From contig NZ_CP108455.1 of NCBI RefSeq assembly GCF_036241575.1, positions 943,501-1,007,500 on the forward strand: DNA of 64,000 nt, written 5' to 3'. The stretch comes from Streptomyces sp. NBC_01267 (GTDB taxonomy: Bacteria > Actinomycetota > Actinomycetes > Streptomycetales > Streptomycetaceae). Every line of letters starts with the position of its first letter. The first letter of the stretch is position 1. Shown here piece after piece: positions 1 to 64,000 of this stretch. Position numbers and translations under genes: made by a program. A model generated the notes under the pieces. The model saw nothing but the letters and a program-made list of their open reading frames with translations, ran no database searches and was not told the DNA's origin.

Positions 1-242
1 CACGCGTCCCCCAGCCGCATGCCGTCGGCCGCGGGGACCAGGCAGGCGCGCTCGGCGCGCGCGCCGTCGATGGTGATCAGGCAGTCGAAGCAGACGCCGA
101 TGCCGCAGAACAGTCCGCGCGGCAGGCCCTGTCTGCGGGTGGTGCGCCACTCGGTGATCCCGGCGGCGACCAGGGCCGCGGCGACGCTCTGGCCGGGCTC
201 GGCGGGGACTCCGGTGCCGCGGAAGGTCATCCGGTAGGTCAT
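1..242 (-). CDS. (2Fe-2S)-binding small subunit, D-hydroxyproline dehydrogenase-like (3' end cut by window edge)
   Basis: The leftward frame starts at an ATG that overlaps the stop of the upstream FAD oxidoreductase gene, and it runs off the left edge after about 80 codons. It contains CGIGVCFDC followed by a fourth Cys, the pattern of the ferredoxin-like [2Fe-2S] domain found in HcnA/SoxA-type small subunits. In characterised hydroxyproline operons such a subunit passes electrons for the FAD-containing D-hydroxyproline dehydrogenase. The coupling to the oxidoreductase and the rest of the operon supports that role; the electron acceptor and the missing large subunit would lie outside the window. 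Confidence 0.8.
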   Translation of the reverse strand, partial: MTYRMTFRGTGVPAEPGQSVAAALVAAGITEWRTTRRQGLPRGLFCGIGVCFDCLITIDGARAERACLVPAADGMRLGDA

Positions 243-1456
243 GGGGAGACTCCCTCGGCAAGATCCTCGTGCCGGTCGGGGAAGCGGTCGGGGGCGAACG
301 GCGCCAGGTCGAGGCCCGGCTGCTCGCCGGTCATGGCCTGGGCGATCAACTTGCCGGTGCCGGCGGCCAGTCCGATGCCGGCGCCCTCGTGACCGCAGGC
401 GTGCCACAGGCCGGGGGCCCGCGGATCGGGGCCGATGACGGGCAGGTGGTCGGGGCAGTACGGGCGGAAGCCGTGGTAGGTGCGCATCAGCCGCACCTGC
501 CGCAGCATCGGGAACAACGCGACGGCCTTGGCCGCGAGCATGCTGATCGCCTGCACGGACACCGTGCGGTCGAAGCCGACCCGCTCGCGGGAGGCGCCGA
601 TGAGGATCGTTCCGCTGTCGGTGCCCTCCACCACCGGCGAGGTCTGCAGGGCCGCGTCGGAGCTGGCGACGTCGCCGACGTACTCGGCGGCGTACACCTT
701 GTGCCGGACGGTGCGCGGCGGCATGGGTTCGGTGACGAGCACGAAGCCCCGCCGGGGGTGGACCGGGACGGACACCCGGGCCAGGGCCGCGACCTCGCCG
801 GCCCAGGTGCCCGCCGCGTTGAGCACGGCGGCGGCGGGGATGTCGCCCGCGCTGGTGCGGACCCCGGTGACCCGGTCCCCGCTGCGCAGGAAGCCGGTCA
901 CCTCGGTGCCGGTGTGCACGTGCGCGCCGCTGTCCCGGGCGAGGCGCAGCAGGTGGGCGACCACCAGCATCGGCTGCACCTGCGCGTCCTGCGGGTAGAA
1001 CGCGGCCCCGGCCAGGTCCTTCGCCAGGTGCGGCTCGTAGTCGTGCAGCCGGTCCTGGCCGACGTCCTGGACCTCGACCCCGCTCGCGCGCTGGTGGACG
1101 CTCAACTCCCGCAGTGCGGCGAAACTTTGCGCGGTCGCGGCGACGACGAGGCCGCCCTTGGACTCGAACTCCCAGCGGCCGGCGTGCTCGGCGAGGTCCT
1201 CCCGCCAGACGGCCTGCGAGTACAGCGCGAGGTCGAGTTCGGGACCGGGCTCCTTGTCGGACACCAGCAGGTTGCCCTCCCCCGCGCTGGACGTGCCGCC
1301 GGCGATGGCGCCGCGCTCGACGACGACCACCCGCCGGCCGGCGAGCGCCGCGAAGTACGCGGCTGCCGCACCGACGACGCCCGCGCCGATGATCACCAGG
1401 TCCGCGCTCCCGCCGCCCGCGGGCCCCGGGCCGACGCCGCGCAGCGCCGTGCTCAC
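239..1456 (-). CDS. FAD-dependent oxidoreductase (DAO family), probable D-hydroxyproline dehydrogenase FAD subunit
   Basis: About 405 residues. The N-terminus carries a dinucleotide-binding fold (VIIGAGVVGAAAA) followed by the ERG and GTSS segments usual in D-amino-acid oxidase/sarcosine oxidase relatives. The C-terminus has the GHEGAGIGLA motif that contacts FAD. I take the GTG at 1456 as start because it forms a GTGA overlap with the stop of the GntR gene; an ATG eight codons upstream would overlap that gene further. Position between epimerase, deaminase and 2Fe-2S subunit suggests it oxidises cis-4-hydroxy-D-proline to the pyrroline. The exact substrate is inferred from context; a general D-amino-acid or sarcosine oxidase is the alternative. 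Confidence 0.85.
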   Translation of the reverse strand: MSTALRGVGPGPAGGGSADLVIIGAGVVGAAAAYFAALAGRRVVVVERGAIAGGTSSAGEGNLLVSDKEPGPELDLALYSQAVWREDLAEHAGRWEFESKGGLVVAATAQSFAALRELSVHQRASGVEVQDVGQDRLHDYEPHLAKDLAGAAFYPQDAQVQPMLVVAHLLRLARDSGAHVHTGTEVTGFLRSGDRVTGVRTSAGDIPAAAVLNAAGTWAGEVAALARVSVPVHPRRGFVLVTEPMPPRTVRHKVYAAEYVGDVASSDAALQTSPVVEGTDSGTILIGASRERVGFDRTVSVQAISMLAAKAVALFPMLRQVRLMRTYHGFRPYCPDHLPVIGPDPRAPGLWHACGHEGAGIGLAAGTGKLIAQAMTGEQPGLDLAPFAPDRFPDRHEDLAEGVSP

Positions 1457-2133
1457 GACTCCTCCGGGCCGCTCGCCCACAGGCCGCGGACATGGCCGAT
1501 ATGACGATGCATCAGTTTCTCGGCGGCCTGCGCGTCACGGCGCTCGATGAGGTCCATCAGCTCGTGGTGCTCGGCTGCCGAGTGGCCCAGTCGGCCGCTG
1601 TGCAGCAGTGGGGCCAGGCCCAGCAGCCGGGTCTGGGTGCGCAGTTCGGACACGACGTCCACCAGCTGCCGGTTGCCGCTGTAGCCGAGCAGGGTCAGGT
1701 GGAAGACGTGGTCCGCCCCTACGTAGCCGACCAGGTCACCGCGTTCGACCGCGTCCACGATGGCCTGCGCCAGTGCCCGCAGGGTCGGGAAGTCCTCCTC
1801 CGGGATGACGGGCACGCAGGCGCGCACCGTCGGCGGCTCGATGAGCAGGCGCACCGCGGCGAGGTTGTCCAGGTCCTGATCCGAGACCTCGGTGATCCGG
1901 AAGCCCTTGTTGGGCTGGGCGACGACCAGGCCCTCCTTGGCCAGGTCGAGCATGGCCTCCCTGACCGGCGTGGGCGAGACGCCGAACCTCGCGCCGAGGG
2001 TGGGCGCGGAGTAGACCACGCCCGGTTCCAGCTCGCCGGAGATGATCGCGGCCCGCAGCGCGTCCCGGACCCGCTCGCGCAGCGTCTGCCGCTGGCCCAG
2101 GCTCTGCAGGTGGGAGGTGGAGGGCACGTTCAC
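1453..2133 (-). CDS. GntR family (FadR/FCD subfamily) transcriptional regulator
   Basis: 226 residues starting at GTG 2133, which forms a GTGA overlap with the epimerase stop. The N-terminal winged helix (about residues 15-80, with ARFGVSPTPVREAMLDLAKEGLV) is the GntR signature, and the rest is an alpha-helical FCD ligand domain (His and Asp/Glu residues such as DHVFHLTLL and AAEHHELM that bind metal or acid ligands). It sits inside the hydroxyproline operon, so it most likely senses hydroxyproline or a pathway intermediate and controls the cluster. A candidate shared operator is described at 4070 and 8061. Confidence 0.88.
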   Translation of the reverse strand: MNVPSTSHLQSLGQRQTLRERVRDALRAAIISGELEPGVVYSAPTLGARFGVSPTPVREAMLDLAKEGLVVAQPNKGFRITEVSDQDLDNLAAVRLLIEPPTVRACVPVIPEEDFPTLRALAQAIVDAVERGDLVGYVGADHVFHLTLLGYSGNRQLVDVVSELRTQTRLLGLAPLLHSGRLGHSAAEHHELMDLIERRDAQAAEKLMHRHIGHVRGLWASGPEES

Positions 2134-3131
2134 AGCAGGAACCCCGCAGGGAAGGGGTCGCTCGGGTCGAGCTGGAACTGCGAGGTCCCGGTGACCCAGG
2201 CGCGGCCGGTGATGGAGGGCAGCACCGCGGCGTGCGGCCCCACGGTGGTCTCGCCGAGAAGGCGTCCGGTGAACCGGGTGCCGATGAAGGACTCGTTCAC
2301 GAACTCCTGCCCGACGGCGAGTTCACCGCGGGCGTGGAGCTGCGCCATCCGCGCACTGGTGCCGGTGCCGCACGGCGAGCGGTCGAACCACCCCGGGTGG
2401 ATGGCCATGGCGTGCCGCGACAGCTGGGCGGTCGACCCGGGTGCCTTGAGGTAGACGTGGTGGCAGCCGACGATGTCGTCGCGCTCGGGGTGGACGGGCG
2501 GATCCGCGGCGTTCACGGCGTCCATCACCGCCAGTCCCGCGGACAGCAGGTCGCCGGCCCGGGACCGGTCGAACGGCAGCCCGAGATCGGCGAGTTCGAC
2601 GATCGCGTAGAAGTTGCCGCCGAAGGCGAGGTCGTAACGCACCTCACCGTACCCGGGCACCTCGACGCCGGCGTCCAGTGCGTGGGCGTAGGACGGCACG
2701 TTGGCGAGGGTGACGGAGGTGGCCGCGCCGTCCTCGACCGCCACCGAGGCGACGACGAGTCCGGCGGGGGTGTCCAGCCGGATGGTGGTGACCGGCTCGG
2801 TGACCTGCACCATCCCGGTCTCGACCAGGACGGTGGCCACGCCGATCGCACCGTGGCCGCACATCGGCAGCAGACCGGACACCTCGATGAACAGCACGCC
2901 GAAGTCGGCGTCCGGGTGCGTCGGCGGCTGCAGGATCGCGCCGCTCATCGCACCGTGTCCGCGCGGCTCGTACATCAGCAGTGTGCGGACGTCGTCGCTG
3001 TTCTCCATGAACCAGCGCCTGCGCTCGGCCATCGTGGCGCCGGGCATGGTGCCCACACCGCCGACGACGACCCGGGTGGGCATGCCCTCGGTGTGCGAGT
3101 CGACGGCGTGGAAGGTGCGGCGGGACCTCAC
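2130..3131 (-). CDS. 4-hydroxyproline 2-epimerase (proline racemase family)
   Basis: 333 residues from GTG 3131 (GTGA overlap with the deaminase stop). Both catalytic cysteines of the proline racemase fold are present: Cys91 in MCGHGAIG and Cys254 in DRSPCGTGTSA, and the DSHTEGMPTR substrate loop is near the N-terminus. A two-Cys enzyme is expected to racemise or epimerise, not dehydrate. The neighbouring D-hydroxyproline oxidoreductase and pyrroline deaminase point to trans-4-hydroxy-L-proline to cis-4-hydroxy-D-proline epimerisation, the first step of the pathway. Proline racemase activity cannot be excluded from sequence alone. Confidence 0.88.
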   Translation of the reverse strand: MRSRRTFHAVDSHTEGMPTRVVVGGVGTMPGATMAERRRWFMENSDDVRTLLMYEPRGHGAMSGAILQPPTHPDADFGVLFIEVSGLLPMCGHGAIGVATVLVETGMVQVTEPVTTIRLDTPAGLVVASVAVEDGAATSVTLANVPSYAHALDAGVEVPGYGEVRYDLAFGGNFYAIVELADLGLPFDRSRAGDLLSAGLAVMDAVNAADPPVHPERDDIVGCHHVYLKAPGSTAQLSRHAMAIHPGWFDRSPCGTGTSARMAQLHARGELAVGQEFVNESFIGTRFTGRLLGETTVGPHAAVLPSITGRAWVTGTSQFQLDPSDPFPAGFLL

Positions 3132-4033
3132 TTGTATCCCTTGGCGAGGACTGCCTCGGTGTCGGCGGTGATCCGGGCGGTCCACTCGGGCGACAGCGGC
3201 AGCCGCGGCGGCCGGCAGGCGCCGCCCTTGAGCCCGGCGATGTCCATCGACAGCTTGATGGACTGCACGAACTCGGTCTTGGAGTCCCAGCGCAGCAGCG
3301 GGTGCAGGTCGCGGTAGACGGGCAGCGCGCGGGCCAGGTCGGCCGGGTCGCCGGAGGTGGCCAGCCGGTACAGCTCGACGGTGCTGCGCGGGATCATGTT
3401 CGGGTAGCCGGCGATCCAGCCGACGGCACCCGCCATGCCGAGTTCGAGCAGTACGTCGTCGGCGCCGACGAGGAGGTCGAGGCCCGGCGCCAGCTCACCG
3501 ATCTGGTAGGCCCGGCGGACGTCTCCGGTGAACTCCTTGACGCCGACGATCGTGCCCTCCTGGAAGAGCTCGGCGAGCAGTTCGGGGGTGAGGTCGACCT
3601 TGGTGTCGATCGGGTTGTTGTAGGCCACGACCGGCAGCCCGACCTTGGCGACCTCGCGGTAGTGCTCCACGACCGCCGCCCGCTCCGCCCGGTAGGCGTT
3701 GGGCGGCAGCAGCAGCAGCGAGGTGGCGCCGGCCTCGGCGGCCTGCTCGGCCCAGCGGCGGGCCTCGAAGGCACCGTACGCGGCCACGCCGGGCATCACG
3801 CCGAAGCCGTCGGGGGCGGCCTGGACTGCGGTCTCGACGACGCGGGCACGCTCCTCGACGGTCAGCGTCTGGTACTCGCCCAACGAGCCGTTGGGCGTCA
3901 CGCCGTCACAGCCGCCGGCGGCCAGGAAGCGGACGTGCTCGGCGAAGGCGTCGTAGTCGACCGACAGATCATCGCGGAACGGGAGGGGCGTGGCGACGTG
4001 GACTCCGTGCCAGGGCCTCGCGGAGTTGGTCAT
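3128..4033 (-). CDS. DapA/DHDPS family enzyme, probable 1-pyrroline-4-hydroxy-2-carboxylate deaminase
   Basis: 301 residues, first gene of the leftward operon, preceded by a good ribosome site (AGGAG six bases before ATG 4033). The TIM-barrel aldolase landmarks are visible: GSLGEY near residue 50, Tyr in AYNNP (about 140) and the Schiff-base Lys in GVKEFTGD (about 168). Lysine biosynthesis genes are absent here, while epimerase and D-hydroxyproline oxidoreductase follow with four-base overlaps. The enzyme is therefore most likely the deaminase that yields 2-oxoglutarate semialdehyde. The dehydrogenase for that semialdehyde is not in the window. Confidence 0.87.
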   Translation of the reverse strand: MTNSARPWHGVHVATPLPFRDDLSVDYDAFAEHVRFLAAGGCDGVTPNGSLGEYQTLTVEERARVVETAVQAAPDGFGVMPGVAAYGAFEARRWAEQAAEAGATSLLLLPPNAYRAERAAVVEHYREVAKVGLPVVAYNNPIDTKVDLTPELLAELFQEGTIVGVKEFTGDVRRAYQIGELAPGLDLLVGADDVLLELGMAGAVGWIAGYPNMIPRSTVELYRLATSGDPADLARALPVYRDLHPLLRWDSKTEFVQSIKLSMDIAGLKGGACRPPRLPLSPEWTARITADTEAVLAKGYK

Positions 4034-4069
4034 GCTCAGCTCCTTAACTGGTGGTGGAACGAAGGTACC

Positions 4070-4083
4070 AATGCAATGTCACA
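4070..4083 (+). promoter_or_regulatory. candidate operator of the hydroxyproline operon
   Basis: The 14-mer AATGCAATGTCACA lies 37 bases upstream of the first operon start. A 12/14 match, AGTGCAATGTTACA, occurs on the other strand at 8061-8074 upstream of the collagenase. A short palindromic GGTACC flanks it at 4064-4069. The co-occurrence at two promoters of one catabolic region suggests a common regulator, perhaps the operon's GntR protein; this is inference. Confidence 0.35.
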
Positions 4084-4300
4084 CGGCATAGACCTGGAAC
4101 CGAAGTGATGGACGATGCCGCAGAATCGGGTAACGGCCGTGCTGCTGACCGGAGTCGGGCACCACCTCGTGCACCGGGACCGGCAGCAGGCTCCGGAGGT
4201 CCGGCCCGTGCGCGATCACCTCCATGGCGGCGCGGCCGACGGCCTCCACGCCCATCCCGAGCCTGGATTTCTGCCGGGTGAACGTGAAGCGGGACGCCAA
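4079..4300 (-). pseudogene. unidentified coding-like fragment upstream of the hydroxyproline operon
   Basis: A leftward open frame ending in TGA at 4079 shows strong G/C preference in third codon positions for about 50 codons (it includes MGVEAVGRAAMEVIAHGPD), then decays toward its end. I do not recognise the family and found no convincing start. It overlaps the probable promoter of the deaminase gene, so it is more likely a leftover of an ancestral gene than a working one. On the opposite strand, 4115-4543 is also open except for one TAG at 4391; I prefer the leftward reading because of its codon bias. Confidence 0.3.
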
Positions 4301-4590
4301 CTCATCGGGGGCCGCCGTCCCTTCGCAGATCTTGATGCCGACCGCGCCCGCGAAGTCCGGGACTACGAAGCCTGGTTCGGCGAAGGCGGGTAGGCGAAGG
4401 CGGGTTCGGCGAAGGCCGACCAGTCCGCGAAGCCGACCCTTGTCCCGCTGGTCCGGGACTACTTCACCGCGCGGTGCGGGCCCGAGTCCGCTGCCAAGAT
4501 CTCCGGCCTGCACCAGAGCCCAAAAAGCAAAGATCAGAAGTAAAGTTGGCACACTCCTGAGAGACCCTGAGAGAACTGGGACGGGTACTG

Positions 4591-5550
4591 ATGGAACTCG
4601 AACTCCGACACCTGCGGATTCTGTGCACGATCGCCGACACGATGAGCCTCGGCCGGACGGCCACCGTCCTGGGGTGCTCACAGCCCTCGGTCAGCAGCCA
4701 GCTGAAGCGCATCGAGCGGCTCATGGGCGAGGACCTCTTCGTCCGGGGCAGTGCGGGGGTGACACCGACGCGCTTCGGGGTCGAGGTGGTGGTGCAGGCC
4801 CGCGAGGTGGTGGCGCTGGCGAACGCGATCGGGCGCCGGTCCACCGCGGAACGCCGCGAGACCGGTCGGGTGCTGCGGGTAGCCGCGACGAACACGCCCA
4901 TCCTGCCGGGGCTCCTGCAGCGGGCGCGCACCGTCCTGCCGGCGCTGACCACGCAGGTGAGCAGCGTGTACTCCTCGGCCGAGATCATCGGGCTGCTCGA
5001 GGACGACAAGCTGGACGTCGCCGTCGCGGTCGACTATCCCGGACGGGATCTGGGGCATTCGGAAGCCGTGGCGCACCGCTGCATCGTCACCGAGCCCAGC
5101 TTCGTGGCCCTGCCCGCCGCCCACCCGGCGAGCGGCCAACTGGACGTGCCGCTGCTCGATCTGGCCGGGGACGCATGGTTCATGACACCCGACGACGGTG
5201 CGGGCTGGCCCGGTGTCTGCTACGACGCCTTCCAGGCGGCCGGCTTCAGACCCGCCACCGTGCACGAGTACCTCGGTGACCGGGACCAGTTGCAGCGGAT
5301 GATCGCCGACGGGCTGGGGATCTCCCTCGTCCAGGCGACGTGCAAGCCGAACCCGGGTGTGGTCGTCAAGCCGCTGACCGGCACACCGCTGTGGTGCCGC
5401 TATGTACTGGTGTGGCACCGGGAGCGGGTGTCCGACGAGGTCACGGAGACGCTCTTCGGCGCGGCCCTGGCCGCCTACGAGGAACTCATCGCCCGGGCAC
5501 CGCACTTCCGGGCGTGGGCCGCCCGGCATTACGGGGCCCGGCGGAGCTAG
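4591..5550 (+). CDS. LysR family transcriptional regulator
   Basis: 319 residues. The N-terminal helix-turn-helix (about residues 5-65, TATVLGCSQPSVSSQLKRIERLMGE split by the usual turn) is followed by a periplasmic-binding-protein-like effector domain (about 95-300, with RVAATNTP and LGISLVQA segments). It is divergent from the hydroxyproline operon and convergent with the collagenase, with a hairpin terminator behind it. It could regulate either neighbour; ligand unknown. The 557 bases between it and the operon hold the promoters and the unidentified fragment noted at 4079. Confidence 0.88.
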   Translation: MELELRHLRILCTIADTMSLGRTATVLGCSQPSVSSQLKRIERLMGEDLFVRGSAGVTPTRFGVEVVVQAREVVALANAIGRRSTAERRETGRVLRVAATNTPILPGLLQRARTVLPALTTQVSSVYSSAEIIGLLEDDKLDVAVAVDYPGRDLGHSEAVAHRCIVTEPSFVALPAAHPASGQLDVPLLDLAGDAWFMTPDDGAGWPGVCYDAFQAAGFRPATVHEYLGDRDQLQRMIADGLGISLVQATCKPNPGVVVKPLTGTPLWCRYVLVWHRERVSDEVTETLFGAALAAYEELIARAPHFRAWAARHYGARRS

Positions 5551-5603
5551 GGCTTCTCGTGTGGAGCACGCCGGGCTCGCGGGGCCGTACGCCATCGGCA
5601 CGC

Positions 5604-5653
5604 GCCGAGGCCGTGGCCAGGCCGACCGGAGTCGACCGGGCCACGGCCTCGGG
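5604..5653. terminator. bidirectional hairpin between LysR gene and collagenase
   Basis: A 13-bp perfect stem (CGAGGCCGTGGCC at 5606-5618 pairing with 5639-5651) with a 20-base loop lies between two convergent genes. No long T-run follows, as is usual in these genomes. Confidence 0.6.
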
Positions 5654-5682
5654 TCATTTCAGCGGTGTCGTTCAGGTGGGGA

Positions 5683-8004
5683 TCAGAACGACGTGGTGAC
5701 GGTCACTCCGCTGAAGTCGGTCACCGCGTACAGGCTGATGTACCGGTAACCCGCCTCGGTGTTGTTGACGGTGATGCTCTCGGTGTTGTCGGAGTTGGTG
5801 GACTTCTCGGTGAAGGTGGACGGGCCGGCCCATGTCGTCGGGTCGTAGTAGAGGTCGGCATTGCCGCTGCCGCCGCTGGTGGTGACCTTCAGCGTGGTGG
5901 TGCCTGCCGGCAGCCACACCCACAGGTAGTCGGTGTCACCGGCGACCCGGGACTGGTTCGACCGGAAGCAGTTCTGACCCATCACCTGCGTGTTGGTGTC
6001 GGTGCAGGCCGTGGCCGAGCCGCCGCCGCCGCTGCCACCGCCCAGGGTGTCGAGCCAGGCGTCGAAATCGGCGTCGTAGCTGGTGCCGATGTTGTTGTAG
6101 ACGGCGTAGGCACCCTGGTAGTCCCCGGTCCGCATCTTGGCCAGCATGGCCTGGATCTGGTCCGGGTGCTTCTCGGTCATGTACCGGACGGCCAGGTAAC
6201 CCCACGGGTAGGTGCGGGTCTCGTCGTCGATGGCGTAGGTGTTCTGGAAGAGCTGGCTGAGCTTGTAGGTGTGCTTGGCGGCCTCGGTCAGCGCGCCGTC
6301 GTCGGTGAGGTTGCGGTAGGAGTAGGAGACGTACTCCGCCTGACCCTCGATCCACCAGACGTCCGGGACGGTGATCTGGGTGCCGAAGTCGCCCTTCATG
6401 TCGTAGATGGACTGCTGGACGTGCGCGAACTCATGGTTGAGGTTCCACGCGTTGGCCGTGAACCCGTTGTCGGTCGGCCACTGGTAGAGGATGGAGTAGG
6501 CGATGTTGCCGGGGTCGGTCGGCGTGCCGGTCAGCGTCTCGCCACCGTTGTTGGTGTCGTTGCCGAAGATCGCCCACGAGTAGGTCGTGTAGTCGGTCCT
6601 GCTCCCGAAGATGACCATCTTCAGGTTGAAGTACTCACCGGGGATGGGCGTGGTGGTCTTGACTTGATTCTGGTAGAACGCAACCTCGTTCGACAGGCTC
6701 GTGCAGACGTCGGTCTGCTCCTTCGCCGTCAGCGCCTGCGCCATGATGGTGAAGTTGCTGCAGGCGTTGTTGATCGGCAGCGCGGCCGAGGTGAGCTGCT
6801 TCGTCAGGTCGCAGACGCCGTAGTAGGAGCACTGGTCGGGGTCCCCGACGGTGGCCCGGTAGGCGACGTGCACCCACAGGTTGTCCGTGGCACCGGTGAT
6901 GGACGAGCCGTCCAGCAGACCCTTGATGAGCGGGCGGATCTTGCTCTGCAGGGCGGGTATCTGGATCAGGTTGCCCAGGTCGTTGCCTGCGTTCGAGTCG
7001 AGGACGTCGTTGTCCCCGCCGAGCAGGTCGCGGTGGTTGAGGGTGAAGTTGTAGAGCGTGTCGGCAATAGCAGGTTTCGCGGTGATCGCGGTGACGAAGT
7101 CCGACAGCGACGGGCCGCGCCACAGCGGGGTGTAGATCGCGTTCAGCGCCCGGTCCATCTCCGGGACGGCGTCCCACGAACTGCTGGTGTAGGCGTTGAG
7201 GTAGCGGCCGTAGACGTCCAGGTAGTCCCCCTGCACCTGGGCGCTGTCGGTGAGGACGAACGCCTGCTCCAGCACACTGCCGTTGCCCGCGCTGACGTCG
7301 TTCGCGTGACTGCTGGCGAACAGCGCGTTGAACCCGTTCTCGATGGCGCTGCGGAGCGTGGAGTCGTACGTGCCGACGTCCTGGGGGTCGCCGTACTGCA
7401 CGTAGTAGCCGGCCCGCATGAAGTACATCAGCTCGTACAGACCGCCGGAGTCGTCACCGGTGTAGGAGCCTGCCGCGTCGGCGACGCCGTTCGCCACCGC
7501 GAGCATCTGGGACTGGTTGAACACGGCGTGCGCGTCCGAACCCGTCAGGTTGAACAGCGGGTTGATGCAGGAGCTCCAGTCCACCGTCTTGATGTACGAC
7601 ACCAGGTCGCTGCCGGACCGGCCCGAGAAGTCCGACGTGGTGCACGACGTGACGGCGGAAGACCGGGCGGCACCCGCCGCGTTGCGTGCCGCGTGTGCGG
7701 ACAGGTGCGGCTTGGACGGCTTGGCCGAACCCAGGCCGGCCGGCGCCCCGCGCAGTTTCGCGGGTAACGGCTTGGCGCTGGTGGCGACGGCTTGGGACTG
7801 ACCGGTCTCGGCTCCGGTCGGCGTGACTTTCCCGTGCTGTTGGGCAGCCCGCACGGCCGCCGAGGGTACCGACACGGCCGGTGGCGAGGCATGCCCCGTG
7901 TCGCTGGTCACCGCGGCTGCCTGAGTGCTCATCAGGCCGGCGACGAGCCCTCCGGCCGCCAGAGCGGCGGCCAGAACCCTGGGCAGGATTGGTCGACAGT
8001 GCAT
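5683..8004 (-). CDS. secreted M9 family collagenase with C-terminal PPC domain
   Basis: 773 residues from ATG 8004, chosen because GGAG sits five bases upstream and a Sec signal peptide follows directly (MHCRPILPR, then a hydrophobic stretch to about residue 32 ending ...QAAA). Zinc-binding HEFAH is near residue 523, and the downstream Glu is in WWIEGQAEY near 551: the gluzincin arrangement of bacterial collagenases. A GGGSGGGG linker near 655 leads to a roughly 100-residue bacterial pre-peptidase C-terminal (PPC) beta-sandwich, which in this family binds collagen or calcium. It should cleave collagen outside the cell, releasing Pro/Hyp-rich peptides for the flanking genes. Confidence 0.9.
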   Translation of the reverse strand: MHCRPILPRVLAAALAAGGLVAGLMSTQAAAVTSDTGHASPPAVSVPSAAVRAAQQHGKVTPTGAETGQSQAVATSAKPLPAKLRGAPAGLGSAKPSKPHLSAHAARNAAGAARSSAVTSCTTSDFSGRSGSDLVSYIKTVDWSSCINPLFNLTGSDAHAVFNQSQMLAVANGVADAAGSYTGDDSGGLYELMYFMRAGYYVQYGDPQDVGTYDSTLRSAIENGFNALFASSHANDVSAGNGSVLEQAFVLTDSAQVQGDYLDVYGRYLNAYTSSSWDAVPEMDRALNAIYTPLWRGPSLSDFVTAITAKPAIADTLYNFTLNHRDLLGGDNDVLDSNAGNDLGNLIQIPALQSKIRPLIKGLLDGSSITGATDNLWVHVAYRATVGDPDQCSYYGVCDLTKQLTSAALPINNACSNFTIMAQALTAKEQTDVCTSLSNEVAFYQNQVKTTTPIPGEYFNLKMVIFGSRTDYTTYSWAIFGNDTNNGGETLTGTPTDPGNIAYSILYQWPTDNGFTANAWNLNHEFAHVQQSIYDMKGDFGTQITVPDVWWIEGQAEYVSYSYRNLTDDGALTEAAKHTYKLSQLFQNTYAIDDETRTYPWGYLAVRYMTEKHPDQIQAMLAKMRTGDYQGAYAVYNNIGTSYDADFDAWLDTLGGGSGGGGSATACTDTNTQVMGQNCFRSNQSRVAGDTDYLWVWLPAGTTTLKVTTSGGSGNADLYYDPTTWAGPSTFTEKSTNSDNTESITVNNTEAGYRYISLYAVTDFSGVTVTTSF

Positions 8005-8060
8005 CGCATCTCCAGTGGGGGGAATGAAGGGGAAGCCACCCGAGGAAGCGGGCGGCGGTA

Positions 8061-8074
8061 TGTAACATTGCACT
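8061..8074 (-). promoter_or_regulatory. second copy of the hydroxyproline-operon motif, upstream of the collagenase
   Basis: Read leftward, AGTGCAATGTTACA matches 12 of 14 bases of the motif at 4070-4083. It lies 57 bases upstream of the collagenase start and about 95 bases upstream of the divergent racemase-family gene, so one bound protein could control both. Confidence 0.35.
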
Positions 8075-8169
8075 GGGTGACGTCGTGGGCAATACTCCGG
8101 GACCCAGCACTGTTTCCAGTTGCCCCATAACACCGACGCGCAGGGTGTCGACGTCTACCTGGAAGTGAG

Positions 8170-9219
8170 ATGCGGATGACGAGGACTCAGCCGATCGAGA
8201 CGATCGACTGGCACACCGGCGGCGAACCGTTCCGGATCGTCGTGGACGGCCCGGCCGAGGTGACGGGCGAGGGACCGACCGTTGCCGAGCGCAGGGTCGT
8301 CGCGACGCGAAGTGAGGACGTGCAGTGGGTCCGGGCGCTGCTGTGCGGCGAACCGCGCGGCCACGCGGGCATGTACGGCGGATTCCTGGTTCCGCCCGAC
8401 GACGCCGGCGCCCACCTCGGTGTCCTCTTCTGGCACAACGACGGGTTCTCCACGGCGTGCGGGCACGGAACGATCGCCCTGGGCGCATGGGCCGTCACCT
8501 CGGGCCGGGTCCCGGCACCTGCCGACGGCCTGACCGACGTCGTGATCGACGTCCCGTCCGGGCGCGTCACGGCGCGCGTCCGGACCAGAAAGGGGCAGGT
8601 CCAGGACGTCACGTTCACCAACGTGCCCGCCTACGTCCACGCGCACGGCGTCGACGTGCCGACCTCCTGCGGGAAGGTCACCGTCGACATCGCGTTCGGC
8701 GGCGCGATGTACGCGGTGGTACCGGCCGCGTCCGTCGGGCTGCGCGTCCGGCCGCAGGACGTCGCCCAACTCACCGCCGCCGGGCGGGAGATCCGCGACA
8801 CGCTGAACGCCGCCCGCGCCGCCGAGCACCCTCTCGACCCGCGGCTGTCCGGGATCTACGGGACCATCTTCACCGAGGAGACCGGGCCCACCGAACTGCG
8901 GGCCGACGGCAGTCGGCTGGTGCAGCAGCGCAACATCACGGTGTTCGCGGACGGCCAGGTCGACCGGTCCCCGTGCGGTTCCGGCACGTCGGCCAGGATC
9001 GCGGTCCTGGCCGACGCCGGACAGCTGCGCCGGGGCGACGAGTTGCGGCACGAGTCCGTGGTGGGCTCGGTGTTCCACGCCCGGATCACCGAGCAGACCG
9101 CGGTCCACGGGATCCCGGCGGTCGTCACGGCGGTGACGGGCACCGCACACGCGGTCGGCACATGCCGCTTCACCGTCGATCCGCGCGACGCGCTCCTGCC
9201 CGGATTCGTGCTGCGATGA
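8170..9219 (+). CDS. proline racemase family enzyme (second copy; 3- or 4-hydroxyproline epimerase-like)
   Basis: 349 residues, or 347 from ATG 8176. The first catalytic Cys is Cys97 (TACGHGTIALG) and the second Cys269 (DRSPCGSGTSA), so the two-base racemase machinery is intact. The N-terminal DWHTGGEPFR differs from the DSHTEGMPTR of the operon paralogue and resembles the branch that includes trans-3-hydroxyproline dehydratases. Those dehydratases, however, replace a catalytic Cys, which is not the case here. A hydroxyproline isomer different from that of the first enzyme is a reasonable guess. GGAAG lies four bases upstream of the first ATG. It is divergent from the collagenase. Confidence 0.85.
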   Translation: MRMTRTQPIETIDWHTGGEPFRIVVDGPAEVTGEGPTVAERRVVATRSEDVQWVRALLCGEPRGHAGMYGGFLVPPDDAGAHLGVLFWHNDGFSTACGHGTIALGAWAVTSGRVPAPADGLTDVVIDVPSGRVTARVRTRKGQVQDVTFTNVPAYVHAHGVDVPTSCGKVTVDIAFGGAMYAVVPAASVGLRVRPQDVAQLTAAGREIRDTLNAARAAEHPLDPRLSGIYGTIFTEETGPTELRADGSRLVQQRNITVFADGQVDRSPCGSGTSARIAVLADAGQLRRGDELRHESVVGSVFHARITEQTAVHGIPAVVTAVTGTAHAVGTCRFTVDPRDALLPGFVLR

Positions 9220-9317
9220 CCGAACTCCTCGATGTGGAGCGGGTCTTCGCCCTGGGGCCGGTCGCCGCCGCCCGACCGGCGGGACGGGCCGGGCAGACCT
9301 GATGGTCGCCGTCGTGG

Positions 9318-9372
9318 CGTACCAGCGGGGAGAGATGTACCGGCGGGGAGAGGCGTACCGGCAGGCGGCGCG
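9318..9372 (+). repeat. three imperfect short tandem repeats
   Basis: About three copies of an 18-base unit containing GTACCRGCGGGGAGAG lie between the racemase-like gene and the aminopeptidase gene. No coding role is evident. Confidence 0.5.
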
Positions 9373-9465
9373 GGCGGAGTGACATCCCCTGTGCGACACC
9401 CCTGTTTCCGTACCATGTGAAATAGTACTGTCGCCGCACAGGGTTCCCGACGGACGGAGCACACG

Positions 9466-10908
9466 GTGGCGCGAGACGACATACAGCCGCGTGAGGGCGC
9501 GAGCCACGACCGCGCGGCGCCGCCAACGCTGGCGGAGTGCTTCACACGAGGGTGGGCCGAGGCGGCTCCCGCGGTGCCGGTACTGCCCGGAGCGGCGTAC
9601 GCGGCCAGACGTCGCACGCTGTTGTCCGCACGCTTCCCTGGGGAGCGAATCGTGGTCCCGGCCGGCGGCCTCAAGGTCCGGAGCAACGACTTCGACTACA
9701 CCTTCCGTCCGCACTCCGCGTACCTCCACCTCACCGCGGACGAGGGCGCCGGCGTCGCCCCGGACAGCGTCCTCGTCCTGGAGCCGACGGGCACCGGCCA
9801 CGACGCCATGGTGTTCACCCGGCCGCGCTCCCCGCGCGACGGCGGGCCGAACGGCACCGAGTTCTACCGCGACCGCCGCTACGGCGAGTTCTGGACCGGC
9901 CGGCGCCGCACCCTGGCGGAGACCTCCGACGCCCTGGGCCTCACGGCTCTCCCCCGCGACGACCTCGCACGCGCCCTCGCCCCGGACGTCCCGACCCGGG
10001 TGGTGCGCGGCCAGGACCCGGTGGTCGACGCGGCGGCGCCGCCGGCCGCCGGGGCCGAGTCCGAACTCCTCGCATACCTCTCGGAGCTGCGGCTGGTCAA
10101 GGACGAGTGGGAGGTCGAGCAGATGCGCGCGGCCGTGGATCACACCGTGGCCGCCTTCCACGACGTGGCGGGCGAACTGCCCACCGCGATGCGGCTCGCG
10201 CGCGGCGAGCGCTGGATCGAGGGCACGTTCAACCGGCGGGCCCGGCTGGAGGGTTACGGCCTCGGCTTCGAGACGATCGCGGCGGCCGGCGCGCACGCGT
10301 GCGTCCTGCACTGGATGCGCAACGACGGTCCTGTCCGCGACGGCGAACTCCTCCTGCTGGACGCCGGCGTGGAGACCGACACCTGCTACACCGGTGACGT
10401 GACCCGTACCCTGCCGGTCGGCGGGCGCTTCACCGATGCGCAGCGGCAGGTGTACGACCTGGTGTACGCGGCCCAGTCGGCGGGCATCGCCGCGCTGCGG
10501 CCCGGCGCACGGTTCGGCGACTTCCACGACGCCGCGGCGCGCGTCATCGCCGAGGGCCTGGACGCCTGGGGCCTGCGCCCGGGCGGCGCCGGCCCCCACG
10601 ACCGGTCCCTGTACGGCCGTTACACCGTCTGCGGCACCGGGCACATGCTGGGCCTGGACTGCCACGACTGCGCCGACGCCCGCAACAGCGCCTACCTGCA
10701 GGGTGTCCTGGAGCCGGGCCACGTCCTGACCGTCGAGCCCGGCCTGTACTTCCAGCCCGACGACCTGACGATCCCCGCCCACCTGCGCGGCATCGGCGTG
10801 CGGATCGAGGACGACTTCCTCATCACCGCGGACGGCGCCGTCTGCCTGTCGTCGGGGCTGCCGCGTGCCGCCGACGACGTCGAGGCGTGGGTGACCGCCG
10901 CCCGCTGA
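9466..10908 (+). CDS. pepP: Xaa-Pro aminopeptidase (aminopeptidase P, M24B)
   Basis: 480 residues from GTG 9466 with GGAG seven bases upstream. The N-terminal half is the creatinase-N/AMP_N domain (with FDYTFRPHSAYLHLT). The pita-bread C-terminal half shows the five metal ligands in order: Asp in LLLDAGVETD, Asp in TGDVTR, His in GTGHMLGLD, Glu in TVEPGLY and Glu in RIEDDF. It removes N-terminal residues that precede proline or hydroxyproline, the expected last step in breaking down collagen peptides in the cytoplasm. Its place beside the collagenase and hydroxyproline genes strengthens this. Confidence 0.9.
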   Translation: MARDDIQPREGASHDRAAPPTLAECFTRGWAEAAPAVPVLPGAAYAARRRTLLSARFPGERIVVPAGGLKVRSNDFDYTFRPHSAYLHLTADEGAGVAPDSVLVLEPTGTGHDAMVFTRPRSPRDGGPNGTEFYRDRRYGEFWTGRRRTLAETSDALGLTALPRDDLARALAPDVPTRVVRGQDPVVDAAAPPAAGAESELLAYLSELRLVKDEWEVEQMRAAVDHTVAAFHDVAGELPTAMRLARGERWIEGTFNRRARLEGYGLGFETIAAAGAHACVLHWMRNDGPVRDGELLLLDAGVETDTCYTGDVTRTLPVGGRFTDAQRQVYDLVYAAQSAGIAALRPGARFGDFHDAAARVIAEGLDAWGLRPGGAGPHDRSLYGRYTVCGTGHMLGLDCHDCADARNSAYLQGVLEPGHVLTVEPGLYFQPDDLTIPAHLRGIGVRIEDDFLITADGAVCLSSGLPRAADDVEAWVTAAR

Positions 10909-10937
10909 TGCCCTTCGGGGATTCCGGTCGAGCCCCC

Positions 10938-10982
10938 ATGACGGACACTCAGCGCGCCTGCGAGAGCGCCGAGTTCCGTCAT
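10938..10982. terminator. hairpin between convergent pepP and GH3 genes
   Basis: ATGACGGA at 10938-10945 pairs with TCCGTCAT at 10975-10982; ACTC/GAGT and GCGC/GCGC continue the stem with one bulge and one mismatch. It is placed where both converging transcripts would end. Confidence 0.55.
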
Positions 10983-11130
10983 CCGGGCGCTTCCCGGCAG
11001 CCGAGTTCGTCGAGTTGTGCCGGCCTTCCGGAGCGTGCGTAGGTGCCGGGCTCCACGTCCGCCGGGACGGACACCGTGCAGGCCGTCGTCACCTCGGAGA
11101 ACCGGCTCCGGCTGTCGAACCGGTAGCCGC
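10979..11130 (-). pseudogene. coding-like remnant overlapping the 3' end of the GH3 gene
   Basis: In a frame different from the glycosidase, about 45 codons before TGA 10979-10981 have G or C in nearly every third position and read, in part, RFDSRSRFSEVTTACTVS and VPADVEPGTYA. This could be the true C-terminus of the GH3 protein after a frameshift, or a fragment of another secreted protein. I do not recognise it. Confidence 0.3.
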
Positions 11131-13923
11131 CGGCGGATGGTGGACCGTGATCGCCGCTGACCCCGTCACCCCGTTCACCGTGACCCGGATCGTCGCGACG
11201 CCTGAACCGACCATGGTCACCAGACCGTTGTGGTTCACCGTCGCCACCGACGCATCACTGGTGGAGTAACGCACCTTCGCCTTCGACAGGTCCACGAACG
11301 ACCCATCGCTGTTCGCCGCCTCCACCACACCGTCCGCCGTCACGGACATGTTCCGGTCCAGCTGCTGCGCCGGGTCGGTGTCGTCCTTGATCCACTGATT
11401 CTTTCCGGCCAGATCGATCGTGTCACCCGCCGTGAAGTTCACCGCCTCGGGCTGCACCGTGACGTGCTGCACCTCGGGGGTGAGAGCCCCGGTGACGGAG
11501 ACGTCGGCCGATGAGGTGATGTGCGACGCGCTGGTCCCGACCTGGAACTGGTAAGTCCCGTCGTAGACCACCGACTTCATCGCCGTGGAGTCCCAGAACG
11601 CCAGGTCCGCGATCTTCACGGGCAGCGTGATCTGCTGCCTTTCGCCGGGGGCCAGCACCCGCGTCTTCCGGAACCCGGCCAGGCGCTTGGCCGGCAGCGG
11701 CACGGCGGTCGCTCCGGCGGGGGCGGTGACATGCGGAGTCGCCGCGTACAGCTGCGCCACGGCCGCGCCGGGCACGGAGCCCTTGTTGCGCACCGTGAAA
11801 CGCACATCGACCGTGCCGTCGGCCGTGACGGACCTCTTGTCGACCGTGGCCGGCGAGTAGGCGAAGTCGGTGTAGCTGAGGCCGTAGCCGAACGGGTAGG
11901 TCGGGGTGCCGGTGAAGTACTGGTAGGTGCGCCCGAGCCCGCCGGTCGCCGCCGGGTCCAGCCCGTAGTTGTCCATGGCGGGCAGTTGGGACTCGTCCTT
12001 GTACCAGGTGAAGTCCAGGTGGCCCGACGGGTTCTGCTTGCCGAACATCACGTCGGCCAGGGCCGTGCCCTGGGCCTGGCCGTTGTAGCCGCTGAACAGG
12101 ATCGCCGGGAACTTCCCCTGCACATCGTCGATCTTCACCGGACCGGCGGACTGGATCGCCAGCGCCGTCCGCGGATTGCCCAACGCCGACACCTGGTTGA
12201 TCAGCGAGGTGTAGTTACCCGGCATGGCCAGGGACGTGAGGTCGTGGTTCTCGCCCGCGTTGTCCGTGTTCATGCCGACGAACGGCACCACCAGGTCGGC
12301 GTTCCTGATCGCGGCCCGCGTCGAGGCGCTCAGCGTGGCCGGCGAGGTGGCGGTGCTGGAGGTGCCGGCCGCGTCGAACAGAATGTTCGCGTGCGGATTC
12401 GCCGCCTTGATCGCCTTGGTCAGACCCTGTACCGCATTGGTCTGATGGGTCGGAACATTCCAGTAGTCGCCGTAGGTCATCTTGTCGGCCATGTCGCCCA
12501 GGATCACGACGTTGTTCAACTTTGCCGGATCGGCCGGCAGCAGCGGCTTCGAGGATCCGGCGACATGGTCGTTCTTCAGCAGCACCAGGTCGTTGGCCGC
12601 CACCTTCTCCGCGAGCGCCTGGTGCTCCGGGCTCTCGATGTTCGCCTTGGTGGCCGAGGTGTAGGGGACACTGCTCGCCGGGTCGAATTCACCGGTCGAC
12701 ATGCGCATGGTGAAGGTCCGGGTCAGTGCGGTGTCGATGACGCCTTCGCTGAGGATCCCGGCGTCGATGGCCGCTCGCAGGTTGGCCGCCGAGTTCTCGA
12801 AGCCGTAGCAGTTCAGGTAGGAGCCCGCACGCAGCGCGTACGCCTCGGCTCCGGCCTGCGCCGAGATCTTGGCCCCGGTACTGGTGTTCGTCCAGGTGGA
12901 GTTGTCCCCCAGGCCGTCGGTCGTCCAGCCCGGCGGCGCCCAGTTGTGTCCGGCGACAGCGGAGTCGGCGGTGGGCAGGTCGTAGACGGTGGCCACCGCG
13001 CCGCAGTCTCCGGTGGTGTAGCCGGAGAATCCGTAGGTGCGCTGCGCGATCTGGTTGGCCGTGTAGGTGTTCGCCACCGCCGGAGTGCCGTTGACCGCGT
13101 TGTAGGAGGTCATCAGACCCGCGACGTGGGAGTTCCCGATCAGGCTCTTGAACTGCGCGGTGTAGTAGTCGCGGATGTCGGCATCGGTGGCCGCCGAGTT
13201 GGCGGCCTTGCGCATGTCCTCGACGTTGTTGAGCGCGAAGTGCTTCGCGGTGGCGGCGACCTTCAGATAGCCGTTCGCGGACTGCCCGGTCTCCGTGTTG
13301 CCCTGATACCCGTTGACGAATGCCCCAGCCATCTGCGCCACCAGGTAGGGGTCCTCGCCGAAGCCCTCGTCGTTGCGGCCCCAGCGCGGGTCCCGGTCCA
13401 TGTTGACCGTCGGCGCCCAGAACGTCAGCGAACCGTAGTCGGTCTTCGACCCGCCGATATTGTTGGGGGCGACGCCGAAGAGGCTCTTGTCGAGATACCC
13501 GCGGACCTCGTCGGAGATCGCGGTGGTCTCCTGGTACATCAGGTCCTTGTCCCAGGTCATCGTCGCCGCGATGCCCGCGGGGAAGGCCGTCGCGGGGGGA
13601 TGGTCCGAACCTGCGGGGTTGTTGAACCCCGCGCCCATGTAGTTGATCCCGTGCGCGCCCTCGCTCCAGTAGGTGTAGTCCTGCACCCCCAGACGCGGAA
13701 TCGCCGGCGCGGTGTTGGTATTCAACTGATCCGCCTTCTCCCCGAAGTTCATCCGCGACACGAGGTCGGCCGCGCGGGCCTCGAAGGAGTAGTGGGTGTC
13801 CAGGTAGACCGGCCTGGGGGCAGTTGCTGCCGGTCTTGAGAAACCGGCCAGGCTCGTCACGCACACCATCGACGACAGCACGGCGAGGAGGACTCGCCGT
13901 CGCGGGGCGCTGCGCTGTTTCAT
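11089..13923 (-). CDS. secreted glycoside hydrolase family 3 protein (beta-glucosidase/beta-xylosidase type) with Big2 domain
   Basis: 944 residues. A signal peptide (MKQRSAPRRRVLLAVLSS... to about residue 34) leads to the GH3 barrel; KHFALNN near 235 and the nucleophile Asp in GYTTGDCGAV near 305 fit the family. The alpha/beta sandwich with glutamate-bearing segments follows, then a fibronectin-III-like domain (TVDVRFTVRNKGSVPG near 690). A bacterial Ig-like Big2 repeat sits at about 860-930 (SDASVATVNHNGLVTMVGSG). The barrel resembles beta-xylosidase or alpha-arabinofuranosidase GH3 members as much as beta-glucosidases, so substrate is open. It likely releases sugars from plant polymer fragments outside the cell. 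Confidence 0.88.
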   Translation of the reverse strand: MKQRSAPRRRVLLAVLSSMVCVTSLAGFSRPAATAPRPVYLDTHYSFEARAADLVSRMNFGEKADQLNTNTAPAIPRLGVQDYTYWSEGAHGINYMGAGFNNPAGSDHPPATAFPAGIAATMTWDKDLMYQETTAISDEVRGYLDKSLFGVAPNNIGGSKTDYGSLTFWAPTVNMDRDPRWGRNDEGFGEDPYLVAQMAGAFVNGYQGNTETGQSANGYLKVAATAKHFALNNVEDMRKAANSAATDADIRDYYTAQFKSLIGNSHVAGLMTSYNAVNGTPAVANTYTANQIAQRTYGFSGYTTGDCGAVATVYDLPTADSAVAGHNWAPPGWTTDGLGDNSTWTNTSTGAKISAQAGAEAYALRAGSYLNCYGFENSAANLRAAIDAGILSEGVIDTALTRTFTMRMSTGEFDPASSVPYTSATKANIESPEHQALAEKVAANDLVLLKNDHVAGSSKPLLPADPAKLNNVVILGDMADKMTYGDYWNVPTHQTNAVQGLTKAIKAANPHANILFDAAGTSSTATSPATLSASTRAAIRNADLVVPFVGMNTDNAGENHDLTSLAMPGNYTSLINQVSALGNPRTALAIQSAGPVKIDDVQGKFPAILFSGYNGQAQGTALADVMFGKQNPSGHLDFTWYKDESQLPAMDNYGLDPAATGGLGRTYQYFTGTPTYPFGYGLSYTDFAYSPATVDKRSVTADGTVDVRFTVRNKGSVPGAAVAQLYAATPHVTAPAGATAVPLPAKRLAGFRKTRVLAPGERQQITLPVKIADLAFWDSTAMKSVVYDGTYQFQVGTSASHITSSADVSVTGALTPEVQHVTVQPEAVNFTAGDTIDLAGKNQWIKDDTDPAQQLDRNMSVTADGVVEAANSDGSFVDLSKAKVRYSTSDASVATVNHNGLVTMVGSGVATIRVTVNGVTGSAAITVHHPPAATGSTAGAGSPR

Positions 13924-14195
13924 CTGACTCCTTCGTCACGGGGCTGATGAGGCACCGGGCGCCGAGGGCGCTGTCGTCCTGGCTTCGCGGATCAGGCCCG
14001 CCACCACGGTGGATCAACTCCCGTGCACGAACAGGGGCGTGGGATCTGGAACTCCGCGGTATGCGCACAACGCCGGTACAGGTGGACCAAGGGCGGATTT
14101 GTACACTGCCATGACAAAATACGGGCGCGCTCATCGGTGGTCAAGGAGTCGGCTGGAGTGCCGCATGCGGGTGGCCCGCTTCTCCGTCGAGCCCG

Positions 14196-14483
14196 TCACC
14201 GCCTGCGCAGGGCGCGCGCGCACCAGCCGATGACACCGCCGTTGAGCAGCGCTCCGAGGGCGACAGCGACGACGAACGACGCCGCGTGGTCCGGCAGTCC
14301 GAGGAAGACAAGGCTGAAGGGCGCGGTGGCGAGGATCGGGACGACACCGGCCATGGACTCGCCGGAATCGTCGATGCCGGTCACCACGAGCGCCCACACC
14401 AGCAGTGCGGCGCAGAGCGCGAGGTAGGCGAGGGCGGCGGGGGCACCGAGGAGGTGGCGCAGGCGGCGCGGGAAGGTGGTCAC
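14196..14483 (-). CDS. small membrane protein of the SCO4225 type
   Basis: 95 residues from GTG 14483, with GAAGGA eight bases upstream. After a basic N-terminus (TTFPRRLRHLLG) there are three hydrophobic segments (about residues 12-32, 45-62 and 65-85) and a basic tail. Similar small proteins are found next to two-component systems in Streptomyces. Here it directly follows the response regulator gene by 32 bases on the same strand, so it is likely co-transcribed and might be a target or accessory of the system. Function unknown. Confidence 0.7.
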   Translation of the reverse strand: MTTFPRRLRHLLGAPAALAYLALCAALLVWALVVTGIDDSGESMAGVVPILATAPFSLVFLGLPDHAASFVVAVALGALLNGGVIGWCARALRRR

Positions 14484-14515
14484 GGAAGCGGGTCCTTCGG
14501 TTGCGGGAGGGCGCG

Positions 14516-15202
14516 TCACGCGGTGTGCGTGCCGGGGTGGTTGGGGTGGGCGAGGCCCAGGTCGTAGGCGAGGATCGTGGCCTGGACCCGGTCGCGGAGG
14601 CCGAGTTTGCGCAGCAGCGCGTTGACGTGGGACTTGACGGTGCCGACGGTGATGCCGAGTTCCTCGCCGATCTCCGCGTTGTTGAGTCCGGCGGCGATCA
14701 GGCCGAGTACGTAGCGTTCGCGGGCGGTCAGGGTCTCCAGTTCCCGCGGGCCGCTCACCGGGCGGTGGCCGGTGAGCGCGCCGGACGCGTAGTGGCCGAT
14801 GAGGCGGCGGGTCGCGGACGGGGCGAGCACGCTCTCGCCGTCCGCCACCACCCGGATGCCGTGCAGGAGTTCGGCTGCGTGCACGTCCTTGAGCAGGAAG
14901 CCGGAGGCGCCGGCGCTCAGCGCGTCGAAGACGTAGGCGTCGAGGTCGAAGGTGGTCAGTACGAGGACGCGCGGTGCGTTCTCCTTGCCGGTGATGATCC
15001 GGGTGGCGGCGATCCCGTCGAGTTCGGGCATGCGGACGTCCATCACGACGACGTCGGGTGCCAACTCCTCGGCGAGGCGCACCGCGTCGGCGCCGTCGGC
15101 GGCCTCGCCGACCACCGTCATGTCGTCCTCGGCGTCGATCACGGCGGCGAACCCCGCGCGCACGATGCCCTGGTCGTCGACGACCAGAACCCTCAGGCCC
15201 AT
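14516..15202 (-). CDS. NarL/LuxR-type response regulator
   Basis: 228 residues. The receiver domain shows DDQ near residue 10, the phospho-acceptor Asp in VVMDVRMPELDG near 54, the LTTF switch Thr and the FLLKD Lys. A LuxR helix-turn-helix is at about 160-220 (LTARERYVLGLIAAGLNNAEIG, then TVGTVKSHVNALLRKLGL). The ATG at 15202 overlaps the stop of the sensor kinase gene (TGATG), so the pair is translationally coupled. Confidence 0.93.
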   Translation of the reverse strand: MGLRVLVVDDQGIVRAGFAAVIDAEDDMTVVGEAADGADAVRLAEELAPDVVVMDVRMPELDGIAATRIITGKENAPRVLVLTTFDLDAYVFDALSAGASGFLLKDVHAAELLHGIRVVADGESVLAPSATRRLIGHYASGALTGHRPVSGPRELETLTARERYVLGLIAAGLNNAEIGEELGITVGTVKSHVNALLRKLGLRDRVQATILAYDLGLAHPNHPGTHTA

Positions 15203-17547
15203 CAGTCCCGCTCCTTGTCTTCCTGCTCCCGGGCCGACGCGACGTCGGCGCCGAGTGGCAGCAGGAGGCGGGCCGTTCCGGGTGGTCCGGTGGATTCGGT
15301 AGATGCCGTGGATTCGGTGGATTCGGTGATGAGCGTGCCGCCGAGTGCGGCGACCCGTGCCGCCAGCCGTTCCCGTACAGCGGGGTGCGCGGCCGGTGGC
15401 ACACCGGTGGCCGTGAGCTTCAACGCAGCGTCCTCCGTGTCGATCTCGATCACCGCAGGGGCGTCACCACCGACCGCGAGCAGCGTCTCGGCGGCGTAGT
15501 AGGCAGTCAGGTCGACGGCGGCGGGCAGGCGGTCCGGCACCCGGGAGGTGAGCCGGATCTCGACGTCGCGGCCGGTCGCGCGGGTCTGGTGTGCGAGCAG
15601 GTCGAGCGCCTGGAGGGTGGGCGTGGGACGCAGCTCGGTCGCTGTGCCGCCTTCTCCCCCGTCGCGGGCGGTGTCGAGCAGGGCGCGCATCGCGGTCAGG
15701 GCCGCGCGGGCGCGGTCGGCGGTCGCTTCGAGGCGGCCCGCCTCGGCCTCCGCGACCATCTCGGCGGTGCGGGACAGCACGGTGGTCTCCAGACCCGCGG
15801 CGATACGGCGCCGTTCGGCCCACGCGTCCCGGACGGCCGCCTCGGTCCAGGCGGCGGTGCGCTGCTCGTACGCGCCCCGGGCTGCCCGCTCCCGGCGCCC
15901 GCGCACGATCCCACCCAGGTGAGCCGCGCCGACGGCCAGAACGGCCCCGGCGGTCGTACCCGCGACGACTTCCCAGACCGGAACCGTCGTGCCGCGGTCC
16001 AGTACGGCAGCGGTGGCGGCGGTCGCATGTACGACCACGGCCAGGAGGGGAAGGGCTCGGGACGGGCGCGCTCGGGACGCGTCCGCGGCGAGGGCCGCGC
16101 AGGTGGCGAGGGCGCCCAGGGCGGGCGGCAGCAGGACCGGGCCACCGTAGTGGCACGCACTCATCGCGACCGGCCAGAGCAGGGCCAGGACGAGCAGGGC
16201 TCCTCGAGCGGCGCGCGGCGCCCGGCGCAGCCACAGCAGGGCGACCGCCTGGGCGGCGGCGAGCAGCGCGAACAGCACGCCCGCCGGTACCTGCCATCCG
16301 CTCGACGGTTCCTGGGAGTGGACGACCAGAGTCGGCAGCAGGGGCTGCGCGCACAGGCCGACGGCGGCGACGACCTGGGCCAGGCGGTACGTGGACGACG
16401 CGGCCCTCTCCACCGGGGCCGCGGTCCGCCCGGGGAGAACGGCGCGTACCTCCCAGCCGCCGTCCGCCGTGGGTCCGCTGCTCAGCGTGCCGCCCGCCTC
16501 CCGGGCCCTGGACCGCAGGAACCCCTGTCCCCGTCCGCCGCCGAGACCGGCGCCGTGCGCCGTCGAACCCGCGGGCGGGGGCGCGTTGGTGACCGTGATG
16601 TCCGTGCGGGTGTCGCCGTACCGGCACACCACCTTCGTACGGGCGCCCGGGGCGTGGCGGGCCACGTTGGTCAGCGCCTCACGCACGATGCCGAACGCCG
16701 CTTCCGCGACGGCGCTGTCCGGCAGTGGACCGATCGCGCAGTCGGCCAGCCGGACCAGTCGGCCGAAGCCGTCGACCAGCTCCCGCAACCGCTCCTGCGG
16801 TGAGGCGGATTCGTCCTGCGAGGGCGCCGGCGCACGTACCGCACCGAGCGCGCTGGTGACCGTACGTCCCGTCCCGACGGCGAACGCCAGGGCCTCGTCG
16901 GTGAGTTCGGGACGCCGGTCACGCAGTTCGAGCGCGGCGCCCGCGGAGACGATCACGGCGGTGAGGTGGTGGGCACTGACGTCGTGCAGTTCGCGCTCCA
17001 TCCGGCGCCGTTCGGCCACCGGCAGGCGGTGGCGCTCGGTCTCGGCCCGCTTCAGGCGAAGCTCCGCCGTCCGCCGGGTGTGCCGGGACCGTCGCACCAG
17101 GAGGCCGGTGCCGCACGCGACCGTGTACAGAAGGGCGGTGAGGACGAGGTCGAGCCCGTCGCGGTCGCTGAGACCGTGCAGGCTCAGGCCGTGCACGAGC
17201 TGCCACAGGGCGAGAGCCGTGACGCACAGCAGAGCGGTGAACGTGTCGCGCCCGGTCGCCACGGCGAACAGGGCGAGCCCGACCCCGGCTGTTCCCAGTA
17301 CCGCCATCGCGCCTACAGGCAGCGGTCCCGCGCCCAGCGCGCAGGCGGCGGCAACCAGCACGAGGGTCACCACCGGCCGGGCCCGGCGGACGGCGAGCGC
17401 GGCCGTGACCGTCCCGCCGACCAGCAGCGCCATCAGAAGGGCCGACGGGGGCGGGGTCGCCCCACGCACCAGGGCCGCGCCGGGCCACACGGCGGCCTGG
17501 GCGCACAGCAGCAGGACCGGCAGGAGCCGGTCGTCGTCTCGCTTCAC
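15202..17547 (-). CDS. sensor histidine kinase with a duplicated, degenerate second kinase half
   Basis: 781 residues, about twice the usual length. The first half has five or six membrane segments (8-155), a HisKA_3 helix with phospho-acceptor His188 in ERELHDVSAHHL and an HATPase domain with REALTNVARHA and G-boxes. A second membrane block (about 410-560) leads to a copy of the dimerisation helix, RRRIAAGLETTVLS, in which the ELHD motif has become GLET and the His is gone. The following ATPase-like part lacks a recognisable N-box. The C-terminus has a short STEST repeat coded by tandem DNA around 15290-15335. The second half may serve sensing or dimerisation. Confidence 0.88.
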   Translation of the reverse strand: MKRDDDRLLPVLLLCAQAAVWPGAALVRGATPPPSALLMALLVGGTVTAALAVRRARPVVTLVLVAAACALGAGPLPVGAMAVLGTAGVGLALFAVATGRDTFTALLCVTALALWQLVHGLSLHGLSDRDGLDLVLTALLYTVACGTGLLVRRSRHTRRTAELRLKRAETERHRLPVAERRRMERELHDVSAHHLTAVIVSAGAALELRDRRPELTDEALAFAVGTGRTVTSALGAVRAPAPSQDESASPQERLRELVDGFGRLVRLADCAIGPLPDSAVAEAAFGIVREALTNVARHAPGARTKVVCRYGDTRTDITVTNAPPPAGSTAHGAGLGGGRGQGFLRSRAREAGGTLSSGPTADGGWEVRAVLPGRTAAPVERAASSTYRLAQVVAAVGLCAQPLLPTLVVHSQEPSSGWQVPAGVLFALLAAAQAVALLWLRRAPRAARGALLVLALLWPVAMSACHYGGPVLLPPALGALATCAALAADASRARPSRALPLLAVVVHATAATAAVLDRGTTVPVWEVVAGTTAGAVLAVGAAHLGGIVRGRRERAARGAYEQRTAAWTEAAVRDAWAERRRIAAGLETTVLSRTAEMVAEAEAGRLEATADRARAALTAMRALLDTARDGGEGGTATELRPTPTLQALDLLAHQTRATGRDVEIRLTSRVPDRLPAAVDLTAYYAAETLLAVGGDAPAVIEIDTEDAALKLTATGVPPAAHPAVRERLAARVAALGGTLITESTESTASTESTGPPGTARLLLPLGADVASAREQEDKERD

Positions 17548-17812
17548 AGATCAAGGCTATGGGCGCGGACGAACCCAGCGGCAGCTGCTCAGGGCGGAAC
17601 TGGTCGCACCGGTCTCTATCTCCGGTTCGAGACAGTGGTCGTCCGGTGGGACGAGGACCGGCAGGGCCCTGGGGCCGCGGAGCCGGTGGGAACGCCTGCG
17701 CCACGCCTCCCCGGATCCCGGACAGGGGCAGCTGGTTCCGGCCTCCCCACCGAGGGGCCGGATCTATATTGGCCCGGTCGACGTCGGTGCGGTACAGGGG
17801 GATTGAGCGCTC

Positions 17813-18703
17813 GTGACATCAGGCAGAACGCACAGAGCGGCAGTGGCCGCTGTGTTGTGCGCCGTGGCTGTGCTGGTCCTCGGCGCGTGCGGGACGGAAG
17901 TGGCCGGCCGGGCGGGAGCGGCGTCACCGTCGAACGCGGCGTCCGGGTTCCCGTGGACCACCGCGCAGCCGTCCGCGGTCACCGGGGCCCGCCTCACCGA
18001 CGACCGGCGCACGTTGATCCTCGACACCACGGTGCCCAGCGGCGCTCCCGCGTGCGAGCGGGACCTCAAGGCGGTGGTCACCGACTCCGTGCCGAACACG
18101 GTGTGGGTGCAGATCACCTTCTCCTCGCCTGCGTCGGACAGACGCTCCGGCTGTACGAAGGAACGCCCCGCCACGACGCGGGTCACGCTGCCCGGCCCGC
18201 TGGGCGACCGCAAGCTGATCGTCGACAACGACGTGACCTTCACCGCGGACGGTGCCACGCCTCCTGCGCTGCGGCTGTGCGGCCAGTTGGGGTGCACGCC
18301 GCCTGCCACCGGCTGCACCGCCGCCTCCTACGACCAGGCGCTGATCGCGGTCGACGCGCCCGCACACACGTACCGGGACGCGGAGGACTGCCGCGGGAGG
18401 TGGCTGGTGCTCACGTTCTCCTGGCGCACCGGACCGGTCTGCGGCGAGGCCGAAGGATCCGGCTGCTCGTCCCGGCTGGGCGACCGCTGGTTCTTCAGGG
18501 CCGAGAGCTCCGGCTGGGTGCCGATCGCCGAAGGCGCCGCCGGAGGCTGCCAGGACGTCCAGCGCCGCGAGCCCGCCTTCCCGACCCCGATGTGTGGCTC
18601 GCTGGCTCCGCTGTCCTCCTCGCTCCATCCGAGCTACCCGCCGTCGTCCGCCTCCGCGAGCCCCGGTGCGGGCTCCACCGCGACGACGGCAGGCGGACGG
18701 TGA
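17813..18703 (+). CDS. putative lipoprotein, unknown function
   Basis: 296 residues from GTG 17813. The signal sequence ends in the lipobox LGAC with Cys26, so the protein should be anchored to the outer face of the membrane. The mature part holds about twelve cysteines (for example LCGQLGCTPPATGC and GEAEGSGC), suggesting disulfides, and ends in a Ser/Pro/Ala-rich tail. No family recognised. The 265 bases upstream separate it from the divergent sensor kinase and contain no gene I can support. Confidence 0.75.
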   Translation: MTSGRTHRAAVAAVLCAVAVLVLGACGTEVAGRAGAASPSNAASGFPWTTAQPSAVTGARLTDDRRTLILDTTVPSGAPACERDLKAVVTDSVPNTVWVQITFSSPASDRRSGCTKERPATTRVTLPGPLGDRKLIVDNDVTFTADGATPPALRLCGQLGCTPPATGCTAASYDQALIAVDAPAHTYRDAEDCRGRWLVLTFSWRTGPVCGEAEGSGCSSRLGDRWFFRAESSGWVPIAEGAAGGCQDVQRREPAFPTPMCGSLAPLSSSLHPSYPPSSASASPGAGSTATTAGGR

Positions 18704-18745
18704 CGACGAGGTGTACGCGTTCCGGTACGGAGGATGGGTGAGGGC

Positions 18746-19705
18746 ATGAAACTGTCGACGGCATTCACGAGGTTGTTCGGTGTGCGGCACCCGATCGCGT
18801 CGGCGCCGATGGGCGGATCGGCCGGGGGCGCATTGGCGGCGGCTGTCTCCCTCGGCGGCGGGTTCGGGCTGCTGGGCGCCGGAGGCGGCGAACGGGACTG
18901 GCTGGCCCGCGAGTTGCCGATCGTGGCGCGCGCCGGGAGACCGTGGGGTGTCGGGTTCCTGAGCTGGGCGGCCGATGTCCGTGGGGTCGAGCAGGCGCTG
19001 GAGTACGGCCCCGGGGCGGTGATGCTGTCCTTCGGCGATCCCGGCCCGTTCGCCGAACGTATCCGTGCGGCCGGTGCGGCGGTGATCGTTCAGGTCACCG
19101 ATCTGGAGGAGGCCCGGCAGGCGCTGGACCTGGGCGCCGATGTCGTCGTGGCGCAGGGCACCGAGAGCGGTGGGCACGGCGCCCGGCACGGGCGGTCCAC
19201 GCTGCCGTTCGTCCCCGTCGTGGTGGATCTGGCGGGGCCGGTGCCGGTGCTTGCGGCCGGGGGGATCGCCGACGGCCGCGGCGTGGCCGCCGCGCTGGCT
19301 CTCGGCGCGGCCGGGGCGCTCATCGGCACCCGCTTCCAGGCCACGGCCGAGGCCCTGGTCGCCCCGTCGACCGCCGAGGCGATCGTCCAGGGGCGCGGGC
19401 AGGACACCGAGCGCAGCAGCGTCCTCGACATCGCCCGGAGCTCCGCATGGCCGTCGGCGTACACGTCCCGCACCCTCGGTCATCCCTACCTCGACCGGTG
19501 GCGGGGCCGCGAGGCGGAACTCGCGGCGTCCGCCGACGCCCAGCGGGACTATCGCGCTGATGTGGCACGGGGCGATGTGCCCCGGTTGCCGGTATGGGCG
19601 GGCGAGGCGGTCGACCTCGTCACCGATCTGCCACCCGCAGCCGAACTTGTCGCCGCGCTGGCTGCTCAGGCCGCCGACGCGCTTGCCCGTGCCGGTCGGT
19701 CCTGA
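18746..19705 (+). CDS. nitronate monooxygenase / 2-nitropropane dioxygenase family flavoprotein
   Basis: About 319 residues from ATG 18746; an ATG four codons upstream abuts the GGAGG and is less likely. The FMN-binding TIM barrel is visible in PIASAPMGGSAGG near the N-terminus, VVAQGTESGGHG near 135-147 (with the conserved glycine-rich loop and His), VLAAGGIADGRGVAAALALGA and GALIGTRF. Such enzymes oxidise nitronates, though this branch also includes enoyl-reductase-like members. It follows the lipoprotein gene on the same strand. Confidence 0.85.
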   Translation: MKLSTAFTRLFGVRHPIASAPMGGSAGGALAAAVSLGGGFGLLGAGGGERDWLARELPIVARAGRPWGVGFLSWAADVRGVEQALEYGPGAVMLSFGDPGPFAERIRAAGAAVIVQVTDLEEARQALDLGADVVVAQGTESGGHGARHGRSTLPFVPVVVDLAGPVPVLAAGGIADGRGVAAALALGAAGALIGTRFQATAEALVAPSTAEAIVQGRGQDTERSSVLDIARSSAWPSAYTSRTLGHPYLDRWRGREAELAASADAQRDYRADVARGDVPRLPVWAGEAVDLVTDLPPAAELVAALAAQAADALARAGRS

Positions 19706-19834
19706 CCGGAGCGGCCTACTGCCGGTACGGCAGACCTGAGCGACCGACTGCCGTACTGATCACAGGTTCCGGCCATGTCGTCACGCCGTCCCGGTGGCAA
19801 CGGCATCCGTGCGGGTGCCTAATCAACCCAGCGG

Positions 19835-20491
19835 TCACGTGAGTTCCACCGGCCCGTAGTGCGCGGCTGCCGCTCCGGTACCGAGAGCCCAGTAGCGGTC
19901 TCCGTACGACCAGTGCCACCACTCCGTGGGGTAGTTGACCAGGCCGGCGGCGGTGAGCGCGGTACTCAGGACGGCCCGGTGGGAGCGGGCCTCGTCGCTG
20001 ATGTGCTCGGCCCGGGTGTAGCAGGCGCCCGCGCTCTCCTCGGGGGTCGCGTTCATGCGGGTGCCCAGGTCGAGTTCACGGCCGTCGGCATCGGCGAGCG
20101 TCAGGTCGACGGCCGCGCCCGCGCTGTGCGGTGCGACACCGGGAGGGGACACGTACCGGCTGGCCATCGAGTGGACCTGTTCGGCGGCCCATTCCGGGTG
20201 GTCGGCACGGAGTCCGGCCGCGTACTCGTCGAAGTAGCGGCGTTGGAGGGCCGGCGGGCGATATCCCTCGACGTACAGCAGTCGTAGTCCCCCGGGCAGT
20301 TGTGCCTGTGCTGCGAGGAGCCGGTCGAGTACCCCTTCCCGAAGGTGGGCGAAGGCACCCGCGGAGTCCTGCCACTTCCGCTCGTCGACCAGCAGTTGGC
20401 TGCCCCGGCGCACATCCATGAGCCGTTCGCCGCACTCCTGAACGGGCACGGCCGCGACCTTCGGGTCGGACATCAGAACGATCTCGGTCAT
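19835..20491 (-). CDS. vanX: D-alanyl-D-alanine dipeptidase (VanX-like, M15D)
   Basis: 218 residues. All landmark residues of VanX are present: Arg78 in EGYRPP, zinc ligands His122 and Asp129 in PHSAGAAVD, catalytic Glu190 and zinc ligand His193 in TEWWHWSYGDRYWA. The enzyme hydrolyses D-Ala-D-Ala. No vanH or vanA ligase lies nearby, so this is probably a peptidoglycan-turnover or stand-alone housekeeping copy rather than a vancomycin-resistance cassette member. Confidence 0.9.
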   Translation of the reverse strand: MTEIVLMSDPKVAAVPVQECGERLMDVRRGSQLLVDERKWQDSAGAFAHLREGVLDRLLAAQAQLPGGLRLLYVEGYRPPALQRRYFDEYAAGLRADHPEWAAEQVHSMASRYVSPPGVAPHSAGAAVDLTLADADGRELDLGTRMNATPEESAGACYTRAEHISDEARSHRAVLSTALTAAGLVNYPTEWWHWSYGDRYWALGTGAAAAHYGPVELT

Positions 20492-20596
20492 GACGCGATC
20501 ATCTCGCGGGCGCAGGCCCTGGTGACCGGAATCCGTACGCCGTGGTGACCAGGGCCCGTGCGTCCTTGCGAACCATGGACCCAGCCCCCGTTCTCC

Positions 20597-21492
20597 CGCT
20601 AAGAGGTCCTAACAGAAGTCTTCGATGGTGTGACTGTCGGCCTGGTTGCTCGTTGGTCTGTTCGTGGGGAAGAGGGAGTCGCGTCCGTGGATCGTTTCGG
20701 ATGAACTGTGGTCGCTGGTCGAGCCGTTGTTACCGGAGTCGGGACCGAAGCTGGTGGCCGGGCGGCCGAGGGTGCCGGACCGGCAGGCGCTGTGCGGGAT
20801 CCTGTTCGTGCTGCATACCGGGATCCAGTGGGAGTACCTGCCTCAGGAGCTGGGCTTCGGTTCGGGCATGACGTGCTGGCGGCGGCTTGCCGCATGGAAC
20901 GAGGCCGGAGTCTGGGACCGGCTCCACGTCGTGTTGCTGGCCAGGCTCCGAGCGGCGAAACAGCTCGACTGGTCCCGGGCGGTGATCGACTCCTTCCATG
21001 TGAGGGCCGCGCGGCGGGGCCCAAAAGCGGTCCCAGCCCGGTCGATCGCGCACGGCCGGGCAGCAAGCATCACATCCTCGTCGATGGTCAGGGCATCCCA
21101 CTCGCGGTGTCCCTGACCGGCGGGAACCGCAACGACGTCACCCAGCTGATACCCCTGCTCGCGAAGATCCCATCGGTCCCGGGACTCGTCGGACGACCCC
21201 GCCGACGGCCTGACACCCTGCTCGGCGACCGCGGCTACGACCACGACAAGTACCGCCGCCTGGTCCGGGCCCTGGGCATCAAACCGGTGATCGCCCGCCG
21301 TGGAGTCCCACACGGCTCCGGCCTGGGCGTTCACCGCTGGGTCGTCGAGCGCACCATTGCCTGGTTCCACGGCTTCAGACGCCTCCGCATCCGCTGGGAA
21401 CGACGCGACGATATCCACGAAGCCTTCCTCGGCCTCGCCACCTGCCTCATCACCCACCGCCACGTCCAACGCCTTTGTTAGGACCTCTTAGC
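20597..21492 (+). mobile_element. IS5-type insertion sequence, complete
   Basis: An 896-bp element bounded by perfect inverted repeats of 17 bases: GCTAAGAGGTCCTAACA at 20597-20613 and its complement at 21476-21492. It encodes one transposase split over two frames. The outer GC at each end may be flank rather than IS; no longer target duplication is obvious. Its right end supplies the stop codon of the small membrane protein gene at 21488. Confidence 0.9.
20646..21481 (+). CDS. IS5-family transposase made by -1 ribosomal frameshifting
   Basis: The first frame begins around TTG 20646 or GTG 20664 and covers the DUF4096-like N-terminal domain (LWSLVEPLLPE, GIQWEYLPQELGFGSGMTCWRR) with the first Asp in AVIDSFHVRA. 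The second frame gives the rest: GSKHHILVDGQGIPLAV, the second Asp in LLGDRGYD, and WVVERTIAWFHGFRRL with the catalytic Glu. The join falls at CCCAAAA (21020-21026), a canonical X-XXY-YYZ slippery heptamer read C-CCA-AAA. Together they make a full DDE transposase of about 278 residues, so the element may be active. Confidence 0.88.
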
Positions 21493-21733
21493 CGCGGCGG
21501 CGAGCCAGGAGTGTCGTGCCGGCAATGACGCATCCGATGGCCAGGATTTTGCTGGCCCCGTAGTAGTGGGACCAGTCGTCGTCAGCAGTGCCTCCGCGCA
21601 GGATCAGCCACAGCAGCAGCCCTATCCCACTCACGATGAGGACCACTCCTCCGGTCGGCCCGAGCCCTGCCCACCAGGGAGCGTCTCCGGTGGGCGCGGG
21701 TTCGGTGTCCTGGCCCCGCTCGCGGTCACTCAC
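21488..21733 (-). CDS. small two-helix membrane protein, 3' end altered by the IS
   Basis: 81 residues from GTG 21733, with GGAGAGGA about eight bases upstream. A short acidic N-terminus (SDRERGQDTEPAPTGDAPWW) is followed by two hydrophobic helices (about residues 27-45 and 60-74) and ends LLARRRG. The TAA stop lies inside the IS inverted repeat, so the insertion removed or rewrote the original C-terminus. Function unknown. Confidence 0.6.
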   Translation of the reverse strand: MSDRERGQDTEPAPTGDAPWWAGLGPTGGVVLIVSGIGLLLWLILRGGTADDDWSHYYGASKILAIGCVIAGTTLLARRRG

Positions 21734-21783
21734 CTTGCATCCTCTCCTACGACCATGATCTTCAGCAGAGAAGACGTGGCCCA

Positions 21784-22010
21784 CCACGGAAGGGTTCCGC
21801 AAGCCGACGCTCAAACCCTTCATCCGGCCGGTTGCATGCTCCACACGGGCACGCCCCTTGCGGTATGCGGTGTTGTCGGCCTCCTCGCCCGCCGACAAAG
21901 GCTGACGAGGGCGTTTGCGGTGCGATACGACCGTTCCGTTCCACAGCCCAGCGGTAGGCCCACGGTCCTGTGCCATGCCGGGCTCCGCGTCTGGCGATCG
22001 CGGGCATGAT
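21784..22010 (-). pseudogene. fragments of two further transposases
   Basis: Around 21925-22010, one frame reads MPAIARRGARHGTG and YRWAVERNG, matching the C-terminal signature (VIARRGVPHGSGLG, RWVVERT) of the complete IS5 transposase nearby but decayed. Around 21784-21937, another frame reads AGEEADNTAYRKGRARVEHA and TGRMKGL, typical of the Glu-containing helix of a different IS5-group transposase. Both lack the rest of the gene. Confidence 0.6.
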
Positions 22011-22330
22011 GCCTCGACCCCTGCGGCCATGCCGCCCACGATGCTGGTGACCTTGGCGTCCGCCGAGGCACCCGCGCCGTTCTTCGTCCCGGTCAGCCTC
22101 ACCTTCTCCCTCACCAGCCGGGGCAGACCGCACCGCTCGGCCAGCCGCATCACCGGAACCAGCCCGGCATGCGCGATCAGGTTCGCGTCATCGAAGGCAG
22201 CGGAGACCGCCGCCCGCGTGTGGGAAACTTGCATCTCGGAAGTGCCTTGCTGATTGTGCGTGCTGGAAGCCTGAAGAACTCCCATCATCGCAGGTCACAA
22301 GGCACTTCTTCGTTTTCCGAGACGTTATCC
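22010..22330 (-). pseudogene. 5' fragment of an IS1380-type transposase with its upstream end
   Basis: From ATG 22234 the leftward frame reads MQVSHTRAAVSAAFDDANLI, AGLVPVMRLAERCGL, GASADAKVTSIVGGMAAG: the N-terminus of IS1380-family transposases. It then loses homology at about 22010 where other transposase debris begins. The 95 bases upstream, which contain a repeated GCCTTGTG/AAGGCAC motif, are probably the left end of the element. Confidence 0.65.
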
Positions 22331-22438
22331 ACAAGGCACGGATCGGTGGATCGAGGCTAAGATGTCGGGGCTCGAAAAACGCCGCATCACCCCACCTTTC
22401 CTGGCCCGGTGCGCGGCACGGACCGCCTCGTGACGCGG

Positions 22439-22660
22439 TCACGCGCGGCCCTGTCGGCCGATCCGGCGATCCGGCGATCCGGACAGTCTCCCGTAACGGG
22501 CCTTCGCCGCGCGCAGTTCCACCCGCAACAGATCCCGCAACAGGTCGTCGACGCCTGGAACCAGTACGCCGACGACCGTCTTCCCATGCCCGCAGCAGCG
22601 CCGCCCGCACTCGACGGCGATCAGCGGCAGGAACCACGACAACAGAAACACGGAGCCCAT
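22439..22660 (-). CDS. doubtful small protein with N-terminal hydrophobic segment
   Basis: A leftward frame starting near 22657 gives about 73 residues: a hydrophobic start (VFLLSWFLPLIAV), a Cys-rich turn (CGRRCCGHG) and a basic helix (DDLLRDLLRVELRAAKARYG). Third-position G/C is high only in the middle. It overlaps the start of the S9 peptidase gene. It could be the tail of a gene broken by the IS cluster; otherwise this 300-base gap holds nothing I can support. Confidence 0.22.
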   Translation of the reverse strand: MGSVFLLSWFLPLIAVECGRRCCGHGKTVVGVLVPGVDDLLRDLLRVELRAAKARYGRLSGSPDRRIGRQGRA

Positions 22661-24701
22661 GGACCGCAACGGATTTCCCCGTCAGTTCGCCAGAACCCGC
22701 CGCTTCACCCTGGGTGTTCCCAGGGACTTCACCGTCTCCCCGGACGGCGAGCGCGTGCTGTTCGTGCGTTCCGCCTCCGGCTCCGACCCGCGCAACCTGC
22801 TCTGGCTGTACGAGAACGGACAGGAACGCCCGCTCGCCGAACCGGCCGCGCCGTCCCCGGGTGTGACCTCGTACGCGGCGGACCTGGAGGTCCGGGTCGT
22901 GGCCTACGTACTCGGCGGTGAGTTGTGGACGGTGCACACCGGCGGCGGCGCACCCCGCCGCATCCCCACCGCGGGCCCGGCGACCGCTCCCCGGCCCTCC
23001 CCGGACGGAACCCTGATCGCCTACGTCACCGGCGGCGCCCTGCGGGTCGTGGGGACCGACGGGACCGGCGACCGGCTCCTCGCCGCCCCCGAGTGCCCCG
23101 ATGTGACGTACGGACTTCCCGACTACGCCGCCGTGGCTTCCATCGGCCGGTCGCGCGGGTACTGGTGGTCGCCGGACAGCGACGCGCTGCTCGTCGCCCG
23201 CGTCGACGCCTCGATGGTGCAGCGCCGGTACATCGCCGATGCCGCGAACCCGCAGGAGCCGCCCCGCTGCATCCGCTACCCGGCGGCCGGCACCCCCAAC
23301 GCCGAGACCACGCTGCTGCTGACCACGGTGGCGGGAGAACACACTCCCGTCCGGCTGCCGCGTGCGGCGCCCGAGGCCGACGTGCCCGGCGCGTGGAACG
23401 CTCCCGCCTTCGAGTACGTCGTCACCGCGGACTGGGAGAGCGCCGGCCCGGTCGTCAGCCTGCAGACCCGCGACCAGCGCACCCTGTGGATCGTCGCCGT
23501 CGCACCCGCGACCGGCGACTTCGACGTGCTGGCCCGGCAGACCGACGAGGCCTGGGTGACGTGCCCGCCGGGCGCGCCCCGGCACACCGCCGCCGGGGTG
23601 CCGGTACTGCCCCAGGTGTGCGGTGATACCCGGGCGATCCGGATCGGAAGCGTCGTCAGCCCGGCGGGGCTGCAGGTCCGCGAGGTGCTGGGCACGGTGG
23701 GGGCACAGGTCTGGTTCACAGCGAGCGAGGACCCTACGGAGGTCCATGTCTGGTGCTACGACCCCTCCCGCGAGCCGGGCTTCGTGAGGCTGAGTGAGGG
23801 ACCGGGCGTGCACACGGCCGCCGTCGGCGGGGACACCGTCGTCCTCGACAGCAGGACGGAGGACGGCCAGACCGTGACCGTGTTGCACGGCGGGCAGCCG
23901 TCCGGACGGATCGGCGTCCTCACCGAGGAGCCACTGGTCACCCCGCAGCCCGTCCATCTCGCCCTCGGTGAGCGCGAGTTGCGCAGCCGTCTGCACCTGC
24001 CGTCCTGGTACGCGCCGGGCGGCAGGCTGCCGGTCCTGCTCTTCCCGTACGCCGGACCCGGCATGCAGGTCGTGACCAGGGCGCGCGCCTGGTACACCGC
24101 CGTGGGCCAGTGGTTCGCGGAGCAGGGCTTCGCCGTACTGGCCACGGACGGGCGCGGCACCCCCGGGCGCGGTGTCGCGTGGGAGCGGGGCATCGTCGGG
24201 GACCGGCTGGGGCCCGTGCTGGAGGACCAGATCGACGCGCTGCACGCGGCTGCGGAGCGGTACGACGCGCTGGACCTGGGGCGAGTGGCCATCCGGGGCT
24301 GGTCGTTCAGCGGGTACCTGGCCGCGGGCGCCGTGCTGCACCGGCCCGATGTGTTCCACGCGGCGGTCGCGGGAGCACCGCCCGTCGACCGACGGCTGTA
24401 CGACACGTACTGGGAGGAGCGGTACCTCGGCCATCCGGACGTCCGGCCCGAAGGGTACGAGCGCTCCTCCCTGCTCCCCCACGCCCACCGGCTGACCCGG
24501 CCCCTGATGCTGGTGCACGGGCTGGCCGACGACAACGTGGCCCCGGCCCACACCCTCCGGCTGTCCGCCGCGCTGCTCGCCGCCGGCCGGCCGCACACCG
24601 TGCTCCCGCTGCCCACGGGGCACCTGGTGACCGGGGAAGGGGTGGCGGACAAGCTCCTGCTGCTGGAACTCGACTTCTTCAAGCGGTCGTTGAAGATCTG
24701 A
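22659..24701 (+). CDS. S9 family prolyl oligopeptidase / dipeptidyl peptidase IV-like
   Basis: 680 residues. The N-terminal two-thirds is a beta-propeller with repeated SPDG/SPDS blades (FTVSPDGERVLFV, APRPSPDGTLIAYV, YWWSPDSDALLVA). The C-terminal alpha/beta hydrolase has nucleophile Ser in GWSFSGY near 549, Asp in VHGLADDNV and His in PTGHL. Blade-domain DPP-IV features suggest cleavage after Pro or Ala of short peptides. No signal peptide is seen, so it acts in the cytoplasm. Confidence 0.9.
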   Translation: MDRNGFPRQFARTRRFTLGVPRDFTVSPDGERVLFVRSASGSDPRNLLWLYENGQERPLAEPAAPSPGVTSYAADLEVRVVAYVLGGELWTVHTGGGAPRRIPTAGPATAPRPSPDGTLIAYVTGGALRVVGTDGTGDRLLAAPECPDVTYGLPDYAAVASIGRSRGYWWSPDSDALLVARVDASMVQRRYIADAANPQEPPRCIRYPAAGTPNAETTLLLTTVAGEHTPVRLPRAAPEADVPGAWNAPAFEYVVTADWESAGPVVSLQTRDQRTLWIVAVAPATGDFDVLARQTDEAWVTCPPGAPRHTAAGVPVLPQVCGDTRAIRIGSVVSPAGLQVREVLGTVGAQVWFTASEDPTEVHVWCYDPSREPGFVRLSEGPGVHTAAVGGDTVVLDSRTEDGQTVTVLHGGQPSGRIGVLTEEPLVTPQPVHLALGERELRSRLHLPSWYAPGGRLPVLLFPYAGPGMQVVTRARAWYTAVGQWFAEQGFAVLATDGRGTPGRGVAWERGIVGDRLGPVLEDQIDALHAAAERYDALDLGRVAIRGWSFSGYLAAGAVLHRPDVFHAAVAGAPPVDRRLYDTYWEERYLGHPDVRPEGYERSSLLPHAHRLTRPLMLVHGLADDNVAPAHTLRLSAALLAAGRPHTVLPLPTGHLVTGEGVADKLLLLELDFFKRSLKI

Positions 24702-24719
24702 GCACCAGAGGTGGCGGGT

Positions 24720-24809
24720 GCCGCGCGGACGAACGCCAAGGTCGCGGGCGCCGTGCGGACGAACGCCAAGGTCGCGGGCGCCGTGCGGACGGACGCCAAG
24801 GTCGCGGTC
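24720..24809 (+). repeat. three tandem copies of a 30-bp unit
   Basis: Units at 24720-24749, 24750-24779 and 24780-24809, each GCCGYGCGGACGRACGCCAA followed by GGTCGCGGKC, differ at only a few bases. They fill the gap between two convergent genes and end inside the last bases of the isochorismatase-like gene, so the array may have grown from that gene's 3' end. Confidence 0.8.
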
Positions 24810-25458
24810 AGGTTCGCGGCGCGGGCCCGGCCTGTTTCCAGCTCGCCAGTACGTCCTCGGTCGAGGTGACCGTGGCGACGAGCGCGAGCGTATTGCGGAT
24901 CATCGCGGGGGTGTAGTCGGCGGGCACCCCCGCGATGGCGTCCGCGGGCACGACCACCGTGTAACCGAGATTGACCGCGTCGAACACCGCGTTGGGGATG
25001 GCCACATTCGCCGAGACGCCGGTGACGATCAGCGTGCGGCAGCCCAGATTCCGCAGCAGCGCGTCGACGTCCGTACCGGCGAGCGGCGACAGGCCGTGCA
25101 GCCGTCGTACGACGAGGTCCTCGTCCGCCACCGCCACGGGCTCGGCGACGCGGACCGCCTTCGTGCCCGTGTGCTGCTGGACGGGCAGGCGTCCGGCCGC
25201 CTTGAAGAGGCGGGCGTTGCGGTTGGCGCCGCGCCCGTCGGGACGCCGCTCCGCCACCGCGTGCATCACCTGCACACCGGTCTCGTGTGCGCGGGCGACC
25301 AGCCGGGCGACGTTCGCCAGGGCTCCCGACGCCCTTGCCTCCTCGGCCAGTTCGGGCAGCGCGCTGTCCCGGCCGACGACGCCCTCCTGGCACTCGACGG
25401 TGAGCAGTACCGCCGTGGCGGGATCGAGCTGCTGCGCGAGCTGTTCCAACGACGGCAT
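24808..25458 (-). CDS. isochorismatase-fold protein lacking the catalytic Asp/Lys/Cys
   Basis: 216 residues from ATG 25458 (GAGGGA just upstream). The fold is plain: LLTVECQEGVVG, VQVMHAVAERRPDGRG, LVVRRLHGLSPLAGTDVD and LIVTGVSANVAIPNAV. At the three catalytic positions, however, Asp is Glu22, Lys is Arg (118/119) and the nucleophilic Cys is Ala153. Similar sequences with TVECQEGVVG seem to form an actinobacterial subgroup, so this is probably a family trait. A hydrolase relying on another mechanism, or a non-enzymatic binding role, is possible. Confidence 0.82.
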   Translation of the reverse strand: MPSLEQLAQQLDPATAVLLTVECQEGVVGRDSALPELAEEARASGALANVARLVARAHETGVQVMHAVAERRPDGRGANRNARLFKAAGRLPVQQHTGTKAVRVAEPVAVADEDLVVRRLHGLSPLAGTDVDALLRNLGCRTLIVTGVSANVAIPNAVFDAVNLGYTVVVPADAIAGVPADYTPAMIRNTLALVATVTSTEDVLASWKQAGPAPRT

Positions 25459-25637
25459 GGGTCCCTCGTCTCTCGTGACGGCCGCCCACCGGGCCGGGGC
25501 GCGTGAGGCTAACCCCCATTGCGTCATGAGGGAAGAGACTCCATGATTCCTGACACACCGTCAGACACAAGCACCCCGGGCACGCCGGCGCCGGACTCGG
25601 ACGCCGGACAGGCACCGGGCACGCGGAGGAGACGCCC

Positions 25638-26108
25638 ATGACCGTCGCACAGCGCAGAGGCCGCCGGATCATGATGACGGACGCGGAGCGCGACACCTTC
25701 CTCGCCGAGCAGCGCACCTGCCGGGTGGCCACCGTCTCGGCCGACGGACGGCCGCACATCGGCGCGCTCTGGTTCCTCTGGGACGGCACGTCGCTCTGGC
25801 TGTACTCCCTGACCCGCAGCCGCCGCTGGTCACAGCTGTCGGCCGATCCGCGTCTGGCCGTCGTCGTCGACGACGGCGAGGAGTACGGCGAACTGCGCGG
25901 CGTGGAACTCTCGGGCACCGCCGTCTTCGTCGGCGAGGCACCCCGCACGGGCGAGCAGTGCTCCGAACTCGACGCCCCGGAGCGCCTGTTCGCGCGGAAG
26001 AACTTCGGCATGGACGTCATGCCGTACGACGGAAGGCACGCCTGGCTGCGGCTGACCCCGGACGCCGTCGTCTCCTGGGACTTCCGCAAGCTCACTCAGC
26101 TCGGCTGA
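25638..26108 (+). CDS. pyridoxamine 5'-phosphate oxidase-fold flavin/F420 oxidoreductase
   Basis: 156 residues with GGAGGAG six to eight bases upstream of ATG. The split-barrel signature runs TCRVATVSADGRPHIGALWFLWDG and SRRWSQLSADPRLAVVVDDG. The pattern fits F420- or FMN-dependent PPOX-class reductases. Its last 13 bases overlap the 3' end of the convergent LysR gene. Confidence 0.85.
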   Translation: MTVAQRRGRRIMMTDAERDTFLAEQRTCRVATVSADGRPHIGALWFLWDGTSLWLYSLTRSRRWSQLSADPRLAVVVDDGEEYGELRGVELSGTAVFVGEAPRTGEQCSELDAPERLFARKNFGMDVMPYDGRHAWLRLTPDAVVSWDFRKLTQLG

Positions 26109-27010
26109 CCGCCCAGCGCCTGCCCGGCCTCGTACAGCGCGTCCACCGCCGCCCTGATGGACGGCCTGCGGTCGGCGTCGGCGCGCCAGACCGCGTACAC
26201 GTGCCGCCGCAGCGCGTCCCGTACGGGAACGGCGCGCACCCCCTCGGGCAACGGGCCGCGCCCGAGCCTCGGCGCCACGCCGACGCCGAGGCCCGCCTCG
26301 ATCAGCGCCAGCTGGGTGGGGTGCTCACCCGCGACATGGGAGATCTTCGGCTCGAACCCCTTGCCGCCCAGGGTGAGCATCAGCCATTCACGGCAGAACT
26401 CACCCTCCGGCCAGGTGATCCACTCGTCCTGCGCGAACTCCTCCAGGTCCACCACCGCCGAGCCGGCCAGCGGATGGCGGGCGGGGACCGCGAGGTCGGC
26501 GATGTCGTCGAAGAGGTCGCGCTTCGCCATCCCCTCCGGCATCGGCGTCGGTTTGTTGTACCAGTCGAGGACCACGGCCACGTCGAGATCCCCGCGCACC
26601 ACACCGCGCACCCCGTCCTCACCCTCCAGCTCCTGCGAGCAGACGGTCAGTTGCGGGTGCCGGTCGCGGAGCGCGGTGAGCACGGCGGGGAGGAGGCCCC
26701 GGGCGGCCGTGGGGAAGGCGGAGATCCGCAGCTCCCCCACGACCCGGCCGCGCTGTGCCTCCAGATCGGACTGAGCGAGCTCCACCTGGGACAGGATCCG
26801 CGCGGCGTGGTCGGCCAGGAGCCGCCCCGCGTCGGTGAGCCGCACCCCCCGGCCGTTCTTGGCGAGCAGCGGCTGCCCGGCCTCCCGCTCCAGCTTGGCC
26901 AGTTGCTGGGAGACCGCAGACGTGGTCACGTGCAGCCCGTCGGCCGCCCCGCTCACCGAGCCGTGCCGGGCCACGGCATCGAGAGTACGCAAACGCTCCA
27001 GATTCAACAT
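26096..27010 (-). CDS. LysR family transcriptional regulator
   Basis: 304 residues from ATG 27010. The HTH reads LRTLDAVARHGSVSGAADGL and TTSAVSQQLAKLEREAG; the effector domain follows (RISAFPTAARGLLPAVLTAL, EAGLGVGVAPRLG). It is divergent from an EamA exporter across 65 bases that include CTTGTGCTAAG and GCAATGC, plausible LysR half-sites, so it probably controls that transporter. Confidence 0.88.
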   Translation of the reverse strand: MLNLERLRTLDAVARHGSVSGAADGLHVTTSAVSQQLAKLEREAGQPLLAKNGRGVRLTDAGRLLADHAARILSQVELAQSDLEAQRGRVVGELRISAFPTAARGLLPAVLTALRDRHPQLTVCSQELEGEDGVRGVVRGDLDVAVVLDWYNKPTPMPEGMAKRDLFDDIADLAVPARHPLAGSAVVDLEEFAQDEWITWPEGEFCREWLMLTLGGKGFEPKISHVAGEHPTQLALIEAGLGVGVAPRLGRGPLPEGVRAVPVRDALRRHVYAVWRADADRRPSIRAAVDALYEAGQALGGQPS

Positions 27011-27084
27011 GTAAGCAATGCTAATCGAATCACTCCACACAGTCTCGCTTGTGCTAAGAAATTGATCGCGCCAGAGTGGTGCGC

Positions 27085-28059
27085 ATGAGCATCGCGACTC
27101 CGCCCAGGACCGTGTCAGCGCCGGTCATCGCACCGCCCTCCGCCACGCGCCGCCCCGCCGTCGACTGGCGCGTCCGCTTCGCCGCGCTCTCGCTCATCTG
27201 GGGATTCAGTTTCCTGCTGATCAAGGTGGGCACCCACGGCTACGCCCCGTTCCAGGTCACCTTCGGCCGGCTGTTCTTCGGCACGGCCGTGCTCGCCGCG
27301 GCCATCGTCGTCAAGCGCGAACGGCTGCCCCGCGGCGGGCGCACCTGGGCGCATCTCGGTGTGGCCGCGCTCCTGCTCAACGCCGCACCGTTCTCGCTCT
27401 TCGCCTACGCGGAGCAGACCGCCCCCTCGACGCTCGCCGGGATCTGCAACGCCACCTCGCCGCTCTGGGGGATGGCACTGTCCCTGGTCGCGCTCTCCGA
27501 GGACCGTCCCACCCGGCGCCGGGTCGCCGGGCTCGGCCTCGGGTTCCTCGGCGTGCTGACCGTGCTGGGCGTCTGGCAGGGCTTCTCCGGACTGGATCTC
27601 CGGGGCACCGCGATGGCCCTGCTGGCCTCGCTCTGCTACCCGATCGGCTGGATCTACGTACGGCGCACGCTGGCCGGTACGGGAAGCTCCAACCTCGCGG
27701 TCACCGGCTCCCAGCTCTTCGTCGCGACCGCCCAACTGGCCGTGGTCACCCCGATGTTCACGTCGGCGCCGACCTCGTTCCCGGTGGCTCCCCTGCTCGC
27801 GGTGGCGGCGCTCGGGGCGCTCGGCACGGGTGTCGCCCTGCTGCTGCAGTACGGCCTGGTGGCCGAAGTCGGCCCGACGACCGCCCAGATGGTCACCTAC
27901 TTCATCCCGGTGATCGCCACGGCGGCCGGCGCGGTGCTGCTCGGCGAGAGCCTCAGCTGGAACACGCCGGTCGGCGCCCTCGTCGTCGTCGCGGGAGCGG
28001 CACTCACCCAGAGCCGCCCGCGCAGGCCCGGCCGGGCCTCCACCACGGATCAGTCGTAA
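27085..28059 (+). CDS. EamA/DMT family transporter
   Basis: About 324 residues with ten hydrophobic helices in two five-helix repeats (first from LSLIWGFSFLLIKVG, second from LLASLCYPIGWIYV). GTG 27076 is an alternative start three codons upstream. Members export metabolites such as amino acids or their analogues. Divergent from the LysR gene; its last 10 bases overlap the convergent MocR gene. Confidence 0.87.
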   Translation: MSIATPPRTVSAPVIAPPSATRRPAVDWRVRFAALSLIWGFSFLLIKVGTHGYAPFQVTFGRLFFGTAVLAAAIVVKRERLPRGGRTWAHLGVAALLLNAAPFSLFAYAEQTAPSTLAGICNATSPLWGMALSLVALSEDRPTRRRVAGLGLGFLGVLTVLGVWQGFSGLDLRGTAMALLASLCYPIGWIYVRRTLAGTGSSNLAVTGSQLFVATAQLAVVTPMFTSAPTSFPVAPLLAVAALGALGTGVALLLQYGLVAEVGPTTAQMVTYFIPVIATAAGAVLLGESLSWNTPVGALVVVAGAALTQSRPRRPGRASTTDQS

Positions 28060-29381
28060 CGCCTGCCGGGTGCGGTCCCGGCCGCTGACGCGACGGCGTC
28101 GGCGGCCGGGCCGATGTCGTCCGGAGTCAGCGTGGAGACCGTGAGACGCACTCCGGGAGGTGCGGCCATCCGGAAGCGCGCCCCGGGGGCGACGGCCCAG
28201 CCCGCGTGCAGCAGCCGGGCCACCGCCCCGGTCTCGTCGGGTACCGGCACCCACACATTCATCCCGCTGCGGCCGTGCGCCGCGACGCCCCGCTCGCGCA
28301 GCGCCCGTACGAGCGCGTCCCTGCGCAGCCCGTACGCCCGGGAGACCTCGGCGACATCGACCGCCCCCGACGTCCACAGCTGCACGACCGCGTACTGCAA
28401 CAGCCTGCTGACCCACCCCGGGCCGAGCCGCTGGCGGCCCCGCACCCGGTCCACGGTGACGGGGTCCGCGGTCAGTACGGCGAGCCGCAGGTCGGGACCG
28501 TAGGCCTTGGAAGTCGACCGCACGAACGCCCAGTTGTCCGTGCAGCCCGCCAGCGGATGCAGCGGCAGGTCCACGATGCCGTGGCCGTGGTCGTCCTCGA
28601 TGAGCAGCACGTCCGGGTGGTCCCGGAGGACGGCGCGGAGCTGCCGCGCACGGGCGGCGCCGACTGCGGCACCCGTCGGATTCTGCGCGCGGGCGGTGAC
28701 CACGATCGCGCGGGCACCCTCCCGCAGCGCGCGTTCCGCCTCCTCGGGCAGCGGGCCGTCGTCGTCGAGGGCCATCGGAACGGCGCGCAGCCCCAGCGCC
28801 GGGACCAGATCCAGCAGAGCGCCCCAGCCCGGGTCCTCGATGGCGACGGCGTCACCCGGCTTGAGACGGGTGGCCAGGACGCGCTCGATCGCGTCGAGCG
28901 ACCCGGAGAGTACGGCGACCGGGCCGTCCGGCACCCCGTCGGCGACGAACGCGGCACGGGCGAGCCGTGCCAGCTCCGGCTCGACGGCCTCCTGTCCGTA
29001 CAGCACGGGCTCCTGGTCGCTGCGCGCCGCCGCTGCCGCCAGGGCCGGGGCGAGCGGGGGGAGCAGAGCCCGGTCGGGATTGCCCGCCGCGACGTCCCGC
29101 ACCCCGGCAGGGATCTCGATCCGGATCGATTCACGCGCCGTACTGGCGGGCCGGGGGCGCACCCGGCTGCCCCGGCGCCCTGCCGTCTCGATCACCCCGC
29201 GGTCGCGCAGCAGCCGGTACGCCGAGGCGACGGTGTTCGGGTTCACCCCGAGATCGGTCGCCAACTCCCTTAGCGGGGGCAGCGGTTGGCCCGGAGCGAG
29301 CACACCGGCACCGATCGCGCGCTCCACGCTCGCAGCAATGTCCATTGCACGGTGACCTTCGATCCCATATTCTCCTAGCAC
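28050..29381 (-). CDS. MocR family regulator (GntR HTH fused to aminotransferase domain)
   Basis: 443 residues from GTG 29381; this start keeps the IEGHRAMDIAASVERAI stretch common to the family. A winged helix (about 10-75, PLRELATDLGVNPNTVASAY) is joined to a fold-type I aminotransferase domain with the PLP Lys in STSKAYGPDLR near 275 and NPTGAAVG near 215. Such proteins sense PLP or amino acids; PdxR members control vitamin B6 genes. The divergent partner is a pyridoxamine-phosphate-oxidase-fold protein, which fits. Confidence 0.88.
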   Translation of the reverse strand: MLGEYGIEGHRAMDIAASVERAIGAGVLAPGQPLPPLRELATDLGVNPNTVASAYRLLRDRGVIETAGRRGSRVRPRPASTARESIRIEIPAGVRDVAAGNPDRALLPPLAPALAAAAARSDQEPVLYGQEAVEPELARLARAAFVADGVPDGPVAVLSGSLDAIERVLATRLKPGDAVAIEDPGWGALLDLVPALGLRAVPMALDDDGPLPEEAERALREGARAIVVTARAQNPTGAAVGAARARQLRAVLRDHPDVLLIEDDHGHGIVDLPLHPLAGCTDNWAFVRSTSKAYGPDLRLAVLTADPVTVDRVRGRQRLGPGWVSRLLQYAVVQLWTSGAVDVAEVSRAYGLRRDALVRALRERGVAAHGRSGMNVWVPVPDETGAVARLLHAGWAVAPGARFRMAAPPGVRLTVSTLTPDDIGPAADAVASAAGTAPGRRYD

Positions 29382-29392
29382 AAAGCCAACTA

Positions 29393-29404
29393 TGCACTAG
29401 TGCA
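29393..29404. promoter_or_regulatory. palindromic operator candidate TGCACTAGTGCA
   Basis: This perfect 12-bp palindrome lies in the 47-base gap between the divergent MocR and PNPOx-like genes, 11 bases from the MocR start. The spacing leaves little room for two leaders, so binding here would affect both promoters. Confidence 0.5.
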
Positions 29405-29428
29405 ATAAAGAACGCAAGGGAGAACGTC

Positions 29429-30085
29429 ATGCCGGAGCTTTCCTCCTACCGGCCCACCGAGCGCACCGTCCCCACCCGTTCGCGGGAGCGCGCCTCGTAC
29501 GACCGCGAACTGGTTCACTCCGTACTCGACGAGGGCTACGTCTGCCACCTCGGCTTCATCCGCGACGGCGCTCCCGTCGTACTGCCCACGCTGTACGCGC
29601 GGCGGGACGAGCGCCTGTACATCCACGGTTCGACCGGGTCGCGCCCGCTGCGGGCGGCCGGGGCGCCCGACCCGGGCCTCGCCGTCTGTCTGACCGTCAC
29701 CCATGTCGACGGTCTGGTACTGGCGCGCTCCGCCTTCCACCACTCGATCAACTACCGCTCCGTGGTGGTCCACGGCACGGCCTACCAGGTCACCGACCCG
29801 GAGGAGCAGCGCACCGCGCTCGACACGATCGTCGACCACGTCGTCCCCGGCCGCTCCGCCGACTCACGCCCGGCCGACGCGAAGGAACTCGCCGCGACCG
29901 CCGTGGTCCGCCTCGACCTCGACGAGGTCTCGGTCAAGATCCGCACCGGCGACCCCAACGACGAGCCCGCGGACCTCTCGCTGCCGCACTGGGCGGGCGT
30001 GGTGCCGTTGGCCCGCGGCTACGGCGCGCCCGTCCCGTCCGGAGACCTCGACCCGGCCGTCGCACTGCCCGGGTACCTCAGGTAG
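29429..30085 (+). CDS. pyridoxamine 5'-phosphate oxidase-like FMN-binding protein
   Basis: 218 residues from ATG 29429 with AAGGGAGAA upstream. VLDEGYVCHLGFIRDGAPVVLPTLYARRDERLYIHGSTGSRPLR is the split-barrel FMN site (seen as separate motifs CHLGFIRDG and LYIHGSTGS). The HHSINYRSVVVHG strand follows. Members of this set are often wrongly called PdxH; the real reaction is unknown. The divergent MocR gene suggests vitamin B6 or amino-acid responsive control. Confidence 0.83.
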   Translation: MPELSSYRPTERTVPTRSRERASYDRELVHSVLDEGYVCHLGFIRDGAPVVLPTLYARRDERLYIHGSTGSRPLRAAGAPDPGLAVCLTVTHVDGLVLARSAFHHSINYRSVVVHGTAYQVTDPEEQRTALDTIVDHVVPGRSADSRPADAKELAATAVVRLDLDEVSVKIRTGDPNDEPADLSLPHWAGVVPLARGYGAPVPSGDLDPAVALPGYLR

Positions 30086-30130
30086 GAACGCGGGCGCTCC
30101 CGCAGCCGCGGGCGCTCCTCGGGAATGCCG

Positions 30131-31093
30131 TCAGACCGGGAACGACTGACGGCGGGCCAGGGACGCCGCCCGCATCTCCCCGTACGCGAGTCCGGCGACC
30201 GCGGCGAGCAGCAGCAGGGTGCCGGACACGGTGGCCGCCGTGAGCGGCTCACCCAGCAGCGAGACGGCGATCACCGCCGCGCTCACCGGCTCGATGAGCA
30301 TGATCACCGAGACGGTGGCCGACCGGACCACGGCGGCCCCCGCGAAGTAGAGGGCGTAGGCGAGAGCCGTGGGGACGACCGCCACGTACGCCAGCAGCCC
30401 GGCCACCGTGCCCAGTTCGACGGTGTGCGGCAGCAGCCCCTCGACCACGGCGAGCGGCAGCAGGCAGAGCGTGCCGACCGCGAGTGACCAGGTGGTCGTC
30501 GACAGCGGGTCACCGCCGCCGTCCCGGCCGAGGCGGCGCGTCAGCAGGGTCATGACCGCGTATCCGGCGGCCGAGAGCAGGGCCCAGCCGACACCGGCCG
30601 GGCGCACGGCCCCGCCTCCGCTGCCCAGGACCAGCACCACGAGGCCGCCCAGCGCGCCCGCGACGGCGATGATCCCGCCGGCCCCCAGCCGCTCCCCCAT
30701 CGTCAGCCCCGCGCCGACGGCGATGAGCACGGGCCCGGCGCCGAGTGTGACGACGGTGGCCACCGCGAGTCCGGTGTCCTGGACGGCCGCGAAGTAGGCG
30801 GCCTGGAAGAGCGTGAACGCGGTCCCGGTGGCCGCGATGCGCAGGACCAGGCGTGCGCGTGGTTCGGCGGGCCCGGTCACCGTGCGCGGGCGGCGCAGCG
30901 CCTGCACGGCGAGCAGCACCACGAGCCCGCCCGCGCAGCGCCAGAAGGTCAGGGAGACGGGTCCGAGATCGCTGGCCCGGTAGAGCAGCGAGGCAGCCGC
31001 CCCGGCTGTCCCCCAGGCCGCTCCGGCGATGGTCAGATAGGTGAGGCTCCGCCCGACGGACAGGCAGGGAGCAGCATTCGACCGAGATGTCAC
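30131..31093 (-). CDS. EamA/DMT family transporter
   Basis: 320 residues from GTG 31093 (GGAGAA four bases upstream). Two EamA repeats are visible, starting at [20 protein letters not shown] and [20 protein letters not shown], with [18 protein letters not shown] before the last helix. It lies downstream of another EamA gene on the same strand, with a 198-base gap that may carry a leader (see 31216). Confidence 0.85.
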
Positions 31094-31215
31094 GTACTTC
31101 TCCACGTGAAAGACAGGGGTGGTGGTCGCTGAACTCCGCACGCGGGCAGCGACGAACCGCTCGGGAACACCCCGAGCCCGGTCTACGTCAGAGAGTGCAG
31201 CCGCCCGCGCTAAGC

Positions 31216-31251
31216 GGCGGGGGGCGGAAGGACGGTGAGATGCATGCGGGC
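31216..31251 (-). other. possible 11-codon leader ORF upstream of the EamA gene
   Basis: A leftward ATG around 31241 followed by codons for [11 protein letters not shown] and a stop lies about 120 bases upstream of the transporter start. Three consecutive Pro codons would slow ribosomes, so an attenuating leader peptide is imaginable. There is no further support. Confidence 0.2.
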
Positions 31252-31291
31252 AGTGTAGTGCTCTTCGACCCACTGGATCCGGCCGGTAGTT

Positions 31292-32293
31292 CTACGTCCG
31301 GTCGGTCCGGGACGCCGTCGGTCCGACGGGCAACTCGGTCGTCCCCGCAGGAGATCCACCGGCCACCGGCCCCGAAGGCGCCTTCGGCGCGGACGACTGC
31401 GCGATGAACGCGCCGAACAGCACCACTGCCCCGCCGATGATCTGCGGCGCGGAGAGATGCTCGCCGAGCAGCACCCAGGCGAGGACGGTCGCGATGACCG
31501 CCTCCAGGCAGGCCACCACCCCCGCCACCTGCGGGGAGAGCCTGCGCACCGAGACCACCCCGAAGACGTACGCGACGACGGTGGCGATCAGCACGATCCA
31601 GCCGAGCAGCAGCCAGGCGGGAACCGCCGTGCCGTTCATGTCCGCACGGCCCGCGAGCAGCGACCAGTCCATCTGCCACGGCCGGGCGACCGCCGTCAAC
31701 AGGGCGGTGCCGACGAGCAGTCCGTAGGCGATGACACCCAGCGGGTCGACCCGGTTCTCGCCGTCGCCGCCGTGGTCGGACAGCACGAAGTAGCCGACCT
31801 GGCAGCAGGCCGCCCCCAGGGCGAGCAACAGCCCGACGGCATCGAAACTCAGCCCCGACCAGACCTCCACGACGCAGGCGAGACCGCCGACGGCGAGCAC
31901 CACACCGACGGCCGCGGCACGCGTCACCGGCCTGCGCTGGACGAACCTGACCCAGCCCAGCACGAGGGCGGGCGCAAGGTATTCGATGAGCAGGGCGACA
32001 CCCACCGGGATGCGGGAGAGCGCGGCGAAGTAGCAGGCCTGCACACCCGCGACCGCGAACAGCCCGAACCCGAGGAGCAACGCGGGCCTGCGCCGTACGA
32101 GATCCCGGCGGCGCCAGGCGACAGGCAGCATCACCAGGGCGGCCCCGGCCACCCGCAGCCACACGACGTGCAGCGGGTCGAGCCCCGCTTCGATCAGCGG
32201 CTTGGCCGCGACACCTGACCCACCGAATGCGAAGGCCGACACCAGGGCGAGTCCCAGGCCGACGCTCTTCCCCTGAGACGCGTGCATCGGCAC
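31292..32293 (-). CDS. EamA/DMT family transporter
   Basis: 333 residues with ten membrane segments; repeats begin at GLGLALVSAFAFGGSGVAAK and FDAVGLLLALGAACCQVGYF, and LEAVIATVLAWVLLGEHL precedes the final helices. The protein ends in a Ser/Pro/Thr-rich cytoplasmic tail. ATG 32287 is a close alternative start. Substrate unknown. Confidence 0.86.
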   Translation of the reverse strand: MPMHASQGKSVGLGLALVSAFAFGGSGVAAKPLIEAGLDPLHVVWLRVAGAALVMLPVAWRRRDLVRRRPALLLGFGLFAVAGVQACYFAALSRIPVGVALLIEYLAPALVLGWVRFVQRRPVTRAAAVGVVLAVGGLACVVEVWSGLSFDAVGLLLALGAACCQVGYFVLSDHGGDGENRVDPLGVIAYGLLVGTALLTAVARPWQMDWSLLAGRADMNGTAVPAWLLLGWIVLIATVVAYVFGVVSVRRLSPQVAGVVACLEAVIATVLAWVLLGEHLSAPQIIGGAVVLFGAFIAQSSAPKAPSGPVAGGSPAGTTELPVGPTASRTDRT

Positions 32294-32335
32294 ATCATGA
32301 CAGGTGGGGTCAGGAGCGTCACCACCGATGCGCCT

Positions 32336-32403
32336 GTCAGGTTCCGCCCTTGATGTGGACGTCAGGTTTCGCCCTTGATGTGGGCGTCAGGTTTCGCCCT
32401 TGC
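32336..32403 (+). repeat. 25-bp tandem repeat (2.7 copies) at the 3' end of the Clp_N gene
   Basis: Units at 32336-32360, 32361-32385 and a partial 32386-32403 start GTCAGGTTTCGCCCTTGATG. On the coding strand this is the last codons and stop (GGCGAAACCTGA) of the Clp_N gene, so the 3' terminus has been copied twice downstream of itself. Confidence 0.8.
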
Positions 32404-32944
32404 CGAGCCGCCCCGCCAGCACCTCCGCGTCCACCCCTGCCCGGCCCAGCACCTCGACGGCACGGCAGTCCCGGTCGCTCGCGAGCGCGGCCAGCAGATC
32501 AAGGCCGCTCACCTGCCGGTCCCCACGCGTCCCGGCGCGCTCCAGTGCGCCCTCCATCGCCACGACCGCTGCGGGCGACCACCCCGCCACACCGGATTCG
32601 GCCACCACGGGAACCGCACCCGAGTCCTCCACCGAACCCTGCCAGCGCAGCCCGTAACCAATACTGCGCTGGACGAGATAGCCCAGCACCTTGGCAACCT
32701 GCGGGCCGCCGTCGAAGGCGGCCCGCACCGCGGGATCCGTTTCGATCACCGAATGCAGCAGGTGGGCCGTGTCGATCTGGTGGTCGCCGTCCCGCAGCGC
32801 ACGTCGACGTGCACCTGCCACGACCGTCGCCAGCTCCACGGTGAGTCCGGCTTCGATGTCGGCACGGGACGGGGCGGGCTGGTCATCCGGCCGGGTAGGG
32901 CTATGCACATCTTCCAGCTCACCAGACTCCTCCGCGCGGAACAT
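32387..32944 (-). CDS. Clp N-terminal (Clp_N) domain protein
   Basis: About 185 residues if started at ATG 32944; GTG near 32909 or ATGs further upstream are alternatives. Two Clp_N-like repeats are seen: RALRDGDHQIDTAHLLHSVI near residue 60 and GDRQVSGLDLLAALASDRDC near 145, each a helix pair used by ClpA/ClpC to grip adaptors. There is no ATPase, so it may act as an adaptor or decoy for a Clp complex. Confidence 0.72.
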   Translation of the reverse strand: MFRAEESGELEDVHSPTRPDDQPAPSRADIEAGLTVELATVVAGARRRALRDGDHQIDTAHLLHSVIETDPAVRAAFDGGPQVAKVLGYLVQRSIGYGLRWQGSVEDSGAVPVVAESGVAGWSPAAVVAMEGALERAGTRGDRQVSGLDLLAALASDRDCRAVEVLGRAGVDAEVLAGRLGKGET

Positions 32945-33137
32945 CCCCGGCGGGAAGCATTTGGGCATCCGACAGAAGTTGGGCACGGGCTCCCGAGCCA
33001 TCCTCCTTACGGATGAGATGGCGATTTCACGCCAAAGAGGTGCGCGCCGCCTTGCCACGCTCCCCCTCGCAACCACGACCCGCCCGAATCCGTCTCACTT
33101 CGACAGGACCCCAGGCCCACCACGAGACGGAGGAAAC

Positions 33138-33317
33138 TTGCCCCTGTGGATGGTCGCGCTGCTCGCCAGGGACGGAATGCAGTACGTGTACCGGGTCTAC
33201 GCCCCGCACGACGCGCTGCCCGGCGATCTCTTCTGGGCAGCTTTCCACTGCCATGACGAGAGCGCACGCCCCCGGGCCTCCGACTGGTTCGATTCCGCCG
33301 AGATCTGGCAGATCTGA
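33138..33317 (+). CDS. small hypothetical protein
   Basis: 59 residues from TTG 33138, placed four bases behind a GGAGG site; ATG 33150 is the alternative. The sequence (VALLARDGMQYVYRVYAPHD, DLFWAAFHCHDESARPRASD, ending AEIWQI) has protein-like composition and clear G/C bias in third positions. Family not recognised. Confidence 0.45.
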   Translation: MPLWMVALLARDGMQYVYRVYAPHDALPGDLFWAAFHCHDESARPRASDWFDSAEIWQI

Positions 33318-33395
33318 CGCTTCATCAGTATTGAATGTTCTCGGCCCAGCGGCTACGTTCCGCGACATCGCAACCCGACGAGAAGGGGTGGTCGC

Positions 33396-33824
33396 ATGGC
33401 CGAAGTCAGCGCCGAGGCTCGGATCGAAGCACCGGCCGAGAAGGTGTGGACCCAGCTGACCGACTTCAGCTCGTACGGCGAGTGGAACGCCACACACACC
33501 AGCTTCCCCAAGGGCGGCCCGGCCGAGCTCGCGGTCGGGGCCACCTACGAGGAGAACATGAAACTGATGGGCTTCCCCGCGGAGGTGAACTGGACGGTCG
33601 ACCAGCTGGAAACCACGGCGCTGCTGGTCACCCGTGGCAAGGGACCGATGGGCGTCAACCTCGCGATGCGCTACTCGCTCACGGCGGACGGCGACGCGAC
33701 CCTGGTCCGCATCGACGGAGAGTTCACCGGCGCGGCCGTGTCGCTGATGGCGGGCAAGCTCAAGGATTCGGCGACCGCCGCGCTCCACGAGTCGCTGCGC
33801 AAACTCGCCGGACTGGTCACCTGA
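33396..33824 (+). CDS. SRPBCC (START-like) family protein
   Basis: 142 residues. It starts with the helix-grip pattern EARIEAPAEKVWTQLTDFSSYGEWN, has the central strands (PAELAVGATYEENMKL, MRYSLTADGDATLVRIDGEF) and a long C-terminal helix. Such proteins bind hydrophobic ligands in a cavity; function not predictable here. A strong hairpin follows. Confidence 0.85.
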   Translation: MAEVSAEARIEAPAEKVWTQLTDFSSYGEWNATHTSFPKGGPAELAVGATYEENMKLMGFPAEVNWTVDQLETTALLVTRGKGPMGVNLAMRYSLTADGDATLVRIDGEFTGAAVSLMAGKLKDSATAALHESLRKLAGLVT

Positions 33825-33841
33825 CCGCTCGACCCCGCACG

Positions 33842-33881
33842 GCGGATGGCGCCCCACGGATCTCCGTGGGGCGCCATCCGC
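33842..33881. terminator. strong 18-bp hairpin after the SRPBCC gene
   Basis: GCGGATGGCGCCCCACGG at 33842-33859 is perfectly complementary to 33864-33881 with an ATCT loop. It lies between convergent genes. Confidence 0.8.
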
Positions 33882-33953
33882 GTACCGGCATCCGCCGGGT
33901 GGGGCCGGGCCGGCCCCGTACGGGCATCCGCCGGGTAGGGCCGGGCCGGCCGA
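33882..33953 (+). repeat. two direct copies of a 36-bp unit
   Basis: GCATCCGCCGGGTRGGGCCG and flanking bases occur at 33882-33917 and 33918-33953, abutting the terminator on one side and the PadR stop on the other. Confidence 0.7.
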
Positions 33954-33954
33954 T

Positions 33955-34551
33955 TCAGTCCTCGTCGGCCAGGATCAGATAGAGCTTCTTCCGGGACTCC
34001 CCGATGACGGCCATCGCCTTCTTGCGCTGCTCGGGCGTACCGGTCCTCCAGACCTGACCGAACGCCTCCATCAGACCGAATCCGGCCTGCCGGACCTCGT
34101 TCATCGTCTCCCAGTCGCCACCGCGCCCCGCCGCGTCCTCCCAGGGGGCGTCGGGCCCCTCGTCGGCCGCCGTGCGCCCGGACCCGGTGAGCGTGAACAG
34201 CTTCTTGCCGCCCTCGCTCTCGCTGGTGATCAGCCCCTCGTCCTCGAGCAGCTGAAGCGTCGGATAGACGGAACCGGGACTGGGGCGCCAGGCCCCGCCA
34301 CTGCGCTCGCCGATCTCCTGAATCATTTCGTAGCCGTGCATGGCCCGGTCCTTGAGCAGAGCCAGGATCGACGCACGCACGTCACCGCGGCGCGCCCTGC
34401 CCCTGGGTCCGCCCCTGCCGCCGCGCCCGCCGAAAGGGCCGCCGAACGGAGGGCCGAACGGACCGAAGGCCCCCCGACGCCCTTCGAAGTCACCCCGACC
34501 CTGATGGCCGGGGCCGCCGTTTCCATGTCCATGGGAACGCATCGCGCTCAC
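33955..34551 (-). CDS. PadR family transcriptional regulator with glycine-rich N-terminal tail
   Basis: 198 residues; ATG 34542 is an alternative start. After a Gly/Arg/Phe-rich tail of about 50 residues comes the PadR winged helix (DVRASILALLKDRAMHGYEM, GSVYPTLQLLEDEGLI, KLFTLTGSGR) and a C-terminal dimer helix. The promoter region contains CGATATATCG (34586-34595) and TCGTTGA/TCAACGA arms. The Tn7-like element begins only 78 bases upstream, so it may have cut the gene from its former neighbour. Confidence 0.85.
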   Translation of the reverse strand: MSAMRSHGHGNGGPGHQGRGDFEGRRGAFGPFGPPFGGPFGGRGGRGGPRGRARRGDVRASILALLKDRAMHGYEMIQEIGERSGGAWRPSPGSVYPTLQLLEDEGLITSESEGGKKLFTLTGSGRTAADEGPDAPWEDAAGRGGDWETMNEVRQAGFGLMEAFGQVWRTGTPEQRKKAMAVIGESRKKLYLILADED

Positions 34552-34560
34552 TTCCTTCCA

Positions 34561-34595
34561 TCGTTGATCTGTCGCGATGCGTCAACGATATATCG
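34561..34595. promoter_or_regulatory. PadR autoregulatory operator candidate
   Basis: Inverted arms TCGTTGA (34561-34567) and TCAACGA (34582-34588) overlap the perfect palindrome CGATATATCG (34586-34595). Both lie just upstream of the padR start. AT-rich palindromes of this kind are typical PadR targets. Confidence 0.5.
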
Positions 34596-34628
34596 GAACT
34601 GTTCTTTTAGCAATGCACTCGAAACCGC

Positions 34629-34705
34629 TGTCCTGTGACAGCGAATCTCGTTCGATTGCCACTGAACTTTGACCACCGGTACGTTCCTGCCACCGAACTT
34701 TGACC
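34629..34705 (+). repeat. left end of the Tn7-like transposon with TnsB-type binding repeats
   Basis: The 46-bp TIR is followed by another copy of its inner part: TGCCACTGAACTTTGACC at 34657-34674 and TGCCACCGAACTTTGACC at 34688-34705. The mirrored right end has TGCCACTGAAGTTTGACC and CAGTGAACCTTGACC. A possible TTG start for TnsA at 34700 falls within the last copy. Confidence 0.85.
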
Positions 34706-34720
34706 GTTGAGGTTGGAGGC

Positions 34721-35485
34721 GTGGTGGGGGCATCGGCTCAGGCGTACGGGGATCCGGCGTTATCTGCCTTTGAGCTGGACTTTCTTGAGTCTGGTGGGCG
34801 TCGTCGCGGGCCGTTGGGCCAGTTGTGGAGTACGCGGTTTGAGGGCGTTCAGCCGGTACGTGAGTTCCGGTGGGCGAAGGGTGGGGAGAGCTTCCCGGGC
34901 TGGTACTTCGCGGCGACGACCAGCGGTCACGTGGGCTACGAGTCGTGGCTGGAGCGGGACTGTTTGATCTTGCTGGACCGTGATCCGAGGGTTACCGGGA
35001 TCGCCTCGCAGCCGTTCTGGTTGCACTGGCAGGACGGTCCTGCACTGCGTCGCCATGCGCCTGACTACTTCGTACGCCTTGCTGACGGGCGGGCCAGGGT
35101 GGTCGATGTCCGGTCCGCGGACCGGCTGGACGAACGAACCGGAGAGGCGTTCGCGGCGACGCGTCGGGCCTGTGAGGCGGTGGGCTGGGAGTTTGCGTGG
35201 ATGGGCACGCCCGAGCCGGTGTTCATGGCGAACTTGCGCTGGCTGGCCCGCTACCGGCGGACCCGCTCGGGACGCCCGGAGGGGGTGGCGGCCTCGCTGG
35301 TGGAGGTCTTCGAGGAGCCGCTGCCGTTGTGGTCGGGAGCCGGCAGGGTGGGCGATCGGCTGCAGGTCCTGCCGGTCCTGTTTCATCTGCTGTGGTCCGG
35401 ACGGCTGGGCACGGACCTGGAGTCCGCGGTGCTGGGGGCGGACAGCCTCGTCTGGACAGAAGGGCGGGCGGCATGGGCAGGATGA
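34721..35485 (+). CDS. tnsA: TnsA-like transposase endonuclease subunit
   Basis: About 254 residues; GTG 34721 or 34724 follows GGAGG. The TnsA N-terminal nuclease pattern is visible: the Glu of HVGYESWLERDCLILLD, Asp in RHAPDYFV, and VVDVRSADR where the usual E/D-x-K motif ends in Arg instead of Lys. TnsA cuts the 5' ends of the transposon so that it moves by cut-and-paste. The Arg may still support catalysis or may indicate a weakened nuclease. Its TGA overlaps the TnsB start (ATGA at 35482). Confidence 0.82.
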   Translation: MVGASAQAYGDPALSAFELDFLESGGRRRGPLGQLWSTRFEGVQPVREFRWAKGGESFPGWYFAATTSGHVGYESWLERDCLILLDRDPRVTGIASQPFWLHWQDGPALRRHAPDYFVRLADGRARVVDVRSADRLDERTGEAFAATRRACEAVGWEFAWMGTPEPVFMANLRWLARYRRTRSGRPEGVAASLVEVFEEPLPLWSGAGRVGDRLQVLPVLFHLLWSGRLGTDLESAVLGADSLVWTEGRAAWAG

Positions 35486-37534
35486 AGCGGCCGGGTCGGG
35501 TCGCGGTCGGTGACCGGGTGCGGTTCGAGGGCCAGATCCGCGGAGTGCTCGCCGTTGCCGCCCAGGCGGTGACGCTGGCGGAGGGCGAAGAGCCGTATCG
35601 GGTCGTGCCGTTGCTCGAGTTGTTCGCGGCAGCCGATTTCAAGGTCGTGGACAGCCCGGTTCGGATGCCGTTGCCGGCGGCCTCGCTGCTGGAGGCATTT
35701 CCCGCCCGGGAGGTGGAGAGGGCTCTGTGGTGGGAGGGCCACATCCTGGAGGTGCTGCACGGGCTGCCGCCCGGAGCGGAGCCCGGTACGGCGGTCCGGC
35801 CTGAGTACGGGCCGGAGCGGTCCTTGACCGCCCGGCAGCGGGCAAAGGCCGCTGAGCTGACTGCCGCTGGTCACAAGGTCTCTGCCAGTACGGTCGCCCA
35901 CCGTCGGCGTCGCTACCAGGAACGCGGGGTGCTGGGCCTGGCCGATCACCGGCCGGTCCGCAGGACGGCCGAGTTCGGGGAGGTCGACGATGCGGTGGTG
36001 GCCGCGATGCGGCAGGCGATCAAGGAAGCGGTGGACGCCTCAACCCGCACGGGGACGTTCATTTTGTGGCGGACCGGCGAGATCCTCAAGGAAGCACCTG
36101 GTGGGCAGGGAGTTGGGCTTCCCTCGCAGCGGACGCTCTACCGGCTGCTGGCGAAGCTGACTTCGGGCACTCACACGTCCGGCTCGGCGGTGACCCGCAG
36201 GTCCAGGGCCCACGGGGCCACGACGCCGCACGGTGAACTGCCCGTGTTCGCACCGGGCGAGGTCATGCAGATCGACTCCACCTCGCTGGATGTGCTGGTC
36301 CTGCTCGACAACGGCGTCACGGGCAGAGTCGAGCTCACCGCCATGATCGATGTCGCCACTAGGACGCTGACAGCGGCGGTGCTGCGGCCGACCACGAAAG
36401 CCGTGGATGCCAGCGTGCTGCTGGCCCGCACCGTCACTCCCGAACTGATGCGGCCGGGCTGGGCGGACGCGCTCAGGATGTCCCGCTCGGTGTTGCCGCA
36501 CCGCAGGCTCCTGGCCCTGGACGAGCGTCTGGCCCATGCGGCGGCCCGGCCGGTGATCGTCCCGGCGGTCATCGTCTGTGATCACGGCAAGGCCTTCCTC
36601 TCCCGCAACTTCATCTCCTCCTGCCGGTTCTTGGAGATCGAAGTGCAGCCGGCCCATCAGTGCTCGCCCTTCGAGAAGGGGCATATCGAGAAGATGCTGG
36701 GCTCGGTGGCCACGCTGTTCGCACAGTTCCTGCCCACCTACACCGGCCGCAGCGTCGAACACCGCGGCCGGCACCTGGAACGCGAACGGGTGTGGTCGCT
36801 GCTGGAGTTGCAGGAGCTGCTGGACGAGTGGATCGTCGCGAAGTGGCAGAACCGCAAGCACGACGGTCTGCGCGATCCGGTCCACCCGGGCCGGCTGTTC
36901 ACGCCGAACGAGAAGTACGCCGCCTTGGTGGAGGCCTGCGGCTACGTCCCAGTCGCACTCAGCGGCGACGACTACGTCGAACTCCTGCCCGCGGAATGGC
37001 GGGTGGTCAACGACTACGGCATCCGGATCAAGAACCGCACCTACGACAGCCGGGCGTTGGGGCCGATGCGCCGCCAGAACTCCGGGGTCCGGGCGAAACG
37101 CGGCCTCTGGGAGGTCCACCGCGACCCCTACGACGTCTCCCGGATCTGGGTACGCAACCACCGCGGTGACAACGAGTGGGTCCCGGCCACCTGGAAGTTC
37201 CTCAACCGGGCACCGATTCCCTTCGGCGACCTGGCCTGGGACCACGTCAGCCACCAGCTGCCCCGCGCCACCCGAGGCGGAGATCGCCGACGCGGTCGCC
37301 GCCCTGCTCACCCGAGCCCACGGCGGCCCGCAGACCGAGCAGGGACCGGGGCCCGGCAAACGCGACCGGCGGGTGGCGGCCCGCACGAAAGCCGCAGGCC
37401 CGCTCACCCCGGCATCCGTTACCGGTGCTCAGGCGGAGCCAGAGGACGAAGCGGACGAGAGCGAGGAGTCGGTGGCCGAGGTGATCCCGCTCGGACTGTT
37501 CGACCCGCTGGAAGACCCCTGGAAGCGCTCATGA
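35482..37534 (+). CDS. tnsB: TnsB-like DDE transposase (Mu/retroviral integrase core), +1 frameshifted near its C-terminus
   Basis: About 684 residues once corrected. The catalytic triad is Asp in MQIDSTSLDVLVLLD, Asp in VIVCDHGKAFLS and Glu in FEKGHIEKMLGSV, with N-terminal HTH domains (TARQRAKAAELTAAG) and a Mu-transposase C-terminal barrel (NDYGIRIKNRTYDSRAL). The frame changes near 37270: the first frame turns into Arg/Gly-rich nonsense while the +1 frame continues sensibly (EAEIADAVAALLTRA ... DPLEDPWKRS) to TGA at 37534. An extra C in CCC at 37271-37273 would explain it. Without correction the frame runs straight into TnsC. Confidence 0.85.
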
Positions 37535-38550
37535 CGGCATCGTCCGCGCTGCCCCAGGACTCCCAGCGGCACTTGACCACGATCGACGGCTGGCGCCGCT
37601 TCGTCGAAGGGCCACCGGGTCCGCCGCCCCGGCTGACCGACGCTCAGTACGACGCGCTGGGCGAGGCCGGCCAGGCGGCCTTCGACGAGGCCCGTCTTGA
37701 CCATCACGGCCGTCTTCTGGTGGTCGCCACCTCCGTCGTCCGGCACACCGTCGCCACCGGACGCCGCCTGGTCGTGCTGAACCGGCACGCGATCAGTGCC
37801 CGCCGGGGCCTGATCGTCTCCGGCCCCGCCGGCACCGGGAAGACCATCGCGATCACCCAGCTCGGTCTGTCCCACGAACTGCTGGACCGGGCCCGGCACC
37901 CCACCGCCACCGACCGCAAGCCGGTCATCTACATCACCGTCCCGCCCGCCGCGACCCCTCGCATGATCGCGGCCGAGTTCGCCCGTTTCCTCGGGCTGCC
38001 GGTGATGGCCCGCATGAACATCACCGACCTCATCGAGTCCGTCGTCGGTGTCTGCACCGACGCCCGCACCGGCATGATCCTGGTCGACGAACTCCACAAC
38101 ATCTCGCTCACCACCCAGCACGGCGCCGAAGTCGCCGACACCCTCAAGTACTTCTCCGAGCGGATCCCCGCGACGTTCATCTACGCGGGCATCGACATCG
38201 AGCACGGCAGCCTGCTGACCGGCACCCGCGGGGCCCAGATCGCCGGCCGTTTCACCCTGATCCCCACCCACCCCTTCCCTTACAACAGTGAGTGGCGGGG
38301 CCTGGTCGCCACCATGGAGAAGACCCTCGCCCTGCGGCGGCACCGGCCCGGCACCCTGGCGAGACTGGACCGCTACCTGCACGACCGCACCGGCGGCATG
38401 ATCGGCGCCCTCTCCCACCAGATCCGCGGAGCCGCGATCGACGCGATTTTCAATGACACCGAGAAGATCACCAAAGCCGGGCTGAAGGCCGTCCCACTGG
38501 ACGTCGCCGCCGAATCGCCTCACTTCCGCGGGCCAAGGTCCTCCCGATGA
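37531..38550 (+). CDS. tnsC: TnsC/TniB-like AAA+ ATPase
   Basis: 339 residues. Walker A is GPAGTGKT near residue 98 and Walker B is MILVDELH near 188, with the IYAGID sensor strand following. In Tn7-type systems this ATPase links target choice by TniQ to the transposase. The ATG overlaps the (corrected) TnsB stop, and its own stop overlaps the TniQ ATG. Confidence 0.9.
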   Translation: MTASSALPQDSQRHLTTIDGWRRFVEGPPGPPPRLTDAQYDALGEAGQAAFDEARLDHHGRLLVVATSVVRHTVATGRRLVVLNRHAISARRGLIVSGPAGTGKTIAITQLGLSHELLDRARHPTATDRKPVIYITVPPAATPRMIAAEFARFLGLPVMARMNITDLIESVVGVCTDARTGMILVDELHNISLTTQHGAEVADTLKYFSERIPATFIYAGIDIEHGSLLTGTRGAQIAGRFTLIPTHPFPYNSEWRGLVATMEKTLALRRHRPGTLARLDRYLHDRTGGMIGALSHQIRGAAIDAIFNDTEKITKAGLKAVPLDVAAESPHFRGPRSSR

Positions 38551-39383
38551 CTCACGAGAACGTCCGCGTCCTGCCCTTCCAGGTCCGGCCCCGGTCCGGC
38601 GAAGGCATCCGGTCCTTCATCGTCCGCCTGGCACACGCCAACCATCTTCCGCCCCGCTACCTGCGGACCTACCTCTGCGAACCGCCCGAACATCTCGGTC
38701 TTCCCAGCTGGACACGGCTGGCCGCCGCGACCGGCCGCGCCCCGGAGACGCTGGTGGCCACCCTGGAAACGAGGCGCTGCCTGGAGTGCGACGCGGAGAT
38801 ACCGCCCTCCGACGTCATCGGCCGCCAGGTCCTGCGCTGTTCCCAGGCCTGCCGCGAGAAGGCATACCGGAAACGGCATCCGCGGGCTCCAGTTCAGAAG
38901 GCCCCCTGCAGAGAGTGCGGCAAGAGCATGAAGATCCAGCCCGGACAGCGTTATCGCCTGTGTTCATCCGCCTGCCGACGGGCCAACTACCTCAAACATG
39001 AAGAAAAGTGGTTGGCCGAAGCAGACCCGGCTGATCCATCCGGACCGCGCATCTGCCCCGTCTGCGACGGCCCGATGTTCTCGGCAGCACGCCGGACATG
39101 CTCAGACCGATGCCGCCAGCGAGCACGTCGCCAACAGCTCAGGCAGCCTCCCGCGAACCCACCTTCTCCACCGCCGGTGTCATCGCCGACACCACAGCCC
39201 GCACCACCACCCCAGCCACCCGAACCAGCCCCCACGGCATCAACGAGGCCCTGCGAGACCTGCGGAGAACCACTACCAGCAGGGCCCTGCCAGCAACAAC
39301 GCCGGACGTGCTCACAGCGCTGCCGCCAGAAGGCATACCGGCAGCGGAAGGCCCAACTGGCCCCGCCTAGGCTGGCGCGGTGA
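38547..39383 (+). CDS. tniQ: TniQ/TnsD-like target selector with four zinc-finger modules
   Basis: 278 residues. The TniQ head (LPFQVRPRSGEGIRSFIVRL, HLPPRYLRTYLCEP) is short. It is followed by four CxxC...C(x3)C modules: CLECDAEI/CSQACREKAYR, CRECGKSM/CSSACRRANY, CPVCDGPM/CSDRCRQRARR and CETCGEPL/CSQRCRQKAYRQR, the last two separated by a Pro-rich linker of about 45 residues. The fingers carry basic tails and could read a specific DNA site or bind RNA. The protein presumably directs insertion. Confidence 0.85.
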   Translation: MTHENVRVLPFQVRPRSGEGIRSFIVRLAHANHLPPRYLRTYLCEPPEHLGLPSWTRLAAATGRAPETLVATLETRRCLECDAEIPPSDVIGRQVLRCSQACREKAYRKRHPRAPVQKAPCRECGKSMKIQPGQRYRLCSSACRRANYLKHEEKWLAEADPADPSGPRICPVCDGPMFSAARRTCSDRCRQRARRQQLRQPPANPPSPPPVSSPTPQPAPPPQPPEPAPTASTRPCETCGEPLPAGPCQQQRRTCSQRCRQKAYRQRKAQLAPPRLAR

Positions 39384-40231
39384 CTGATGAGCAGAAACGG
39401 GTGCAGCCGTCGGGAGTGTGGGCCACGGCGGTGGGGGTGGCCCGGGTGCGGGCGCTGGAGACCGAGCGGGAGAACGCGCTGTTCCGCGACCCACTGGCAC
39501 AGGCCTTCGCCACCGCCGGCGGCCTATGGCCCTCCTCGCCGCCGCTGCCCGATGACGAGGCCGCGCGCCGCCGTCGACTGGCCGTGGCGTTCTCCATCGT
39601 CATCAGGACGAAGTTCCTCGACGACCTGTTGCAGCAGGCCTCCGCGTCCGGGGTCCGGCAGGTCGTGCTGCTCGGCGCCGGCATGGACAGCCGGGCCTTC
39701 CGGATCGACTGGCCAGAGGGCACCCGACTGTTCGAGGTCGACACCGCCGCGCCACTGGACTTCAAGGCTTCGGTGCTGCGCCAGGAGCAGGCCGTCCCAC
39801 ACTGCGAGCGGATCACCGTCGCGGTGGATCTGCGGGAGGACTGGCCAGGCGCGCTGGCCGCCGCAGGGCACGACCCGGCGGTGCCGACCGCGTGGATCGC
39901 CGAAGGACTGCTGATCTATCTGCCCGAGGACGCGGTGGAGCTGCTGCTGGCCCGGATCAGCGCGCAGTCGGCAGCAGGCAGCCGGATGGGGCTGACGTTG
40001 GGCTCGCGCGGCGTGATCGAGCGCTTCGGCGCGGACGCCGTGCCGGAATCGGCGGCGTCCATGTGGGTCTCGGAGATGCCCGACGACCCGGTGGGCTGGC
40101 TGGCCGGGCACGGCTGGGAGGCCAGCAGCCACACCCTGCGCGAACGCGCTGCCGCCTACGGCCGCCCGATCAGCACCCCGCCGCAGCGCGAGGAGCGGCC
40201 CGGCGGACTGATCTCGGCGGTCCGCTGGTAA
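39380..40231 (+). CDS. SAM-dependent methyltransferase (TIGR00027/LCMT-like), transposon cargo
   Basis: 283 residues from GTG 39380 in a GTGA overlap with tniQ. The fold is shown by VVLLGAGMDSRAFRIDWP (SAM-binding loop near 95-112), FEVDTAAPLDFK and AWIAEGLLIYLPEDAVELLL. The family methylates O or carboxyl groups on small molecules or polyketides, and Streptomyces genomes hold many copies. Here it ends 13 bases before the right TIR, so it is inside the element and likely expressed with the transposition genes. Confidence 0.85.
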   Translation: MTDEQKRVQPSGVWATAVGVARVRALETERENALFRDPLAQAFATAGGLWPSSPPLPDDEAARRRRLAVAFSIVIRTKFLDDLLQQASASGVRQVVLLGAGMDSRAFRIDWPEGTRLFEVDTAAPLDFKASVLRQEQAVPHCERITVAVDLREDWPGALAAAGHDPAVPTAWIAEGLLIYLPEDAVELLLARISAQSAAGSRMGLTLGSRGVIERFGADAVPESAASMWVSEMPDDPVGWLAGHGWEASSHTLRERAAAYGRPISTPPQREERPGGLISAVRW

Positions 40232-40244
40232 AGCGCCTCCAGGC

Positions 40245-40290
40245 GGTCAAACTTCAGTGGCAATCGGTCAAGGTTCACTGTCACAGGACA
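40245..40290 (-). repeat. right terminal inverted repeat of the Tn7-like transposon
   Basis: Read leftward it starts TGTCCTGTGACAGTGAACCT and matches the left end at 40/46 positions. ACCGC follows on the outside, identical to the left flank. Confidence 0.92.
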
Positions 40291-40302
40291 ACCGCATACG
40301 GT

Positions 40303-41262
40303 CGGTGACCTGTGTCAATGGGTGTTCATCGATTGCCGGCGAAGGCCGATCGATTGACTTCTGTGCCATTCAGGGATGACTGTCTGCGGGGTTCGTGACA
40401 GTGGAGGATGACCGCAGACGGCGACGATCACTCTGCTCGACGGGTCTGTAGTGTGCGGCAATGACAAGAAGCGAGCGGCTCGCGGAGCAGTTGGATTGGT
40501 ACTGGCGCAAGAACCTGCGGCCACGGCTGGACGGTCTTACTGACGAGGAGTACTTCTGGGAGCCGGTGCGCGGCTGCTGGAGCATCCGCCCACGTGGCAC
40601 GTCGGCCGCACCGATGCTGGAAGGCTCGGAGGAATGGACGATGGACTCCGCGTCCCCTGCCCCGGTGCCGGCACCGGTGACCACGATTGCCTGGCGGCTG
40701 GCGCACATCATCGTCTCGTGCCTGGGCTATCGGGTCGGATGGCACTTCGGCGGCCAGGACGTCGACTCCCGGACATTCGCCTACGCGGGGACCGCTGACG
40801 AGGCGCTGGAACAGCTCGATGAGATGTACGGGAGATGGAACGCGGGGGTCCGCGAGCTCTCGGACGCCGACCTGGACAATCCGCCCACGGTGGGTCCCGA
40901 GCGGTTTCCCATGGAGAACAGGGTCCTGCACGTCAACAGGGAGCTGATCCATCACGGCGCCGAGATCTCCCTGCTGCGCGACCTCTACCGCTGGCAGGAC
41001 GGAGCCGGACCGCACCGAATATGACTTTCGGCAACCGTCGATCGAGCTTCGGAGACTGGAGACTTACGTGGAGTCCGTGACGCTCCATGGCTGCTGCCGC
41101 TGATAGGCCTCACGATCTTCAACCGCCGTTCTGCCTTCCCTACGTTCTCCTTCGGGACAGGACAGCGTCATCTGCCGTCGCCGATATGCCTTCTGGCGAC
41201 AGCGCTGACTAGCGTTGATCATCCTTCAGTGGCAATCGATCAGCGATCACTGGCACAGGTCA
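40303..41262. mobile_element. candidate non-autonomous relative of the Tn7-like element carrying a DinB-family gene
   Basis: A left-end-like sequence begins TGACCTGTGTCA at 40306 and contains ATCGATTGCC and GAAGG. A mirrored copy at 41217-41262 reads leftward TGACCTGTGCCAGTGATCGC with the same ATCGATTGCC and GAAGG spacing; 34 of the first 45 positions agree. Both resemble the ends of the neighbouring transposon (CCTGTGaCAgTG...CGATTGCC). ACGGT occurs at 40298-40302 and 41263-41267, a possible 5-bp duplication if the left end is taken as 40303. Only one gene lies inside, so movement would need the neighbour's enzymes. Confidence 0.6.
40461..41024 (+). CDS. DinB/DUF664 family protein
   Basis: 187 residues. 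The four-helix DinB fold is indicated by the N-terminal helix (RSERLAEQLDWYWRKNLRPR), the first metal His in AWRLAHIIVSCLGYR and the C-terminal NRELIHHGAEISLLRDLY with two adjacent His. Such proteins resemble mycothiol-dependent thiol transferases, and some detoxify electrophiles. It is enclosed by inverted repeats related to the Tn7-like ends. The 330 bases downstream hold the right repeat and no gene. Confidence 0.85.
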   Translation: MTRSERLAEQLDWYWRKNLRPRLDGLTDEEYFWEPVRGCWSIRPRGTSAAPMLEGSEEWTMDSASPAPVPAPVTTIAWRLAHIIVSCLGYRVGWHFGGQDVDSRTFAYAGTADEALEQLDEMYGRWNAGVRELSDADLDNPPTVGPERFPMENRVLHVNRELIHHGAEISLLRDLYRWQDGAGPHRI

Positions 41263-41356
41263 ACGGTTCTTGGCCGACTTGGGTGCGTTCGGATCGCTGA
41301 AAGCCCGAGGCCACCTTGGTGTGACCGCCGCGGAACGGTGGGCGGCCAGGTCGGTC

Positions 41357-41752
41357 TCAGTCGTCCTCGGCCGTACCGGAGGAGAGGAGTCCGCAGTTGT
41401 CGAAGTTCATGCACCCGCAGGCCAGGCAGTCGGCGACCGCGTTCCGCAGAGCCTGGGTGTCCTCGATGAACTGGTCCAGCTCGGGGATCTTGCGTTCGGC
41501 GAGAGCACGCCATTGCCGGGTGGCACCACGGTCCGCGGCGCTGTCCAGCAGCCGGCGGATCTCGGACAGGGTGAAACCGGCTCGCTGCGCCATTTTGATC
41601 AGCGCGATCCGGCGCACGGTGCCGACCGGATAGACGCGTCGGCCCCCGACCCGCTCGGCGGGCGTCAGCAGGCCGACGCTCTCGTAGTAGCGCAAAGCCG
41701 AGGGCTGCATCCTGACCCGCCGTGCGAGGTCCCCGATGCCCAGCTTCCGCAC
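41357..41752 (-). CDS. SoxR-like MerR family regulator with CX2CXCX5C cluster motif
   Basis: 131 residues from GTG 41752, five bases behind AGGGGG. A MerR HTH (GIGDLARRVRMQPSALRYYE, GRRVYPVGTVRRIALIKMAQ) leads through the dimer helix to Cys109, 112, 114 and 120 in CLACGCMNFDNC. This spacing is that of the SoxR [2Fe-2S] cluster. Divergent from an MFS exporter gene and a palindrome, it is probably a redox- or drug-responsive activator of that exporter. Confidence 0.85.
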   Translation of the reverse strand: MRKLGIGDLARRVRMQPSALRYYESVGLLTPAERVGGRRVYPVGTVRRIALIKMAQRAGFTLSEIRRLLDSAADRGATRQWRALAERKIPELDQFIEDTQALRNAVADCLACGCMNFDNCGLLSSGTAEDD

Positions 41753-41762
41753 TGGTGCCCCC

Positions 41763-41788
41763 TTGACTTCAAGCGCGCTTGAACCACC
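41763..41788 (+). promoter_or_regulatory. MerR-type promoter with 16-bp palindrome
   Basis: TTCAAGCGCGCTTGAA (41768-41783) is a perfect palindrome beginning at the last base of TTGACT (41763-41768), a good -35. About 19 bases downstream is CAGTCT as a weak -10 for the rightward MFS gene. A long 19-base spacer holding the operator is the hallmark of MerR/SoxR control. Confidence 0.65.
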
Positions 41789-41799
41789 AGTCTGACGCG

Positions 41800-43060
41800 G
41801 TGACTCTCTCATCGGCAACGCGGCTGCTGCCACGGACATATCGGCCGCTGTTCACTCATCCTCCGTTCCGTCGGCTCCTCCCGGCCCTGGCGGCCTCCGA
41901 CCTCGGTGACGGGATGAGCGTGGTCGCCGTGGCGTGGCTGGCCGTTCTGATCGCGCCTCCTGGCCGGTCCGGCCTGGTCGTCGGCGCTGCGGTCGCCGCG
42001 TACGCCCTTCCCGGGGCCGCTGGAGCGCTGCTCTTCGGCCGTTGGCTACGTCGACTCCCCGCCCAGCGGCTGCTGGCCGCGGACGCGTGGCTTCGCGCGG
42101 TACTTCTCGGCTGTGTGCCCGTGGCCTGGGCCACGGGGGTCCTGCACCCGGTGGTGTACCTCGTGCTCCTCGCCGGTTCGTCGGTGCTGCATGCCTGGGG
42201 AAGCGCGGGAAAGTACTCCCTGATCGCCCGGATACTTCCCCCCGGATCAGCGGCTGCCCGCGAACGCGCTGGTCAGCTCGTGCACCTCCGCGTCCGTCAT
42301 CATCGGACCCGCGCTCGCCGGATTCCTGGCGACAGCCGTCAGCCCGGCCTGGATCCTCGGCCTCGACGCCGTGTCCTTCACCGTCCTCGCCGTACAGGTC
42401 GGCCGGCTGGGCAACGTGGCCGGGACGACAGCGACGGCTGCGCCCATCGGGTCCGGCCGATCGGCGGCCGGGCTGAACCTGCTGCGCGGGCAGCCGGAAC
42501 TCCTGGGGATTCTCGCCCTGACGTGGTTCTTCAACTTCCTCTACGGACCGGTGGAGGTCGCACTCCCGTTGCACGTCACCGAAGACCTTCACTCCGGCGC
42601 GAACCTCCTCGGGCTGTACTGGACGCTCTTCGGAGTGGGTGCCGTTCTCGGTGCCCTGTCTGCCGGCGCCCTGCGCAGATTCCCGCTCCGGCCGGTCACC
42701 CTGGGCATCGTCGCCGGTTGGGGCCTGACGCTGGTGCCGTTCGGCCTGGGTGTTCCGGCGGGTGTCTCACTCGTCTGCTTCGCTCTGGGCGGTGTGGTCT
42801 ACGGACCCTTCACCGCACTGTCCTTCACCCTGTTCCAGGACCGCACCCCGGCAGCTCTGCTGACCACGGTCCTGGCTGTCCGAAGCGCCGCCCTTCTCAC
42901 CGCCGCGCCGGTGGGCACCGCGTTGGGCGGCCCTCTCACCGCCGCCATGGGCCCCCGGACGGTGCTGGCCGTTTCGGGAATCGCCACCATGGTGCTGGCC
43001 GTCGCCGGCGCCGCAGCGCGCGTGCGGGGAAGACGGCGGCCAGCTCCTCGGCCGGTCTGA
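41800..43060 (+). pseudogene. MFS transporter, frameshifted at a run of six C
   Basis: Probable GTG start at 41800, close to the promoter. The first frame gives helices 1-5 of an MFS exporter (ASDLGDGMSVVAVAWLAVLI, GALLFGRWLRRLPAQRLL, YSLIARILPP) and then becomes Arg/Pro-rich. The +1 frame resumes the protein (DQRLPANALVSS, VIIGPALAGFLATAVSPAW, ALTWFFNFLYGPVEVALPLH ... to 43060). Removing one C from CCCCCC at 42238-42243 restores a normal reading of about 419 codons. This is a broken gene, a phase-variable tract or a base-calling error; sequence alone cannot tell. Confidence 0.82.
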
Positions 43061-43164
43061 CGGGTGGTGGTTCAGGCGGTTCACGCCGTCAGCGGGCCGA
43101 AATCAGTCAACTTCCCGGCAATTGGCCTTGGTCCGAAGCGTTTCCCCGCACCTACGGTCGGGGC

Positions 43165-43992
43165 ATGCGGATTCGAATCGTCGACGCCTTCACCGATCAC
43201 CCCTTCACCGGCAACCCGGCCGGGGTCCTGCTCCTCGACTCCTTCCCGGACGACAGCTGGCTCCGACACGTGGCGGCGGAGGTGAACCTCTCCGAGACCG
43301 CCTTCGCCCACCCCCTGCCCGCCGGTGGCGAAGCCGACTGGGCGCTGCGCTGGTTCACCCCGGTCACCGAGGTCGACATGTGCGGTCATGCCACCCTGGC
43401 CACCGCGCATGTCCTGCACACCACAGGTGTCCTGAGCGGCACGGGCGCCGTGCCGGGCACGGTGCGCTTCGCGGCGCGCTGTGGTCTGCTCTCGGCGACG
43501 GCGCGGGAGGACGGCGCCATCACGCTGGACTTCCCCACCTCGCCGCTCACCCCTGAAGTGGTACCGGACGGCCTGGCCGAGGCGCTGGGTGCCCCGGTGG
43601 TCTCGGTCCGGGACACCGGACCGCACCTCGGGGATCTGCTCGTCGAGGTCGCCGACGAACAGACGGTCCGCTCCCTCTCGCCGGACCTCGCCGCGCTCGT
43701 GTCCCACTCCGAGCGGGGCATCATCACGACCGCCGCGGCCGAGGACCCCACCCGCGGATACGACTACGTCTCGCGCTGCTTCTTCCCCGGCGTCGGCATC
43801 GACGAGGATCCGGTGACCGGAAGCGCCCACACCGCGCTGGCCCCGTTCTGGTCTGCCAGGCTCGGGCGGAACGATCTCACCGGACTGCAGGCTTCGGCCC
43901 GCTCCGGCCTGGTACGCACCTCGGTACGCGGCGACCGCACCCTGCTCACCGGCGGTGCGGTGACCGTCATCGACGGCGAGCTGCTCGCCTGA
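43165..43992 (+). CDS. PhzF family isomerase-like protein
   Basis: 275 residues from ATG 43165. Family motifs are present: DAFTDHPFTGNPAGVLLL at the start, catalytic Glu in NLSETAFAHP, RWFTPVTEVDMCGHATLA near 70 and GIDEDPVTGSAHTALAPFW near 215. PhzF isomerises a phenazine precursor; most homologues, including stand-alone ones like this, have unknown substrates. It could share the MFS promoter, 104 bases upstream. Confidence 0.88.
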   Translation: MRIRIVDAFTDHPFTGNPAGVLLLDSFPDDSWLRHVAAEVNLSETAFAHPLPAGGEADWALRWFTPVTEVDMCGHATLATAHVLHTTGVLSGTGAVPGTVRFAARCGLLSATAREDGAITLDFPTSPLTPEVVPDGLAEALGAPVVSVRDTGPHLGDLLVEVADEQTVRSLSPDLAALVSHSERGIITTAAAEDPTRGYDYVSRCFFPGVGIDEDPVTGSAHTALAPFWSARLGRNDLTGLQASARSGLVRTSVRGDRTLLTGGAVTVIDGELLA

Positions 43993-44021
43993 CCGGCAGC
44001 CGACGGGCCCATCGACAAGGA

Positions 44022-44050
44022 GGGGGCGCACGGCGGTGCCGTACGCCCCC
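44022..44050. terminator. hairpin between convergent phzF-like and CPBP genes
   Basis: GGGGGCG-C-ACGGC pairs with GCCGT-A-CGCCCCC around a GGT loop. Confidence 0.75.
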
Positions 44051-44065
44051 CGTAGCCCCCTGCGC

Positions 44066-44866
44066 TCACCCGGTGGGCAGCCACCCGACCTTGCCCGCGA
44101 GCAGCGCGTACCCGACGAAGGCCCCGATGTCGAGCAACGAGTGCGCCACGACCAGCGGCCCCACCCGCCCCCATCGCCGGTACAGCAGGACGAACACCAC
44201 GCCCATCGCCATGTTCCCGAGGAAACCACCGACCCCTTGATAGAGGTGGTAGGAGCCGCGCAGCACCGCACTCGCCACCAGGGCGCCCATCGGACTCCAC
44301 CCGAACTGCCCCAGTCTGCGCAGCAAGTACCCGACGACGATGACTTCCTCCAGTACGGCGTTCTGCACCGCCGAGAGGATCAGCACCGGAATCTTCCACC
44401 ACACATCGGGCAGCGATTCGGGCACCACCGTCAGATTGAACCCGGTCGCCCGCGCCCCCAGGTAGAACGCCAGCCCCAGGCTCCCGATGCCCGCCGCGAC
44501 CATCGCTCCACGGCCGAGGTCCGGCCAGGGTCTGCTCCGGTCGAAACCGATGGCCCGCAGGCCCGAACCCTCCCGCAGCAGCAGATGCACCACCAGGGCG
44601 ACCGGCACCAGGGCCGTCGCGATGCCGAACAGCTGCCAGGCGAGATCGAGCCATGGTCGCCCCGGCGCGTAGGAGCCGTTGAGGTTGGCGGCCTGGTGCT
44701 TGAGTCCTCCCGGTTTCGTGAGTGCTCCGACAAAACTGATCAGCGCCGACACGCCACTCGCACCGAGCGAGAGTGCGAGCACGAGCACCGTTTCGGACCG
44801 CAAGAACCGCTGTGGCACTCCTCCTGTGGGAAGAGAATCAGCCACCTGCACGCCCTCCGCCTGCAC
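44066..44866 (-). CDS. CPBP family intramembrane metalloprotease
   Basis: About 266 residues from GTG 44866 (GGAGG five bases upstream); GTGs at 44851 and 44845 are alternatives. Eight hydrophobic segments. The Abi/Rce1 motifs are in order: EE in QNAVLEEVIVVGYLLRRL, R...YH in LRGSYHLYQG, the Asn-containing GNMAMGVVFVLLY and His in VVAHSLLDIG. Members cleave or bind prenylated or membrane peptides; target unknown. Confidence 0.85.
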   Translation of the reverse strand: MQAEGVQVADSLPTGGVPQRFLRSETVLVLALSLGASGVSALISFVGALTKPGGLKHQAANLNGSYAPGRPWLDLAWQLFGIATALVPVALVVHLLLREGSGLRAIGFDRSRPWPDLGRGAMVAAGIGSLGLAFYLGARATGFNLTVVPESLPDVWWKIPVLILSAVQNAVLEEVIVVGYLLRRLGQFGWSPMGALVASAVLRGSYHLYQGVGGFLGNMAMGVVFVLLYRRWGRVGPLVVAHSLLDIGAFVGYALLAGKVGWLPTG

Positions 44867-45149
44867 ACCTGCCTCCAGTTGGCCAATCGCGCCTGTCCCC
44901 GGCACCCTGCCGCTAGGGTCTCGAAAGCAGATACGAAGATCGTGTGCGACAGGCCGGGGGCGGGCGCCAATTCGATGGCGCGCCCGTCTTCTGTTCACTC
45001 TTCATGAGAGGCGCACCACCGCATGGGACGTCACAGCTTGCCCGATGTACCTGTGACACCTGGAACCCGGCCCCCGTCCCGGCACACCGCATCGCCGCCG
45101 GCCCCGTAGCTGCGGTGACCGGCATCGGAGCCCCCCGTGCGCCGCCCCG

Positions 45150-46673
45150 TCACCTCAAGCGCGCGGAGGCGTGCGCCGGTATCCCGACCGGCCAGGAATG
45201 CACGGGGTCGCCCAGGGCCATCAGCTCGATGTAGCGCCGGGTGGTGGCTGCCAGGGCCGCCTCGCGTTCCAGTCCGGCCTCCCGCGCCCGGTGGTAGGTG
45301 TCGACCTGCCAGGAGGCGCCGTTCGTCCGCCGTCTGCACCGCCCCTCGATGACGCCGAGGTAGTGGTCGCGGTCGGCGGGCTCGATCCCCCACGCATCGA
45401 GGCCCGCGGCGGCCAGCGGCAGCAGCTCGTCCCTGACGAGTTGCACGGCCGACAGCCGCGCCACGCCGCCCGCCCGCCCCTGCCGGGGCCATTCCAGCTC
45501 GGCCTCGATGCCGTACCGGCACGCGGCATCGAAATTGCGCGCGGCGGCTTCGAAGGGCAACCGCTTCCACACCGGTCGCGGTGCGTCGGCGAGCGCCCGC
45601 ACCAGGCCGTAGTAGAAAGCCGTGTTGGCGATGACATCGGTGACGGTCGGCCCGGCGGGCAGCACCCTGTTCTCCACCCGCAGATGGGGTACGCCGTCGG
45701 TCACGTCGTAGACCGGCCGGTTCCAGCGGTAGACGGTGCCGTTGTGCAGTGCGAGTTCCCGCAGCCGCGGCACCCCGCCGTCGTCGAGCACCTGGAGCGG
45801 GTCCTCCTCGTCGCACAGCGGAAGCAGCGGCGGGAAGTATCTGAGGTTCTCCTCGAAGAGGTCGTACGCCGAGTCGACCCAGCGCTCACCGAACCAGGTA
45901 CGGGGCCGCACGCCCTGGGTCCGGAACTCCGGGGGGCGGACATCGGTGGCCTGCAGGAAGAGCGGAGGTCTCGACTCCCGCCAGAGCTCCTTGCCGAACA
46001 GGAAGGGCGAGTTGGCGCCCAGCGCGACCTGCACCGGGGTGATGGCCTGCGCCGCGTTCCACACATCCGCGAAGCGCGCGGGGGTGACCTGGAGGTGCAA
46101 CTGCACCGACGTACAGGCGGCTTCCGGGGCGATGGACCCGGAGGTGCAGGTCAGCCGCTCCACGCCCTCGATGTCGAGGGCGAAATCCTCACCGCGGGCG
46201 GCGCACATCTGATCGTTGAGGAGCATGTACCGGTCGGCGGACGAAAAGTTCGCCGGGACGAGATCCCGTCGGGCGAGCGTCGGCAGGATGCCGATCATCA
46301 CGATGCCCGCGTCGACTTCCGCGGCTTTTCTGTGGGCGTACCCGAGACCGGTGCGGAGCTCCTCGGCCAGCCGGTCGAAGACCCGCCCGCCAAGCCGGTG
46401 CGGGACAATGTTCACTTCCAGATTGAACATGCCGAGTTCCGTCTGGAAATCCCCGCTCGCGATTCGGTCGAGAACTTCCGCATTCATCATCCGCGGCATG
46501 CCGTCGGCGCCCGCGAGATTGAGTTCGATCTCCAGTCCCATGAGATTTTTCGGGCGGTCGAACCTCTTCTCCTCCAACAGCCTCCCCAGTCCCTCCAGAC
46601 ACCGCTGGAGCTTCCTCCGGTACTGCTGGCGGCCGGACGGATCCACTCCGTCTGCCTCGACCTTTTCCCCCAT
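45150..46673 (-). CDS. glutamate-cysteine ligase family protein
   Basis: 507 residues. The start shows the GCS-type nucleotide/metal site MGLEIELNLAGADG and later NLEVNIVPH, TSVQLHLQV, RVENRVLPAGP. Streptomyces make mycothiol and ergothioneine, not glutathione. A role in gamma-glutamylcysteine formation for ergothioneine (EgtA-like) or another gamma-glutamyl product is plausible but unproven. There are no egt genes in the neighbourhood. Confidence 0.8.
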   Translation of the reverse strand: MGEKVEADGVDPSGRQQYRRKLQRCLEGLGRLLEEKRFDRPKNLMGLEIELNLAGADGMPRMMNAEVLDRIASGDFQTELGMFNLEVNIVPHRLGGRVFDRLAEELRTGLGYAHRKAAEVDAGIVMIGILPTLARRDLVPANFSSADRYMLLNDQMCAARGEDFALDIEGVERLTCTSGSIAPEAACTSVQLHLQVTPARFADVWNAAQAITPVQVALGANSPFLFGKELWRESRPPLFLQATDVRPPEFRTQGVRPRTWFGERWVDSAYDLFEENLRYFPPLLPLCDEEDPLQVLDDGGVPRLRELALHNGTVYRWNRPVYDVTDGVPHLRVENRVLPAGPTVTDVIANTAFYYGLVRALADAPRPVWKRLPFEAAARNFDAACRYGIEAELEWPRQGRAGGVARLSAVQLVRDELLPLAAAGLDAWGIEPADRDHYLGVIEGRCRRRTNGASWQVDTYHRAREAGLEREAALAATTRRYIELMALGDPVHSWPVGIPAHASARLR

Positions 46674-46800
46674 CGAAGTGCCCCTCCCGGGTGGCCGGTC
46701 ACGGCGGCAGCCGCGGCGTCACGGTCGATAATGCCCAGACTCAATGATCGGTAACTCCCCGCTCGGCGCCCAGGACGAGTAGGGTGGCCAGAAGTGTCGC

Positions 46801-47010
46801 GTGGCACATTCGCTCGGCATGACGCCTGAAGCAGTTACCGGCTCCGTGGAAGTGGTGAAAGACGCCGACGCGTTTCGGCCGACCACGCGCACAGAGAGCT
46901 TCGAGGCCGGAGACTTACACGCACAGCAAATCGGGATAATCTCCGCAGGAGAAAGACCGAATATCGACTTGTTCGCAATATTCGTGTCAGCTAGCCGAAA
47001 CATGTTGTGA
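46801..47010 (+). CDS. doubtful 69-residue protein in an AT-richer gap
   Basis: A GTG-started frame gives a peptide with MTPEAVTGSVEVVKDADAFR and GDLHAQQIGIISAGERPNID. Base composition here is lower in GC than around it and third positions are not biased, so it may be non-coding leader sequence. The rest of the 505-base gap holds an ACACGTGT palindrome near 47010-47017 and a TATAAA, possibly the promoter of the gene at 47179. Confidence 0.25.
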   Translation: MAHSLGMTPEAVTGSVEVVKDADAFRPTTRTESFEAGDLHAQQIGIISAGERPNIDLFAIFVSASRNML

Positions 47011-47178
47011 ACACGTGTCGTATAAACTCCGCGAACGAGGCAGAGAGTTGGCGCCCCGGCCCCCGGAGAGTGCAACACCCTCCAAGCCCCACGGCCCCCC
47101 TCTGACCCCCGCATTGCTGACAGTGCCGTCCGCACCGCCCACGCACCACCGTGTCTCCGAAGCGAGAGGCAATCACTT

Positions 47179-47769
47179 ATGCCGCTGTATGTCCCCCCGG
47201 CTCCCGCGCCGGCCCTGCGCAGCGTCCTCGCGGCACTCGGTTCCCCCACTGCCGTCCGCGAGGCCCGTATGCCGGCCCTTCGCACCGCTCAGGGTCCACT
47301 GACCCCCGAACTGGCCCTGCCCGTCCACGTACTGGACCAGATCATGCCGAACGGTGGAGCCCCACGCACCCGGCTCACCGGCTGGCGCTTCCTGATCCAC
47401 AGCGGTGATCGTGCGGTCGCCGCGGCGGAGACGAAACTGACGGCGGACGGCTGGACCTTCTCGCACTTCTTCGAGGGTCCGTACATCTCCGCCACCGGCA
47501 ACGCGCTGCGTCAGGCCGAGGCGATGAACACCCCGTTCCAGCCCAGGCTGCTGTCCGTGCCCGAGCTCTACATGCTGACCCTGTGGCTGCACAGTGACAC
47601 CGGCGCCGACGCCTCGGTCTCCGGCACCATGCCCGCCCCTTCGGATCTGCTGGTACCCCTCGCACCCGCACCGCCCGGGATCGCCGCGCACCGCCCGCAC
47701 CGGGCGAGCGACCTGCTTCCGGTGATGACACTGCGGCTGTCTCCGCCGCTGCTGGGCTCTCCCGCCTGA
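47179..47769 (+). CDS. hypothetical protein, conserved-looking
   Basis: 196 residues, ATG start behind AGCGAGAGGCAATCACTT. It has a Pro/Ala-rich beginning, a compact middle (TGWRFLIHSGDRAVAAAETK, WTFSHFFEGPYISATGNALR) and a helix RLLSVPELYMLTLWLHSDTG. No family recognised. A 12-bp hairpin follows it. Confidence 0.7.
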   Translation: MPLYVPPAPAPALRSVLAALGSPTAVREARMPALRTAQGPLTPELALPVHVLDQIMPNGGAPRTRLTGWRFLIHSGDRAVAAAETKLTADGWTFSHFFEGPYISATGNALRQAEAMNTPFQPRLLSVPELYMLTLWLHSDTGADASVSGTMPAPSDLLVPLAPAPPGIAAHRPHRASDLLPVMTLRLSPPLLGSPA

Positions 47770-47790
47770 CGCCGCCCGAGCCAGTCGGCC

Positions 47791-47822
47791 CGCCCCGTGA
47801 CCGCCCGTCGGGTCACGGGGCG
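47791..47822 (+). terminator. hairpin after the hypothetical gene
   Basis: CGCCCCGTGACC pairs with GGTCACGGGGCG around an 8-base loop, 22 bases behind the stop. Confidence 0.75.
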
Positions 47823-48070
47823 ACTTGGTTCCTCCCCCATCCGGACTAGCCCGGTGCGGCCACCCCGAACCACCCGAGAAGTCAGCGGAGTTGGCCTGAA
47901 CCGTCCGCACGGGTGATGCGTCCTCAAGCTGTAGCAAGTGCTGCCGCGAAATCCCTGCGGATCGACGCCCGTAGGGCAACACTGGGACCGATCGACTGAT
48001 ACGGGGGGCGGCCATGAAATCCGCATCGAGCCGCAGGACACTCACCACAACGCAGCGAAAGAACGCATCC

Positions 48071-48274
48071 ATGTGCCAGCACCAGCCATCCTGCCCGTCA
48101 GCCACCTCCGCCGACCGTGAGGCCGCGATCCTCGTGGCGCACCACCCGGAGCAGGGCTGGAGTCTGTTGTGCAACGGCGTCCTCGTCTTCGAGGACACCG
48201 GCGAACTGCTGCCGGACGGGCAGATCATCGCCCCGCACCGCCCACTGGGTGCGGGGCTGGCGACGGCCGCCTGA
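48071..48274 (+). CDS. DUF5999 family protein
   Basis: 67 residues starting MCQHQPSCPSA at ATG 48071; an ATG at 48014 would add 19 unlikely residues. HHPEQGWSLLCNGVLVFEDT and GELLPDGQIIAPHRPLG are the family hallmarks. Small Cys-containing actinobacterial protein of unknown function. The 300 bases upstream contain the terminator at 47791 and nothing else I can support. Confidence 0.85.
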   Translation: MCQHQPSCPSATSADREAAILVAHHPEQGWSLLCNGVLVFEDTGELLPDGQIIAPHRPLGAGLATAA

Positions 48275-48356
48275 GCTCCGGGGCGCGGCACGGTCCGCGC
48301 GGGGAGACCGAGCAGGCACGACTGTCAGAAGCGACGAAGCCACACCGGAGACGACG

Positions 48357-48392
48357 AAGGGCCGGCCCGGGAGACATCCCCGAACCGGCCCT
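48357..48392 (-). terminator. hairpin at the end of gcvP
   Basis: AGGGCCGG and CCGGCCCT arms flank a GC-rich loop between the convergent DUF5999 and gcvP genes. Confidence 0.6.
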
Positions 48393-48404
48393 CATGCATG
48401 TCCG

Positions 48405-51290
<2,886 letters not shown>

Positions 51291-51352
51291 GGCGGAGGCC
51301 TCCTGGTCGATACGACCTGCGAGGGGTACCACGGCACGGGTACCCGGACGGC

Positions 51353-51574
51353 CTCCCCCTCTGTCATCTCAACCTGAGAGTTTCGCCGGCAGTCGATCGA
51401 CGTGCCGACTTTCACCGTCGGTGAGGAAGGGATCCGGACGTGCCCGCCCGGCGCCCGCCCTGCTTTCCAGAGTGACCTCGTCCGTGCGGTACGTGTGCCT
51501 GAGAGATTCCGGGGAGGATTTGCTCCTTCGGCGCCTTCGGAAGAACTTCTCCGAAGGACTCTCCCGCGCGGGGT
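51353..51574 (-). promoter_or_regulatory. tandem glycine riboswitch upstream of gcvP
   Basis: Read leftward, two aptamers follow each other. The first (about 51572-51490) has GGAGAGTCC, CGCCGAAGGAGCAAATCCTC and AATCTCTCAGGCAC. The second (about 51480-51353) has CACTCTGGAAAG, CACCGACGGTGAAAG and GCGAAACTCTCAGG. This is the double aptamer that turns on gcv genes when glycine is plentiful. It ends about 60 bases before the gcvP start; no clear intrinsic terminator is seen, so control may act on ribosome access. Confidence 0.93.
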
Positions 51575-51708
51575 CAGTAGCCAATGGCCAGCCTACCAGC
51601 GAGATAGATCGCGCTGCGTTCGAGTGGCCGAAGCCCCGGATCTGCACTTCTGTAGGGGTGATCACCTCCCCGGTGACCAGAGAGACGTTGCGATCAGTTG
51701 GAGGGACC

Positions 51709-52080
51709 GTGCAGACCGACATCGATCCGCGCAGCCTGATCGGCCGCAAGGCGTTCGACCGCAATGGCAACAAGATCGGCACGGTGGACGAGGTCTACCT
51801 CGACGACGCCACCGGGGTACCGGAGTGGGCCGCCGTACGCACCGGCCTCTTCAGCCGTGACGCCTTCGTCCCGCTGGAGCCGAGCGAAATGGTGCAGGAG
51901 ACCCTTCGGGTGCCCTTCGACCGCGCCCTGATCAAGGACGCCCCGGACTTCGGCGTGGGCCGCCATCTCTCCCCGGAGCAGGAACTCCAGCTCTACCACC
52001 ACTACGGCCTGGACGTCTCGGCCCCCGCCGCGCCCCCTCCCCCGGACCGGGACTTCGGGCGGCTCGCGAGCGACGACTGA
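51709..52080 (+). CDS. PRC-barrel domain protein
   Basis: 123 residues from GTG 51709 (GGAGGG just upstream). The barrel reads DPRSLIGRKAFDRNGNKIG and VDEVYLDDATGVPEWAAVRT, ending in a short Pro-rich tail. The domain occurs in RimM and photosynthetic H-subunit proteins; this stand-alone form is of unknown role. Its last 79 bases overlap the convergent dinB gene. Confidence 0.85.
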   Translation: MQTDIDPRSLIGRKAFDRNGNKIGTVDEVYLDDATGVPEWAAVRTGLFSRDAFVPLEPSEMVQETLRVPFDRALIKDAPDFGVGRHLSPEQELQLYHHYGLDVSAPAAPPPPDRDFGRLASDD

Positions 52081-53486
52081 CGGTCCTGGCCGGTCGGCTC
52101 CGACGCCCCGTCCGGGACGACCGGCACCAGCGGCAACGGGTCCGACGGCTCCAACTCGGGGTCGTCGATCCGGAAGGTCCGCACCCGGCCGGGCGCAGTC
52201 GAACCAGGTTCCTCGAACCGGACCGTCACCCGTCCCACCCCGCTCCCCTGCACCCACCCGGCCCCGTACACACCGTGGTGGACGTCGTGCCCGGCGAGCC
52301 AGTGACGTTCGGGGGGCGGCTGCGGGCCGGCGCCGGGCACCTCCACGGTGTCCGCGCCCGCCGCCGCTTGCTTCTCGTCGGTCGCCGACGTCTCCAGCAC
52401 GGCAGCCCGCTCGGTGGCGGCCTGCGCGAAGAGATCCTCCTGGGTGAAGTCCGCAAGACCGGTGACGCCCACACCGAGCAGCCTGACGCCGCCGGTGGTG
52501 TCCACCGACTCCAGCAGCCGCCCCGCCGCCTCTCGCACGACCTCCGGGTCGTCCGTGGGCCCCCGGAGGGTCTCGGAACGCGTCAGGGTGGAGAAGTCGT
52601 ACCGCCGGACCTTCAGCACGACCGTCCTGCCCGACCGCCCGGCGGCCCGCAGCCGCTCCACACACCGGTCGGCCAGCCGTACCACCTCCAGCCGCACTCG
52701 CACCCGGTCGTGCAGATCCACATCGAAGGTGTCCTCCACGGAGACCGACTTGGTGTCCCGCTCGGCGACCACCGGCCGGTCGTCGTGCCCGATCGCCATG
52801 CGGTAGAGGGAACCGCCGTGGGCCTTGCCCAGCAGACGTACGAGCTCGTCCTCACCGGCCTCGGCCAGATGGGACACCGTGGTCATCCCGGCCCGCCGCA
52901 GATGCTCACCGGTGGCAGGACCGACGCCCGGCAGCGTCCGCACGGTCAGCGGTGCGAGCAGCTCCCGCTCCGTGCCCGGTTCGATCAGGACCAGGCCGTC
53001 CGGTTTGGCCCGCTCGGAGCCGATCTTGGCCAGCATCTTGGACCCGGCGAGGCCCACCGACCCACTCAGCCCGGTACCCGCCAGGATGTCTCTCCGCAGC
53101 TGCTCGCCGGTACGCAGCGCCGACCTGCTGTCATCGGCCACCCCGCCCGCCTCCAGGTCCACGAAGGCCTCGTCCAGGCTCAGCGGCTCCACCAGCGGGG
53201 AGAGCTGCCCCAACAGCTCCATGACCTGGTTGCTCACCTCGCGGTACAGGGCGAAGCGAGGCACGAGGTACGCGGCGTTCGGGCAGAGCCGCCGCGCCTG
53301 CGCCATCGGCATCGCCGAGTGCACCCCGAACCGCCTGGCCTCGTACGAAGCAGTGGAGACGACGCCCCGGGGCCCCAGCCCGCCGACCACCACCGGTTTC
53401 CCGCGCAGGCTCGGCTTCGCCGCCTGTTCCGCGGCGGCGAAGAAGGCATCCATGTCCAGATGCAGGATGGTGGGCGCGGCTCTCAC
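52002..53486 (-). CDS. dinB: DNA polymerase IV (Y-family, DinB) with C-terminal extension
   Basis: 494 residues, about 130 more than the usual core. Catalytic acids are in HLDMDAFFAAAEQ and LSLDEAFVDLE; helix-hairpin-helix RTLPGVGPATGEHL and the little-finger domain follow. The extension carries HGVYGAGWVQGSGVGRVTVR, a small beta-domain seen in actinobacterial homologues, and a Ser/Gly-rich end. No canonical beta-clamp QxxLF is seen at the terminus, but FTQEDLFAQ near 345 could serve. It copies damaged DNA with low fidelity. Confidence 0.93.
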   Translation of the reverse strand: MRAAPTILHLDMDAFFAAAEQAAKPSLRGKPVVVGGLGPRGVVSTASYEARRFGVHSAMPMAQARRLCPNAAYLVPRFALYREVSNQVMELLGQLSPLVEPLSLDEAFVDLEAGGVADDSRSALRTGEQLRRDILAGTGLSGSVGLAGSKMLAKIGSERAKPDGLVLIEPGTERELLAPLTVRTLPGVGPATGEHLRRAGMTTVSHLAEAGEDELVRLLGKAHGGSLYRMAIGHDDRPVVAERDTKSVSVEDTFDVDLHDRVRVRLEVVRLADRCVERLRAAGRSGRTVVLKVRRYDFSTLTRSETLRGPTDDPEVVREAAGRLLESVDTTGGVRLLGVGVTGLADFTQEDLFAQAATERAAVLETSATDEKQAAAGADTVEVPGAGPQPPPERHWLAGHDVHHGVYGAGWVQGSGVGRVTVRFEEPGSTAPGRVRTFRIDDPELEPSDPLPLVPVVPDGASEPTGQDRQSSLASRPKSRSGGGGAAGAETSRP

Positions 53487-53552
53487 ACCACCGATGCTGC
53501 CTCACGGCACTGACAATCGGGCGGTGCGCCGCTGACAGCGGTCCGGGCGGGG

Positions 53553-54119
53553 TCAGACGGCCCGGTTGCGCCGTCTGGCCAGCTCGTCGGCCGGGTTGTG
53601 CCCGATCAGGGTCTCGCCGGTGTCGACGCGCTCGCCGTGCAGCTGTGAGAGCGCGCTCTCCACATCACGCCACACGACCCCGACGGCGATACCGAAGATC
53701 CCCTGGCCCCCCTGGAGCAGCCCCACCACCTCGTCGGGCGAGGTGCACTCGTACACCGTCGCGCCGTCGCTCATCAGCGTCACCCGGTCGAGATCCAGGG
53801 CTCCGCGGTCCCGGAGATGGTGGACTGCGGCGCGGATGTTCTGAAGGGCGACGCCTGTGTCCAGGAACCGCTTCACGATCTTGAGAACGACGACATCCCG
53901 GAAGCTGTACAGCCGCTGGGTGCCGGACCCGTGCGCCGGCCGCACACTCGGCTCGACCAGCCCCGTACGCGCCCAGTAGTCGAGTTGCCGGTAGGTGATA
54001 CCTGCCGCCGCGCATGCGGTCGGCCCCCGGTAGCCGACGGTGTCGGTCGTGGGTTCGGCTGCTGAGCCGTGAAGCGGATACGTCCCGCCCGCCGCCGTAC
54101 CGTCGCCGCTGCTTCTCAC
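53553..54119 (-). CDS. MerR family regulator, Rv1830-like
   Basis: 188 residues from GTG 54119 with GGAGG five bases upstream. The HTH (ACAAAGITYRQLDYWARTGL, GSGTQRLYSFRDVVVLKIVK) is followed by a domain with MSDGATVYECTSPDEVVGLL and GIFGIAVGVVWRDVESALSQ. In mycobacteria the equivalent (next to the nuclease gene and FHA protein) controls growth and division genes. A palindrome (CACTCGGC-AC-GCCGAGTG, 54188-54205) in its upstream region may be its own operator. Confidence 0.85.
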   Translation of the reverse strand: MRSSGDGTAAGGTYPLHGSAAEPTTDTVGYRGPTACAAAGITYRQLDYWARTGLVEPSVRPAHGSGTQRLYSFRDVVVLKIVKRFLDTGVALQNIRAAVHHLRDRGALDLDRVTLMSDGATVYECTSPDEVVGLLQGGQGIFGIAVGVVWRDVESALSQLHGERVDTGETLIGHNPADELARRRNRAV

Positions 54120-54187
54120 GCCGACCTCCGTCCTTGACCTGCCCTCTCGACGGTAGGCAGTCACTTGAGGTGCGTCAACGATCGCCA

Positions 54188-54205
54188 CACTCGGCACGCC
54201 GAGTG
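54188..54205. promoter_or_regulatory. inverted repeat upstream of the MerR gene
   Basis: CACTCGGCACGCCGAGTG is a perfect 8-bp inverted repeat with a two-base centre, 69 bases upstream of the MerR start. It could be an autoregulatory site, or a terminator for the upstream nuclease gene that ends at 54284. Confidence 0.4.
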
Positions 54206-54283
54206 ATAATCACCCTAAGAGTGGTTTCGCGTGCCCCGCTTCGGGGAAAGGCTTGCCGAATGCGCGGGCACCCCCGCCGAGCC

Positions 54284-54757
54284 TCACTGGCTGTTGGTCC
54301 CGAAATCTTCCGGCGAGATCTGGTCGAGGAATTCGCGGAACTTCTCCACCTCGTCCTCCTGCTCGTCGGGGATCGCGATTCCCGCATCGTCGAGGACCCC
54401 GTCGCTGCCGTAGATCGGAGTCCCGGTGCGCAGGGCGAGCGCTATGGCGTCGGACGGCCTGGCACTCACCTCGACCCCGCTCGCGAAGACCAGCTCCGCG
54501 AAGAAGACCCCGTCGCGCAGGTCGGTGATGCGCACTTCGGTGAGCTCCTGGCCGACCGCCTCCAGGACATCCTTGAAGAGGTCATGAGTCAGCGGCCTGG
54601 CTGGAGCCATGCCCTGCTGGGCGAAAGCGATCGCGGTCGCTTCCCCAGGGCCGATCCAGATAGGGAGATACCGGTCGCCTCCCACTTCACGCAGGAGCAC
54701 GATCGGTTGGTTGGAGGGCATTTCCACCCGGACACCCACAACGTCGAGCTCGTTCAC
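54284..54757 (-). CDS. bifunctional nuclease domain protein (DUF151)
   Basis: 157 residues: NELDVVGVRVEMPSNQPIVL, LPIWIGPGEATAIAFAQQG, HDLFKDVLEAVGQELTEVRI and ARPSDAIALALRTGTPIYGS are the conserved blocks of this family, with an acidic C-terminal tail. Plant and mycobacterial homologues have been linked to nuclease activity. It sits between two MerR genes as in the garA locus of mycobacteria. Confidence 0.88.
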   Translation of the reverse strand: MNELDVVGVRVEMPSNQPIVLLREVGGDRYLPIWIGPGEATAIAFAQQGMAPARPLTHDLFKDVLEAVGQELTEVRITDLRDGVFFAELVFASGVEVSARPSDAIALALRTGTPIYGSDGVLDDAGIAIPDEQEDEVEKFREFLDQISPEDFGTNSQ

Positions 54758-54810
54758 ACAGCAACCCTAGGACGTGCCCGGCAGGTTTGGGTAGTCGGGC
54801 TCCCCCATGA

Positions 54811-55554
54811 TCAGTACAACCGGACCCCGAGAGAGGTCTGTACCAGCGCCGCGTGCAGCCGTACCGTCAGCGCCGCGAGCTCTCTCGTGGTCGTCTCCGC
54901 ATGCACTCTGGTCTGCGGATTACGGTTCAGCCGGAGCGGGGCCACGACCTGTTCGATCAGCCCGGACTCACGATCGGCCGCGGCCTTCATGGCCCGGAGA
55001 TGACGGGGCTCCAAACCAAAACGGCCCAGTTCGGCCACAAGCCTGGCCACGTTCACGGCCTCGGCGTCGTAACCGCCCTCGGGCACCGGCGCGATCAAAC
55101 CGTACGACTCCCACTCGGCAAGGTCCTCCGCCCCGATCCCGGCGGCAGCGAGCAGCTCGTCGCGGCCCACCCGGGTGGCCGTGGGACCCCCGGACCCGTC
55201 GTCCGGCGCCCCGTCGGCGCGCGCCAGAGCGGCACCGGGCGCGGGAAGCTGGATCTGCTCCCCACGGCCCAGCGCGTCGAGATGGTCACGGATGACCCTC
55301 AGTGGCAGATAGTGGTCCCGCTGCATCCTCAGGACCTGAGCGAGCCGCTCGACGTCCGCCGGACCGAATTTCCGGTACCCGGAGGACGTGCGCTGCGGCT
55401 CGACCAGTCCCTCGGCCTCCAGGAAGCGAATCTTGGAGATCGTGACCTCGGGAAACTCGTCCCTGAGCAGATTGAGCACCGTGCCGATACTCACCAGCCG
55501 GTCGCTCTCGGTGGCGGTGCCCCGATCGGCACCGCCTGTCGATGAATGCAGCAT
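54811..55554 (-). CDS. ftsR: FtsR-like MerR family regulator
   Basis: 247 residues from ATG 55554. The HTH is SIGTVLNLLRDEFPEVTISK then IRFLEAEGLVEPQRTSSGYR and FGPADVERLAQVLRMQRDHYLPL. The long C-terminal helix bundle (GIGAEDLAEWESYGLIAPVP) is that of Rv1828/FtsR, which in corynebacteria activates ftsZ. It directly follows the FHA gene, matching that regulator's usual neighbour. Confidence 0.85.
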   Translation of the reverse strand: MLHSSTGGADRGTATESDRLVSIGTVLNLLRDEFPEVTISKIRFLEAEGLVEPQRTSSGYRKFGPADVERLAQVLRMQRDHYLPLRVIRDHLDALGRGEQIQLPAPGAALARADGAPDDGSGGPTATRVGRDELLAAAGIGAEDLAEWESYGLIAPVPEGGYDAEAVNVARLVAELGRFGLEPRHLRAMKAAADRESGLIEQVVAPLRLNRNPQTRVHAETTTRELAALTVRLHAALVQTSLGVRLY

Positions 55555-55571
55555 GGACCTTCCCTGAGGGG

Positions 55572-56396
55572 TCACACGCCCCGCTGGCTCGCGTAGAAGA
55601 CCAGCCGGTACTTGCCGATCTGCACCTCGTCACCGTTGGCCAGCGCGACAGCGTCGATGCGCTCACGGTTGACGTACGTGCCGTTGAGGCTGCCGACGTC
55701 CGAGACGGTGAAACCGCCGTCGGCACCCCTGCGGAACTCCACATGGCGCCTTGAGACGGTGACGTCGTCGAGGAAGATGTCGCTCTGCGGATGACGGCCC
55801 GCTGTGGTCAGCTCACCGTCCAGCAGGAAGCGGCTACCGGAATTCGGACCGCGACGCACCACCAGCAGCGCAGAACCCGGCGGCAGAGCGTCGACGGCCG
55901 CCTGGGCCTCGGGCGAGAGCGAAGGCGAAGCGGTCTGCCCCGTCACCTCCGCCTCGTACGCCTCAAGTCCGGAGATGGAGATCGTCGAAGTGGTCTCCGA
56001 GGGCCGCTCGGGCACTCCGGCCCGCAGCGGCGCCCCGCAGTTGGAGCAGAACCGACTGGCCTGGGCATTCTGGTGGCCGCACCTCGTACACACCGGCATG
56101 GACGCATCCTCCTGCCGCGACTGCCCCGCGTGGGCATTGGTTGCGTACGGATCCGAGGGAAACCCTCGACCCGCACTTGAGGTTGACGCTTCACCAAAAC
56201 CTATGCGCCCCTGACCGGCAGGGTCAACAGACGACGCACCCTGATCACCCGAATTGTCCCGGCCGGGCTGACCCACCTCGTCACGGAACAGCGGGCGGTC
56301 CACGCCCTGGTCCTCGCCCTCCACATGGCGTGGGGCGCGGTGACGTGCGTTTTCCTCACGTGCACTCTTGCCGAACAGCTTCCCAAACAACTTCAC
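55572..56396 (-). CDS. garA: FHA domain protein, GarA/OdhI-like, with zinc ribbon
   Basis: 274 residues from GTG 56396 (AGGGG upstream), or 175 from an internal ATG 56099 that has a near-ideal AGGAGG eight bases ahead. A disordered first 99 residues precede a zinc ribbon (Cys103, 106, 117, 120; CTRCGHQ...CSNCGAP), the phospho-acceptor motif ETTS with Thr135/136, and an FHA domain (GRHPQSDIFLDD, VSRRHVEFRRG, SLNGTYVNRERI). In mycobacteria, kinase phosphorylation of the ETT motif makes GarA fold on itself and stop inhibiting 2-oxoglutarate/glutamate enzymes. The same switch is likely here. Confidence 0.88.
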   Translation of the reverse strand: MKLFGKLFGKSAREENARHRAPRHVEGEDQGVDRPLFRDEVGQPGRDNSGDQGASSVDPAGQGRIGFGEASTSSAGRGFPSDPYATNAHAGQSRQEDASMPVCTRCGHQNAQASRFCSNCGAPLRAGVPERPSETTSTISISGLEAYEAEVTGQTASPSLSPEAQAAVDALPPGSALLVVRRGPNSGSRFLLDGELTTAGRHPQSDIFLDDVTVSRRHVEFRRGADGGFTVSDVGSLNGTYVNRERIDAVALANGDEVQIGKYRLVFYASQRGV

Positions 56397-56589
56397 GGGC
56401 GATTCCCCTTGACTGAAACAGACCCGCCCGTGGGGCAGGACGAACTCTCAATGAACACACCTGCCGAACCGGACATCCTTACAACGTCCGTATCCCCCAG
56501 ACAGTTTCCACCACGCACCCCGCTTCTGGTGCGCCGACCCCCCGCAACCTCATCCCCTTGTCCCGCAGCCCTCAGGCTCCCCCGTGCCA

Positions 56590-57423
56590 CTACGAGGAGG
56601 ACCGAGCGTAGTCAGGCTGCTTCGCCGGTCGCAAGGCGTCCACGACGATCTTCTCAGCAGGTGTCACAGTGGCTGTGGCCTGCTCCTTCTCCAGAGTCTG
56701 CACCACGCCGCCCGGAATATTCAGCGCGGGCTCAAGATCCGCGGGTTTACCGATCACCTTGAAGCTGTACGGGGCGCCGACCTTCTTCCCGTCCACCCTG
56801 ACAGCGCCGCCCGCGTCGGAGAAGTATGTATCCCCCACGACCCGGACGTCATTGATCTGGATCGCCTCGGCACCGGCCGCACGCAGCTCCTGGATCGTGT
56901 CGAGCAGCATGTCCGCCTGGACCGTGCGGTGCGGGTCGTTGATGACGAGGGTGATGCCCGGCCCCTGTGCTGCCACCGTGCCTGCCAGGATGCCGAGTTG
57001 ACGTGCTTTCTCGCTCGTCTGCTTGCGCGCCTCCTCGGCCTGGTCCGAACTGCTCTCCAACTCGGAGCGCTGGCTCTGCAGACGCTGCTTCTCGTCCTCA
57101 AGACGCTGAGTGCGGTTGTCGAGCTCGTCGAGGATGCGCACCAGGTCCTCCTGACGTGCGCCGCGGAGCGGGCTGTTGTCGCTGTTCGAGCGGACCTGGA
57201 TGGCAAGACCCAGTCCGAGCACGAACAGCAGTACAGCGACGATGAGTTGAGCCCGTGTGACGCGTGGCGGCCACAGCGCCGCCATCATTCGCCGACGACC
57301 GGTCATGCCCTCGGGCGGTCCCGGAGTCTCCTCCGCCCCCTGCTCACCGGCAGGCTGCTCGGGGAACTCCTCAGGAGATTTCCCGGGGTTCTCCTCGTTC
57401 GGTTCGTTGCTCATCGGCCTCAC
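56590..57423 (-). CDS. DUF881 family membrane-anchored protein
   Basis: 277 residues from GTG 57423 (GTGA overlap with sbp) or ATG 57414. An acidic, Pro-rich cytoplasmic head of 50 residues is followed by one membrane helix (AQLIVAVLLFVLGLGLAI), a coiled coil (ELDNRTQRLEDEKQRLQSQR) and the DUF881 domain (AQGPGITLVINDPHRTVQAD, GAEAIQINDVRVVGDTYFSD). It forms a unit with Sbp and the upstream DUF881 gene; in firmicutes and mycobacteria such genes sit near division functions. The 193 bases after it contain the promoter of the FHA gene but no gcvH, which mycobacteria have here. Confidence 0.85.
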   Translation of the reverse strand: MRPMSNEPNEENPGKSPEEFPEQPAGEQGAEETPGPPEGMTGRRRMMAALWPPRVTRAQLIVAVLLFVLGLGLAIQVRSNSDNSPLRGARQEDLVRILDELDNRTQRLEDEKQRLQSQRSELESSSDQAEEARKQTSEKARQLGILAGTVAAQGPGITLVINDPHRTVQADMLLDTIQELRAAGAEAIQINDVRVVGDTYFSDAGGAVRVDGKKVGAPYSFKVIGKPADLEPALNIPGGVVQTLEKEQATATVTPAEKIVVDALRPAKQPDYARSSS

Positions 57424-57752
57424 GCCCGGAACACGTGCCGGCGAATGGCCGCCGCGTTCGAGAAGATGCGGATGCCGAACACGACCACCACACCGGTGGA
57501 CAGTTGCGCCCCGACACCGAGCTTGTCGCCGAGGAAGACGATCAGCGCGGCGACCACGACGTTCGACAGGAAGGAGACCACGAAGACCTTGTCGACGAAG
57601 ATCCCGTCGAGCATGGCTCGCAGGCCACCGAAGACCGCATCGAGGGCCGCCACGACGGCAATCGGCAGATAGGGCTCGACCATCGCCGGCACTTCGGGCC
57701 TGACCAACAGTCCGACCACGACTCCGACGACGAGGCCAAGTACGGCGATCAC
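57420..57752 (-). CDS. sbp: small basic protein Sbp (DUF1290)
   Basis: 110 residues, three membrane helices (MIAVLGLVVGVVVGLLV, YLPIAVVAALDAVFGGLRAML, VVSFLSNVVVAALIVFLG) and a basic end (RIFSNAAAIRRHVFRA). It overlaps both flanking DUF881 genes by four bases, so the three are translated as a unit. Confidence 0.88.
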   Translation of the reverse strand: MIAVLGLVVGVVVGLLVRPEVPAMVEPYLPIAVVAALDAVFGGLRAMLDGIFVDKVFVVSFLSNVVVAALIVFLGDKLGVGAQLSTGVVVVFGIRIFSNAAAIRRHVFRA

Positions 57753-58681
57753 GATGTGCCCTTCCCTGTGTCGGCCGCGCTCTGGTCCTTGCCGGCGGCC
57801 TTCGGCTGTGCTGTGCGTACGATCAGGCTCGCGGCGGCAGGAAGGCGCACGTCGTCCTGGCCGGAAATGCTGGTGCGGATGCCGTAGCTGTCCTTCAGTA
57901 CCTTCAGGTACTGTCCGTCGGCGCTGTCCTGGAATTTGCTGATCAAGTGCTTCCTGTCCCCCACCGCCAGCACCGTGTACGGAGGCACCAGCGGTCTGTT
58001 GTCCACCAGTATGGCGTCACCTGCCGCACGGATCGCCGACAGGGCGGTCAGCCGCTGCCCGTTGATCGCGATCGCTTCGGCGCCGGACTGCCAGAGCCCG
58101 TTGATGAATTGCTGCATGTCCCGGTCGCGGACCCGGCCCGTGTCGGAGAAGCCGGTGCTCTCCCGCGGCCCGCCACCGCCACCCTGGTCGGTGCCCTTCG
58201 CATCGTCGATCACGAGCTTCACGCCCGGCCCGTGAACCGCTGTCGCGCCGGAGAGCAACGCCACCAGCTCGCCCTGGTCACCGCCGTGCTTCTGCAGCGC
58301 CTTGCGCTGCCGCGCGCCGACCTCGTCACGGAGCCCGTCCACCTTCTTCTGCTCCGCGTCCGCGGACGAAGTCTCGGACTCGATACGGTCGATGAGCTCC
58401 TGGCGTTCTTTCGCCACCACCGGCGCCGTCACCCGGGCCTGCGCCGCACCGACCGTCACGACGACCGCCGCAAGCACCAGCCCGCCGGCGAGACCCAGCT
58501 TGGCCCGCAGCGAACGGGGCATCCCCGCACCGCCCTCGGCCCTGCGCCGGGCGGTCGCCTCCGCATAGCCGTCGTCGAGACTGTGGTCCATCACGTTGGT
58601 CAGCAGCGACATCGACGCGTCGGGGCGCGGGGACGGAGAGGTCGCACTCCGAACGGGGGGCTGCTGCGGCATGCCGCACAT
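57749..58681 (-). CDS. DUF881 family membrane-anchored protein
   Basis: 310 residues; ATG 58672 is an alternative start. A cytoplasmic head with MDHSLDDGYAEATARRRAEG leads into one membrane helix (LGLAGGLVLAAVVVTVGAAQ), a coiled coil (LIDRIESETSSADAEQKKVD) and DUF881 (HGPGVKLVIDDAKGTDQGGG, GAEAIAINGQRLTALSAIRA). Compared with its paralogue it has a Gly-rich insertion and a longer C-terminus. Confidence 0.85.
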   Translation of the reverse strand: MCGMPQQPPVRSATSPSPRPDASMSLLTNVMDHSLDDGYAEATARRRAEGGAGMPRSLRAKLGLAGGLVLAAVVVTVGAAQARVTAPVVAKERQELIDRIESETSSADAEQKKVDGLRDEVGARQRKALQKHGGDQGELVALLSGATAVHGPGVKLVIDDAKGTDQGGGGGPRESTGFSDTGRVRDRDMQQFINGLWQSGAEAIAINGQRLTALSAIRAAGDAILVDNRPLVPPYTVLAVGDRKHLISKFQDSADGQYLKVLKDSYGIRTSISGQDDVRLPAAASLIVRTAQPKAAGKDQSAADTGKGTS

Positions 58682-58721
58682 CGTCGCACGCCGCAGCAGG
58701 TGGTTCCCAACGGGCCCGTCA

Positions 58722-58759
58722 GTGTGCCGGACAGCCCGGGGTCAGGCCGTCCGGCACAC
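58722..58759 (-). terminator. hairpin between the nucleotidyltransferase and DUF881 genes
   Basis: GTGTGCCGGAC at 58722-58732 pairs perfectly with GTCCGGCACAC at 58749-58759. It lies 12-49 bases behind the nucleotidyltransferase stop and would separate it from the DUF881 unit. Confidence 0.75.
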
Positions 58760-58770
58760 CCGCTACAGCC

Positions 58771-61266
58771 TCACTGGCCTCCGCCGTCCACGATCGTCGA
58801 CCACTCGTCCAGCAATGCCTGAGCGGACGCGTCGTCCGGCCCCTCGGCCCACAGATGGGTGACAGCCTCGGCCGGGGCCGGCAGCACCATGACCCAGCGG
58901 CCGTCGGGCTCGACCACCCGTACGCCATCGGTCGTGTCCACGGAACGGTCCGCCGCCGCCTCCACCACGCGACGCATCACCAGCCCCTTCACGGCCCACG
59001 GGGTCGCCAGGTCGCGCCGCAGCACGTGGGCGCGGGGGATCCGGGCGTCGATCTGGCTCAGAGTCAGCTGCGTACGTGCGACCAGCCCGATCAGCCGGAC
59101 GAATGCCGCCGCCCCGTCGAAGACGCTGCTGGACTCGGGAATGATGAAACCCCCGCGGCCGTCGCCGCCGAAGATGGTGGATTCCTCGCGGCCCACCCGC
59201 GTCAGGTCGTCGGGGGAAGTGGTGGTCCACTCCACCTGGGTCCCGTGATAGGCGGCCACCTGCTCCGCAATCCGGGTGGTGGTCACGGGAAGGGCCACCC
59301 GCCCGCTGCGCCGCTCGGCAGCGATGAGGTCGAGCATGACCAGGAGCGCACGGTCGTCCTCGACGATCCGCCCGCGCTCGTCGACGAGCGACAGCCTTTC
59401 GCCCACCGGGTCGAAACGCACCCCGAACGCGGCCCGTGCCGAGGCCACGATCTCGCCGAGCCGGACAAGCCCCGATCTACGGGTGTCCGCGGTCTCGGTG
59501 GGCCTGGACTCGTCGAGCCCGGGGTTGATGACAAGGGCGTCCACCCCTAGGCGACCGAGCAGACTGGGCAGCACGAGCCCGGCGCTGCCGTTGGACGCGT
59601 CGACCACGACCTTGAGACCCGCTTCGGCGATCCCCGTGGTGTCGACGTTACGGAGCAGAGAGCCGGTGTACGAATCGAAGACGCTCGCCGGGAAGTGCAG
59701 GTCCCCGATCTCGCCGGGGAACGCCCGGCGGTACTCCTGCCGGGCGTACACCCGGTCCAGCTTGCGCTGTCCACCCTGCGAGAGGTCGGCGCCCCGCTCG
59801 TCGAAGAACATGATGTCGACGGAGTCCGGGACGCCGGGCGACGTACGGATCATGATGCCGCCGGCACTTCCGCGCGCGGTCTGCTGCCTCGCCACCGGCA
59901 GGGGCACGTTCTCCAGGTCCCGCACTTCGATCGCGCTGGCCTGAAGGGCGGAGATCACCGCTCGCTTGAGTGCGCGCGCACCACGCGAGTGGTCACGTGC
60001 CGTGGTGACCGTGGAGCCCTTCTTCAGCGTGGTGGCATAGGCGCCTGCGAGCCGCACAGCGAGTTCCGGCGTGATCTCGACGTTGAGGATCCCCGAGACT
60101 CCCCTGGCGCCGAAGAGGTGCGCCTGGCCACGGGATTCCCAGATGACCGAGGTGTTGACGAACGCACCCGCCTCGATGGTCTTGAACGGGTAGACCCGCA
60201 CATTCCCCTGGATGATGGATTCCTCGCCGACAAGGCACTCGTCACCGATCACGGCGCCGTCCTCGATGCGGGCCGCTCGCATGATGTCGGTGTTCTTGCC
60301 GATCACGCAGCCCCGAAGATTGCACTGCTGCCCGATGTACACGTTGCCGTGAACAACAGCTTTGTGCAGAAAGGCGCCGGACTTCACGACGACGTTGGAA
60401 CCCACAACGGTGTGTTCCCGGATCTCCACATCGGCTTCCACCTTGGCGTAGTCGCCGATGTACAGCGGCCCTCTGAGCACGGCGTCGGGGTGCACCTCTG
60501 CCCCTTCGGCCACCCACACCCCGGGAGAGATCTCGAAGCCGTCGATGTCCACGTCGACCTTGCCCTCAAGCACGTCCGCCTGGGCCTTGACGTAGCTCTC
60601 GTGCGTGCCCACGTCCTCCCAGTAGCCCTCGGCGATGTAGCCGTAGACCCGCTTCCCCTCCTTCATCAGCTGAGGGAAGACATCGCCCGACCAGTCGACC
60701 GGCACATCGGCCTCGACATAGTCGAAGACCTCGGGCTCCATGACATAGATGCCGGTATTCACCGTGTCCGAGAAGACCTGCCCCCAGGTCGGCTTCTCCA
60801 GGAAGCGCTCGACCTTTCCCTCTTCGTCGACGATCGTGATACCGAATTCCAGCGGATTCGGTACGCGGGTCAGGCACACCGTGACGAGTGCGCCCTTCTC
60901 CTTGTGGAAATTGATGAGATCCGTCAGGTCGAAGTCGGTCAGCGCGTCACCGGAGATGACCAGAAAAGTATCGTCCTTCAGCGCCTCTTCGGCGTTCTTG
61001 ACGCTTCCGGCGGTGCCGAGGGGCTTCTCCTCGTTGGCGTACGTGAGCTCCATGCCGAGCTCCTCGCCGTCGCCGAAGTAGTTCTTCACGAGTGAGGCGA
61101 GGAACTGCACGGTGACGACGGTCTCGCTGAGCCCATGCCGCTTCAGTAGACGCAGCACATGCTCCATGATCGGTCGGTTGACCACGGGCAGGAGCGGCTT
61201 GGGCATGCTTGAGGTCATTGGGCGAAGGCGAGTGCCTTCGCCGCCAGCCATCACGACGGCCTTCAT
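58771..61266 (-). CDS. sugar nucleotidyltransferase fused to a degenerate phosphohexomutase domain
   Basis: 831 residues from ATG 61266. Domain 1 (1-240) is a GDP-mannose/glucose-1-phosphate nucleotidyltransferase ([45 protein letters not shown]). A left-handed helix with hexapeptide repeats follows (about 260-370, [20 protein letters not shown]). Domain 2 (about 385-831) has phosphoglucomutase/phosphomannomutase form, but the phosphoserine loop (TASHNP) reads [10 protein letters not shown] and the metal loop (DGDGDR) reads RFDPVGERL. The mutase half is thus probably inactive or regulatory. Supply of GDP-mannose for glycans is the likely role. Confidence 0.85.
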
Positions 61267-61378
61267 GTCGGGGCGCCCTCCTTGAAGAGACGACAGTCCA
61301 GCCGACTTCACCCGTCCGGTGAGGACACTCGGGCGTCATACGCAGTCCGGCCACGCTGCACGGCGCGCATCGACGAGT

Positions 61379-61987
61379 TCAATCGGCTGCTACGTCCGCC
61401 TTCACGATCCGGCGGACCTGTACCACATACAGGATTCCTGCCCACCAATAGAGTGTTGTACCCCATCCTGCGAACGCCCATCCGAAAACAGACGCAAGAG
61501 TGTTGAGCCAACCGCTTCCGTCGCTGAGCAAGAGCAACGGGAACGCATACATCAAGTTGAACGTAGCCGCCTTGCCCAGAAAGTTCACCTGGGGCGGCGG
61601 ATAGCCGTGTCTGCGCAGGATTCCCACCATGACCAGCAGCATGAGTTCACGGGCCAATAGTGCCGCCGTCAACCAAATCGGCAGGATCTCCCGCCAGGTC
61701 AGGCCGACCAGAGTGGAGAGAATGAAGAGACGGTCCGCGGCTGGATCGAGCAGCCGTCCCAGGTTGCTGATCTGGTTCCACCGGCGGGCAAGCTTGCCGT
61801 CGAGATAATCGCTCACACCACTGAGCATGAGCACCAACAATGCCCAGCCATCGCTCTTGGGCCCACCGAACTCGGGACGGAGAATCAGCCACAGGAAGAT
61901 GGGGACGCCAACCAGGCGAGCCATGCTGAGAATATTGGGGATGGTGAGTACCCGGTCCGTCTGAACACGGGTCTCCTGGACCTCCAC
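61379..61987 (-). CDS. pgsA: CDP-alcohol phosphatidyltransferase
   Basis: 202 residues from GTG 61987 (GGAGG seven bases upstream). The CDP-OH-P motif DX2DGX2ARX8GX3DX3D is read as SDYLDGKLARRWNQISNLGR then LLDPAADR. Five or six membrane helices. The closest matches by position are the PgsA2-like enzymes of the mycobacterial garA locus. Product may be phosphatidylglycerol phosphate or cardiolipin. Confidence 0.85.
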   Translation of the reverse strand: MEVQETRVQTDRVLTIPNILSMARLVGVPIFLWLILRPEFGGPKSDGWALLVLMLSGVSDYLDGKLARRWNQISNLGRLLDPAADRLFILSTLVGLTWREILPIWLTAALLARELMLLVMVGILRRHGYPPPQVNFLGKAATFNLMYAFPLLLLSDGSGWLNTLASVFGWAFAGWGTTLYWWAGILYVVQVRRIVKADVAAD

Positions 61988-62101
61988 CCGGGGGCCTCCT
62001 GTGAGGAACGTACGAACGATGCCCCCTGACCTTACCCTCAGCCGCGGCCGGCCGGGCACAGGGGTCGACTGCTGAAGGAACAGCGCCTGAACGCAAAAAT
62101 G

Positions 62102-62136
62102 CCTCAACCCCCGGACAAAGTCCGGGGGTTGAGGCT
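62102..62136 (-). terminator. rho-independent terminator of the rRNA operon
   Basis: A 16-bp perfect stem (GCCTCAACCCCCGGAC at 62102-62117 with 62121-62136) has a three-base loop, and CATTTTTGCG follows on the leftward transcript: a textbook terminator nine bases behind the 5S end. Confidence 0.93.
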
Positions 62137-62144
62137 AAAAATTG

Positions 62145-62262
62145 TTCGGCGGCGTCCTACTCTCCCACAGGGTCCCCCCTGCAGTACCATCGGCGCTGAA
62201 AGGCTTAGCTTCCGGGTTCGGAATGTAACCGGGCGTTTCCCTAACGCTATGACCACCGAAAC
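62145..62262 (-). rRNA. rrf: 5S ribosomal RNA
   Basis: 118 bases reading GTTTCGGTGGTCATAGCGTT at the 5' end and ACGCCGCCGAAC at the 3' end, with CCGAACCCGGAAGCTAAGCC in the middle. This is the actinobacterial 5S sequence. Confidence 0.96.
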
Positions 62263-62339
62263 ACTATGAAATTAACCAACACCGGATAACAACACGGCCG
62301 TTCGTTATTTCAGAACTAACACAGTGGACGCGAGCAACT

Positions 62340-64000
<1,661 letters not shown>

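Follow-up and report, generated by a model that had tools for sequence, protein, structure and literature searches.

The window analysed here, 64,000 nucleotides of the Streptomyces sp. NBC_01267 chromosome, carries a Tn7-like element of 5,662 bp (34629-40290) just upstream of padR, a conserved regulator gene (Table 1). Its inverted ends are 49 nt long and match at 42/49 positions (40/46 by the count of a sequence-only reading that first delimited the element), and the best match after shuffling the right end 200 times was 22/49. Both the TGT/ACA ends and the 5-bp target duplication of Tn7-like elements are present. Putative TnsB-type sites, placed by consensus, start 11, 32 and 63 nt inside the left edge and 11 and 32 nt inside the right one, several at each end as in Tn7-like elements; the left end together with the site at 34691 presents three direct sites, from 34639, 34660 and 34691. 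The exact ends with ACCGC on both sides, the TnsB-site-like internal repeats and the operon of five genes with short overlaps, all described in the sequence-only reading, were confirmed. That reading also proposed a search for further copies, and in the source genome only this one was found.

Table 1. Features of the padR region, the Tn7-like element and its neighbour (window coordinates unless a related locus is named).
Feature	Position	Strand	Evidence or detail
padR, target gene	33955..34551	-	PF03551 71.7 bits vs 27
Conserved padR promoter/operator block, proposed recognition region	34560..34594	-	GATATATC at 34587-34594
Target duplication, left copy ACCGC	34624..34628		sequence
Left inverted end	34629..34677	+	begins TGTCCTGTGACAG
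tnsA	34700..35485	+	NF033179 298 bits vs cutoff 110; PF08722 27.7 vs 26.5
tnsB, frameshifted ~37270-37285	35473..37534	+	PF09299 29.5 bits vs 21.7; start 35473 or 35482
tnsC, AAA+ ATPase	37531..38550	+	TniB 48.6 bits vs 22.4; AAA_22 49.4 vs 27
tniQ, 278 aa	38547..39383	+	N-terminal TniQ part, then four zinc-finger-like Cys repeats
Cargo SAM-dependent methyltransferase, TIGR00027 type	39380..40231	+	284 bits vs 93.55
Right inverted end	40242..40290	-	two direct TnsB-type sites
Target duplication, right copy ACCGC	40291..40295		sequence
Older internally deleted relative, same site	40306..41262	+	right-type end, dinB (40461-41024), tniQ-like scrap, left-type end
tnsB-interrupting element	L015 from 7384; L048 3367-8954; L050 7384-12879; L057 from 6292		

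The genes provide the Tn7-like set: TnsA, a DDE transposase TnsB with the Mu-type C-terminal domain (PF09299), a TnsC/TniB AAA+ ATPase and a TniQ/TnsD selector. TnsA lies far above the cutoff of its family model (NF033179), by which it is a putative endonuclease, and its motif V-D-V-R (D-x-R) places arginine at the third catalytic position, as in 60 of the 62 ungapped rows among 64 aligned TnsA rows; the Tn7 TnsA motif, (D/E)-x-K, has lysine there. Residues 5-75 of TniQ form the N-terminal TniQ fold, similar to that of CRISPR-associated transposons (V-K, I-B), from which the window protein differs in its extra zinc-finger repeats. Comparison of TniQ with the PDB by sequence gave no relevant match, and Foldseek none at E 0.001 or better. 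No Cas gene is among the five assigned genes, which also distinguishes the element from CRISPR-associated transposons and agrees with the earlier statement that CRISPR genes are absent; the accompanying suggestion that targeting relies on TniQ is supported by the comparison of loci below.

The element had been described as intact-looking, and this does not hold, as tnsB carries a frameshift towards its 3' end. The conserved 3' tail is encoded in a different frame (ORF 36578-37534), and the initial frame continues without a stop into tnsC as a single ORF (35197-38550); relatives in which both parts of TnsB were recovered as one piece keep this tail in frame. A same-species genome carries the same element with the same cargo, place and orientation; its tnsB tail is in frame and its tnsB is broken elsewhere by another element. 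A sequencing or assembly error in an otherwise intact element is a serious possibility, a little short of an even chance: the frameshift is a one-base difference in a short single-base run, and the two copies are 99.4% identical over 4.26 kb. Against it, three listed relatives (P0042, P0065 and P0117) also have TnsB and TnsC in one frame, and their TnsB tails, in whole or in the last part, seem to have left the frame; frameshifts of this kind may therefore be real. These are three among the 120 matches listed of the 2,240 that passed, a share biased by the search having been made with the merged frame. A programmed frameshift was not adopted, the closest cluster (P0035, 96%, 686 aa) being full length. 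As it stands, the window copy is probably unable to move by itself, because its tnsB is frameshifted and, in a studied system described in the available text of a 2024 review (PMC11406308), a disordered C-terminal extension of TnsB touches TnsC.

Two further observations concern these copies. In the same-species genome (L077/L076) the repeat on either side of the element is 10 bp long, ACCGCATACG, and not 5 bp as in the window; two insertions close together that recombined could have produced it. Another element splits tnsB in four relatives, each time at codon ~461, and its ends resemble TTTACCGACCG and CGGTCGGTAAA; the copy in L048 encodes two proteins with phage-integrase domains, and this may be a mobile element homing to tnsB.

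A scan with TnsB gave 69 related loci, 60 of them titled Streptomyces, and related TnsB was also present in 306 plasmid records. A perfect 5-bp duplication was found at the best-scoring end pair in 21 of the 61 sequences examined, window included; the score rewards duplication, and seven of the 21 are weak in end similarity (L040, L043, L045, L051, L063, L064 and L075). The 31 elements measured are about 4.5-8.2 kb long and differ in cargo. The methyltransferase was found in none of the 69 loci as fetched, which were cut, and the L015 genome carries it further on. Elements of this kind had been called little described. The window element belongs to an abundant actinobacterial Tn7-like group with its own NCBIfam TnsA model, NF033179; what stands of that statement is that no prior description of these attachment sites was found in the open-access literature, including the available text of PMC10293859, PMC8649781 and PMC11406308.

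PadR adjoins 15 of the 69 related loci, with the insertions upstream of the same padR gene, and the block GATATATCGTTGA, read from the element towards padR, is kept at all padR loci. The spacing between element edge and GATATATC could be measured in 13 of 16 padR loci, window included (the edges are altered in L030 and L032, and the end is missing from L067). It is 34 bp in the window and 35, 39, 39, 40, 40, 40, 40, 41, 41, 41, 41 and 42 bp in the others, so that 11 of the 13 edges lie at 39-42 bp. As related elements have landed repeatedly at this spot in other Streptomyces, it looks like a homing site.

A genus-wide scan of 392 genomes for CAGGWCA 25-45 bp before GATATATCGTTGA detected element-like edges in 29, counted as distinct places (one had been listed twice), and none in a control read backward. 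The edge lies at 39-42 bp in 26 of the 29 (binomial 4e-16 against an even spread over 25-45 bp). Six places were already known (the window, L015, L056 and three from congener padR loci), and 21 of the 23 new ones fall at 39-42 bp. A TnsB-type site with a score of 7 of 9 or better is present at the first register in 16 of the 29, and a TnsA match adjoins four of the other 13. The TnsA genes at some of the scanned sites are only 45-50% identical, so distant lineages appear to use the padR site.

It is very improbable that the padR cluster reflects one ancient inherited insertion, or survival at a harmless spot, without active targeting. Some padR loci are close kin, as are the window and L015, the TnsB of L041 is that of L026, which is located elsewhere, and the intergenic site is likely tolerated. 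However, the padR edges vary within a few bp, the duplications are not identical, either end can face padR and TnsB lineages differ; by eye, 19 of 24 congener padR loci have no edge (four have one and one is equivocal), and a spacing peak 4 bp wide is not expected from survival alone. Random or merely tolerated insertion at padR was rejected because of the same peak. Homing is further supported by the same-species copy at the same padR site. The sequence-only reading had proposed comparison with an empty site; no true same-species empty site was found, the same-species strain also carrying the element.

Related elements occupy other sites. AcnA is the target at 10 of the 69 loci, 41-47 bp from TATCTCGACATCGAGATA, with aconitase confirmed for L038. 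Nine loci precede a gene start, CATGTCAACGTA, and the two that were checked both match DUF317. RecA lies downstream of three loci (L036 by Pfam, L074 and L048 by the first residues), L075 precedes a ubiE/menG-type gene, and L023 and L027 precede genes bearing a helix-turn-helix, which are presumably tap-like. The kind of TniQ follows the site: all 11 readable padR-type TniQs have a zinc-finger C-terminus, and those at the other named sites are mostly of the helix-turn-helix kind. L064 has a padR-type zinc-finger TniQ together with a TnsB from a lineage otherwise found at acnA and DUF317 genes. Several findings count against homing. A close relative with a zinc-finger TniQ, L031, is located at acnA beside an older element; eight loci of the window's TnsB lineage were not found at padR (L007, L012, L016, L017, L026, L028, L052 and L059); L116, a DinB-bearing padR-type relative, lies on a linear plasmid with no padR block nearby and is flanked by the perfect duplication CCCGA; finger number varies among padR-element TniQs; and nine of the 29 scan edges have the edge and spacing without a good TnsB-type site or a neighbouring TnsA gene.

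It was also considered whether TnsC or TniQ could be drawn to the operator by a host factor bound there, either PadR or an unusual shape of the DNA, without TniQ reading any sequence; this is judged unlikely. Palindromic operator-like blocks are shared by padR and acnA sites at about 40 bp, and in L024 the same palindrome stands close by, ahead of a different gene; inspection by eye established no motif shared between the padR and acnA sites. Such a factor does not account for the tracking of target by TniQ kind, the swap in L064 included, and in Tn7 TnsD binds its own site directly (available text of PMC11406308). TniQ-guided homing to a promoter-proximal attachment site upstream of padR is regarded as highly probable. 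As shown by comparison among the loci, insertion recurs at a fixed distance from the putative operator, the kind of TniQ tracks target and the type of end tracks orientation.

The element would then be a site-specific Tn7-like transposon of the actinobacterial TnsA-TnsB-TnsC-TniQ group. Its short TniQ would read the conserved padR promoter/operator block, its zinc-finger tail presumably contacting the operator, and would load TnsC on the outer side of the block, with TnsC perhaps setting the spacing. TnsA and TnsB would insert the element some 40 bp from the block, duplicating 5 bp and placing the three-direct-site end towards padR. As the insertion lies outside the operator, padR is probably spared and its expression presumably unharmed.

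The TnsB-type sites of family elements begin at distances of about 11, 32 and 62 nt from an edge. In all 13 elements with differing ends and a known target, it is the end with three direct sites that faces the target, a rule formulated after the data were seen. This end is the left one in the window element, L053, L023, L036, L035, L040, L043, L045, L051, L063 and L064 (support for the right end is weak in L045 and L063), and the right one, on the tniQ side, in L055 and L031, where the target is likewise on the tniQ side; the rule therefore holds even with the gene block flipped. L055 and L031 are sisters, so only one flip is represented. In eight elements each end has three sites, some of them degenerate (L009, L010, L011, L029, L032, L041, L056 and L061), and all eight elements face right; L013, with an ambiguous right end, and L134, with an L009-like end, face left. 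On the evidence of L134, near-symmetric elements may be able to face either way. The idea that near-symmetric ends abolish orientation control was dropped, the ends of L055 and L031 being the mirror of those of the window element. According to the available text of the 2024 review (PMC11406308), little is known of orientation control in Tn7-like elements, and the end whose sites overlap seems to lie nearest the attachment site; the natural end flip of L055 and L031 would offer a clean test.

The element resembles prototypic Tn7 with TnsD in having TnsA, TnsB, TnsC and a TniQ-domain selector, in its 5-bp duplication and in inserting to one side of a recognised block, at a set distance from it. 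It differs in that its TniQ is short and carries a zinc-finger array, and in that its block is a padR promoter/operator, whereas that of Tn7 is the 3' end of a gene. Tn6022 with TnsF, as given in the available text of Faure 2023 (PMC10293859), also combines a small TniQ with zinc fingers in the target selector, but there the fingers are in a separate TnsF; in the window they are within TniQ and the operon has no TnsF-like gene. The available text of Benler 2021 (PMC8649781) describes a second, Actinobacteria-dominated Tn7-like clade, none of it experimentally characterized and with no attachment site or experimental work given; the window element is likened to this clade by host phylum, by its score against the NF033179 TnsA model and by its TnsB with a further Tn7 gene adjacent.

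A broader generalisation, with about an even chance of holding, is that Streptomyces Tn7-like elements carry short TniQs with exchangeable C-terminal DNA readers (variable-length zinc-finger arrays or helix-turn-helix) and home to about 40 bp outside the promoter operators of conserved genes such as padR, acnA and recA, their orientation being set by the end with the third TnsB site and not by gene order. If true, a large Tn7-like group called experimentally uncharacterized would gain defined attachment sites and compact protein-only target selectors, and Streptomyces genetics could make use of protein-guided insertion some 40 bp from a natural operator.

The DinB element noted next door in the sequence-only reading is an older relative at this site with an internal deletion. 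Its right-type end resembles that of L029, and dinB is cargo in L029 and in the plasmid copy L116, so the window element entered between padR and this older occupant. Other elements abut L017 (~5000-5150) and L031 (~4300-5158) end to end, which suggests that elements pile up at attachment sites. A more distant Tn7-like lineage with a different end repeat (L118, L142 and L146) also lies 40-42 bp from the padR operator; its TnsA is ~50% identical in L142 and L146.
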